Shown: positions 1 to 64,000 of the stretch, in pieces
Numbering within the stretch: position 1 is the stretch's first letter
How the letters are laid out: each line of letters begins with the position of its first letter
From: Opisthorchis felineus
Lineage: Eukaryota > Platyhelminthes > Trematoda > Opisthorchiida > Opisthorchiidae
Reading direction: 5' to 3'
NCBI GenBank assembly: GCA_004794785.1
Contig: SJOL01006400.1
Span: 398,955 to 462,954, forward strand
DNA length: 64,000 nucleotides
The notes under the pieces: model-generated
The model's database searches: none
The model's input: only the letters and a program-made list of their open reading frames with translations
What the model was told of the DNA's origin: nothing
Made by a program: the position numbers and the translations under genes

Positions 1-2343
1 GTTAAAGAAATCTACAAAAGGCAAGTTAAAATCTTGTCATTTTCAACGAGTTGAAGGTTGTATTTTTACATGCTTCTCACCTTAAAACATTGGGTTTGCC
101 TAAGTGCCTGTTAGGTAAGAGCGTTTCTTTCTTTGGAACTTATGTAAATGTCAGGCTTCGACTCCAGCCCCCATGTGTTTTTATTGATGGTTGGCGTGTG
201 TATTTGGGCTGGCAATGATGGACAGTTTCACAATCTTCAATGAGTTTCAAATACAGAATATCTTTCACTCCTATTGACGTTTCACCAGCTGATAAATATC
301 ATTCGGATGTGCGTTGTATAGTGTTTGTCTATCGTATCTGCGGTACGCAAATCACATATTATTTTCCTTCTACTGGCTTACTGTTGAGTGGCACATTTCT
401 GAAGTGGTCATCCATCAGACGGGTTTACATTTGACCAACTGTGAACACTTTTAAAAGTTCCAGGTTTCTGGAACTAACATTTACCACAGATTTTGTCATA
501 GCTTGCTTTGAAAATTACGAATGGGGAATCGGAAGTGGAAAAGGAGAGGTCATTTATTAAATCTTTTATTTGTGTTTGTAACACTCATTCCAACCACCGT
601 TCTCTCTCAATTTTGCCTGACAAGAAGCACCATGGATGAACAGATTGCATAGTGCATTATATGCGGAACCCAAATAGTTATGCCGCATCAATTACACTTA
701 AAGCGACGTTTGGATTCTTCGGGTTGGATTTAATCTGATTTTCTGGTTACTGGTTACTCAGGTACTCGTGAAAATAAGGGTTGAAAAAAGCGTCAAAAGC
801 ATCAAACCCATGAGTCCATATTTGCATCGCGTGGCTGAGCCATTGATGACCTTGTAACTTACTGTCAACAAAAGGGGGTTAAAACTGGCTGTAATGACCA
901 TTGAGCAGCGGTCAGGCACCAGTAACCTAAATAAGAATACGCTCACCGGATTGGAAAAGCTGCCATTTTGTTAGGTGTTAGGTGCTGTTTGATCCATTAG
1001 CCGAGTCTGGTTGCCGCTTTGTAAACGTCCCACCAGCATCAACACAGGTTGGCTGAGTTCTTTCTTCTTGCCTGCTTGCCTGCGTGTAAATTTCAAAGTG
1101 TACCCGTAATTTATTTTTGTAACCAGCTGATTAAAAAGCAACACCTCCCGTACTTTCCTGTTTAGAATTTGTATTGCATTGTGTTTTGTATATATGTCGT
1201 ATTCAACTGTTTCGTTGGAAGACGTTTTCCGAGAATTTTAGTCCTTCTCTTGACGGTTTTTTTTATTATTTGTGTTGAGTTGTGGCTTTCCCCCTTCGAA
1301 TTTGTTTAATTACTTTGGCACTCGCAAAGTTATCAATCTCTTTCACTAGAATGGTCTTTCTCTCTGCGTAATGCGCTGTGTTGTGCTGGTCCGATTTTTT
1401 TGTCTTCCTGGCTGATGAAAATTCCCTGCACTACACAGGTCGATTTCCTTGCATTTGATGGCTTAATTGAATGTCCAGCTTTGCCTATTAATTTTTTATT
1501 CCTTGTCCAGTTCAGTCCTTTGACTTTGGGCATATGTTTCAGTCACAGTTAAATTGTTTGTTTGTTTGATTTAGTTCCTCTATTTCTACTACAAGTTTAT
1601 GCTCTGGTTTCTTGCCTAGCTTAAAGCCCTTTTCCTCAACTGTTGAGAGAGTGTATGTTTTAATGTCTGCCGATGGCTTTGTTGGTGGAATACCAAGTCC
1701 CCGTAACTGTATGTTCTTTGCTCTTTCTTGGACCAGTGCATAAAGACTGTTCCAGTTCAACATGTCTTTTTCTATCTCCTTTCATGGAGGCCAGTTTTTG
1801 ATGGTCGTGCCTTCTAATAATAGCAAGTTCATGTTTATCCGGACCTACGGAAACTTTACTTTCTCTTTGTCCTACATGCCCAACCATTCGTCAACCCCAG
1901 CCAACAGACTGACGGGCAGCGAGCAGTGAATGCACGCAAGTTACCAATAATTCAACACAATAATGTCATTTCTAGTTTGTTTGGCGGTAAACTGGAAGCA
2001 TATGAGGACAGCCCGGAGAACGTGTCATTCGACAAACACGAATCTCTGCACAACAAATTAACTGTCATTACATGATTTGACCTGGGACGGGCAAAGCCAA
2101 TTTTTACGTGATTGACACTACCCCTAAAGCACTACTAGATATACTATTTTCACCTGAAGACCGTTCAATAGAACCTGACTAGTTGAATTCAGTTATACAA
2201 GGGAATTTTTCTTTCAGTATTCTTGCAAAGCTAAAAAATATAAATCACAGTGCATCCAGAAACCCTACAGAACGGCTCAGAAACGAGCATAGAGTTAACT
2301 GGTTTCCAATAAATTGGAAAATGTTTGGGACCGATTGGGTAGT
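1..2343. other. No gene recognised
   Basis: AT-rich non-coding sequence. The open frames here are below about 75 codons and unlike any known protein. No repeat with a second copy was noticed. Confidence 0.6.
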
Positions 2344-2426
2344 CATCGTTTCAGAGAGGTTTAGTAAACAATAAATGGTAAACAAATAAATCCACCGATT
2401 GTTTACTAAACCTCCCTGAAACGATG
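2344..2426. repeat. Near-perfect 29-bp inverted repeat (foldback)
   Basis: The left arm 2344-2372 and right arm 2398-2426 are reverse complements at 28 of 29 positions, separated by 25 bases. The sequence GGTTTCCAATAA also occurs just outside each arm (2300 and 2425). The transcript would form a long hairpin. It might be a small inverted-repeat transposon or a recent inverted duplication. No transposase is nearby. Confidence 0.85.
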
Positions 2427-2948
2427 GTTTCCAATAACTTATAAACATAAGTACGAATTCCAGCATTTATATGGGAATTTCAGCATATGTTTTTTGCGGC
2501 GCATGAAGATTTCATCAGAAGTATGGCACAAACGTGAGTTTTCCGGATTGACTGCAAAAGTGTAAATATTTAAATGATGACGTAACCAGTCGTCTGTTCT
2601 ATCTGTTACGGGACTCAAACAGGAATATTAGTAAATTGCAGGAACATTTAAGAAATACAAACACTATACACACCGGGTATCAAAAGCCGATGAAGGACCA
2701 AATATGTATTAAATTAGTATGTGAACTAATCAACACTTTTCAACGTGGAATGTTCGGAGTTGGAAGCAACGACAAGCTCTCTTTCATGCGGGCTAAATCA
2801 TCCAACGGGATTATGTTCTTTATTGGCAACGGAAGATTTTATCGCCTATGACGGTGTAAAGTAAGTCTAACGCACCTGGCTTGTTTGACAGCATTCACAC
2901 TCATTCTAACACAAGGCCATATAGAAGATGAGATAAAAGTTTAAGGAA
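2427..2948. other. No gene recognised
   Basis: Unique-looking AT-rich spacer between the 2.4 kb foldback and the first SINE copy. The longest open frame (71 codons) has no recognisable features. Confidence 0.6.
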
Positions 2949-3125
2949 ATTTTCCAGTCGAGATTTCGTCGCGTAAGTGAAACCAATCTATTCTGAAAAC
3001 TAAGGACTCCATAACTGCTTTATTCTTACTGCGAGCCATAGGCAGTGCGCAACTCTCGAAAATCTAGGTTTTAAAACTCGCAATTTCCCGACCAGCTGTT
3101 TGAACTCTGAACCACGGCCACTCCA
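2949..3125 (-). mobile_element. Family 1 SINE copy, strongly diverged
   Basis: The minus strand begins with GGAGTGGCCGTGGTTCAGAG (A-box-like, near 3120), lacks a clear B box, keeps GTTGCGCACTG and a badly altered core (CCTATGG), and ends with the well-kept tail GATTGGTTTCACTTAC, GACGAAATCTCGACTGGAAAA near 2950. The tail and the GCGCACTG boundary are what tie it to the family. Confidence 0.55.
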
Positions 3126-3315
3126 GGCTGGTTAGCTGTGTGATAAATTTGCGCCTTAATAGGACGAAGAGCCCCTCATCCTTCACTCATGAAATTCCCA
3201 TCATCTGGCCATGTGCTGTCCGGCTAATCGAGTGATGGTGAAAGCGTCACTTGTTTTGTGAAGTTATTTTTCCGCTGACCCACTTTTAGAGTGGTGGTGG
3301 TGTGAAAAGGCTTTG

Positions 3316-3350
3316 AAATTTTCAACTGAGGTTTCGTCCTGTAAGGGAAG
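3316..3350 (-). mobile_element. Family 1 SINE tail fragment forming a foldback with its neighbour
   Basis: AAATTTTCAACTGAGG followed by TTTCGTCCTGTAAG is the family tail in minus orientation. It abuts the plus-strand copy at 3350-3459, so the two tails make an inverted repeat with about 70 bases between the arms. Confidence 0.5.
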
Positions 3351-3459
3351 TGCGCAAATATGATGACTCCCAATAAGGAAGACACAGCTGCACAGCGCTT
3401 TGCGCCTTTTCAGTACAAACTGCCTTCAATTACACGGTAAAACCCCTATTGAAAATTTC
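3350..3459 (+). mobile_element. Family 1 SINE, hammerhead and tail half
   Basis: Plus-strand order: GTGCGCA, ATGATGA, stem II CTCC-CAATAA-GGA, GACAC (consensus GAAAC), AGCTGCACAGCGC, GCGCCTTTTCAGTACAAACTG, and a tail ending TATTGAAAATTTCC. The core loses one A of GAAA. The tRNA-derived half is absent. The element ends directly before a short tandem repeat (3459-3491), as SINE 3' ends often do. Confidence 0.55.
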
Positions 3460-3491
3460 CCCCATAGTGTTCCCATAGTGCCCCCATAGTG
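3459..3491. repeat. Three tandem copies of CCCATAGTG
   Basis: CCCATAGTG occurs three times in a row, separated by one to two bases, immediately after the 3' end of a family 1 SINE copy. Small 3'-terminal tandem repeats are common at SINE ends. Confidence 0.75.
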
Positions 3492-6400
3492 TCAACAAAA
3501 TACGTATTGTCTGACCACTGTTTAGATCGGCCATAATGTTATACGAATCATTTCTCCTGTGGAAACTATTTTCCTCTCCCGATTAGGCAAAGTAAAAATG
3601 GTAACAAACTGAGCTTAGATCAAGTACGACCGCGCAAATCTCGGGAGAAGGTCCCACAGGTGTGTTTGCGACGTCAGGTGGATGAATTTCAAATACGGTG
3701 CTTCTTTCAGGATAGATATCCGCGAGGCGAAACTACTGTGTTCTTCGATCACTTGTTTCTTTAGGGCACATGCTGCGAGCTCCAGTCCTGCGATTTTCTT
3801 CTGTGCAGCGCAGACGGGAGTTCTATACTACCCAAGAAAAAATCCAAGCTGGTCATTATAAAGTCAAGTAACGGAAAGACACTGGTGCTTCTATGACATG
3901 AACTGGTTTCTTAAACTGTTCTACGAACAGCCGCATTTGACTGGCAATAAAACCTGAGAAAAAATCGGGGGAAAAAACAAAGAAAGAATGTGCAACGCTT
4001 TTCTTTTATTGAATATGATTTACAGGGCAGCTTGCACTTTATCCTCTACTAGGCTAATTGGCAAGTTTGCAACTTTCTCCGTCCTGAGGACGTGAGTTCG
4101 TCTGAGAATATCGTAAAATATCTGAAGTACAAGGCTTAAAAATTCTAGAACTTGATATAAACTTCCAACCAACACCTTTTAGTCACTGGTGCATTCTGCT
4201 TCCCGTTTCTTTGAGGAAAGTTTCAAAGCAAGGCACTGATGTGGAAAATAACTCGGAGCTTACTCGGTAGAACCATACGTCCTACGTGGTTCAGTTGGTG
4301 ACCTTGAGAGATGTAAGTGAGGTGTACAGTTCTGGTAAAGGAAATAATTTTGACCGCAAGTGATGCACTTCTGTGCATATTAGATTTACCGGACGGATCA
4401 TGCTTGCCCATAAAGGTTGCGTGGTGGAAGTTTTGTTCCAAAGTGCTTTCTAGCAACGGTTTAATAACATTAGTAACACCACTGGCGTCCATATCGTCAC
4501 CCTATGCGAACATCCATAGCTGCGGTCGTGAGGATCAACCGGCAAAACCATATAATATATTTTTAAACCGAATAACCAGGCTGCTTCTCCTGTGAGAACA
4601 ACTGTCCTTCGTGAAACAAAAGGTTTTTGGCTTTCTAGCCATTTCCATTTCCTACACATGTACTATGTTGTAGGGTAAATAGTTGCGGAGCATCCCTATG
4701 ACCGCCAAGGCTTAATTACAGACTGTTCTTGCAGTCCAGGATCTCTATTTTGTTTCGTACAAAACATATTATGAGGTATGACTGGGAGACGGAGGTACGA
4801 AATAACAAGAAACCGATGATAATGTACCAGTTTGCTAGACAAAAGTTTGAGGAAAAATATTTGGACTGCAATTTCCTGTTTCTCCAGTTAACCACATTAT
4901 GCCGCCAGAAGTTTTACTTTGCATGATAAAAGGAAACGCATTGCCCCGAGGGTTTTGGTTATTAGTTGCTCCCAGGCAACTATACAATACACTTTTAGTT
5001 CAGCATATCACACTTGAATGCTCTTTTGTCAAAGAAGTGTAAAACTGCAGCTCGCTAAGTATATTTCCATTGGTCAGAATTACAATTTTACTGGAGTACC
5101 AAGTACAGACTACTGATTAAACAGCACTAAATATTTGGATATTTTCTTATTCTTCCAAGTGAGCTGATTTACTTTGTACTGTATATGGAGACACTGAACA
5201 ATTGATATGAGAAAACCTCTGATGTTTTAACCTATATTGGTTAGATGATACCTTTCACGGCATCCTGATATATTCCAACAGTTCCGCGATCTCACTCTGG
5301 CCTTAATTACCTTGTCCTTTGTGAGCTTACCGGCAAATATAGCGAATTATCAAGTCATCCGATTTATCATTTTTTGTGGGTGACCCTGGAAATTTCTTCT
5401 AAATGCTTAGGTTATACACTGGCTACTGACTATTTTCTCTTTGGAACACAACTCAGAACTAACTCATTAGGGGCAAAGAATTACTCAAGGTCTTTCGAAC
5501 TGTCCCATTTTAAAGTGTGAACTTATAAAAACAGTGCTTTCGTTTGCTCCTTCTTGAGAGGTTGCGCTACTCAGTTAAAGGGTGTGCGCATATGTCCATG
5601 ACTGATCATCCACAAGCCCAATGCTTTGTAAAGGATATAGTCTCTTGAAACTCTAACCATCCTTTCCAGCTTTGATTGAATCGGCCTTTCAGATCGTCCA
5701 TGTAGAACAGTCATTTGATTCCATCGTGCAGTTCGCAAAATTTGAAAAATTATGCTTGCCAGGCTAAACATAACTGTCCTTACTCGCAACAGTATAAAAA
5801 CAAAGTAACCAGCTTACTGGTGTGACCATATTTATTTAGTTTTGTTGTGAGTTGTGACAGAAAGAGCGCAGTTACTGTCGGAGGTTCCATCGTTTAAAAT
5901 GGGCCTAGTGGCTCATCTAGATCATTCACCTGTTCTTCTTTTGGTTCCGATTGCTAGAAGAATCAAGCATTCATTACTTGGTTTCCAATACTGTGTAGCA
6001 TTAGGTCAGAGAAGGACAGAGAAGATAAAAGACCGTCTATTTTCTGTGGCGTAAAAAGTTCTAAAACGTTGTGTCACAACGCTTCAAAACAGGCAAATAA
6101 TTCGGAAGTAGCTAAGCGTTCTCAAAAAAGCGACGACTACGCGGACTTACGCAATGCACAGACCAGCCACCTGCTCACACTACACTCAGCCCTCCTTAGT
6201 ACAGGGTCCTCTCGGTTTTCTATCTAATAGATAAATTATGCTGGTCTATCATGATGAAACCTGACGCCGGTGCTCTACTGATAGCTAAGCTTTTTGTGTT
6301 TAGGACGTTATTTTTAGGCTGGCTAATATCTACTAACTCTTGACGAATTTTCATACCCCACTATCCTTCCGGTTTACCTACACGTCATTAGCACCCAGCG

Positions 6401-9400
6401 GGGAGCACTACATTCGGTTTCATGCACTACTGTTGGTTAACTGTGTTCATGCGTTCGGTGATGTATTGACAAGGCAGTATCACTTACCAGCAAAACATAA
6501 GTCGACGCACAGCTACCACTTCCAGGGAATGGCATCTACATTTGACCAGATGACTGGACTCACAGTTTTGCCTTCGTTACAGACAGGCTACGAGAACGCA
6601 CATTGTGGTACATCGCACTTGGAAGGAAACTTATATAAGAATAGCCTCACAAGTTCGATTACGAGCTTGTGTACCTATCCTAGCTTGTTTGAATTCTTGT
6701 GCGACCTACTAAAGTAGCCACGTAAATAAAACCAAATCCAAACGGTGCCAGCTTCGCGTTCGGTTAGAGTGACCTAAACTGACATCGATGGCAAAATGTT
6801 TCAAACATCTTGCCTCAGTTTACCCACAAATGAATCCACACACCAATGGTGACTCCTCCATTTGTTTGCTCACTCCGTCCAGCAGTTTTGCTTCTTCACA
6901 CCCGCTATTCACCTTGCCACTAAGACCGCCCCGTCCTGCAATGGCAAATTAGCACGAGTGTAGGTGTGTTTCTCCAACCTAATTACCCATAGATTTGGTA
7001 CCCCGTCTGCTGGGCCTATTCTGACTGGTTCTGTCGTGATCCCGGTGGGATCAAAGCGATTTTCAGAATCACCAGACAAGCGTCGGAAAGGACGCCCACA
7101 ACAAACACCACCGACAACATTCCTGTCGCTGTTACCTGGTGTGCGGACTTTGATATTGCATAGCTGCTGACGTCGCCGAAATGGGCAATTTCGCTTACCT
7201 TCGTGTAAATAGTGCCGTAGGTTTTCGAACCCAATTCTTTCTTTTGATATCCGGGATCGTCAGATCTACGCGTGACCCAAATCTCCGTATCGGGAACCTA
7301 AACACACGCAGTTATCTACACTCCTTTCCTAAGGAAACAAAGATTTTGGGCACTCATCGTCAAACCCAACTTTATGCCTGATTAATTTCACTCAATAAAC
7401 AGAGCTGCCTCTCCAAGGGATCAACGGGTGGGATCTGAACAAAAGACTTAGACTCATGAAGGCATCGGTGTGCGTAATGTAACAAAGGTACTTTACAGTT
7501 TCCTCACTCTCAACTTAGAAGGGCAACGTAATTTTCATACAGTTTCCGAAAGGCAGCAATCTTGGTGTATTGGTGACTTGCGGCTTTTACTCCCATCTTG
7601 TCGACTTTTATTTGAATTTACTGACAGACGTAACTTGAATAAAATGCCATAAAATTCGGTACACAGGAGGAATAGTAATATGAACAAATGACTGGCTCGG
7701 TACATTTTCACTCATGAACACCTCGATTAACTAAATCGATAAACATTTGTGTCCCTGATGTAAGCGATGACTGATTCTTTCAGCAAAAGTTTGCACTGAT
7801 ATAAGTTTTCCACCATGTAAACTTGTAATCTGGAGAGTGTGAAAGTTTTAAAAGATGCTCAGAAATTTTTCCAATGGTACTTCAGTATGCGCATATTAAA
7901 ATGTGCAACTTTCTAATTGCTTCTACACGACGAATAAACAAATTCCAAATGGTTTTACTCGTTATCGCTCAGGCGTCAAAATGTGTTATATATGTGACCC
8001 CTGGTGAACGGTCAGCCAGTTGTTCATAACTTGTCCAGATCCTCATAGGAGACTTTATGATCACCTATCTGTGGGCTCTAAAGGTGATAGTTATAAGGCA
8101 GAAGTGGTTGGTCCTAGGGAAGCAGCCAACTCTCCGTCTAGTACTGGTGGGGACGAATCAAGTGAATTTAGCAGAATTCGGTGCCAACGGTTGCTCTCTT
8201 CTCTCCGACACCTGGCAGCCGCCTAAATCACTTATGTTCACGGCAACCGAGGTGTGGCTGTCTCAGTTTTGTACTTCTAGCTGGTGGGAAACAGGTTTTT
8301 GATAAACATCAGATAAACATCCTGAAAGTTCGTCAGCTACGTAAAGCGAAAGGAAATGCTAAAAATTCTTTGCAATTTTATGAGTAGTGTATTACGTCTA
8401 CACATGTATCGCGATATCTTGAATATCGTACCAAGTGAAACATGAGGTGGCCTGGTGCAGCACATTTAATTGCTTAGAGACATCATAAACGAGAGATTCA
8501 GCTGGGTTCCAGGTAGGTCTCTCGCAAAACCAAATTTGTTTGCAAATGCGTGTATTTCGCAAAGAGAGATGGTTCAGCATAAGACACATCATGAGATGTG
8601 CGTAACTTTAGGCACTAGTAAAGAACAAGCAAGAGTGTACCAGCTAGGTACTTTTATGCTTCCAGGCCCAACGTCAAATGCCAGACTGATTTTTGGTCAG
8701 AAAATTGGTAACGGGCCTTAAGTGCGAAAAAACTGAGACAAACTACAGGATAAGAAATATGGCTGAGACCACAAGGGAGGTTTCAGTTCAAATGAAGTGA
8801 ATAGAAATGAAACGGAGCTAACAATCTGTTAGTTTGCTACTTATTCATTGTTTTCATGGGCATTGTCTTATGAACGCACATCTATGGTTCTAGATGTCGA
8901 GCATTTTAGGGGTGATGCAGTGTCCTGCCTACTGGTCTATAACAAGGTTCACGAAAACAGTGTGCACCCAAACGAAGTTTAATAAATGAGGACCTGGACG
9001 AAATGGGCGCTCGTTGTGAAACCGTTCCACTGTGCGGCTGACGCCACGGTGTACACCCCTGTAAGTGGACCTTAGTAAGTGCGAAAGAAATGAGACATTT
9101 TTAATGTACTTGTACGCTAGTTTATGTGATCGTCTCTTTCCGAATGTTCCACAGTCCGCGTATCTATCACGAGCGAAGCATGAGGAACAAATCAGGAAAG
9201 AACAGACGAAGCTGATCTATTGTGTTAACTGTAGCACGTCAACTGATGATTGCTGATGCGGATTGAAGTGATTAAGTTTTGCAAATTACATTAAAGAGAT
9301 GAACAGTCAGTTTTGGGGGTCATAAGGAAATATGAATGATAATAAGTGGAGAAAACGATTGACTGCATTCGGCAACTTGGTCTGTCACTGGTTCACGCAC

Positions 9401-12044
9401 GTGACTTATGAACAACGCACCTGAGCACGCCAATGCCTACAGTCATGCGAAACCAGTGATTGGCTCAGGACGCGTAAGAAACACCGGCTTAACCTTCACT
9501 AAGCTCTACTCACAAAACTATGGCGCACAGGTGCTTTTCACAAAAACTTATTAGCCAAATATTCGTTCCCTTGTGAGGATGATTTGGCCAAAATAGTTGC
9601 TGGAACCGGTCCGTTATTTTATCTTTGAGCGGTTTCCCTTGATTTACATAGCACAGAACTAGGGTACTATACCAAAGTTAAAAACGTATGCCATTCTGAA
9701 TGTAAGTTTAGATACACTTGTGATTATGCCTAAAAGTAGAAGAGTGGAAGAACTATCACAGTGACCATTGTACGAAAGAATTTGAGTTATATATGTGAGT
9801 TATCTATGGGATCACACTGAACGTGACCAACAATTTCATTTTGTAATTCACGCCGCAAGGTATCAGAAGAACACTGAGATGAGTTGTAAACGCGTCACTC
9901 ACTTGGTAATCTAGTCACAGTATGGCTGTAAAGATTGAGAGAACGACACAAATTGTTTGGTGGGAAAGTTAAGGGCCATTGCCATTGTTCGATGAAATTA
10001 ATTTTCAATTGCATTGTCTAAGTTAAAAGCTACTACGTGTAAATTATCACGATTTCTGAGGTTAAAAACAAGTTCAAATCATGCATTTGTATAGCAAGTT
10101 GCTAATGGTCCTGAGACAAATTTTCAAGTTACTAATCGATTTGTATTTCGCTGCTTCAGCCGGAGCATCATCCGCTGACTGATTATATGGTGAGCTAAAC
10201 GAGGTTTTGGATTTGCTTTGAGGCAAGATTTTTATCAGTTTCTTTGTTGGTGAAAATATTGCTCATTAGGCACCTTAACATTGACTCAATAATGTACTTG
10301 AAGTTAGAGAATATAGAGAGAACATGTGGTAAAAAGTATGTGACAGTGGACAGTTTTCTCGGATGTGCAGAACTCTGAAAGAATATCACAAATGCAGCTA
10401 ACACCAGATCACGTGAAAGAAACTGCTTGACTGAGGGGCAGGTGATGATATGTCGAGATGAAAGTTATTATCATTGCCGATCAGCCGCCTGCAACCCGAA
10501 TTTCAAATTGTTCAACATACGCATTCCATGTTCGAATCTCTCTGGAGATAAACAAGGCACACGCTGCTACCGTTCACCTACACCAATGCATTTCTACACG
10601 CCTTGGCGTTTAGTTGGTGGATTTACGGCAAATGAAGTTAGTTTCGTTCCAGCTGTACACCATTCGTTGGCTTTAACACTGGGTTGATTTAACTTGCCGA
10701 AATGAAGAATGATTTACAACACCACATAAAAAGAAAAATGCTGCCAAGCCTGCAATAGTACCACGTGCTACTTATTTACTCGGGAGAGCAAGGCATTAAT
10801 TGGAATTTTTTAAACAAATAGCACAGCGTTATTTCTCCCTGATACTTGGGACTCAAATTGTTTCCTTAGATTACAAGTGCATCAACAACGATACATGAGA
10901 GTTTTACCTGATGACGTTCTGTTCTCGATACTCATTGTGAAGCATGTTTGGTATGACATTTATCGTAATCATTCAAATATCATATCATTATATCGCACGT
11001 TCACATATTGTCCTAAAACCATGTCACATATCTCAGTTAATATTACCAGCCATTTGCATAGATGAAGACTTGTCTGCTCAATAGATAAACCGAAACGTTT
11101 TCGCATTTGTGATGCAACAATAGTGCCCATATTTTTACGTATGGAAACCAATTTTGAATAAGTCAATGGTTTATCCACACAATACAAAATTTGGTAACGA
11201 ACATTAAACACCAGTGCTATGTTGGATCATTTTCAAGATAGATAGAGAACCACTGGCAAATGACCACGTTGCGTGTGACGACATGCAACGTACTCGTAAG
11301 GATTAAACTTGTCGTTAAATTTGCTAGATGGGAACGGCGAAAATACTATCAAATCTAAAAGGGGAATATAATTACAAGTTACAGATAACGTCTGCATGTG
11401 AGTGTGACAATTGTTCACCTTACGACCGATCTGCCCGAGTGGTCAGTAGTCACGTGAGCAGAGCACAGAAGGCTCAATACAAAGGTTTGCTGAATGCATA
11501 AACGTGGTTTTATGAATGAATCACGATCGCCTCAGCTTTGGCCAGATGTTGAGATTGAACGGATATTGCACACACACTTGTTCTATGATACACCTCAAAC
11601 AAGACTTGCAAATGAACAAAAATAACTTTGCATAACATTTCAACATTCAAAATCGACAATTTCCTATGTGAAAGTTCATTAAAATGACACGAAGATTGTT
11701 ACCCTAAATATAAGGATGATTGCATTGATCACTGACTTGACTGGTATGAGTTCCGTGAATTTTTCAAACGTCGCTTTCAAAATAGGTTACCAAGCAGCTA
11801 TCTGCCCACCAAAAATCCGTTCAGAATCGGCGTCTCGACAGAGCTGAGGCAACTGAGATTCGTTCACATAACCTGAGTCTGTGCACTCAGAAAGCGTCCC
11901 TATGCACATTGAGAATTCAATGGTCTTCTCATGTGAGCCAATCGGGTCAATCGATTACGACTTAAACCATTTTGACATTTTTCGTCGCAGATTCAGTGTT
12001 ACCTTTATTTTGTTTATGTCTTCTGTCTTTGGTTCTGTTATCCC
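3492..12044. other. Long gene-free stretch
   Basis: About 8.5 kb with no supported gene. The longest open frame (6340-6717 plus, 125 codons, non-ATG start) has no domain I recognise and a length expected by chance. A small inverted pair TCACTGGTT/AACCAGTGA near 9385-9460 is too weak to call. Degenerate B-box-like GGGTTCGAAAACC occurs on the minus strand at about 7218-7230 without further element structure. Confidence 0.55.
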
Positions 12045-12593
12045 TCAATGTGTATTGACTATAAAAAGTGATCGTAAAACCGTTAATTTACCGACATTGT
12101 AACAATGATCCTCATATATTATAAAATCGCACGGTTCGCCTCTCATAGCATCTCTATCTGACGTCCTAATTTGTAACGAAATACTGTCGTTTGTCAGCTC
12201 ATTTTCATAAATTTCTCTGTTACTTCGCAGTGTCGAAAAATTCGACATATGCTGCGAGATTAATCTGTTGATGGCATTCTTGTGGTCAGGTAATTTTAAT
12301 ATGGGATGGGGTGTAAATTGGACGGTTATGTGACTAGTTTTCAATCTCCTTCTCGTTCGGTTTACGTTATTCTCTTGTGCAAGGTTATTTAGCAGATTCA
12401 TATTATTTTCTGTAAGGCATAAGCGGTCAACGTCGTTTTTCATGACGATCACGCGATTCCACCCGTATAAGCTAGACCTAATTGGACTAGAGTTTCTGGA
12501 TCTTGAATACAGTGATTCACTGAATTTCGAGTAATTACGCAATGAAAAATTGACTCCAGATTTAACAGCATGGCTAGAAAAGCAACCTGAAAC
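12045..12593 (-). CDS. Possible unrecognised exon or gene fragment
   Basis: An open stretch of about 180 codons on the minus strand, from just after an in-frame TAG (12594-12596) to a stop at 12045-12047. It has no ATG near its upstream end; the first Met codon comes well inside (MKNDVDR). A plausible 3' splice site, TTTTCTAG, ends at 12574, and a GT donor-like GTAAAT sits near the 3' end after the codons for YNV. The predicted residues are polar and Asn/Arg/Ser-rich, with no domain, membrane segment or motif I recognise. I estimate by hand that an open run this long is uncommon but not excluded by chance in 64 kb of AT-rich DNA. It could be an exon of a gene extending outside view, a decayed frame, or chance. 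Confidence 0.22.
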   Translation of the reverse strand, partial: VSGCFSSHAVKSGVNFSLRNYSKFSESLYSRSRNSSPIRSSLYGWNRVIVMKNDVDRLCLTENNMNLLNNLAQENNVNRTRRRLKTSHITVQFTPHPILKLPDHKNAINRLISQHMSNFSTLRSNREIYENELTNDSISLQIRTSDRDAMRGEPCDFIIYEDHCYNVGKLTVLRSLFIVNTH

Positions 12594-12596
12594 CTA

Positions 12597-15500
12597 TCGG
12601 ATATTAGTGTTGTGCATTCTTTGCGCAGCGATACACTTCCGCTTCGAGCGACAAAATTCCAGCACGAATGTTAAAACTGCTATCCTCTCTGGTTCAAAAA
12701 TAATGAATAATCCCATTTCGTTTTACACTATAACCAGTCATAAATTATAACGATATATACTCCACACTTCTAGCTTTTAAACAAAGGAACCTTCCCACCA
12801 CAGAGTAGTTCAGCGTTTCGAGGTGATAATGAAGGCCAGACGTCGTAGACCCATCATCAACAGCGTTGTTTGAGTCCGTCTTACCCCGAAGTTGCCACGG
12901 TAACCACACTACTAATTTTTCTAACCATAGTTAGGTGAGCGTCAGTTCTATATCCGTTTAACTTATGATTCAGACAACGTCGGAGGGCCAAAAGACCTTA
13001 GGTACCATACTCAAAATTGGGTGGTTCGGTTAGAAAGCATTTTCTACGCAATAGACAGACACTCCAGATTTGTCCTCTTCTGAGCATCTGTAATTACCAA
13101 TTGTAATTATAACTATACTAAATTGACATTGTAATTATAGGTGACAAGCATGAAAAGTATATTTACTATACTGAAAAACAGAGGAGAAGACTTGATTTTT
13201 AATCATACGCCACAGTGGCTTATTGCAATCAGAAATTTTGACAAAATGTTGTAACAAAAGTTCCTAGAAGTGCAAGTTCTCTTGTAAAATTAGTGATAGT
13301 TTTTCCGTTTGTCAGAAATTGTGGCTAATTTGACCCTAGCAGTGTTGCTGACTTCAGTAAATACATGCTGTCAGCAGGGATCTCAGTTTCAGCTTAATCA
13401 AATATTTCTAGTTGAAATCTATGAACTTAACGTTTAAGTAAATAGATGTGATTTATCAAATGAAAGCTGTGCTCACAAGAATGAGCCATATGGGTTAGAG
13501 AGAGCATGTTCCTTTAAAGGCATGGAAATCACATGGAAATAATGACTTATTATCTATCCGACTTGACATCATGCAACTCGTTCAGTAATCCACAAACGAT
13601 AAAAACTTACCGTTTAGTTAATTTCAGAAATTTAGATGAACACTTATGGCGTAAATCATAACAAAGTATGTTGTATGTAGATAGGTAGCCCGATAATGTT
13701 ATTCTCGATTGTTCGAACGATGGCCTTGCATCAATATTCCGTTACCTCCTACACTGAAATGCTAAAAACATGGAGATTTCTCGATTCAGGCAAACAGCTG
13801 TAAGTGGCATGACCGTTGTGTTGCATCTTAATTTGATTGGATCTCACGTCTCATTCACTCTATTGGTTAGTCGGTGCACCATAGTGTAACAATATTCTGA
13901 TCGTAATTGCAAAGCTCACTGTGAGAATTGTGGGTACAGAGGGAGGACTTAGGAGTTCTAAGTAAATTTTCAACAGACGTACGAGTTGTTGAGTTATTTT
14001 GGCCGGTTAGAAGCTTAGGCTCGTTTTTCAGCTGCTTTTCTTACTAGTAACGGTTGATCGAGATGCTCGAAACAGTGGCTAACCTCGATATGCATATAGA
14101 TTGAACACGACAAACTAGGTCTGACGACGTGACACCAGGCATTCACGGTTGCCGACTGGAGTGCACTCTAATCCGTTAGTGTTACCAAGTTACGTGCAAC
14201 GTCGAAATTCGACGAGCCATTTTGCGCACTCCCACCTCTTCTTTTAAATTATCACTAAGCCGATCATTCTGCATCATCTACGTGCACTCAGATGGGAACG
14301 CTACTCTATCTGTGAAAATCTACGGTGTGCAGAATAGTACAGGCGCACCCAACTGCAAGTATATATAATGAAAAACAAGACTTCCACTTTGTTACAAAAG
14401 CGGTTAAACGGATACATGTTAAAATATCGGAGAAAAAGGGATGAGTTTCGCTAGAAAGAACACAGCTGGAGTCCTTAAAATGGGGGGTTTCCGGCCCTGT
14501 TTTCTCTATGCCTAATTTTCTCCTATGACAAAGACATCGACTAAAATCCAGCTTGCGCAGACAGTACGCTCTCTGAATTTTTGTTACCAGAATCCTTCGA
14601 GCAAGAACAGTGCAATATGGGTGCGTACCAGAGACATAATTTTAAAGTGGTATGATTGACAAAACAACATCTAGTGACTGCGACAGGTTTTACTTGGTAA
14701 CAGCAGCTGGAAGGAGAATATAACCAAAGCTGACCTGACTGTGCCGAACATAGTTCAGGATGTATGAAGCTGCACATAAACCCGGCGATGAAGCCTCTAT
14801 AAGCCCGCCTTGTAGCAAACAAATTAGCATACAGCTGAAATTTGTATCACGCCACTTGAAGGATGGTATGCACCTAAACTGCTGAATCCGCAAATGTGGT
14901 TTGTTTTGGCATGCTCTCTCTACTAACGCACGCTGTTTGGTTAGGAGAAAAGCTGTGCTGGCGTTCACCCTTGAAACCAGTTTGTGTTAGCTATTTAAGC
15001 CTGTTTAAAATAGCTGGTGCAGCTTTGGCTAACAAACGAGCGAACCAGATTGCTTTTAATACGGAATTCTGTACATCGGCTTGACACACACTGGTTCCAT
15101 TGATATTGCTGCCTTGCTAGCCGGAACGAAGGACACTGATCGGAATGGCTAGACGGAGATCGACAAAGAAGCACTCAAGATCAGCTAAGTAAACTGATGG
15201 GTTGGACACCCGCTGTTCGCGAAAACACCGAGCTACTTTCACGCATTTTGGTCGTGCTAAGCAGAGAATGATTACGCGACTCAGTAACTACTAGTCCCGC
15301 TTGTTCTCAATTACTTCTCTACAGGAAATACATCATTTACTGCTGCAACTTTGCGCGAGAGTTTAAAACCGAAAAAGGTGATCGACCCAATCTACTTCAG
15401 TTCTGCATGACAAATTATTGATGGGATTCCCGGATAGTTCTCAAGTTTTTCGTATAGTTTGCCATTTAATGTCCTCTTCTTTTAAGATACTCTGGGGTAC

Positions 15501-16663
15501 TAATTTCTGATGAACGGAAACGGAAGTCAGTTCCTCGTGTATCATCTGACAGCCTTGTGCCTACAGGTAGAGATGCACATCCGTTTTACTGCTCTCTTTC
15601 TTCCCTACATTTCTATGACCACTGAGTGGTGCTACTGTTGCTGTGGTCAAGCCATTGACCGAAACTTTCAATGGGATATTCACCCTGATAAAACTGACGA
15701 AATGTACATCACTAAGGAAATAAATACATTGAATGTCGCTGAAAATCAACGACGCATGTGAAATAGCTTAGTAGACACGTACCAGCATGTCTGTAACTTC
15801 GATACTTCTATTTGAATGAAAATACAGCATAAAATGCGGATAAATTTTATTTGAATGGAGTAGGCCGTTGAGTGATGACCAGTCAGAGTAAGTAGAATCA
15901 AATCGTATAGCATGTTTGATGAAGTTCGAAAACCCTAAGGTATCAATCGGTGCAGAATAAGTTTGGCTAGAGTAAACACCCAACCTTTACATTTGGAAAA
16001 CTTCATTATATCCGCCTGGTTTATTCCGGTTTGGTATCGAAAGTTCTACCTTTATCTACCTTTGTAATTGGCAACATAATGAAGAGCTAATCACATTTTC
16101 AGCAAACTTGATTTGTGTCGAGTTTTCCGTATTATTGTACGAGTTAGAGGATGCGACTGAGGCGGTATCACACACTGGGTTTCGTCACTCATTTTCTGTC
16201 AACCCTAGAAAACGAGGTCATCCTGTCCTTTGTATGTCGCAAGAAATACCTACCAAAAGCTTTACAACGGTACAGTGTCATTCTTGCTAATAGTCGAGTT
16301 GAAAGCTTATTTGCGAAGAATGCTCCAGTCGGTCTAAGGCGTTTAGCCACTCAAACTTGTCTGTATCAATACTTTTCAGGGTATCCTATTGTTAAGACCT
16401 TCTTCAACTTAAGATGTGCAAAATCGTGAGCGTTTAGGCTAAAAGTCAACGCACATGCAGAATATATTACGTTGCAGAGGGAATATTTAATGTAAAGAAT
16501 ACGTGGCCGTCAGCTTTATTAGTTCTTTAAAGAGGGGTTCCAAGTTGCCGTTAAATTTGTGCAGATTCAATCCATCCAGTGCCGTTAGATGCTTGCTTTG
16601 CACGAATATTATGCCATTAAACATCCGACATTCAGATTCTTCTGTTAAGGCTGGAAATCTTGT

Positions 16664-16665
<2 letters not shown>
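12597..16665. other. No gene recognised
   Basis: AT-rich sequence with scattered short open frames under 95 codons. A duplicated TTGTAATTATA occurs near 13100-13140. Nothing else stands out. Confidence 0.55.

Positions 16666-16703
<38 letters not shown>
16666..16703. repeat. (AT)n microsatellite
   Basis: An uninterrupted alternating A/T tract of 38 bases. It contains no stop codons in TAT/ATA reading, so it creates artificial open frames on both strands (16487-16729 and 16660-17133). Confidence 0.95.
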
Positions 16704-16705
<2 letters not shown>

Positions 16706-18869
16706 TAGTGAATAGCGGAGCACCTTCAAATTACCCTGCTGGGTTGCCAGAGTGCTATTTCGTTGACTACCGCAAACGTCAGTTTTTCACAGAGTTTTTA
16801 GCACACGAAACAGGCCTTTTCATTTTTTGTTCTTCGAGTTTCGGAACGCTAAAAATCCATAGGGAAATCGGTCCCTCAATGTTCGACCTACGTTTTTCGA
16901 AATCACCATCATTACACCTGATCAAACAGATACAGGTGATTGCATTCAAATTTTGTGACAGGTTGGACGTACTGACTTGCCTCTATCCAAAAACCGGGTT
17001 CGTGAAAACTGGTAAAAGATATTATTATGTGGCAGGCAAAAGAATTGTTCACAGGAACGGCTGGCTGTCAGGAAGAGTATCTTTTCACGTCTTCGCTTCT
17101 GAAACATGTATCAGGAATTTGGTCGGAAACTAACTCGAAGGCACTTATGAGCGAGTCACGTGTGTAGTATTAGGCAATTTCCTTCCCTTGAGTAGTAAAG
17201 CGGAACGTTTGGCAGTTAAGCAGTACATGCTATTTTATAACCATGAAAGTGAGAAAAGCAAGACAATTTTCAGGTTTTATGTGCGTATGGCCCGTGACAA
17301 CCGAGGATCGCGTCTTCTGCCCTCGGCTTCTCAACACGTTTGAGGGCGAATTTATTATTTTACAATATCTACGGTGATGTCTATGCCAGTGACGAACTCG
17401 TACAGAGTAATCTTGTTAATTCACATCTGATACATGAATGCCTGGCGTCTGACTGGATTTCCCGGTCAACAGTGGTCAAACAACTAGACGCACGCCAACA
17501 GAACTCAGAGACGTTTTGTACGGAGTCGAAAGTGGTGTTGTGCGCAAGCGTTTGGCACCAACGTAAACTGGAAGGAATGAGTTCGGAAGGGAATGTGCAG
17601 TGGCCATCGGCCAGCCATAATTAATATGGCATAGCAATGGACATTGGCATCTGTTACTTGTATATCATCAACATACCAGCATCCTCCGTCATATGCTTTA
17701 AGTTACAGCGTAACACACATCTCTCCCAACACAGTGGCATGTCGGAATTACAGAAAGCCATCTAGTAACATGCCGTCAAGGCGGTAATGGACAACATGGT
17801 GACATTCGATTAACACTGTGGTTAATTGCGTTGTCATTCGCAGAGTGACAATATCTAGTGGATAGTCAATAGAACACACTTCGCTGGATAACGCAAAGTT
17901 ACGTAAATCGAGCGAACCAGTGAGTAAACCGGTGTACTATAAGACCCATTCTGTTAAGGTACGTGCACCTACATTTCAGCAAGCCCTCATGCTCGAGATC
18001 GTGTAGGGACTCAGCTCCTTTCAAATGGTCCGCTGTTTTTAGTACCGCAATGTGTCGCATCTCAAGACTTCCTACTCACTATGTCTAGTTGTGTAGTTCC
18101 GTTCGGTCATTATCCTCTGATTCATGTAAGCTGTAACTGCGACTTCCGCACCATGTTCATGTAGGCCTACTGATGTTGTTGTGTCCCATCAGAAAGTACA
18201 ACCAGATCTATCCTCGCGTAACCTTCCTCGATCAGCCTGCCCGGTCTACTTTGTGGTTTTTGAGTTCTGCTACATGAGTGGTTCAAATTCCAGGCCTCTC
18301 TCTGCCATCCGCATCCAAAAAGACTTCTCTAGTTCTACGTTCCGGTGCGTAGGAGATATGCCCCCTTCTCTTAACAACCGGCGTTATGTGCAGGAGAATG
18401 CAGCTTTTTACTAAAACACAGGCTTGAATAGAAACTTATTTCAGGTACCAACTGCTCAAACTTTGACATCGAGGTATGGCTAATCCAACAAACCACTGAC
18501 GGTTTTATGGAGATCTTTTCCGTTTAGCAACCTTCACCAGGACTTTTGGAAAGATGCGGGAGTATAAGATTGTGGCTGTCAGGAAAGAATACTGTTGAGC
18601 TAAAAGGAGCACTGAAGAGCATTACCGTATATGACCGAATAATTGAAAGGCTGTCATTGATGATATTTCGATTATGATGTACAATCAACTAGAGTTAATG
18701 GCCTGAAGCCAAAATTGTATTGTTCTAATACCACAACAATACTGCTTGCAGTTATCGTAATCACAATTTGAACCCACTGGGACATCAACAATACAAGTGG
18801 CGAACACATACCGAAAAAAAATTTGTTGATTCATTTTTTGTGCCCAACGTTGAAAATGCTTTAGTTGAT
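16704..18869. other. No gene recognised
   Basis: Downstream of the (AT)n tract, one plus-strand frame stays open for about 140 codons to 17133. Its length is helped by the stop-free microsatellite. Its residues show no membrane, zinc-finger or catalytic pattern that I recognise. Confidence 0.5.
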
Positions 18870-19000
18870 TTTGGCTCTGGCGATTGTTTGCCTCATATGT
18901 CAGGTAACAGCAGAGCATATCGTAACAGGCCTGATGAGCTCTAATAACGGCGAAAAACGGTCCTATACTTGTTTTCGTATGAACCACAGTGATCGTACAA
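18870..19000 (+). mobile_element. tRNA-derived element with hammerhead-like core, family 2
   Basis: The plus strand has an A-box-like TTGGCTCTGGCG (about 18871-18882), a very weak B-box region, then CTGATGAG-CTCTAATAACGG-CGAAAAACGGTC (18931-18962). Both hammerhead core boxes (CTGATGA and GAAA) are intact, with a short stem II around the same TCTAATAA loop seen at 55.8 kb. Downstream, TTGTTTTCGTATGAACCACAG aligns by eye with the 55.8 kb copy. Helix I pairing is poor, so cleavage is doubtful. Confidence 0.42.
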
Positions 19001-19791
19001 GGATAAGAGCAAGTCTGGTTAAAAGCATCTTGTGCATACAAATAATTGTATTTGAATGTTCCTGGTATAAAGTCAACTGATACGTTTATGCTGAAAATAC
19101 CGGACTGCAAATCAGTGTGACAGCATAACAGTGACTTACATCATCAGTTGTGGCAACCGCTTAACTCACGACCTAAAAGAGCTTCCTGCGTTCTTGTTCA
19201 TTACTTCCAGTATTTCGGTGAATGCCAGCTTTATTCAACATTTTTTAATAGGCGTCTAGGAGAGAGTTAATGTCTGTGGACTAGTAGCACACTTCACAGT
19301 CTCCGCTTATCGGGTAACTCTTCATTCTTCTGTCAATACTTTGCAAGTGTAGTCCTGATTTGTTGTGGATATATTCCTCAGGAAACAATCCGGGTGAGAA
19401 CATGCAAACCATTGGGCAAAGTTCTTTCATTTATAAAAAAGTCCGGTGTACACAGCCGTACCACAGAATGATTTATGAAAATATGGTTATTCAGTCGGCG
19501 GAACACGAGTGGGTTCAGTGTCTTAGGTGCGAGCAAGTGACCGACAGGAAGTTCACCAATACCACTGATTTGTCAGCTGAACTGAGCATTTCGCTTGCAA
19601 ACGTTTGAACACCAGTCAAGGTGACATCATCAGTGCGTTGTGACTGGAAGTTCGCTAGGGGAGAAAGTGTCCTCCACTCACTTTCCTCCACAGCCCACTT
19701 CTAATCAAAATGCACTGGTTTGTCACCTCGACTGGAGATGAAACGACTGAAAGAAAATTGTCCAGTTCAGTGAACAAATAAACTGTCATTA
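19001..19791. other. No gene recognised
   Basis: Spacer between a family 2 element and the TA minisatellite. No open frame above 82 codons and no repeat noticed. Confidence 0.55.
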
Positions 19792-19894
19792 CTTATACTA
19801 TGCTATATACTATACTATATATATATATACTATATATATATATACTATATATATATATACTATACTATACTATATATACTATACTTATATATAG
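19792..19894. repeat. TA-rich minisatellite with ACTATATATATATAT units
   Basis: About 100 bases of nearly pure A/T interrupted by C at a regular spacing. The middle part is three successive units of roughly 16 bases (ACTATATATATATAT), flanked by shorter TATAC repeats. It is a higher-order repeat, not a simple dinucleotide tract. Confidence 0.9.
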
Positions 19895-22800
19895 CAGCGG
19901 CGACCCTCTTCGTGGCCATTAGCTCTCATCTGAGACACAGTGCCTGCTCAAGCTCAACCTAATTATTATCCAAAGACAGACCAAAATAGCGCCAATGATC
20001 GAGTCCCTTCTCTGATGATCCAACTTTTTACGTTTGAACAGATCTTATACAAAAGAGCAGCCGCAGCGGCCAAGTGAACCCCATTTGCACCAACCATGGA
20101 GAATGTGTTTTTTGGAAATCTAGACAAATAATCCCACTTCATCCGCATCAAATTCAGCGTGAATATTCCCAAATCAAACGGATGTTGACTAAAGAATGAT
20201 AGGTGCTCTAGAAGCTCTCTTAAGCAGTTTCAACGACCTCTCCAGATCATGCACTCTAAGTTTCCTGAACTAAGTAATATACGTGTTACCTGAGCGTTTA
20301 CGAGTTTATGAAGACGGTGGGAGCAGAAAGCGCATGGTGCACATTCTGCAGAGTGACAAAAACCGAGGAAAGATGAAACCGTAGTGATACTATGACAGTT
20401 ACATGATACTAATGATATTAACAGTGAGAATAAGGTGGTAGTGTGATAGTAGTATGCAAAAAAGTGGTCTCAAAAACGCAATGAAACGAACTTTCAGTGT
20501 ATAATCTACAGCACTTAAGCGTTTTTAGTTTGCGTGGTCATAATCTTCCGAACGGTTGATAGACGAATTTGGTGGATTTGTCTAGCAGGATTTATGCGAC
20601 GGCACATCCATATATTTAAATGGACAACGTTAAAAGACTACCATACAGAGCACACACAACTACAACAATTTAGCACAGCAGACAGCATGGATCTCGGTCT
20701 GGGATAGTCTAGATGTGATAACCTTTACAGATAAAAACGACATAGCTGACTGTTTACATTCATGCACGTATTCGAATGGTAATTTAGCTTCGCTGATGAC
20801 AGACCTTGACTGGGAAGTTAATGCACGCATGCATTAAAATACACAAGCTAAACTGCTACCGGGCAGGAGAGGAAACAAACTTTTGAGTATCTTATAGTGG
20901 TGAACATACTGATAAGACTGAGATATAGATTGAAGCAGTGATGTCACTTATGGGTATGGTAGACGTTTTTGCGAAGCCAAAGAAATGTATCAGCGGTACA
21001 AGAAGAGAGGTGCACAATGAAGTAGGTGGATGCACAAGACTAGCGAAAGCAACTAAATTGCTTGCTTTTTATTAAAAGCAATGCGCTCAGCCATCAAAAA
21101 CCTATCTTCATGTGAACAGTCTACGATTCGGTCACGGCTGAGTTTACCACCGGTTAGTTAAAGTAGATGGGGCTAGTGATAGAGGTTTTCATGTGTTAGA
21201 ACATTCTTTACTGATAAAAAAGCTAAGGTACAAGGGGTAGCATGCACTGCAAGAATGATCTTATATGAGCCGTGTCGGTAAAAGAGAGTCACTTAGCGGC
21301 AATATCATTTGCCAAAATTGTTAAGATCCATCCACCAAAGTAGCAAAAATGACTGATTACAAAAGTGCAGCTTCCAGAAAGGTGTAAAAAGATAATGCGA
21401 TCTAACCAGAGAGGCAAAAGTAATCGGCCTCTCAGAAAGATGAGAATGTGAAGCTAAACCCAGAACTGAGATCATCACACAGACTACCTGTCTGCAGAAG
21501 GGAGCGACGAGGAAACCACGCTATACTTTAGGATTACAACTGTCCTGTGAGGAACAAACGGAGTGAATAAGGGAAGCCACAGCATTCAGTGTAATGAAAG
21601 TGTTGAGGTGTCCGAGCGAGTGCAAATGAGAGAAACTATCACTAGATAACATGCGTTCATGAAGTTAAAGAAGGCTGGGGAAGAGATAATGCGATATCGG
21701 TCTAATAAAAGCTTCCCTCTACCCTTCTATGGGTATAGGCAACAGTGAATGAGGTTGTAATTTTGTGGATCCTCATTCGACAACGTATCACAACATTCAC
21801 CCAAACGAAGGTATACGTGCTCTAGACGAGAATGGATATTTCACCGGCACAATAAAATCAAAAGTATCGATGGGTGGAGGAGGAATGGAACCTAAGATTA
21901 CGAGAACGGTGTGCAATTCGGTAAGGTGTGCGCATTCGGGAGATCCAAACCTAAGGAGTGAGTGTGCGTAAGCGATAGTATCTCATACACAGAATTAACA
22001 TAGCTAAGCACTTTCCTTGAGAAGCCCCAAGGCAGTTTTTGATCAAAGTGGATTTTCAGTGACACATAAAGCCGGAGAGAACTTAGGAAATATGCTTGTC
22101 CGATGAAAACTTAGCAGGATGAAAGGTTTCTGGGCTGCCGAACCGCCAGTCAAATTAATAGTGCGTTATGTCCAGAACATATACTTTGGTCTCCTCATCT
22201 TCCGTCGTATCAACAGATAAACGTACTCAAGACTGTATGCCCTTTCTTCTTACTAAACAAATTAAATTGAGCTAACAGGTCTAATGTGAATGAGTGAAAT
22301 GTTTAAAGGCCAAGATACCTTCAACAAATGGGAAAACAGATAACAGAATAAGGAGTCGAACGACGGAACGTAAGACTCATTAAACGCAGCGACTACTGCG
22401 GAGTTTATCTGCGATTCTTGCCTTACTACGGCAGCTTTCAGCAGTGCAACAACCAGTGGATCGATACAGCTTTCGCGGGTGCATTTGAGGAGTAGACACT
22501 GTGAAAGAACGGCAATGCCAAGAGAAATATGCGTTTGAAGTGACATAAAGAAGTGATGCATGGAGAGATAAAAGGATTCAGAGGCCGAGCCAGAACAAAT
22601 AAGGAGGGGGGATGGGTGTACACGCCTTTTTTATGGTGCTAACTCAAGATTTGTGGCTCTGATAAATTCCAAATGAATTTGACAGTTGAAAAGAGTGGAG
22701 GACGCCTTTTCGGTGAACACGTGACCCCAGTTGACGTAGGTACTTCCATGACTTGAAACATTTGGAGAGTTCATTGAGTCAGGATGGAACTAAGGGAAGA

Positions 22801-25800
22801 ATTTATTGAAAGGCTGTCTTCGATAGTAAGTCCCGCAAACCAACATACTGATATCAACCGGATGCGGTGATGAAAAGATACAGGAACAATTGTTTGTGAG
22901 GAAATCAAAGAGCATAGCTGAAATGAAGTCTGACCGTGGATGACAGAAGAAGAACAGTTCGTCGACTTCAGACGCGTGCCTTTCAAATGCATTTGAGCAC
23001 TCAGTATTCAACACTATATAGTTGTTTGAAATATTTTAGTTCTTGTATATGGTAATGAAAAATATCATATAACACCCAACCTGCAAGTAGTGGGATCCCC
23101 GGAGAAGTAGCCGTCAATGATGAGGAGACGAAACCGGAGGAATCTGCAAAATATAAGTGGCACCTCTTGTAATCGATGTCTGACTTTGGGATTCGATGTT
23201 GTTCTGTTAAAAGCCGCGCAATTACATTACAAATTAATATGGAAAAAACCCTGCGTCTAAATTAGTGAAGTGTAAACCGAGATAATGGGCCGCCGTATAG
23301 TAAAAAAAGGTATTGAAAATTTTTGGGTGATTTTCTGAGTTGTAGGACAACGACTTCTAACCAGCGCTGAATAGCAGCAAATAGGCCTGGCACAATTGTC
23401 TTCGCTGACCGAGTCGCAGTAGTTCAGACTCCGCTGGATCTCACGAATTTCCAGGCACGTGTAGGTTTCCCGTATCTGTGGTTTCAGCGTATATGCTTGG
23501 ACAATACCAGAATTCAACTTTGAAATCTCCTGCATTTTAAAGGAACACTAAAGTGATCTTATAGGGCCGTCTCATCCATACGATGGCTTTGTGCTGGTTT
23601 TGTATCATTTCTGCGGGCCGTAGTAGTGTAAAATTCAGAATGCGTTTCCAGTGGCTCACCTTACTATTGGACCCTATAAATTAGTCCTGGATTTATCAAT
23701 AAAAACGTGGATACCCTATAATTCTTCCACCTTGGCAGTAATCCTGACTAATAGATCTTTTATTTTGAAGCAATTTGCTGCCCTTTTTAGAAAATATGAG
23801 TCAAGATGCCTATAAAATACCCCCCAACGTGGATTTCGGAATATCTGCGGATTAAACCTGATGTATTGCTTGGAGGTGTAAACTACTCAGATTCGGTTCC
23901 CAAAGTAGAGCTTTGTGGGAAATATAATCCCACAAACTATAAAACATGAGTAAAGCTTAGGGCATTTGCTTTCTGTCCGTTTTCCAGACTCACCGCCTAT
24001 TTTGCCATTATTTAACTCTCTAGCCTATCTTGAATGTACTAGTGACGTCAAATGGTTTACTACGGTTGCGCAAAAAACTCCGCCACAAGCTGGAACGTAT
24101 CTATGAAACAAAACGTTAAGTCTAAAGTTGAGAGTGCTTCTTCCCGTGAAACGTCCTCATGAAAAGTCGACTTGTTTTTCCCGTGATACTTGACCTATGG
24201 GTTTACAAAACCTTATCAACTCCACCGCGGATGAAAAAAGCGATAATTGGCCTATTCAATAGTGACCACATAAACCGGTTCAATAATCACACCTTGAATT
24301 GAGGCAGTATAAACTCCATTGAACGATCGCAATCGATTTGCCATAATCTGCCAAGGATTGTCAAAAAACTAGCCCGCATATGTAGGAGGGATGAAAGCTT
24401 GCACGCCGACTTGATAGCCGCCTGCATGTGTGAAAACATATCAGTGGGTTCCCGTTAAACTAATGGTCGAATATAAATAACGGAAAATTGGAACATGTAA
24501 TCAGTCGGAAAACGTTATGATATTTGGTCTTGACGTTTCCAAATTTAGTGAAGCGACGAGTTTACTATCACGGTTAGATCGTTCTGAGCGGAAAAGTGTT
24601 GATATGCATGTATTTGAAGGCAATCTCGTAAATCGTTAGATTTTTCTGGTGTGGGACTTAAGAACTGTGAATATACTGATGTGCCAAAATCAAGCCTGGA
24701 TTTGGCTCGTCTGATAAAGCCCGTTGGAGGTCTCGTCTGAAAACACAAAATTTCCTACATAAGTAAACCTGCAAATATGATAGAAAAGCGGGAAAATGAC
24801 AGGAGAAACCAAATTGTACAACTATGCAAATGAAGTTGTCAGTGTAGCCGACTTGGCCTTAGCTCATGCTAAAAAGGACATGTATGCAGCACAGAATAGG
24901 CTGTTTCATAATGTACGGTACGCAAGAAGTTGAGGGGTGAACCAACTGTCAAACATTCGGAGCACTAAGCGTATAGTTCCGAAAACACTGGAAGTTACTC
25001 TTCCAGGAGAGAAATAACAGGACAGCGAAAGAACACCAACTGCCACATTCAGACTGGATGAGACTAAGGTGGACTTTGGAGGTAGAGGACAGTGTATCAC
25101 AAAGGATGCCCCAAATAATAAATGTTGGGTCTGGAAAGACATTTTGGCGCTAAAACATTATTCAAAACGTTTTTTGGCTTGCACAAAAGAAATGGGCGGA
25201 AATGTTGACAGGACCGCAACTACAAGCTGAGTGCAGAAGTGACAAGGGTAAAGTTCATTAGAAGGGAAACTGTGGAGAAGCAAAAAAATACATCTTCAAT
25301 GGGAGTAGAGTTGTCCGGACAAGAAAAATGCAAAGAAAAAAGAAAATCGCCACATCTGCTGTAACCCGTAATTCTGGAAGAAGTCGGAGTGGAGAGGTTT
25401 TAAGGGGCACATTTTGACGTACAATTGTAGTAGAAATACTGTCGGATGAACTAAATCCAACAAGACCTCAAACTCATACCACTGGATGCAATCTCAAACA
25501 AAGTGAAGCGGACGTGAGTATCTGTAGAGAACCTCGGAAATAGTAGGGAGGAAATCCGGAGCTCTGTCTTCAAGCTGCACCACATCACAGTCTCCCATAC
25601 AGCTAAAGGGGGTGGAAAATGTCAAGAGCAGTAGAACAATAAGGATATGCCTCAGTCCGTTTGTGCAGCATCACCGAAAGACGAAAATAAGAAACAGTTT
25701 GAATTAGACATACAAAGAAACAAAACGGCTCACAACGAATGCGCTATGATTTATTCGCACGTCGCCAAGAATTCTGACCATATCGGAACTGACTTCTAGA

Positions 25801-28800
25801 CGAATAGCAATAAACGGGTGAACTGGTAATTGAACTTACCCTCGCCTAATGTACTCCATGGATTCCGACGATTCTGAAGAACCAGCAGCATACGAACTCT
25901 TCCGCAAGCATTGGGAAAAGACCTACTGCACACAGCCGTCCAATGATTTGGAAATAGAAGACAGCGCCCAGACAATTAAGGATGTGCAGGAGAGTTAAGC
26001 AGTTGATGAAATACACCATCTGGAAGAGGACAAATTTTTCACCAACAGGAATCATTTGCTTCCGACTTATCAACAGTAAGTTGTGGGGTGGATAAAAAGC
26101 GGGTAAAGATTAATGAGAATGCAGGTTAATTAGACAGAGTCTGTCCATTCAGAACAACCAAAACCGGTTATTTAGCCTTCACGAAAGATTTTCCCCACAA
26201 ACGCACTTAACACTATTAAGCAGGCATCATTTCTGTCAGAAAATCAGACTCCGATTTCTCCAATTTCCGCACCTTGCATGTATGTGCTAAGCATGATGAA
26301 CTTCACCTCGCTTCAAATTAGTTCACTTGAGACCACCAGCTAGGGTGCAAAGTAAAAAAGTTTTAGTTATATAGACGTAACACACTATTCACAGGGTTGT
26401 TGCAAACTCTTCGATAGCCCTAGACTGTTTTCGCCATTCAGGTAGGAGCAGTCCTCGAATTTTCCTGTGTGCAATGCCTAGATCAGAGCTGCCAAACAAA
26501 AGCAGGTATGACATTCTCAACGATATCATCAACGAAACGAGGGCGGGGAATTCATTAGTCATGTGCGGGTAAGCAGTGACCACAACGCTATCAAATAAAA
26601 GCCAAAATTCATATCTTGGTTCCCGGTTCATTTAGTTTCTTTTGAAGGATACATCGTCTCCGAAATGGCAACACTTTATTTCACACAACTAACTGAAATG
26701 CTTCTACTCATTGGGTTTGACGGCATTCACAGATTGGATGATGGTCTGCAAGGAGACGTTCAGGTACACACTCACCTGTGGGGTAACAATAAGTTTGTGT
26801 GATCCACCCAAAGAAAAGCTGTAACCCGATTTCAAAAATCGGAAACAAACCTACAGAACGACAGACCACACGAGCAACAGTGTTCTGTGACAGTTGTGGC
26901 CAATCGGGACACACTACTCCTGAGGTTCTAGAAAACTCCTTGACGGCCCACGTCAAGGTTCCGCCCTGTTTGGGGCTCATTAGATAGGTTCAGTTTCCGA
27001 TTTTCCGTCAATGTTCTACGCGAAACCAAATTGAAAGGAATTCACGAACTACCCTCGCTTACGCGCAAATTTTGTTTTAAAGGGGAACCCAACTGAACCC
27101 ACCTAAGTTGCTCGTTTATGTCGCCTTTGGCCATGGTGACTGCTACTGAACCCGGAGGTTCAGAGAAAGCGTCATTGCTGGAATTCCAATGTTTCGCTGG
27201 CAACTGTGCTCACGCGTAACTACTAGCGAGGGGGCAGTAGTTAAAGATGGAAAGAAGCGTGACTGCTAATCATGATAAAATGTATCATGGAGCTTTTTTA
27301 ACTTAGCAGGAACAAGGCCGTGCATAACAGGGTAAAATACTAGTATTATTTCTATGATCAGCAAGAGCACACGTGAAAATAGGGTGAAGATCCGAATATT
27401 CACTCTTTCATCAAATGACAAAAGTATGATCGGGAACTGAAAAAAACACCATTAAAAGAAACGTGCTTTATGGGTGAGTGCAAAACAGATCAGACCAATT
27501 TATTTTGGGCTTCGGACGCTTCGCATGAGCGTTATGGCTTGAGAGATAAACCACTGGCCTGGACCAAGTTCGTATTTGTTCAAACTCCATATTAAAAGAG
27601 ACCAACATTTCTTTCCCCCCGGGGAATCAGTTCTCGTTTTCCCTTGCAGATATTTCTGCAGTGGATTCTTCACTGATAACACACACCATTAATGAAACAT
27701 TGATATGCTCAATCGCAAATCGAAACCAATATCCTTTTTTTCATCAAGAGTAAATGGATCCGACACGTGATCCGACAGTCTATGGCTGTAACCTGTGGGT
27801 AACGCGTTTTCTAACCTATTTGTGCAACTGTTTGGCCTCCATTATTGCTTCTCCGGTGAAGTTTTGGTTGATTGTGGTGGAAAGTGTTTTTGCTTCATCA
27901 TCCATCTTGGACGTAAAAGTAAATCACACCAAGAAAAGACGACGCCTAGTTAACCTGGATGCCAACCTATGATTGTATTGGACAGAGGCCAAACCAGTAG
28001 AACTGGTCATGGTTTGAGGTCAGTTCCCGCGTACAGAACTTGCGCAAAAACGTGAGCACAACCACAGAATTAACACTTCAATATGTCACAAGCTGACATG
28101 CTGACAATGTTAACTCTATTAATAAAGGACCGCTTGCCATCAAGCCCAGCTGTAAGATACACGGTTCACAAACCAACTTGCAACTAGTTTTGATGAAGAC
28201 AAATTCAAAGCTGCTGGTCAGATTCGGAGTTACTTTTGGTGTCAGAGCCCTCACTATCTTAAAGTTCTAAATGTAGGGTTAAAGCAAGCAGCGTGATCCT
28301 CTGGATGCGCCATGAGGTTAGCAGGCCGGGGTTGGGTCATCATACAATCATTGGGGCCGGATCAAATTGCTCGGCCCACAGTTGGTTTGTCTATGGCAAA
28401 CTGGAACTTCCGATAATAAATCTCCCTCATTCTTATCCGCACTTGACTTAAAACATAACTATACAGGGAATAATATTTGTTTCAAGAGTTGCAGGGTGTG
28501 TCCTGAGCTGACTAATAAAAAAGACAATGTCCCAGCCGCAGTGTTGATCTACAATTCTATCGTCATAAAAACGGTTGGTCTGCCTAGCACCAAATTCCGC
28601 GGACATCTGATTATACTCGGTTTAAAAAAGTGGTATTTTTAGAAAAGAAATATGGTCTAGCTACGAAATGAATTCACTAGGGCCAGCCAATAAGGCAGAA
28701 CGCTTTAATATATCTCGTTATTTACACTATCCACAACAACTACAATTTCGTTGTGACACTGTAGTACATATTCAGCACAAAATCACCTTTGCCTGTGGTA

Positions 28801-31800
28801 CTAAATTGAGTCTAGATTACTGACACAATATTTACTCGTCTGACCTAGACGACCAGCCCTGAAGATAGGTGCACAGACACACCTAACCGATGCACAACTA
28901 TGAGTTTCACTTGTTCTGGTTTACTGAATTTTCGAATAAGCTAAAACGATCTTTGACAACCATATTTTGCAAAACGGCAGTCCGAGGAGGGAAATTGTGG
29001 TGATCCAACAATAGCGCTTACCAAAAGTGGTAGCAGGTCTATTGTGCAATTCCACAATAAAATATACCACTTTTGCTTAAGTTGCCTCCAGTTCCCGTTG
29101 GGAACATCTAGGGGGGAGTCTGAATATAGTCTATATGTTCCGTTCACCGGGACATTTATCTAGTAAGGAGTGTGCACTTTGTCGAACACTTTGCTGAGGT
29201 AGTCATTTTGCAATTGGAAAAATTGTATGAAGTTATTTTTCCTGCTGAACGGCAGGATAACTTATCACCGTAGTAGACTTTGTCTCCGACCATCTTTTAG
29301 ATTGTGCAGATACGCAATGCAAAAATATCCCGACCAGGAAGGTCACGCTAAAATGGTTCCCTGTTCATCTTGGTGAAATATGAGTAAAGCGCTGAAAAAT
29401 TAAACGGACAAATATGTCTGCTCCAGTATAGTACTTGAGCGACAGATGTAAGAATATCAAAGCAGAGTTTATGCGCAGAATCGGTTGCTGCGTTCCAAAA
29501 CTACGGAAGTAGTCAGAGTCTCCTATTTACAGAACATCCCACTCACAAGGTTGCTAAGATCTTTCCGACAATCCACTATCAGCTTTTCCTTTTTTGGGGC
29601 TCATTATATTGCCACAGTTTCCAAGATTCCATTAATCTTATGTAATAATTGAACATCAAACCGTATGCAGCTGTCGAATGACACTCATTTGCAAAGTAGT
29701 TTGGTTTGAAATGGGGGTTCCTTGAATCCTAGCTGAATCGCCAGTTCATTTCAGTGATCACTTCCATTTGAAGGGTCATAGACGATAAATCTAGGTGGCA
29801 TCCCTTCGAGTTTCTCGTTAACACAAACTTAAGTTGTAACTAATTGGATTTCGTCAATACTTAAACTTGCACTATTCTCAAAAGGTGTCTCATTGATTTT
29901 TCGTTCCCATCGTGTCACTAAGTGTTAAAGGAAATGCCTGACTTTGGTAACCCACATTCGGTTCTGCATTTCTATGTGCATCAGTTTGGACCGATGAGTG
30001 CAACTTGATTTCGGTTACTCACTAGACCCCAAGTTATGGACTGGTTGTTTCGCCAACAGGTTTTTGATACTTACTTCACTAGTAAAAGTGAATAAATTGG
30101 TAACTCGAAGAAAACACCTAATAAGTGAGGTTGACCTGATAAGAATATGGCCATCCATTTGTTGTTCCTTATGGGCATCTCACTGAAGAACGAATCCCGG
30201 TCTACCAGGATGCCCTAACTTTCCAGGAAAATACAATTCATTTTGCAGAAAAAGCTGCCCAGCACAAAAGTGTTCTGTTATACGTTGTTGTATTTATGGG
30301 TGGTATTCAAATAAACTGTGTCTAGCCGTCAGTAACAAGGTGCAAACGCCAGGTGCACCTGACCATAACTATAGTTATGCAATTATGTAGTAAACTGTTT
30401 TCCTTAGGCACTCTAAAAGCAGGCCACTTTTAACGTGGATAGTATTCGAGAATTAACTCAATTTCACCCACTTTAAATATGACTGACTGGGTTTAGTGAG
30501 AACCTAGCCGCACTTCAATATTTTGAAGCTGATATGGCAGCTTTTATCGTAGATTTCATCCTGCACGTTGAGAAGCCAAGGAGTTCCGCGATTCATCAAA
30601 ATGTTTTCCCTCTGAATTTCGGAATACAGCACAACGTTAATCCTAATCAAAACTTTGATTAAATTGTTGATTGTAAATTATTTTGGCAAAATTAAATTCC
30701 CGGTATTAAGGACGGAGAAAGTTAAAAGAATAGGAAGCATCGAACACGAACATTTAGGGTAGGATGGTTGGGACTCATGAGAAGCTGTTCCTCAAGAAAT
30801 AAGGTATGCAGTATAAACTACTGTCCCATACAAGTGGTTGCTCCGTACAATACTCATTATCAATGGAAAACAGGTTCGTTTTATACACTTCCAGAATGGT
30901 ACGAATCGTGGTAGCATCTTTTGGAAGCGTAAGTGTCTGTCATACTACTTCACTTTAGTATTAACCTTGGCGGTGTTTGACACTTTAGAATAGACTATCT
31001 CTTGAACAAATTGCGTCTGCTCCTAAATGTTTTTCTCCTACTTGTTTTGAAACTTGAAAATACTCTAAATCCACTTCGACTGTCGCATCAGGAATAATGT
31101 TAGTTTTTAGAGTTTTAGGCTTTGTATTGATTCGCAACATTACACACTGACATTTCATCCTTGGTAGTAGCACTGACTCGTGGCATTTTCCAGGAAATAT
31201 GTTCTCGAATATGGTTACTTGTTCTGTATGGGGAAAAGGCGGTCCGATTTGCACAAAGTACGCGCGTTCGTCAAACGACATTTTGGACAGCCGCTGTCCA
31301 GTACGACTCCACCGTTTCATGTTCATAGTAACCGGCGAGCGCCACAAGAGGAAGCGAATTCGATTTGTCATTTCCATGAGCCATATCAGCTAATGGGGAA
31401 CGCAATGAACTTCGTTCCAGCTTTAAAAAATAGTCGATTTTAAAGAGACGTTACATATTTGACCTCTGAAGTACAATCCCACTTTATGAAGAACGATGCA
31501 TCTACAATGTAAATTTGAGGCTCTAAGTTGATCTGCATTAACTGCTTGTGCCAACACAGTAATTGGTAGATGTACGAAAGCCGCGAAACGACACGAACTA
31601 TGATGGCTGGACTGAATGGGACAGTCATTCCAAATCAAACGTCCAACATATAATCTAAATTGGTCTCTGTAATTTATACCATGCTGCCATACAAACAGTG
31701 AAAAAGGCACCTGGAACAACAAGGTTACGGGAAGAATTCATTTTGTGCACTCTGTTCTGCCGCAAAACGTGTGAAACAGCATAAGATGGACAGCACGACG

Positions 31801-32042
31801 TGGCCAATCAATAAAATTGAAGCAGTCTCAGAATGACCCTTTCTGACCACAGATGACAGGCTTAAAAGGACTAATTAATATGGACTCAATCAACTTTAAC
31901 CCTTGTGCGTACATGATTTATGCTCTGACCCGGAACGGTGAGCTGAGTTCAACACTGTGACTTGTGTCAGTTAGATTGCTAGTGATTGACAATTCAGTTG
32001 CGATTCAGGGAAGAGTGGTAAAGAATGATTGCACATCAAATA
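19895..32042. other. Long gene-free stretch with purine-rich blocks
   Basis: About 12 kb without a supported gene. By eye, the plus strand is rich in A and G at about 20300-22100 and 24780-25830, as is common for the sense strand of old retrotransposon coding regions, but no reverse transcriptase, integrase or protease motif is readable. A zinc-knuckle-like C-x2-C-x4-H pattern lacking its last Cys occurs at about 26886-26912 plus. The longest frame, 30985-31377 minus (130 codons), is unrecognised. Confidence 0.5.
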
Positions 32043-32196
32043 AACACATGATATTCTGAGAGATATCAACTTGTTCTAGGCAGGGCGAAAGTTCATAAGG
32101 GGTTTTAAAACAGTGTTTAGTGAGAGTTGTTCCATTTGGAAAGCACCTATGAACGTTTACCCTAGAACGCACTGATCTCTCAGAATATCATGTGTT
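32043..32196. repeat. Foldback element with 22-bp perfect terminal arms
   Basis: AACACATGATATTCTGAGAG with two more bases (32043-32064) is exactly reverse-complemented at 32175-32196. Imperfect pairing continues inward, including GTTCATAAGG (32091-32100) against CCTATGAAC (32146-32154), leaving a loop of about 45 bases. The whole unit of about 154 bp looks like a miniature inverted-repeat element or foldback transposon. I see no clear target-site duplication. Confidence 0.8.
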
Positions 32197-33018
32197 CATA
32201 TGGAGTACAGTTACTTTTAACCAAATCCTCCCATATTAAAACTGATTTTTTAGGTAATTAATTGGAATCTCACTCAGGTGTCGTCAAGGGTGCAAAACCT
32301 GCTTTTCAAATTATTGTGAACCAACTGTCACTATATACTTAAAAAATGCACGCGGTACTTTAGTTTCAGAATCAACTTTTCTTGTCTTATTTCTGCCGCT
32401 AATATAACTTGTTTTTCTGGGTCCTTTTTGTATACTGGTTGGTGACTTTAACATGTCTGGCTATTTCTGCCTAAATTCCCTAAGTGAACAGATGTCGCGA
32501 GCTCTCCCAAAGACCTGAGGCAAAACGCCATTTTGTTTGCAATCAATCTTAGCACCTTCGGCGTTTAAAAGCACTTGCCCACAACGGGAAGAAACGTAGG
32601 ACTCATGCGCCGCAAAATTCACATGAGCTAAAAATCATATGCTGTACAGCAAGTGAAATGTGCTATTCAGCACACATTTTAACCACTGGGTTTTCCATTT
32701 TCCATGGTCCCTTAGCACATTTCCCTGTTCTGTTTAACTTTCTCGGCTGCTGCCTAGTTAGCCTTGACAGAATCTACTGATGAAGCAGCTGCGGAGGAAT
32801 AAGGGGTATGCTTACGAAAGTGGAGGATGCGCAGAGTTCGGATGGTTGGCTCGGGAAATCAGAATCTGAATTCAAAAAAACTCTCGTGAGATGTGGCGGG
32901 CCTTGCAGCAGTTATGTGACGAAGGATAAAAGGTGAGTTAGACTTTTCTTGCACTTGACAAGCCCCAACAATAATTTGCCAAACCTATTAACTGAACTCG
33001 TCGGAACCTACGGATGTT
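32197..33018. other. No gene recognised
   Basis: AT-rich spacer between the foldback element and the pair of family 1 SINE copies. No open frame of note. Confidence 0.55.
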
Positions 33019-33180
33019 GTAATGGAGATTTCGGCCAGCAGGTTAAAGCCACTTATGCCAAAAGGCTGGGAAACCCTGACAAATCGTACAACACCGTACA
33101 TTAGCAGTGCGCATACCACGAATCTCCCGAGAGATTCGAATCCATCTCTTGTGGCTGGTAGTTACGGACTAAGCCATGCG
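33019..33180 (-). mobile_element. Family 1 SINE copy with strong B box
   Basis: The minus strand reads ATGGCTTAGTCCG (A-box-like, near 33165-33178), then GGATTCGAATC (33133-33143), a near-consensus polymerase III B box, then GTATGCGCACTG and a scrambled hammerhead region (about 33075-33112). The family tail follows: CCAGCCTTTTGGCATAAGTGG and CGAAATCTCCATTA, ending near 33020. It is the copy with the best B box and one of the worst ribozyme cores (CTAATGT, no GAAA). A long plus-strand open frame across this element (33022-33528) is a by-product of the repeat and not a gene. Confidence 0.62.
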
Positions 33181-33383
33181 GGCACGATCAGCAGAGTAAG
33201 TAAGTTGCACATGGACTGGATACAGCGCCACTCATCCTTCAAATACTGGTTTATATCACGTAGTCACTTGTTGATTGGCTTCTCAAACAACAGCTTCTCA
33301 GATGGAGGTTTTAATCGTGGTGCGAATTATTCTTCCTCTGAGTTCATTGCAGTTTGCCGGTGGTATAAGGGGATGCGTAAATT

Positions 33384-33470
33384 GCAATCAAGATTTGCCA
33401 TAAAAGTGAAGTCAACCTATGCCGAAAGCTGGAAAGCACTGTACACCTGTTGCATTCTTATAATCATCAC
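33384..33470 (-). mobile_element. Family 1 SINE, 3'-part fragment
   Basis: On the minus strand GATGATTATAAGAATGCAAC is followed by AGGTGTACAGTGCTTTCCAGC, GGCATAGGTTGACTTCAC and CAAATCTTGATTG. These match the hammerhead 3' half and tail of the family in order. The tRNA-like 5' part is not recognisable upstream. It lies about 360 bases from the 33.0 kb copy in the same orientation. Confidence 0.5.
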
Positions 33471-36400
33471 CTACGGATGCGTTGTTATGAATAGCATAGC
33501 AAGAGAGGTGCACAAGACACGCTTCTAGTAAAGTTAGGCAAAAATTGTGATCCCAATATTCGATGGCTGTTTGCAGAGTGTGATGGTATTCTTGGTGAAT
33601 GAACATTTATCCCGGTTACTCACTGACTGACTGTTGACGGGTGGCTAATATCACACCGGTGCCGAAGAGAATGACAAAAGGAATTCGGCTGTTCTATTGA
33701 GAACGCTTGAATATGTGCTCCCTTTCGAGTACCGCGTGTATTGTCGGACCAAATTCCCATCAAATCACTTTCGCTCCACACTGGACGTTGTTGGATCTAT
33801 AGTTGACTCAATAAAACCTGTGATTTATTTTATCTACTGCTGTTTATTTCGACGTTTGGGAAAGGGAGATTCTTTACTCTTGCGCTAACGTAGGTGAATA
33901 GAGTCTTTTCAGACTAGGTCACAAGGCACACGCGCTATGTAGGCATGTGCTACGTTCCCATTGCCCAATGTGTATTCTCCTCCGTTTACCTTCTCCTTTT
34001 ACGTGCAACACATTTCCACTCCTAACCTTCTAGGCCAGTGCAAGCGCCGGTAACACAGGATCTGTCCCTCAGGTGATCTGGAGCTACCAAATGTACTGAA
34101 TCAGGGTACTGTTTCTTCATTCAAGTGCTCTCCTTCCTGATTTTTTAAAATAAAGTAAAACATTTTTTACTCGCTCTTTCCCGGTCTGTTTTACTGTCAT
34201 CTGCTGAGTAACTATTACCTCTTCAACTTTTTGCCAAGTCCCGCCCCCAGAGTTTCTGTAAAATAGTTGGGTGTGACTTAATCAAGCACCCTCACGTGAA
34301 TCCGCAATTCCAAGAATTCTTTGGTCCAACTTTTTATGCCACTGGAGTAAGAACGCTCCCCGTTCCAATCTGTCGTATTCACAGTTTTGTTGGGGCATGT
34401 ATTCGCCTCCACAATTTCCTTCTGCTCTATCCATAAATGCTGTAGAAGGATTATGTTTCATTATCAGGTCAGATAATCATCGTCATATGTACAGGTAATA
34501 GTTGTTTTTATATGTAGCAGGCAAGCAGGCATCCAAAGGATTCTTTCTGAAGCAGTTCAGTTTTTCTATCTTGTAATCAGTAAAGCCATGTCTACTCAAG
34601 GCCCCCTTTCCAGATAGAGACGCTTGCCCCTCAGAACTTCATATGTCCTAATACTATGAGCCCCTACGTGCCCAGTGTACTAGCTGAACCCACAGTCCTG
34701 CATGTCTCACCTGCTGGAAAGTGTTTACTGCTGGATGGTTCAGGAGACTTTTTCAAAACTAACCGAATTGTTTCATTGTTTACACGTGCTATCGTTGTAA
34801 AGTTATACGCTGGAATCTGCTTTCGAACGCATAAGCCTTTAACCGACTTGATCTGGGTCGTCTCGAAATACCCGTTTACTGAATTTGGTTCATCTTGACG
34901 AATGAGTATCAAAGGTTAGTTTTTGGGCATCTCGGATACTAAGGACGATTCCGCACCAACTGAGGGATAAAATGATTTCATTTGGACGGACAGTAAATGT
35001 GATGAGGATCGCTTCAGTGGGTCACAGCAATTAGAGGAATGCGGGAAAGTAGATAGTACTCAGAGTCAGAGATACCATCTGATTAAAGGGGTCTCATGCA
35101 TTCCAGATCTAGGCAAAATCGTCGAAGTAAAATGGAACAGATACTGGTGGGTCATGATTTTGTAGCTGGAGTGTAAGCAAACACATAATCTTTTGCTTAC
35201 AGAGGTGCTGTTTTACCACTTCTGTCAACATTGCTACTGCCATTTGTTGCACATGTAGACCTACACTTCACAATAATCCGCTAATTTCGATGGTATAACA
35301 GACAAAATCTGACAGCTTCATGAGTGTAACCTTTAAGACGGCTTCGATCATAAACGAAAAGTTCGAACCTTGGACTGAACAATCATCCACGTGAGACGCA
35401 TACGCGAATAACCAAACATGACGTGAAACGTTTACAGCGGCTCATTTGCTTGGGGAATCCTCTCTGTAAAATTAATAACGCCGACTGAAAAATGTTATTT
35501 TAGTGGCAGTTTTGAATTACTTTTAAAACATTCATTCGGAGAAAACGCTGTAGAATTTATAGTATTACCAAGATACGGGTACGGTGAAAGCACACCATCT
35601 AAGTTGAGTGTGACTCTGCGAAGTGAGAAAGTTCGGTGGAATTTTCTCCTCTAAGTAACTAGTTGAAACAACCAGATATACTTTAGTGCGATCAAATTTT
35701 CACCGTAAGGCAACACAGTGCTCTGCTGTTCACAGCCTAATTCCGGCACAGATCGGTATTCGTTTTAAGTTTTCTGCTAAAAAATAGTTCCTTCAGATTT
35801 TCCAGTAACCTTTTTAAGCTTTCGCCTTACACTTTTGACTCCCACCATCTATGGCCATCAGTTCAATGAATGCTGGTATTTTGTAATCTATCACAGATGT
35901 AGGCATATTTTTTCGGTACCCCAATCAATCAAGTACCTGTGGTATGTAGTTAGGCGCCACCAATATATACGTGAGCTATCCTTGTTCGTCACATAAAACC
36001 CTAAGGTTTTATGGTGTTCTACCCCAATGTAACCAGCGCTCATGTAGAGTTCACCTGTTTGACTACTCCAGTTGACGAGTTTTCTTTAGAAGCGTTGTTG
36101 ATTGCCCACATAGTAGAACCTATAAGTAGAAAAGTTCATCTCCATACTAAAGATGGATTGCCCTGTTCTCTCTCTGTCTCAAGCCCATTCTTCCTCTTAT
36201 CTAGGCCTCGCTTAATGTCATTTGCATACTCAAGGCCATTATCAATTGTGATAGCTGTGCCCAGATTTTACCGAAGTTGTAATGGTGGAAAATTTGCATC
36301 AATTTGAATAAAGTGCCCGGCCAATCACAGAGTTCTGATGTTTAGATTCACAAACTTTGGTTGTAAGCTTGGGCTAACAATGTTTTATCGTAAGTGTCAG

Positions 36401-39400
36401 CCTACGCTAGACCCCACAAGGGAACGAAGAAACACCTCGTCGATGATGACGGGTTACGTAAGAAGTAGGATTAGACCAAATTCCGTGTGTTTATTACATA
36501 TTTTTGTTCACTGTATATTGGTCGCTTTTAAATATGAAAGCTGGTGATTTGACAATACCTTCTGCCTATGGTTGTAGACAATAAAATCGCGCCCAACTCT
36601 TAGTATGTGCGTATATCTATGCTTGTTTCGTTAACCGAAAACGGATTTATGGAACGTTGTTTGAACTTAACATATATTTTTTTGTCGTTGTAAACAAGAA
36701 GAAGCGTAGTGAAGTGACCTGAAGGACAGCTGACCCAATGCCCTCCCCCCGATTTGGCGTGAACCCACCAGAATAATTGCGCCAAGACACGTGAATTCTA
36801 CATATCCCGCAACCACCCATAACTAACCCAATGCAGGTTGAATGATCGGCCTTTCTCCTATGAATGAATGCTTTATTCTAGTAGCTTACATCCAAAAAGG
36901 ACAGAATGCTGGAAAATGGGTGGAAAAAACCTTATTTCAGCATTCTTCTGTCAGGCTCACAAGAAATTTGTCAATGTTAGCATATTGTCCACAACTTTGC
37001 AAGGCAAAAGACAGGACATATTTCCGTGCATTTTACAAAGACCTCATGGAAATCGTTTTCGGCATGCTGTGTCACGCTTGTAACCGAAATGTATTCATTC
37101 GTCCAAAATCTACCTCTGCTTTCGTACAATTATTAACTAATAGGGCTTCTACGAGTAGTGGGGTGGTTTTGCACCCCAGGATGGTCCATGTTTTCGTATT
37201 GATAAAGTATTCCCATGTATCTAGGAGTTTAACAATGGTGTTCAAATTGCTTGTATGATCAAGTACCAGAGCAGGAAATGTGCTGACACATATTATATTT
37301 GCATCTGTGAGCTGGAATCTTTTGTACGGTTTGATGTTTGTATGGGTTACCTAAAAGTTTGCTAAAGGTCGTCCTCCTGGTTTTTACGGATACCATCTTC
37401 CTCTTTGCGGTCTCCGATGCCGTTTGTTGATGGAAGCGACGTGAAATGCTTTCTCTTAAATTGTGATATATGGCAACAACCACTCCCCTTCTTGAGTTTT
37501 GTGGACCACAAAGCGACCGAATTTTGAAAACCGATTGCCCAGGATTTTCGTCCTTATTGGGTACACTTATAAGTGTGCACCTAACAAACTATTCGAGCTT
37601 TACTTACATTGTAGTTTTGCTTCAAATGACCTCTGGTTTGGTCTCTTCTGATAATTGAACGCTGATAATCGACGGTCATGTGCCCCACTTGGCGGATGAA
37701 AGTGCCTGGTGTGCTAATATGCTGAATTCAATGGCAGACTAACGCATGCAAAAGATGAACACTACGCAAAAGGCACACTCTCCTACAGTATCTAGATCTC
37801 ACACAGTGCTGGCCCTGACCTAGTAAAATCTGTCCCGAAATGTAAAAAATGATGAATGTCCTTAGCACTTTGCAAGGAAAAAATTTTTGTAGAATGCAAT
37901 CTTGTGTTTTGGTTATACCCTATCTTGATCAAGCTTTGAAACCCCACAACTGGAAAAAAATGTAACCGCCAGACGGACTTTAAATATGTTGGCAGTTTTC
38001 CTATATGAGTTCAGGAAAAACTGATAATGCTTATCATGGCGGAGATAGGTACTGTAATTTAATTCAGAGCATTATTTCGTGAGTCCGAAAGTGACTTCAA
38101 CTTAGTTGTGCATTTGATTATAATGCCAGAACAAATCTAATCCACATATTTCTTTATAAAGTCGGATAAAGGTGAAAGGGTTTCTCTGTGGCTCACGGCA
38201 AGAAATGTCCCTCAAGAAGTATATTTGAAGAGGAAATTAGAGATTAAAATAGAACCCCAGGCAAAGTTTCTGGTTTTCTCTAAATGGAATGATACACTTT
38301 GACTTCGTCGTGAACTCAGACGATGTACTTTCAAACTGAATCAAAGTCGTGTCCCTTCTAAAAGGCCAGGGAAGACGGTGTCAACAGATAATGAAGAAAT
38401 TATTACGGGGCATAATCAAGCACAGATGCAAAAATCTGTTGTAAGGTAGTTATGTTTCCATTGACATATTCCATTTAACTTCCCCTTTATTGATTCGCGT
38501 CCACTTAGTTTGTTAGTTGTTAGTTTGTTTGATGGTCTACTACTGAGGTTTTTCAGGAGATCGTATATGTTTGCGACAACGTTTATGAAGATCTTCATGT
38601 TACAAGATGTGCTCGACGGCCCTATATGTGGAAATGTAGTGGAAGTCGGTAGTGCAGATGATCCAAACTATGAAGCATTTAACATCCTATAAAACTACAC
38701 TTCATAGAAGCATGTAGCCAACTCCTCAAAGATTTTTCCTTACGAAACTTTCACATTTTCCAAACCATATACGAAAATGTTTTGTTAAGGATAAATAATG
38801 CATTCGAAATACGATCCCGGATGGTAGCAGTTTGCTAACAAACGACTTTACTGCGATTGGAAACACCAATCAGATAGATGGTTAGACGCGAATCTCGAAA
38901 AGGTACGAATGTGGGTGAAATTGTATTTCATATTGTGATGGCATTTTCTGTCAATGAAGTCGCGCAAGCCAGAAGCTTTTGTTGAAAAGCGTCAGAAATC
39001 TTGGAGCATCTTTCTCAGAGACATCACTTGTGAAGTGAGAACTTTATATTCACTGTTTTTTGACAAACAGCAAAGTTCTGCGCCTTTTGTTGGCTGCAAG
39101 TAGGCCGATATTAATAAAATTGTTCTGAAGAATCCAGATCCACTAAATTGTTTAAAGGATAAGATCAGTCCAACTACTGTTCTTATCAAGTCATATTTTA
39201 CTGAGGTTTAGTGCATTCAAGGTTTAATCTTTCATTATTCTTACTCAGTTTCCCCAACAGTGTGACTGCCTCCAGTATGTGGAATTAAAAACGGCTTCAA
39301 AGGCAATGCATTTGAAAAACGGTCACAAATATGTTTCACGGGGGTTTTGCTTGAGTTGCATTCCCATCTTATTTTCACAACTCAATCTATATTGTATATG

Positions 39401-40320
39401 GAAAAGATAAGGGCATAACTTTGATACGGTCACTGCTCTCCAACAGAAGGATTAATCCTGCACATATTGAAGAACGCTAATCTTATGCGTACCTCCATTC
39501 AACGATCAAGTCCACGTGTTGTCCATAATCTTTCCACCCCAAAGAATTCCACACATGAATTAACCATTTATTTTATGTGATAGGAGAATTTCCTGAATTA
39601 TCCCATCTAGGTGGATGACAGCAGACTGAACTTCACGTTCGGGCATTTGACTATCTGTTTGCCAGACTATCCGACAGCACGGTATGTCATTCACTGGTTC
39701 GCCTGGTTAGCTCCATCTGATAAGCCTGTTAAAAATCTCACCACTGGTGCACAGCCAAATACCTTTACCTGATGCTTCACGATTCCTGTGAATAAACCGA
39801 TCATGACCAGGCGGTGGATTTGTATGTAGCACAAGTTACGAGCAAGTCTTTTGGTGTTTCTTCCTGAATGGGACCCACCAGTCGGATGTAGAAAGCAAAC
39901 GGCTTCAAAAAACCCCGTCTGTGCAAGCGAAACCGTCGGCCCATGTTGTAACAGATTAAAGTGTAAGCCTGGAGTCTAAAAATCAGCGGGGTCGAATCTA
40001 GTCACACGTTGCTGATGGGATGACATAAGAAATATTGTAGTAAATTATCCTTTCAGGATCAAGCACTTCTACGTCCACGGACCATTACAAATCTCGCTTC
40101 CATTTTGTTGTTGAAAATGCCGTCTGTACGTAGTAGGCTGATGGTAACAAACCAGTAGCGTTCTCCCATGTACATCCAAACATTTGTCGCCAGACTGCCA
40201 GATTGCATCGATATAATGTGCCACAGTATGCTGTGGTATTTGCTGGAGCTCATTAGAAGGTAGAGGTGTGTGGTAAAATGCAAACTTAAACTACAAAACA
40301 AACACCAAAACTTATTCCTT
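33471..40320. other. Long gene-free stretch
   Basis: Nearly 7 kb with only chance-length frames. The longest is 36842-37258 plus, 138 codons from an ATG, and it shows no domain, signal peptide or splice context that I can defend. No mobile element was identified by eye. Confidence 0.5.
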
Positions 40321-40540
40321 GCCCCTCTAGATATTGCATCACAAATGCTCTGGCCTCAGCCGGAGGCTCGCCCTTGCAATGTGACGGTTTAAAACCAGCG
40401 ACGATCCATAGTCGTAATTACTCCGATGGCTATATTTTGCAAGTGGGGTGGTCTGTGAACCCTTCCCCGCTTATAGCGCCGCGCAGCTCAAGCTGCTTAA
40501 CTCCCCGGGCATCTTCCATCGCATAAGCCTGAAGACTAGC
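40321..40540. other. GC-richer unclassified segment
   Basis: This stretch has more G and C than its surroundings, with local CpG-containing clusters (CCGCTTATAGCGCCGCGCAG) and a short hairpin GCAGCT/AGCTGC. On the minus strand one frame opens with ATG for about 30 codons and an overlapping frame gives another 30 or more. Neither matches a domain I know. It may be the remnant of a repeat or a gene fragment. Confidence 0.4.
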
Positions 40541-41446
40541 CGGAAAAATCCATGAAGTGACCCATTTTACCACAGTTACATCCATTACCGGACACTTGTC
40601 TGATAAGTTTCATACGATTCATGCGACAAATTTCCCATCATTCGAAACAACGATTGTTCACTTGTTTTACTGGTAGCCATAATCAACACGCCCAGCTTCT
40701 AAATTCGAAAATATCCATGTAATCCTCGTGACAAGTATTACAAACCTTGTAGCCGCACATGTGAATTCTCAATTCTAGATATCCTAAATTTCCTCAAATT
40801 TCCAATCACCTGCTAAGCTTTCTTGTCCAGGACATGTTCTAAATGGTACCAACACAATAAATGTCCACTTAAAGCTCATATTTCTTAGAGAAACAATGAC
40901 CGAACGTTGCTAGCATCTGTCACATACCTCAACTTTGTCCACTTCCGTTGATCCCACTTACCCCTAAGAAAATTGAATTCTTCTCTGAGAACGATATTTC
41001 GGACCCAGATAACGCTTCACTTGACCCGTATTCAATCGATTGAAAAATCGTTGGAAAAGATTACCCACAACAACCGAAACGTCGGATTATAACCTCTTAT
41101 TCTCCTACGCTGCGTTTCGAATTTGAATTTTCCATGTTATCCAACTCTATTGGGACAATAACTTGTTTAAACTGGCTGTCCTGCCATCCGTTTCGTTTGC
41201 CCATAACTGTGTTTTACCCGTTACTTCCCCCAAGATGCTCTGCTATTGGCATAACCATCCTCGATGGTGTTTCCATTTACAAGTATACTGCTACATTCCA
41301 CAGCTTTCCTGAATAAATATGACTAGATGACACTCATAATTCAACCGTGTACGGTAAAAATGTGGCTAGTCAATATACTACCAGGAAGGACAACGGATCT
41401 GAATGGTACCCGAAGGAGACATTATTAGAATTTCTAATATCAGGTT
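40541..41446. other. Intergenic spacer downstream of the channel gene
   Basis: No coding signal. It lies beyond the candidate polyadenylation hexamer of the minus-strand channel gene. Confidence 0.5.
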
Positions 41447-41452
41447 TTTATT
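41447..41452 (-). promoter_or_regulatory. Candidate polyadenylation signal of the channel gene
   Basis: An AATAAA hexamer on the minus strand (TTTATT on plus) lies about 370 bases beyond the stop codon of the chloride-channel frame. It is the hexamer I noticed downstream in the right orientation. The motif is common in AT-rich DNA, so the assignment rests on position only. No poly(A) tract follows the stop codon, which argues against a recent retrocopy. Confidence 0.3.
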
Positions 41453-41820
41453 TATAAGTCACCTCGCCCTTATTCAATTCCTTGTGCGATGGTCATAAAT
41501 TTCAGATATCCGACTTATACAAAGAGTCTTTGCGCCATAAACTATCAGGAAAGCTACGTGAGCACCACTGTTAACTTTTTCTCATACCTTCTATACCGTT
41601 AATTAAAAAAACGCAAGTCTGTGAGCAGTGTGTTTCCTTCAAACTATGTCGAACGACAAATTAGCTAATAGTTTGGTGCAAAGAGATCCTCGTCAAAGAT
41701 AAACGCTAAAAACGTGAAATAATCAGTGTCTACATGTGCCTACTTGACCCATGAAAGCCAGGCTTGAAACTTCGAGAATGCACACATAAACGTGAAGGAA
41801 ACTGTGAAAAATCACACGAG

Positions 41821-43230
41821 TTATCTGGTTGAGAGGTAGACACTCCAGTATAAAACGTTAAACAACAAAAATGCAATTGGATAGCCAATAGCAAAGTTGG
41901 CGTCTAAGCGTTCCCCCCTGAAAATCCCTCTTAACCGCGAGCGACTAGGCAAACAACCACCACATAGCAGGTCACTGGTGCTTTCTTTATCATTGACCGC
42001 CTGCCCCACTGTTTCCGTCAAAGTTTGGCATTCCTCTTCTCCCGAAAGTTCTGAATCCTTGCTTTTCTCCGCATCCGTCTTGAGATCCCGGACGACACTC
42101 TGGAGTGCTGCTTGTGTTGTGATGGCACTTTCGTTCAACACAGGTTTCCGTTTTCCGGAGTTTTTCTCTCCCGGGCTTCTCCTACTGATTGTATTCGCTG
42201 CGGCAAATTCAAGCAGTGAGGTTACCACAAATGCCAAACAGGTAAATACCCACAAATCCATTGCTTTGATATAAGAAATACGAGGCAACTGCGTTAGAAT
42301 TGCAGCACTGTGTGTGATCAGTGCCAGGATGCAGAGTAAACCAATGGAGACCCGGCCTGGGACAGCCAACGGATCCAGAAGAAATGAAACCCACGAAATG
42401 GCCACAATCAACATGGAAGGTACATAGGCGTAGATCAAGTAAAAGGCAAAACGTCGCTGTAGTTTAAATTCTAGCTCAAGGCAGGAAAATTTCCCGGTGG
42501 TAGAGTACTGGACGTCACAGTAATAAGCCGTACTAGCTACGAGTGCAAACTCATTAATTTCAAGGCCCGGTCGGACTACAACCGCTTTCTCTGTAGATCG
42601 ATTCCAGTAGACACTGTCCACGGGTATGTATTTTTCTTTCCGCCACCAACAGAGATCCAGGTCAGTTTGGGCATAACCGTAACTACCCATGTTTAACTTG
42701 CACAACTGTGTATCCAGTGGAAAGTTCCACAAATTCATGGGACAAGACACTTTGAGCGATATTTTTTGACTAAATGTTACAACCCCTTCTGTGTCCACCC
42801 AGATGAGATAATTTGGTTGAGTGATTTTGTGCAAAAAGCCACTCTTTGCATTCCTGAAAAATAGATCTGGTAACCACAACATTTCTTTGATATAGGAGAT
42901 GGCTTTTGGTACCGGCTCTTTGGGTGCTATTACTAGAAGTCTTTCGTCCAACCATCTTTGGCGTAACAGAAGATCGATTGTATAGTCCATAGCCACAACG
43001 CTGATTGAGCTGAAGCTGTAGACGAAGATGTTGACATCCACCAGTAATGGATGACGCGTCCCGTTCTGAAAGGCAACCTTATTCTTGGGGATTATGTGTC
43101 GCCGATAGCCTTGTAGTAGCACCGCATCGTCTTTTGCATCCGTTGCATTAGCTTGGTCAACCACTTTGCCTGAGACAAACAGCAAGCACGAGGCCACAAT
43201 GGAAGTTACTAATAATATCATTTTCTGCAT
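41821..43230 (-). CDS. Glutamate/glycine-type Cys-loop ligand-gated chloride channel subunit (GluCl-like), intronless
   Basis: A 469-residue subunit of a pentameric neurotransmitter-gated anion channel of the plasma membrane, probably mediating inhibitory signalling. In order: a hydrophobic signal peptide (about 1-20); a ligand-binding domain with loop A WLPDLFF (119-125), the 15-residue Cys-loop C163-C177 and loop B SYGY (183-186); the second disulfide pair C238-C250 typical of GluCl and GlyR; M1 (about 261-284), M2 after P291-G292-R293, M3 (about 323-346), a roughly 100-residue charged cytoplasmic loop, and M4 (about 447-466). Extracellular N-glycosylation sequons lie at N28, N56 and N210. 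Length is normal for the family. The ATG (G at -3) is the first after an in-frame TGA at 43261-43263, and the frame ends in TAA, so it is complete without introns. PGR replaces the usual PAR before M2, but R0' predicts anion selectivity. Glutamate as ligand is inferred; glycine or another transmitter is possible. Channel identity is very sure, subtype moderate. Confidence 0.93.
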   Translation of the reverse strand: MQKMILLVTSIVASCLLFVSGKVVDQANATDAKDDAVLLQGYRRHIIPKNKVAFQNGTRHPLLVDVNIFVYSFSSISVVAMDYTIDLLLRQRWLDERLLVIAPKEPVPKAISYIKEMLWLPDLFFRNAKSGFLHKITQPNYLIWVDTEGVVTFSQKISLKVSCPMNLWNFPLDTQLCKLNMGSYGYAQTDLDLCWWRKEKYIPVDSVYWNRSTEKAVVVRPGLEINEFALVASTAYYCDVQYSTTGKFSCLELEFKLQRRFAFYLIYAYVPSMLIVAISWVSFLLDPLAVPGRVSIGLLCILALITHSAAILTQLPRISYIKAMDLWVFTCLAFVVTSLLEFAAANTISRRSPGEKNSGKRKPVLNESAITTQAALQSVVRDLKTDAEKSKDSELSGEEECQTLTETVGQAVNDKESTSDLLCGGCLPSRSRLRGIFRGERLDANFAIGYPIAFLLFNVLYWSVYLSTR

Positions 43231-43450
43231 TGCGCAAGTGAAACGAAAAGCCCAGAAGGGTCAGCTATCCGGAGCTAAAACTTGGACGAAAGGAAAAAAC
43301 AAAATGGATACAAGCAGTTCTGTTAAAGGGACCAAAGATTGACATGCCGAATACAATATTATTTAAAGCACAACTACACAAGAAAACATTATTATCACAG
43401 TCCCATTTAGGGTGCTCAGTTGAAAACCTGACTATGTAACTTCATTCTTC
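43231..43450 (-). promoter_or_regulatory. Presumed 5' flank of the channel gene
   Basis: This is the stretch directly before the channel's start codon on the minus strand. An in-frame TGA at 43261-43263 fixes the start codon as the first possible Met. A TTTAAATA-like AT-rich motif occurs on the minus strand around 43360-43370. That could be a weak TATA-type element, but nothing else supports it. Flatworm mRNAs can be trans-spliced, so an acceptor AG in this flank is possible. None stands out clearly. Confidence 0.25.
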
Positions 43451-43733
43451 TTATTTCTACTCAGAAAGCAGCGCCTAAAACAGTGCAAAATCCTGAACTG
43501 CGAAAAGCCGTATCATTACTTTGTAATTGTTACATTTTGTACTATAAATTAATGTTGATAAGTAACGGCCGATGATTTGGAACTAGCGTTAACCGAATGT
43601 GGAACCTATGAGAACACGTTCCGATGAGGGAGTCAGTTGGTGTCTGTGGGACTTTTCCAATCTTTGCAACTAGATCACTCTTTTGTAGATTGGACTTCAG
43701 TTTTTACCAAGGTATATCCTCCTACTATATATT

Positions 43734-43850
43734 ATATTATTATATTATATTGCATATATTATATATAATATACCACATTATAGTATATTGTATACATTGT
43801 AATATATTACATTACATTATATTATATTAATTATATTATATTATTATCAT
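43734..43850. repeat. AT-rich low-complexity block
   Basis: Irregular TATAT/ATTAT repeats with almost no G or C over about 117 bases, located roughly 500 bases before the start codon of the channel gene on its upstream side. Such blocks can be flexible or nucleosome-poor. No regulatory claim can be made from sequence. Confidence 0.9.
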
Positions 43851-44139
43851 ACTTCAGTCAAAACTGCTCATTGGTTTCAATGTTATGACCCACTACGTAC
43901 GGGAGTGCTGGACTTGTCAGACGGGAAATGGGTGAATGTATATTTGAACAAATAGTTTCACCAACAACAGTGGACAGACAAACTGAACGGACGGATATGC
44001 GATCGCGTCATATAAATTGTGACAGTCGTACTCGAGAATCCAGTAAATAGGTGTTACGACGTGACGTAGACCCTGTGAGTGATGGATGAGCAGGGCCGTA
44101 TTGTGTCTAAGCGGGAGTTATTCACATTGCTGATCAGCC
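43851..44139. other. Spacer between AT-rich block and SINE
   Basis: Short unique sequence upstream of the channel gene and before the most complete family 1 SINE. Nothing recognisable. Confidence 0.5.
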
Positions 44140-44325
44140 GTTCTTAGCCGAACGGTTAAGTGTTCAGACTACTAGTCGGGCAGGTAGATGGTTCGAGATT
44201 GTATAGAGTTTTGTGCGATGCGCACTGCTGATGCACCCCTGTAAGGAAGAAATAGCTGTAGAATGCCTCCCGACTTTTCAGCATAAACTGGTCTTGCTTT
44301 CCGAGTGAAATCTCCATTAAAATAG
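44140..44325 (+). mobile_element. tRNA-derived SINE with hammerhead-like core, family 1 (most complete copy)
   Basis: The element starts with an RNA polymerase III promoter relic: A box TAGCCGAACGGTTAAG (44145-44160) and B box GGTTCGAGATT (44190-44200), resembling a Ser/Leu tRNA with a degenerate anticodon arm. It continues with a hammerhead-like segment (44222-44266) and ends in a tail reading CGACTTTTCAGCATAAACTGG and GAAATCTCCATTAAAA. The same tail occurs, mostly in reverse orientation, near 2.96, 33.03, 33.40, 61.41 and 62.52 kb. No open reading frame is present, so it would have depended on enzymes from another retrotransposon. The layout resembles the schistosome Sm-alpha element. That these copies derive from an active ribozyme SINE is inference from the aligned copies. 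Confidence 0.7.
44222..44266 (+). ncRNA. Degenerate type I hammerhead ribozyme in the family 1 SINE
   Basis: Helix I 5' strand GCACTG (44222-44227) is followed by the core CTGATGC (44228-44234; consensus CTGATGA), a stem II region of ACCCCTGTAAGGAA, an intact GAAA (44249-44252), TAGCTGTA corresponding to helix III plus the cleavage base, and GAATGC (44261-44266) as the 3' helix I strand. The A-to-C change in the core and the mismatches in helix I suggest this copy is slow or dead. The inferred family form has GCACTG paired with CAGTGC and a palindromic ACAGCTGT helix III. Confidence 0.55.
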
Positions 44326-47300
44326 TTTAATTGGATTCTGCGGTGCAGTGCAGAAATGTACTTGGAAGCGTTGCAGAAAATCGTCAATGAAAGAGCTTAC
44401 AACTTACTTTAGGGTATACACCAAGTAAACTCAATGTGTTCAGTGCCTTCACTGTCGATTATTATTAAACAAAATACTCTACGCATATGCTATAAAGGGA
44501 TTCGTGAGCCTCATCGATGTAGCTAAATGTTTTCGGACAAACATTCCCTAAGAATTCCGGTGCAAAGCATTTTTCTACAGCATCAGCGGTAAACCAAAAC
44601 CTTGACATCATATTTTGTGTCCGAAAATAATAAGGCTTCTTTTGCGGGTGGGAGGGGGGAACAATTGTTTAAACACATGGAGAACCGATTGGTGTCTGGT
44701 GCGACTGTGTTTGTTGGCGTAACCATAACTTCAGCACGCTTACCCAAAATGCCGCTCACGTTCAAATAAGAATATTTCTATCAGCGGTCGGAAATATACT
44801 AAAGATAATGTTTTTATTAATGATATGCCAGTTTACGCTCGGCTTGCACCAGAAAAAAAGCAATTCTGAGAGGCACTCAACATCCGTTTTGAAATCTGAG
44901 TTCAGAAGCCGCTCGCCAAACTATTTTGTTGTTTCTGAATCTGGAAAATACGAGTCACACCTGTGAATATACTTTGGAGCGAACAGCTTTTCATGTTTTC
45001 TGTACTCCTGCAGTTGAATTTTACCCTGCCTCGAATAAAAACGCAGTTGAGTTGGACATTTCTGGTAGTTTGGCAGGACTTCTGTTATCAGCAATACGAA
45101 CTAGCATATAGACTAAGAAAGGATTTGTCTAGCTGAACTGTGTGGCTCATGTACCTTGGTGTACAGTGCTCGGAGCTCAAAATATATTATCTTTCCTAAA
45201 TGGTGTTAACCCGTGGCCAAATGTCTTGACCAACTCTTCAGGAGATTAGTGGCGCTGGGAATGTTTGAACCCCTTATTCTACGGGGATGAATGCGCTGAC
45301 CCACCACCGATGTTAAAAACCCCGACACTGCTCAGTTGCCAGTGATGCCCGTTATAAAATACAATCAACAAAGGGAGGAGATGAACACAATTATAAAAAA
45401 ACTAACAAGTAAGCTGTTCGCTGACTGAAATCTTTCAGTTCTCCGGCAAAAAAGGTTACAACATAAAGTGGTGTGACACCATCCATTTCTGAGTGCTATC
45501 TAGCGGGTGAAAATATACAGCTTAAATAAGTTCAGGCAGCACCAAATAAACTTCGAGAATGAAGAACGTGTGCAAATTGTTTCATCTTCCGACAGCCCGC
45601 TTGTGCAGAGTGTCTTAGAGGGAAATGCAGACTTATTCACAAAACAGATGAACTCATCAAGTTTCGCTTATAACCTGACCTTGGTCAACGTTCTCTGTTT
45701 TCCTCAAGTTCGGATCGGTGTTTGAATCTGCAGATACCATATTCCTCCCACGCACACAACAGATTGAAGACGAGTGGTTTGTGGGTATACATCATGACCG
45801 GATATACATCATGAACGGTTTCCTTAGTGTAGAGCTAGCCAAAAACTGTCTAGCAGTTATCTCACGGCTACTATTATTTTCAGCTTGTTGTATGTCAGTC
45901 ATTTTCTATATTGTGAATAATATAGTTATGAAATGCACATTCCAAAGGACCGAAATTTCATGGGACCAGAAGAAATATGTAGAAAGAATGGTGAAGCTGA
46001 ATTATGCAAATGCCATTTCCTTGTGCTGCGGCAATCGACATTCGGTCTGAAAGCAGTTTTTAAAATGATCCCCAATTCCTGCAAGTTTTACACACAACTT
46101 CAGGCTACAAAGCGTTGGTTTGGGATTTTCAATCACTCCATACACTTTTGGAACAATTAAGTAGAAGATATGAGGTTGTTGGGCGGTTTACGTACGTGGG
46201 AAATTACGAAAGCCTCACTTGTATCATGGTACAGGAAATCAATGCAGCCATTGCCCAAAGTATGCAGTCTTCCTCAGTCTGCGTCATTTGCGTCTTCGAA
46301 GACGACTTTTAGTGAAATTAAATGACTGTGTAAACATGGCAGCTTCCGAGTTTCATTTATGGATCATCCAGTTGGATCATCCTGTCTGGAAATCTCAGAC
46401 ATTCCAGAAAATTTCTCCACTGCTGCCACCGTAGCTTAGCAGATACTAGTTGGCTGTGCTAGTTTGCGTTTAAGCTCTGGCTGGCGAAAGGTTTGTGCAG
46501 AATGGGTGGTGAAAAAGTAAATCGCACTGAAAATAGCTGTAGTCAAATTGTGGAATCTTCCTGCCTTCCGCAGTTGCGCACTGCTCTTGTATGGGAGCAC
46601 GGCAGGTTACCAAACATGGTGATGCGAATTTTTTTCAAATTCATTGCGGACTGCCAGGGTGCTGTTTGTATTTGTCATCCCAGCTCGTGATAAGTGCGTT
46701 TCACAACGGATGGTTGCAGGGTTCTCGGGGGGTACTCTAGCACAGTCAAATATTTCAACTCAATTTCTGCTACAAGCCTGTGTCAATCAGTAAATATTGA
46801 GTGAACAGGGTTGGAACGCGAAGCCTTCATAATCCTTGATACGCGAAGTTTTGGAACCACAGGTCACGTTAGAATCAAAATTTGAAAAAGAAATTTTAAT
46901 TTGGTCATCGGGTTACGAGATATTCGACAGTCATCTGAGACATCCTTGGACAAAGGTTTTGCATCGCTACCGATCACGAACCCAGCGAATACACTGCGAC
47001 CACTGATGGTCTCTGCAGAAGAGTCACACTCGGTGGGTCCGGCCTTACGGCTATGATTTGACTGTTGCATACCTTCATGTGAACGAGGGTCATATGACTG
47101 GCTTGCTTCCGTGCCTGAAACTTGAAAATGAGGTGTAATTATTTTCCATACAAATGACGTCATCATTGCACAGACCGTTGAGAGAATGATGCACCTGCAG
47201 TGACAAGACCTCATACCAAGGCTACCGTTGCCACATTGATGAGTGGTAAAATGTTTCGAGGAGACTTATTGAAACAAAGTACTGTATAGTGTCAAGAGCT

Positions 47301-48714
47301 GTGAGAAAGATCAAAGTTATATGGGATTAGTGTGAACCCCGGACGTGGAATGAGAGAAATGAAGGCTATGACGTATCAGAAGTTGGCATATATATGAAGC
47401 GCCCATGCATTCGATTTAGTTGGGCGAATGGTCCCGTTGGCCAGAGATGTGATGATGCCTACTGCAAACTGTGAACACCGCTAACTTGGGGAAAGGGACA
47501 CAAATGATCCTGAAGTATTCATCTGGATATCGGAAGATGCGGAGTTGTAGTCCACGGCGGTCAAGTCGTCGCTCCCAGCGAGGCAGTAGCCCTGTGATGA
47601 GAATGGTAGAATACTCATCACAGTGAGTCTAGAAGGCAGCCGTAACAAACCATCGAGTAAACATGTTACAAGCAGCGGTTTTGCCACACTGCAGAGAGCC
47701 GGGAGACGTCAACTGTGGCATCAAATTGATCCTAACTCACTAAAAGTATTATTTCAAAAGTGAGAAGTTACGCAGTTGCTTGTGCGTAGCGTGCAGCACA
47801 CAAAGACAACGCTATACCACCAGTAGCTTATCGGTTTTAGTGAACAAATCAACCGAACCATTACGGAAACGAAGGCAAACATGCCATTGTTGCAAGTACA
47901 TCTTGATTCTGTAGAAAACCTTACTGGCAAGCATCCAATCACATTAGCACACAAACGGCGCCCTCGTTTCCATGTTGATAATAAAAGTGGATCGGGGTCA
48001 TCGATTAATCTGTACTCATTTTACCCATTGTACTCAGCTTATTTTCAAAACATAAGCAATTGGGGCAAACAAAACTTGAAGACAACGATTTGTATTGACC
48101 TCAAGGTGTGTGTAAACATTGGACAGTACCCTACATTTACGATATGCATCACCGTATTTGGGGTTAGACAGTATTTGGACTGATTTTTTAAAGTGTTATC
48201 AGCTTATTAAACTGAATTGCATCATCAAATCAACGCCTAGAAATGACGCTCAGGGATGTGCCTAGCCACTTAGGCTTCCCAAAATTAAATGCGGGTAAGG
48301 TTTCACCACGGATGTGGTGCACTTTTAGTAGTCCGTTTACGATTCACACAGCAAGGCTCCGTACCGATTTGGCTTCTGTTTTCACTTTTCCCCAGTTTCG
48401 GTGGTCAAGTCCGGTGTTTTAAACAGTCTGACTGCAACTGAACACCTATTTCAGAATGACTGAGTCAAACACACATTTGCAAACTGAATGATCTTAGCGC
48501 GGGATTCCCCAAGAATGATACGCCCAACGAAGCACAATCAGTACACATTTCTTGAAAAAACTGCTCATCGATCGTAACCAAGCAGCCCGCAGTTTGAACT
48601 AAAAATAAAGGCTCCGGTGATTCTATCAAAAAAATTGCAATATGCAATTGCTATCGTCTTTCCCGGATGATTTTGATAATGTGAGATTCTTTACCATCAA
48701 CTTTGGTTCCTCAG
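44326..48714. other. Mostly gene-free; one family 2 element inside
   Basis: Apart from the element at 45200-45308 there is nothing I can name. Several short plus-strand frames overlap in different phases between 45507 and 46434, the longest 110 codons (45718-46050). They show no shared domain, and several start at non-ATG codons. They could be decayed coding sequence or chance. Confidence 0.45.
45200..45308 (-). mobile_element. tRNA-derived element with hammerhead remnant, family 2
   Basis: On the minus strand TGGGTCAGCGCATTC (A-box-like, near 45290-45304) and GGTTCAAAC (B-box core, 45263-45271) sit at normal tRNA spacing. About 22 bases later comes CTGAAGAGTTGGTCAAGAC, which matches the family 2 pattern CTGANGAGT with an AAGAC 3' stem II strand. 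The GAAAC box is destroyed. The B-box-to-core spacing agrees with the 55.8 kb copy, which is the main reason for grouping them. Confidence 0.4.
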
Positions 48715-48737
48715 TAGTTAGTTAGTTAGTTAGTTAG
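48715..48737. repeat. (TTAG)n microsatellite
   Basis: Nearly six uninterrupted TTAG units. The unit differs from the TTAGGG telomere repeat used by flatworms, so this is not an interstitial telomere tract. Confidence 0.9.
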
Positions 48738-51700
48738 GTGTACGTAAAACAATGAAATGGAGCAAAAGGTTTTGTATCCATGAATATTTTATTCATAAGC
48801 ACATTGGTTAAAATGGGAGCCATTTGAGAGGGCTAGGTTGTCTCCAATACATGCCGCTTTGAAGTTATAAACTTTCGCATAAACTATAAAATATGGTGCA
48901 TCAACCTAGGGTTTTTGCTTGAGCGCTCTGATCAGCAGTTGCTGGCTTCCGCGAATACATTGGGCGTCCTTTGCGCATGAGTTCACATGATGAAAGAGTT
49001 TTAGAGGTCAGCTCCTTAATTCCATTCACAGAGCTTGGTATCTTAAAACCCAGGATTAGCATGCTAATCTATTGTACAACCCTCTGAAATGGCTTATGGA
49101 CACCACATGCTAAAAATAAGTAATGCAACAAAACAGCAGAGTCAAGCACGGCTGGCTTTGCTAAATCCTAGTGAGCAGGGGATTCCACTTATAAAAAACA
49201 TTTGCATTAGTACATCAGGATAAAAGCGTGAGGTAAGGATTTTCTCAAGCCACATCGAGACGAGAATGAACAGCGATCGAGACTATGGTAGGATAATTCG
49301 AGCTTGTATATTTTCCACCAGCTGCCTTCAAAGCAACAAAAGACAAAAGGCTTACGACTTGAAAAATCCGAGAAGGTTTGGACAGATGGAGTCAGATAAA
49401 ATAACAAGTGGTATAACAAATCTCCTCTGTAAGAATCGTCATTAAAAGTGGTTACACTCGATAATTTTTGTCTCTTTCGCGGAACTTAATCCTTTGAGGA
49501 AACAACGGATAAGTAGTTACAACCGTTTCCATCTGAAGGGCAACCTGTACAGAGGAGGTCAATATAACAGATGTATGCCACGCCAACAATCATCCATGGA
49601 GAAGAATCTTGCCAGTAAACTACTGTTTAGGTGCTTACTTAGTGTGCTTGATCAATGTAATACGTCAAGGAAATGTCCACCTCAGAGCCACTTTGGAAGG
49701 TGTTTTGCACCTCAGAGACAATCAAGTGTCGGTATCGGGACCTGACTGGTAATTCCTCTTTCGGTACAAACTTCTTGCCAACAGTCGATTGGGTTTGCAT
49801 GAAATGAGCCTAGTTGGGATCACTTGCTCCCTACCTATAAGGAGCTTATTTGCCGGACTACCCTATATTCCCGTGCCTTCATGATTGCGTGAAAAGTCGT
49901 CTTTATTCTGCTTCCGGGGTAGTTAAAATACAATTATAGAATGCCTACGTACTACTTCCTTGTTGGCAAACGGAAGTCAGTTTGACGCGACAAAACATTT
50001 AACTCCGAAATCTATTTGAACCCGGGCAGCTAAATGATCAGTACCTCGACGTTTTAAAAACACATGAAAGCCTTCAGAGTGATTGTTTTAGAACTTATCT
50101 GCAAATGTTGTTTCCTTACTATGCGGCATGAAACGGATTTTGAACGTATAACCACTGAAAATATTGAATTTTAGCAGGGCTGGGAAAAACAGTTCTTAAT
50201 GTAGAAGCCCCTTTACAGTGGCTGTATACAGTGGCTGCAATTTCTTGCTCACGGAGAGTTCGTCCTTCACTTACCATATAGAAACGAAAGATAGTTGAAT
50301 TCACTAACGTTCATACGGTTTTCCCCACGAGTAAGATGAATAGATCCAGGGAGGGTAATCCAGCATCAATCTGTTGTGACCTTACTAGCAACTTATGAGG
50401 TAGAATTAAACCGAAATTTTATCTGCTATATTCTGGTGGATTTAGTTTGACAAGGCACTGTTGAACGTCAGATGTCGCTTAAAGCATCTAGCTCAACACG
50501 CCAATATCGGAACATATTTATCACATTTTAAAACCGAAATGCCGTTTGCTGATGAATGCGGTAATTGGCTCTACTTCGCTAACTCTCGGTTGGATTCCAG
50601 GGATGCGACGTGATCAAAATTGACAAAGACGATCACTTACATTGCAACGGAGTTGAGTTACGAGGCACGTGTAGCCAAGTTAAAGCGCGAATTTGCGCAT
50701 TCAGCAGTACATCTCATTCAGCACTGATCGTCAGCTGCACAGGTGTGAGTGGCGCTTGTCAGTGTAAATGGCAAATAGTGAATTAAGCTAGTGATTTGCG
50801 TACGCCAACCAGCTGTAATCAAACAATCCACAATTACAACAGTAGGGCTTTCACCTACTACCAAATCTAATAGTTCACAGAATAGAGGCTTGCTGACTCA
50901 ACTAATACGTTGTTCCATGCTTTCAAAGATGCTGATTAAAGATGCACTCAACTTTCTGATCTCAAATATGCAAATATCGTATTTCCTCTTTTATTTTAAT
51001 ATGGATAATTGGAGCAGTGAGCAGCAACCTATGCAGAGAATTTTACAATCCTGTATTTTTAAACTAGCGCTATTTGAAATGATTTAATGTGATATTCTGA
51101 ATATGGTTACTAGGACCCAATTCTCACACAAATTACCACCGTCTAGTATTTTAGTGTATATCTGCCAAGTCACCCCGCTGGCTTTATCACTCAGGCAAAA
51201 ATGCTGCGAAAATAAAAGCAAACCCTTCAAGAATCTTACCTTAAAACTGAAGGAAGTGTTTCGCTGTGCAGATCGGTTTTCCACCTCGGACTATTCAGTC
51301 AATTATGGGCAATCTTATTACAGAACACTAAAATGGTAATTCACAGGGGTATGCACTAACGAAAGGTATATATTTTGTCTTTAAGTCAACTAAGCATCCG
51401 GTGTGAAAATCATCTCTGGTACGAGAAGAGGTCTGCTTTTCATTTTGAGACTTCTTCCTCCCAGCCAGATGCCTTGAATTGATAGAAAAAACGGAGCATA
51501 TACGAGACATTTCCCAAGTAAATTAAATGAACTCTGCTACAAACCCCTTCTTGACATAAACATGGTTTTGTGCTCAGCATGTTTACGTCCAATGTAACGC
51601 AACACAATGAATTTGTGTAAAATAAATGACACTTCATTCCTGTGGATTGTTCAAGTCCACTATACACCAAATATATTCCTCTATGGATTGTCTTACTTTC

Positions 51701-54700
51701 ATGCAATGTCGACCAAGGAGGTTTCACGTGAAAATTGATCACATAATAAGTAGTACAAAAAATCAAGCTCCCATCGGTTTGGACCGCTCACTCAAAGACC
51801 GAATTATCTGCAGTAAACATTTATCACAAGAGAATTACTTAATGCCCACTGAAGCTTCTTCCCGGTGAGACGTTGAATCCATCGTACCTTCTTGACTGAC
51901 CGATGAAGCATAAATCGATACACCTGGGAACATGTATTTCCAACATGATATATATAACGTACAGATTTGAAAAGTGTGAAAATTAATGGATAATGCTTAA
52001 ATCAGTCAACATGGTGCAATGTAGTTTTCGGTAAGCCCTATCAAAAACTCCGACGTCAATTGTCCCACACTTGAAAGCGATTTAAAGAAGAGGCCGCAGT
52101 TCGAGTTAAAAGAGCACACAAATATGTAAAATTTATCTTCCATTTCTCGTGAATCTTGTGTTAGTTTTACTGCAAAGAAAGTGGTATTTAAAATCGATCA
52201 TGCAAAAAAAGCTAAAATTCCATCTGACCGGTGTTGACATTGAAAAGCCCGTAAGCTTCAAGCATAAGCATTGGGTAAACTAAAGTGGCAAAAGTGATCA
52301 GGATATGGCATACTTAGTGGGAGTTGTGACAGAACCACCGTAAAGCTCCTATCCAGGTAGCATCGTGGGCTTAGTCTAGATTAGACTTCTTAAAGTAACG
52401 TCCTTAGATTAGCCACTGTTTCCCATCTCATTTACTTTATTTATTACTACCCGTAACAGTTTTATGGCGGCTGATTTTTTTGTCAAATCGTTTACATATC
52501 ACACTTAACACTGTGAACATTGGCTAGTCACTGCTGAGTTATACAGGTCATCATTAAATTAGGGAATGGATTTAGGATGATACAAAACTACTTTGCTCAG
52601 TCTTGGCAGATTTTAATGTCCACCTGTGTTGCAACTAGGATTATTTCCGTGTTTTAGCACATTAAGAATGCGCTTAGCGCTAGTACAATATGTTTGACCA
52701 GGTGTTTGCGCGCATTCAACAGCCGGTCACAAACTAATCTCACTAGACAAGTTCTCCGAGTGAAGAGTCCTGTTGTGCCGAGTTGGGGTTGTTCTACCAG
52801 ACAAAAATGGCGGCGCCTCATGGAGTCGAATTTAACACTTAATGGGATAGCTTGTGATACTTTTCATAACAAAGGCTCTACTTGAAATCCTTTTGAAGCT
52901 TTCAGCTTATATTTTCATGACTGTCGGAAAAATTAACCATGATGGTCATGCGTTCGACACTTTTTTCCCAAAACAACTCCAAATCCAAATGCTCAAGAAT
53001 ATTTCACTGTCTCCGTATTGCTAAAGTGCTGTAACAAGTACGCTTTAACACCACGCTGTTCCTTTAAATATCCGGTAAGTGAAGATGAACTGACGACCTA
53101 CTGTTCCGTGGTCAGCAAAAAGTCAGCCTGCAAAGATTTGGTATTCCATCTGGCTGCAACGTTTCATGAATTCGACTTTTGTTAACTCAGTCACAACAGA
53201 AAATCTACAAAAACAATTCAACAGAATCCATCATATTCCTCAAACACTCATATACGTTCACTATGTTCGAACTTAGCACGAATCTAGTTGAACTGGGCTT
53301 TGTGGTATTCCTGATCATATTTTATTTCCACCACCTTAGTGGTCATCTTTAAGGCCACAACACAGCATTTTAAATTGCACTGTAACTTCCCAGTTCAATG
53401 TCTCTTCAGTGGTCACCGTTGATCCTGGCAAAATAAACAGCTGTTTAATATTCGGCCATAGTGACTGAATCAGATTAAGTTTAGTGGAATCCTCTGATAT
53501 GTTTTGTGAACAACTGGGAGTTTGCACCTCATATAGAGACCCAACTGCACTCAGCGAAATCAGTCGATGAATATGTGTTGTTGCGACCCTGTGGTGCAAA
53601 AAACATGTGACCATCACGCCAGATTTTTGCCCCAACCGTTCCCAAGGGTTTTAAAAATAAGTTGGCAAGACATCCGTTTGCCCAGACTGATGTTATCAGT
53701 AGACATTTGGGCTTTGAAGACTCTTGAGGATTCTTAAACAAGCACACATTTTCCATATTTAAATATTAGCAGCCCACTAAGCAAAACGCTCTTGTTCATT
53801 TGCATAACTTGACCTCACGGTAGATTACCAATGTCCGTAAGATTTCTCCTCTAACCGATGAAAGCTGAACATAGGAGTGTTGTCAAGTCTAGATTGTAGT
53901 ATTGTAGGATATACGGGAGTGATTAAATGTCTAATAATTGATTCCATAAAAATCGAAGACAAAATATTTAGTGTCAGATTTGCCACGTTTTCACCTTAAA
54001 AAACGGGAGGGTGTTAAGCGGCTTTTTGAACCCGATTGGAATTAGGTTTGTGATTGTTTTCAACCGAAAAAACACAGGCTTTCTTCCTTGATTTTTGTTG
54101 ACATCTAGCAACATGAAACCCAAAGGAACTTGGTTGGTAATCTTTACTGGACGGATGGTTGGCCTAATAATTCTATTCATGAAGTAACATGGAAACCGGC
54201 AGTCAGCTGGGGAAAATGTTAATGTTCTGTTACGAATAACGTTTGCGATTTAAGTAAACCGTAGAGGTGATAACAACGAAAAGCCAGCTTTTCAGCCAGT
54301 TTCCAAAATGAGTGCCGGCGGAAAATGCCGGCAATGATCAAAGGCATGTCAAGAACTCATGGAAACTTCTGTATCGACTAACAACTTAATAATAAAAAAA
54401 CCGCCCTCACTTCATGATTTTTATAAATTCAAATTCATATTGATGAACATGTCATACAGGTTTGAAGAAAGTATGAAACAGACTGACAAGTTGCAATAAA
54501 TCATATAAGAATGATTTATTTTAGGTTGCTCTCTAAAACCTCTAAGCTAGCATTTCTGTTCGTCTTCCTTGTTTTACAAGCAAAAATCGGAGAACTCCGG
54601 TTAACCTATATACAGTAAGACCCAGTTGCAAGTATATTACTAGAATCACAGAAACGTTCCTCAAATGAAACGTTTTGTTTCTAAAAGATGTCTTGGTTAT

Positions 54701-55739
54701 TGTTTCTTCATGACGACTAAATACACAGTGATTCTGGGCAAAATTGATGTATCACTCTGGATAGGAGGCTCTTTTAAGAAGACCAACAGTCTCGCCGAAT
54801 TCAAATGCAGACGAAATATCTCCAATTAGTTTTTATGAAGAAACTATCATCCCGGGCTCGGTTTTCAAGCTTCTCCTCTATGGTCGTTCTCAGACGATAT
54901 ATTTAATGCGAATGCTTCATAGACCGTTCTACCCACTCACTGAAAGTAACACTTGGTTATCGGAGCAGCATATTATAAATAGTTTATGTCAGTTTCTAAT
55001 TTGCCTTTAACTCTGATCTCGAGTGATCCATATAAGCTTCTTCTAAAACCGACAAGTAAAATTTACGTGCCACTCTTACGTCGTACAATTCGAAGCTAAA
55101 TGGACACATTTTCACTTATGTGCCGACAAACATCCATTGGCTTATTCTTTCCGGAAGAGTAATTCATTATTCGATTCGGTGAGTCGGTGGCGTAGACAGG
55201 TTCGTTCTAATTGCTCAGCGAACTTTGCGCTGTCCGATTTTGAAGATAAAATGTTACTTGCTGAGCAGGAATAAGACCAGAACTGCCAGCGATTCTGTTC
55301 ATTTTTGGGAAATTTGCTTTTTCAGTACTGGAACAAACTGGTGCCTTAAGGCAGAGGTCACTTTTCGAGGGCTGAAATAACATCACTGTAACAAAATATC
55401 CATAAAGCGCACCATTGTATTTATGTTGAAATTAAACTTGTCGCTCCCAGCAGTCATCAACCTAACCACCTCCACCCAAATACGTGATGGATAAGACAAT
55501 CGATGCACTACCAGTTTAACCGGAATCTACAGTTATTTGATAAATATCAGTGGTTTATACTTTGTTCAATGTATATATCATATAAATTGAACAATTAATA
55601 AAATAGATTGTAGAAAATTATATACTATATACAATGAAATATCCTATTATCTTGACCCAACCTGCTTGCGTATCGTTTTTTCTACGAATGTTTTCCAATT
55701 CCCATTCAGATCGCTTTCTTTTGAATAGTTCACCCAAAG
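48738..55739. other. Long gene-free stretch
   Basis: About 7 kb. Two minus-strand frames, 53529-53756 and 53336-53635, overlap in different phases and might be one frame-shifted relic, but neither resembles a family I know. Otherwise only short chance frames and the GC hairpin at 54313. Confidence 0.5.
54313..54333. repeat. Small GC hairpin TGCCGGC/GCCGGCA
   Basis: A perfect 7-bp stem with a 7-base loop (GGAAAAT), conspicuous for its GC content in an AT-rich surrounding. It is not followed by a T-run and has no evident role. Confidence 0.6.
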
Positions 55740-55885
55740 TCCCGGTGCAGTCATTCTGGTGAGAGGGAAACAACTGGACTCGTGTTTCGGTCTTATTAGA
55801 GTCCGACGGCAGTACATATCCTTGGCCGTCCCAGGGTTTGAAATCACGCTGGGATAGGTTAACATTTTAGCGCTTGAGCGGTGTA
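55740..55885 (-). mobile_element. tRNA-derived element with hammerhead-like core, family 2
   Basis: Read on the minus strand: an A-box-like ACCGCTCAAGCGC (near 55875-55885), a B-box-like GATTTCAAACCC (about 55835-55846), a linker GACGGCCAAGGATATGTACTG, a core-like GCCGTCGGAC-TCTAATAAGA, then CCGAAACACGAGTC and CAGTTG. GAAAC is intact, GTC precedes the predicted cleavage point, and ACTG can pair with CAGT as helix I. The CTGANGA box is damaged, apparently with one inserted base. The downstream part TTTCCCTCTCACCAGAATGA is shared with the 18.9 kb copy. An open frame across it (55647-56003 minus) has no recognisable domain. Confidence 0.5.
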
Positions 55886-58800
55886 ATCGATGTGCCTGAT
55901 CGGACACAGTCACGCCTCTGAAATGTGTGGTGAGACCAATTATCATGACTAATGTGGTTTTGCCCACGTCACGTGATTCAGTGGTGGCCGACTGCAAGAA
56001 CAACGACTACTCGGACATAAAGGCTCATGTCACTTGGGAGTTTTGCCGTTCGAGCGACTACTTATGCCTTGTGTGTCTTCGCTTGCCGCCTTAAAATGCT
56101 TGGGTCTCGGACGTCCGGTCAGCTGGTTAGTGTTCAGCAAACGCTCCTCTAATGTCCGAATTGTTCGTTCTGTACACAGGCAAGGGATCTGCTGACAGTC
56201 CGACGCAAATATTCTCAACTTCCTTCACCTTCAAATGCCATTTCAGATAGAAAGTTACGGTAAAAAATCACCTATATCGGTTAGCCGTAAGGTGCAGCGG
56301 GTCACAAGGGCTCTATCTGCCAACAACAATCAAACTTTTCGTGATCGCTTTTCACGACCTTCTGTCGATTCACATGCCGTCTTCACCAGAGTCTGATCTT
56401 TTCTAGAGGATGCATACAAAACAACGCTGACCCTGGTAGGCGATGATTCGGCAGACCCACTGCAATAGGTTGTGCAATATTTACTCAGCAAATAAGGTAC
56501 CTGCTATACAAACAATCATCCGGGTTCTAATTACCTAGTTAGGAATTTCTGGACACCAGTCAATTCCACTAACACACGTAGGAAAACGACGGAGACACTT
56601 CAGATCGACTGTCCGCAAAATCCACGTTAAGCAACCAAAAACGACACAGCCTGTAGTTCAGTTTGATTCATACAAAAAGTAATACCTAGTGATATTCCCT
56701 ATTGGAGCCACCAGTAGAACAACTTGGCAAGTTAACTTCTGGTCCTAGGAATATGTGCGTGGATTTCGTCATACTTAGTTTTTTTCCTGAGCCAATATAA
56801 CGACAGATGTACGCCCAACCCCCTCACAAAATTCACTGCTTTTTGAATTGAATGGAAGAGGTTTAGAGACTGTACATTCTGCGGCACCATTTTACACTTT
56901 GTTGGTAAAACGCACACGCCAAAGGACCACATGAGAGTGACCCTCATGGTTTGTATTTTTCCTAAAAAAAAAGACGATGACGTGTTCGCGCTCCACTTCA
57001 ACAAGGTTCCCGCCGGCCCCGGTTTAAACCCTGGCTGTCTGAGATGACTCCAACTTTCTCTTCGGGCCGTTCTCTGTGACGAAATTGAACAGAAAAAAAC
57101 ACAAAACGACGTCTTTTACGGGGTCCCTATATATTCTTCCATACCCACAGGTATGGAAATATATAGACCGGATAATGTTCCATGATATCCCCTCTTTATC
57201 TGGCGTGGTTACAAAGACTGACCAATCGGCAGAATCAGAAGCACGTATGAAGTCAGAATTCATCAATTTTGTGAGTATTATGTGCATGTGGGGCACATCC
57301 CTAACACTATGAAAACGTAACCGATGAAGCTCTAAGTGGTCGAAATCTTGCTTGATGATCTCAGTTTGAGGTTTTGCAAAGCATCAGTCGCACTATGTTC
57401 CATTCCAGTAGGAGACGGACTGGCACCTCTGCCCCACCTAACTTTTTGTAGGCAAACTCCGTTTTCCAGCAAATTAGTTAACTAACGACACCTCACGGAG
57501 AACGCGCCAGTGAAGCTTTTGACAATATGTGTCTCAGTGTACAGTGGCGCTCAAAGCAAGGCAAAGCAAGGAAAACTATAAACGAAACCATGAGCTAAAT
57601 TTTCAGCCCTTATAAATTCTGAAAGCATCTGGAAGCATCTGGAGCAAAAATCAGGGAGCCCATAAAATTATTCTGTTTCAAGAGAGAAGGACGAGATGTT
57701 GCGCGTTTTTTGTAATTTTAAAACGTTTGTTACGTTTTTTTCTAAAATACTGTTAACCAGGCAATTTCCTCAGATCCGAGCTAGATATTATTGACCATAT
57801 TTTTTGTTTTGAGAAACAATAGTTGTTTATTGCAAGTGAATCAATCGAGAAGTTTACATGAAAAAGGGGAAGAGAAATAGGCCTATCTAGATGAGTAACT
57901 ATGCTTACATCATGGCGTCTAACGGGTACAAACATGGTTGATTCATTCGGAAGACTGTTGGTATCTCAGAATATGTATGATTGCCAGCGGCCTCATGATT
58001 CTCTAAGTAAAACCCCCGAGATACGATGTAGAAGAAAGTGGCAAGTAACCTCAGTGTTTCACCAACCGACGGTGATTTGAGTGGGCAGTTTCGAGGTGAT
58101 GTCTTGCTCAGCTCGGGTTTCGAACCAAAGTAAAACTCTTTATACCATATTTCAGTTTATTATTGCGAAAGTAGCAAAAATTGAGATAGAAAAACCACAT
58201 AAAACCCGACGACTGACAACCAGCTATGCTAATGCGTTAGATTGTGCCAACAGAAAACGGCGCGGTAATGGAATTTAAGTTCACAACAAAGACAATTATT
58301 AGTGTCCGATTCACATAGACACACCCGGAATGTGAAATTTCGCATGTCCAACACGTGTAAACCACTTTTCAGCTGGCATGTGTTTTGCTTGGACTAACCC
58401 ATCGAATAAAATAGGCAAGGAACTGTATTTCTTGTGTACAGGGTGGAAAGGCCTCCACGTGTTGCTCAGGTCAGGAATATGAACTCTGACCCAGTACAGT
58501 GACGTCACGTCTCAGTTAGGACTGGGGGTGGAAGATTGATTTCCCAGAGAATATCACATATGTATCCCATCAACTTCCATTTAGGCAAAAGAATGTAACT
58601 GACTGTTAATCTTCTCAAGACAGACACCTCTTTTCTTGCAACTTAAACATTCTTTAGAGGTTTTCTACTGATTTATTCGCTGTGCTGTCACTCTTTTTTT
58701 GCAAGTTTTCCGGAAACAATCAGAGTTTATTGCCTTGCACCAGCTCATTTGCGTGATCCTTATTGTCTGTTTGAATGAGTGCACATCGTACTTCCTTGCA

Positions 58801-61398
58801 AAATGATATTTGTAATATATATGCATATAGTCCATATATTATTATACACTACACAATAAATTCACCGAATAAATGGGATTTCAGACACTCGAAAGCTTCA
58901 GACAAATGTTTTCAAAGTACAATTGAGTACTACTGACACTGTCTTATATAAATACACAAATATTCGCGGTCGATGGATTCCCCGTCCCTTTGTTTTGCAT
59001 GTTCTTTGCAAGTAAGCCCCGAATTATTTCAGCACTGAAGCAAAAAAGCGTTCAATCTATCCCCAGACTCCTCGATCCCACATTATGACACGCTGCACCT
59101 GTTCTATTTGGCAAATTGTCGTCCTTATTTTGTACCTATTGCAGTGCAAGTATTGATCCTTTGGTGCACGCCCCTCAATTTACGACAAGTGGGCACCAGT
59201 TCAGCAGAACAGACGGGTAAGTGGAATTCTGACGACAACAATGAAGCGTGATTGTATTCATGATAACGTTTAGCCACAGCTTTCACATTCGATAGTGGTA
59301 CAGCGCCTTAAAACTGCTCAGAACAGCGATGTGATCTAGGCCTATTAAACTACTTTCATGGCAAATGATACGCCATTTTTTGAAGGCTGGTCAATATGCT
59401 ACTATAAACTTAGAAAAACGTAATATGTCTGTCAAACCAGTAAATCTTCAGCCTCTGTTTCTAAGCTTCAAGATAAACTTTGTGCACCACAAACTCCACA
59501 AAAGTTCCCCCCTGTGTCAGAGAATTAGCGAAAAATTTTACCCATCAACGGCTCCCGACCATGTGCACCTTTACTGATTTGTTAAGTTACGTAGGTTTTG
59601 GAAACATGAGCAAAATCATATGGAATACGATAGGTGTGCAACTCTATGGACTCTCTACCTAATAAGAACTTTAAAAAACGATGTTGTTGGCGTATGCGAC
59701 ATATGAAAACATAAATACGAATGTTTTTATTGACTTATTTGTTCGACTTAGATAGCAAAGCGAGTAACGCAAATGCCACATTAGGCTGATTATCGTACTG
59801 TTACTAACTATTTATTTCAACCTTAAAGTTTGGGACGTAAATCGAAACCCTATAGATGAGTTGATTATATATATACAGAAATATCAAAGGGACCAATGGA
59901 CATGTGAACCCCATGCTTTTCAATCACGATTTACCCCGGTGGAACCTGTATGAACAGTGTTAATCTTGGGTTGAGTTTTATAAATTGTTCGTTATCTTTA
60001 CGGTCATCTAAAGGGTCTTTTTTATTGAAAGACGAGTTGGGATAGCTATCCACTCACTGACTATTATACGCTTTCTTAGAGTAATGAAGGCCGCAGATTA
60101 TATCACATACCGCTATAGTGAGTGCGTTTGCTTCGGGAGAAGACAAATTTCCAAAGAAAACACAACGCACAGAAAATGCTGGCGTTTGCCCAGTGCCTAC
60201 TACAACAAAATCCTTCACTGAGATCTACTTGACGAGTCACCAATAGGGTAAACGACAAGAAAAAGAAAACATGTAAAGTGGGCTAAATCCGTTGGCTGCA
60301 ACTGGGTTAGGAAGCGTCATTGTCTTATTACTATATGTAAACTGTGTCTTCCAGAGTGTTCACCCTCGGAATCGACTGTCCCTCGAGCAGCCCGCTTTTC
60401 GTTAGTCACAGATGTTTTCGCAAAAGTTCCATAACGGCTTAACAGAACTCTTATCACTTTGCTCACCCAACTGCGATAAACACAACGAAGAAAGATTCAG
60501 AATGCATCAAACTTTTCGGCAAAACAACACTGTCTTTGCATGAACACAAAATGTGTTAAAACTTACCGCTATGGCGCTCCTTGGTCTTTTTTGGCTCATA
60601 AAACATAAATGAAAGTATGACAAACCGAAATAAGATAAATATATTATGTACAGAAATCCTAGCCGTCTAACTAACAGTTCATAATGTACAACATCCGAGG
60701 AACAACCAATCCAAGCTTTGTAAAATTCGGGCATCTGAGAGTGAATATCATTGGTTTACGATGTCACCAAATGCACAAATGCAGACATTAGGTCAGTCCA
60801 CATTCCAGTTCTAATCAATAAAAATCTGATGCGTATACGAAGCTCTTACTGTGCGGCCGAACTATAGAAAGCCCAAAAAAATATCCATATATTATACTTT
60901 CAACATATGTTGACCGGCGCACAATGTTTCAATTGTACAACTTGAGTGGGTCTTGAGAAGGGAGTAAATCCCCTCATCTACCCTGTCTGCGTTCTCTATC
61001 TGATGGCTGATTTAAGGAAAAATTGCTTTCCTGCTTTGATACCAATCCAGTGGGAGTTCGTTTGGCGTGAAATGATTTGATACAAACACTGATATACACT
61101 AGACGTCTATTGTGTACACAGAATTGTGTACTATTTGCACATGTAGATGATTCTATGCAATGTCTTTAAAGGAAGTATGCAAATTCAGCTGCACGGAGTA
61201 GTCCTTGCATTAAAATGACGCATAGTTTTGTCACTCAAACGGCTTCTGTCGGCATAGCATTCTAACCTTACTATCGTAATCCACTGTAATTTGGCCACCT
61301 GGTAAAGTCGGTTCCCGCGCGGCCTTACCAAACTCACATGTGTTGTCATATAATACCCAAAACGTTTTCGAATTCAACAGATATCCCGATTGTCGTAA
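55886..61398. other. Long gene-free stretch
   Basis: About 5.5 kb without a supported gene or strong repeat, apart from the short tandem duplications at 57.55-57.65 kb. Frames here are under 95 codons. Confidence 0.5.
57548..57648. repeat. Short tandem duplications (GCAAAGCAAG; GGAAGCATCT)
   Basis: CAAAGCAAGG is repeated near 57553-57572, and GAAGCATCTGGA is duplicated at about 57622-57645. Both look like local slippage products. No gene is associated. Confidence 0.6.
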
Positions 61399-61566
61399 TT
61401 TTCAATTAAGAGTTCGTCCTGTAAGTGATGCCAGTCTACGTTGAAAAGGTTGGATGAACTGTTCAGCTGTTTTGTCCTTGTTGGGAATCATTAGCAGTGA
61501 GCATCTCACGAAATTCCAGTGGACAGTTTCAGGCGACTAGTTGAACACTTAACCGTTTGGCCACCA
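61399..61566 (-). mobile_element. Family 1 tRNA/hammerhead SINE copy
   Basis: Read on the minus strand, an A box TGGCCAAACGGTTAAG (61548-61563) is followed by a poorly kept B-box region and GATGCTCACTG. Next come a hammerhead-like segment CTAATGA-TTCC-CAACAA-GGA-CAAAAC (about 61453-61500), AGCTGAACAGTTC, and the tail CATCACTTACAGGACGAA. The core carries G-to-A in CTGATGA and has lost the first G of GAAA, so it should not self-cleave. The tail ends near 61400 in AATTGAAAATT. About 1.1 kb separates it from the next copy in the same orientation. Confidence 0.65.
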
Positions 61567-62512
61567 GTGCCTGATCAACAGTGTAATAACCTCTCAGTTA
61601 GACAGGACATAGCGCCACTCAACCTCCAGTATCGGAAACGAAATCACGTGATCACATGTGTTGACTGGCTCCTCCAATCAGGACGACATTCGTCTGGCTG
61701 TTAAAAATTTAGTACTGAATTATAGGTTCTCCGCTTCAACTAAAAAGTTTATATCATCTGTTCTTATAACTCGTTTAAATAGTCCAGGTTGGTTTCTTTG
61801 AAACGAAGCTTCTCCTCAATTAATATACTGAGGTAACCGGTAGGTGGAGCGTTCGGGCTTGGCAGTACAAAGAGTCATGAGAAGTAGTCGCTCGGTTTTA
61901 CGTTGTTTTCGGACATTTCACTAGCGATTTAAGTTGATTTTGCTTCGCTGTGTCTGGTTTCGACTAATTCGAAGGTATGAATCGCAGATATCACGTCAAT
62001 GTTGGGGAGATGACTGAATCCTTGGTCTGAAGAATGACTTAGCCACTGAGAACGCTGTTCGAGCTGATGTGTGGAACCTGTCCGGTGGTTTAATAACCGG
62101 AGATGCAGGAATGCCGTTGTGATACTACCCGCCTTAGTTGAACGGGCAGTGTTTCTCGCCAGTCAAAGATATCAACTTCATAGTTCCGAAGCACACGCTT
62201 CATAGTCGTTTTAAACTAGACGAAAGAAAGGGAACCGATGGTTGTAGGAACATTTGGTGAACAGCCGGTGGACAACATTTCGTTTTCACAAAAGGCCACT
62301 TCGGGCCCAGTGAGTCAGTTATCGGGTTAGCGGAGTTTCATAGCAACGAACTGCTACGTAGTATTAAGTTATCCGATCATTTCCTAAACAGCTCTTAGAC
62401 GAGAACTTCAAATGTTCCCAACTGTTCCAAACTACGTGAAGGATCATTAGCAAACAAATCGCCCACACCAGCAGAGTGCATATGTTTTGGTAGTGTGAGG
62501 ACCATTGAGGTT
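61567..62512. other. Spacer between two family 1 SINE copies
   Basis: Unique-looking sequence of about 950 bases between two same-orientation SINE copies. No coding signal. Confidence 0.5.
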
Positions 62513-62694
62513 TTTTAATGGAGATTTTGTTCTTTAACTGAAGCCAGTCTATACTGAAAAGTCGAGAAGCACTGTACAGCTGTTTTATCCTTGTTGGGAA
62601 TCATGAGCAGAGCGCACCTCAAGAAATTTCAACAGTCTGTAATTCGAGATCTCCTGGACAGTAGTTTGAACAGATAAGCGTTAGTGGGCCACTT
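62513..62694 (-). mobile_element. Family 1 tRNA/hammerhead SINE copy
   Basis: On the minus strand an A-box relic TGGCCCACTAACG (near 62694) and a B-box relic ATCTCGAATT (near 62641-62650) precede GCGCTCTG, CTCATGA, TTCC-CAACAA-GGAT, AAAAC, AGCTGTACAGTGCTTC and the tail ending AAATCTCCATTAAAAAA near 62513. Helix I would be GCTCTG with CAGTGC, five of six pairs. The palindromic helix III ACAGCTGT is intact. The catalytic core has G-to-C in CTGATGA and has lost the first G of GAAA, so it is probably inactive. Confidence 0.65.
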
Positions 62695-64000
62695 GTGGCC
62701 AAAAGGTCCTACCATGAGGAAATCGTAGAGGGGCATGGAAAACCGTCTCTTGGGGCTAACCGGAAAACAACAATAATAGTTTTTGATTCTGTGACTGCTT
62801 AAGAGTATCCAGGATGGACTATATTGCGTTTGAAAATGTTGGCTCTGGATTTCACCCGTTCAAGTATTTCCCATAAATAGTCTTTGATTATGTATAGAGG
62901 TGACTCTGTGAACTTAAGTCTGTTCACCGTATGTTTGGTAGCAGCATCGCTGCAATATACTGACGTAATATCCGATGATCGAACGCCTTTAGAGTGTACT
63001 GCAGGCGGGGAAATTTCAGGGGCTGATATAAAAATATCCGATCGAAGTTCTTCATAGGCCTCATTCTAATGGAATGGTGGTTCCAATTAACTCTAATGTT
63101 TTGGACATTCGCGTCGACTAGGGGGTACGAGTATTCCGGAGCAGTATTTTGACAGACACGTGACCATAACCCAGCAGTACAATGCAGTCTGGAAAGGTGC
63201 TGTAAAATAAGAAGCTGAAAAAAAGAACAATAACGGTCCGAAAAGGCTTGATAGCAGCTAGTGAGACACTGTAAGGCTCAATAATTTCCTAGTATCTCGT
63301 GGATCTCTGGGGAAACCAGGCCTGCTGCCCCCTACTATTGCGTGCATTTTTGTCTCCCACTTATTAACCGTCAGAGAACAGTGTTCGGTCGTCGAAACAG
63401 TGGTAGATAAGTCAGGTTTACCACATCTGTGATAGAATTTATAATGGTATCGTTAGTTAGAACGACGACAATGCTGGGAGTAAACTTTCCTGACCCTCCG
63501 TCCCAAAAGCCAAAGAAGACTACTTATCAGCTTGTGAGTGGCATTCCTTTACAAGCTTTCAATGTGCTACGCTTGCAATTTTACACTGAGTGAGGGTCTA
63601 TGGCCACGATCCTACAGACCAAAGCAAGTCGAAACACAGCTTACTGCTGTACGTCACACGGACTTTATCAGTAACGCAGAAAAGCGATTTATCAAAAACA
63701 GGCTGTTTGAATTCAAGTGCGTGGACGACCAACTTTGGCAAGCTATTTGTCCCACATTGATGGGTCTACTCCAGTGTCACAATTGCGTTCGTGTGACCAA
63801 ACTAATTTAACTCTTGTCTAACAATATGTGTGCACCAGGATGAGTCGTACGACCAATGCGGACCTTAAGACATATTCCGCATACACTGTTAGTTTCGGCA
63901 TTTGGATTGCCCACTCCGCGCGTCATCTGGCCCAAGTCCCACGACTTTGTATACAGTAACCCATTCTCGCCCATGCTCACGCAGCCGAGAGTAGCTCCTT
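62695..64000. other. No gene recognised to window end
   Basis: A 90-codon plus-strand frame at 63538-63810 starts at GTG and has no recognisable features. No repeat was noticed. Confidence 0.5.

Follow-up and report, generated by a model that had tools for sequence, protein, structure and literature searches.

A hammerhead-bearing SINE family in the liver fluke Opisthorchis felineus that is probably mobilised by a Penelope-like element

Near 44.2 kb of a 64,000-nucleotide stretch of Opisthorchis felineus contig SJOL01006400.1 (hereafter the window), a short repeat combines polymerase III (pol III)-type promoter boxes with the remains of a type I hammerhead ribozyme. What kind of element is it, and what moved it? 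The mover of small hammerhead-bearing animal elements is a question that the structure of natural insertions can address, and our analysis indicates that this repeat family is a non-autonomous hammerhead SINE resembling Sm-alpha, and that a Penelope-like element (PLE) probably mobilised it. The initial annotation brought in Penelope only as a parallel; what is new here is an insertion structure pointing to the Penelope mechanism.

The repeat was originally placed at 44140 to 44325, with the same ordered blocks recurring at seven places in the window. For an independent assessment, we built an nhmmer profile of the 387-nt unit with window sequences excluded, combining the consensus with 55 pieces taken from other loci. 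It yielded nine matches at E ≤ 1 in the window and zero in the reversed window, and recovered all seven places; another profile, drawn from the window's own copies, found these by construction, together with a weak eighth at 10.4 kb. The seven places amount to five insertions, however, as those at 3.0 and 3.35 kb form a single tandem-plus-inverted composite (2939-3460) and those at 33.0 and 33.4 kb a single partial tandem (33016-33471). The named copy is also longer than first described, running from 44027 to 44324 on the plus strand (unit 65-362, E 2.2e-70) and stopping at one of the two 3' ends of the family (end B, see below). Its A box (TAGCCGAACGGT, 44145-44156, plus strand) and B box (GGTTCGAGATT, 44190-44200, plus strand) agree with the box consensuses at 11 of 12 and 9 of 11 positions, respectively. 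Compared with the family consensus, the sequence at 44222-44266 (plus strand) is a decayed type I hammerhead that has no Rfam match, in which the 5' strand of stem I (GCACTG, 44222-44227) is followed by CTGATGC in place of CTGATGA (44228-44234), a surviving GAAA box (44249-44252), GTA (44258-44260, with predicted cleavage after 44260), and the 3' strand of stem I (GAATGC, 44261-44266), all on the plus strand.

The composite consists of a minus-strand copy at 2939-3289 (unit 3-379, E 7e-50), which is its left arm, the tail of a preceding unit in partial tandem with that copy (3294-3350, minus strand, unit 330-385, E 1.7e-4), and a plus-strand right arm placed head-to-head with it (3326-3460, unit 241-364, E 5.9e-19). 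Similarly, the partial tandem joins a minus-strand copy at 33016-33347 (unit 8-361, E 3.9e-47) to the tail of a preceding unit at 33359-33471 (minus strand, unit 265-383, E 1.8e-13), and it is bounded by an exact 11-nt direct repeat, ACCTACGGATG, at 33006-33016 and 33469-33479 (score 12.5), i.e., a target-site duplication. The remaining copies are a plus-strand fragment at 10395-10549 (unit 80-248, E 2.7e-6) and minus-strand copies at 61400-61684 (unit 63-360, end B, E 1.8e-65) and 62487-62700 (unit 175-385, end A, E 3.5e-46), the last being a short form with its 5' limit just upstream of the A box. No clear target-site duplication was found round the composite (score 5) or round the three single copies at 44027-44324, 61400-61684, and 62487-62700 (scores 4-5). 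The copies in the window were thought to be decayed, and they are: in an alignment of the seven cores none retains both core boxes intact, and an Rfam scan of the window and of the named copy returned no hammerhead match.

Other features of the window include a Cys-loop ligand-gated channel frame at 41821-43260 (minus strand, 479 codons), which shares 90% identity with a protein of Clonorchis sinensis and 86% with one of Opisthorchis viverrini. A long, near-perfect hairpin at 2344-2426, with arms of ~35 bp and a mir-3913-like match far below cut-off, may be a small inverted-repeat transposon, and an inverted repeat at 32016-32223 has 49-nt arms that are 80% complementary and 110 nt apart.

The full unit of 387 nt comprises 98 nt confined to longer copies, the A box at 184, the B box at 228, the hammerhead at 260-304 (core 266-290, predicted cut after 298), a body, and alternative 3' ends. 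End B lies 55-63 nt beyond the cut (unit 353-361, ...CTCCACA and an A-run) and end A 89 nt beyond it (unit 387, ...CACTACCAACA), so that the two are 26-34 nt apart. A search of the 630-Mb assembly with the 44.2-kb copy revealed at least 41 genomic places, itself included, and 20 other copies together with this one provided the first alignment and consensus. Five loci found in twenty 10-kb stretches (168 kb of sequence, 32 of the 200 kb being N) extrapolate to ~19,000 loci genome-wide (6,000-44,000), which is a rough estimate because the sampled stretches came from contigs that had matches. The proposed SINE family is genome-wide, with dispersed copies, target-site duplications, and a consensus that has both the pol III-type boxes and the type I hammerhead. 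The suggestion that it might be specific to the lineage does not extend to confinement to this species, since part of one predicted O. viverrini protein is a translation of element sequence (72% identity, covering 83% of the query).

The A and B boxes of the unit are 44 nt apart, and 1 of 1,000 shuffles equalled them jointly. In addition, 12 of 56 matched pieces begin at unit 169-192, shortly before the A box. ARAGORN called no tRNA in the SINE, and Rfam called none in four SINE loci at E values up to 5; judged by its boxes, the unit appears to have the internal pol III promoter of a SINE. These data bear on a different reading, which regards the unit as a solo pseudo-LTR from an undiscovered PLE family and its pol III boxes as fortuitous. 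Pseudo-LTRs do have a hammerhead, two termini, partial tandems, and inverted copies, but the boxes stand at tRNA spacing and surpass 999 of 1,000 shuffles, the starts upstream of the A box are those expected of pol III transcripts, and 157 junctions in the genome (see below) join units directly, with no gene between them. We consider this reading improbable.

The consensus RNA of the ribozyme region reads GAGAUGC GCACUG CUGAUGA UUCC CAAUAA GGAU GAAAC AGCU GUA CAGUGC UUCUC. Its 6-bp stem I is perfectly paired and accompanied by an outer 4-bp helix; the core boxes are in order, stem II is short, stem III has two pairs, and GUA|CAGUGC spans the predicted cut. Loss of the CTGANGA and GAAA boxes from the consensus had been named as evidence against a hammerhead; both are kept, and in order. 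The consensus thus has the makings of a type I hammerhead, namely CUGANGA linked to GAAA through stem II, an open stem I, and a UH cleavage site. By exact pattern counts, 297 genome copies have the core CTGATGA-N-TCC-N6-GGA-N-GAAACAGCTGTAC. The covariance-model search that had been proposed found matches, although all SINE scores are below the Rfam cut-off. More specifically, Hammerhead_HH9 matched at 7 of the 10 loci given to Rfam (4227 families), with E values from 1.8e-5 to 0.16, the best SINE copy scoring 34.5 bits (E 1.8e-5) against a gathering cut-off of 52. Of the other three loci, the SINE pair at L080 gave E 0.44, and L060 and L078 gave no match, L078 having no SINE; three SINE loci run further also matched, two of which duplicate places among the ten. 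One could hold that the hammerhead is a chance resemblance inside an old repeat, as the window copies have no Rfam score and the SINE copies fall short of the gathering score. An E value as low as 1.8e-5 over 4227 families and a consensus with every core box in order, the 6-bp stem I, and the outer 4-bp helix speak against this, and we reject it as very improbable.

Whether the ribozyme works is another matter. Hammerheads strongly, though not invariably, prefer a G10.1-C11.1 pair. Among the 297 cores this pair is T.T in 253, G-C in none, and G.T in 7, with 17 having T at 10.1 and another base at 11.1, and 27 having a base other than T at 10.1. The ribozyme is therefore altered family-wide at this pair, beyond the decay of single copies. 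The lowest-energy fold of the consensus (-17.8 kcal/mol) lies 7 kcal/mol below the hammerhead fold (-10.5 kcal/mol), and mean agreement with the consensus is 95.2% at core sites, 93.5% across the ribozyme region, and 91.9% in the promoter head, which is a weak difference. We considered copy ends at the cut as a cleavage footprint and discarded the idea, one copy starting exactly at the cut and none at one control position. From the ATG inside CUGAUGA, a frame of 39 codons runs without a stop to end A, like that of PLEs whose frame begins there, which is weak evidence because another frame is also open across almost all of this region. Given the U.U at 10.1-11.1, the disfavoured fold, and the sub-cut-off scores, the hammerhead seems real by descent and its activity doubtful. 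According to the available text of PMC11167929, a PLE hammerhead cut only with protein present, so the SINE ribozyme may still have some activity.

A second hammerhead repeat (L049-L056) occupies 34 genomic places and has a canonical core, CTGATGAGTCCC..GGACGAAAC, with a short stem III. Eight of the 34 were examined, seven having stem III CC/GG and L054 being a variant, and L052 scored 35.2 for Hammerhead_1, over the cut-off of 34. Tandem and inverted copies of this family occur. Just left of position 330 at L059, a SINE pair is flanked by sequence similar to the 3' part of this second family, so that one ribozyme element may have inserted into another.

To examine how SINE copies are inserted, we used the 27 of 40 non-self places with at least 500 bp of flank (L002-L008 and L057-L076), which leaves out L016-L028 (200 bp of flank), among them L027, the same place as L076; L009-L015 duplicate the places of L002-L008. 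Head-to-head inverted pairs are present at 15 of the 27 loci, and ~0.9 partners would be expected by chance. Among 100 of 253 places listed, five pairs lie within 1 kb, of which four are head-to-head, one is tandem, and none is tail-to-tail. When 14 pairs were tested for target-site duplications (L068 was omitted as too complex), 11 had one round the whole pair (p < 0.02 each versus mismatched flanks), with a mean score of 10.8 for pairs and 5.2 (sd 1.3) for mismatched flanks. These duplications range from 10 to 16 nt, the best being at L070 (16/16 nt) and L072 (15/15 nt); none was clear at L004, L065, and L074, and only 3 of 12 simple copies pass the test. Since a single duplication encloses both arms, most head-to-head pairs are single events.

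In 13 pairs compared (L065 and L068 omitted), the two arms overlap by 34-225 nt, so one RNA copied once is insufficient. Two source RNAs are suggested at L005, where one arm departs from the consensus at 7 of 181 sites and the other at 25. Private variants common to both arms number zero in 8 of the 13 pairs, one in 3, and five or six in 2, which is only a hint that the two arms generally have separate templates. We also tallied outer ends in 13 pairs with two arms (omitting L062 and L068) and found that 10 have one outer end at end A (i.e., with the tail, 89 nt past the cut) and the other at 55-63 nt. L066 and L074 are tailless at both ends, and L075, whose tail match is internal, has its left end at unit 134. 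The pattern of one tailed and one tailless end is modest (10/13, p 0.046 against one half; 10/12 without L075, p 0.019), and 20 of 3999 control 50-mers satisfy the tail-calling rule.

Could an ordinary LINE have mobilised the SINE, with an incidental hammerhead and with pairs arising by twin priming or from later neighbouring insertions? Pol III boxes, dispersal, and target duplications suit any SINE, and twin priming in L1 produces inverted 5' parts. On a single RNA, however, twin priming inverts the 5' part without repeating it, and the overlapping arms lead us to reject it in its ordinary form. Separate insertions would not have one common duplication round both arms, and the family has two recurrent 3' ends rather than one. 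In addition, close inverted Alu pairs are reported as rarer than direct ones in the part of PMC3215922 available. This makes the LINE account unlikely.

Unit ends also meet directly. Allowing up to three mismatches and seeking only ungapped cases, we counted 157 junctions from unit 387 to unit 1 in the genome. Among 100 of these listed, none lies ~387 bp from another on the same strand (by eye), and no long arrays are seen among them; the unit as a long satellite was discarded. These junctions and the ~390-nt unit suit the circular templates of a strict animal retrozyme, in which the hammerhead frees monomers from tandem transcripts, a ligase circularises them, and the circular RNA serves as template for whichever enzyme copies it. 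According to the accessible sections of PMC7229834, animal retrozyme RNAs of ~170-400 nt are known and retrozyme-like repeats exist in platyhelminths. Against this account stand the absence of long arrays among the 100 junctions listed, the apparent weakness of the consensus ribozyme, the lack of a surplus of ends at the cut (1 versus 0 at one control), and a statement in PMC11167929, as far as its text was available, that the PLE hammerhead is dispensable for insertion in vitro. We hold the strict retrozyme account, which overlaps with PLE mobilisation, to be possible yet doubtful.

Mobilisation by a PLE accommodates these structures better. As described in the accessible parts of PMC11167929 (Frangieh et al. 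2024), a purified PLE protein cuts and extends both target strands, and its cDNA starts internally at two adjacent AC-rich sites, which accounts for the optional tail of 30-40 bp seen in PLE copies. Within the frame, cDNA starts mainly at 111-118 nt and the hammerhead cuts at 26, a separation of 85-92 nt. PLE copies in the Adineta vaga study, in the portions of PMC3846280 at hand, form partial tandems with head-to-head inverted ends, carry a 31-bp tail on one inverted end, and have duplications of 8-10 bp. The SINE shows the same marks, namely head-to-head copies within one target duplication, partial tandems, and two adjacent 3' ends (89 and 55-63 nt past the cut), with the tail on one of the two outer ends in 10 of 13 pairs.

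Resident PLEs were sought by GIY-YIG and reverse transcriptase searches, and 140 scored of 5471 candidates gave 141 matches to one fragment. By identity the matches form three groups (near 88, 57, and 53%); many are free of stops, and the frames span 600-860 codons. PLEs with open frames are numerous in at least three groups (e.g., C909, C860, C1298, and C1366), some of them adjacent, in tandem or head-to-head. Judging from such frames, the liver fluke genome appears to carry a recently active PLE load. In family 1, 32 of 40 scored loci end 77-85 nt past the predicted hammerhead cut, near ...AGAAAA and unlike ACCAACA; 4 of the 40 have a head-to-head partner, and only one of these four pairs (C992) has ends ~39 nt apart. 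In family 3, an inverted arm ends 58 nt past the predicted cut, at ACCAAC. The 5' ends were read for two families (L078; L080 and L084), the third family's L082 and L083 being all N, and none of the PLEs read has SINE sequence between the cut and the termini. The weak profile similarity between the SINE and family 3 (E 0.4) involves the hammerhead only. As the SINE and these PLE families have no common sequence beyond the hammerhead, the PLE partner is unproven.

Two further observations concern family 3. At L080:628 and L084:486, the homology of direct copies to the full inverted arm starts 1-2 bases after the predicted cut; in these two copies the starts could be a cleavage footprint, unlike in the SINE. 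At L080:198-604, almost no gap separates a head-to-head pair of SINE copies from an inverted PLE end, and SINE and PLE may have inserted into one another or together.

Our main reading is that the SINE is mobilised in trans by a PLE, with two-stranded, internally started insertion, and we put its probability at roughly 0.7. The pol III RNA of the SINE would be used in trans by a PLE reverse transcriptase with a GIY-YIG endonuclease, which would cut both target strands and begin cDNA internally at two sites. The two cDNAs, copied in some cases at least from separate RNA molecules, would then be joined at their 5' ends, producing a head-to-head pair inside one duplication, and concatemeric or circular RNA would produce the partial tandems. 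The 3' half of the SINE, with the hammerhead and the start sites, may be a module from the 5' end of a PLE. The ribozyme might resolve or circularise the RNA, and this is the least supported step. With somewhat less assurance than for the mechanism itself, we favour the broader view of a class of pol III SINEs that parasitises PLEs, not LINEs, through a PLE-like module and joins the cDNAs of two RNAs in one event.

Cervera and de la Pena (PMC7229834 and PMC7761336) proposed that PLEs drive animal retrozymes, arguing from features that the two share and from their co-existence; the grounds given in the text available are common type I hammerheads, tandem copies, and genomes. The natural insertions described here carry a countable structural signature, which matches that of one PLE enzyme studied in vitro, as far as the available text of PMC11167929 describes it. 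We found no earlier report of insertion-structure evidence for a PLE-driven SINE in a search that covered subscription literature sparsely. If our reading is true, SINEs need not depend on LINEs, the unusual insertion pattern of PLEs also applies to client RNAs, and the many copies of this family provide a record for working out PLE integration.

With PLEs, as the accessible text of PMC11167929 and PMC3846280 describes them, the fluke SINE shares head-to-head copies, partial tandems, two adjacent predicted start sites, and an optional tail, together with a type I hammerhead whose distance from the start site is of the same order (PMC11167929). It differs in being a 387-nt unit with pol III boxes and without a reverse transcriptase or GIY-YIG endonuclease gene, so the unit itself is not a PLE, and its duplications (10-16 nt) exceed the 8-10 bp given for PLE copies in the sections of PMC3846280 at hand. 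Metazoan non-LTR retrozymes resemble it as small, non-autonomous elements with a type I hammerhead in a PLE-bearing genome, and PLEs are called a strong candidate for mobilising them in the available text of PMC7229834; the fluke SINE has, in contrast, pol III boxes, no long arrays among the junctions listed, and structural evidence of the PLE type. By description, the fluke SINE also resembles the schistosome Sm-alpha and Sj-alpha elements. In the parts of PMC2770079 and PMC6155905 available, Sm-alpha is SINE-like and tRNA-related, carries a type I hammerhead, is estimated at more than 10,000 copies, and resides in a trematode host. The fluke SINE is distinguished by U.U at 10.1-11.1, dispersed composites, partial dimers, and PLE-type insertion marks, of which those same parts of the Sm-alpha descriptions make no mention. 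Schistosome Sm-alpha may be another SINE that parasitises PLEs.
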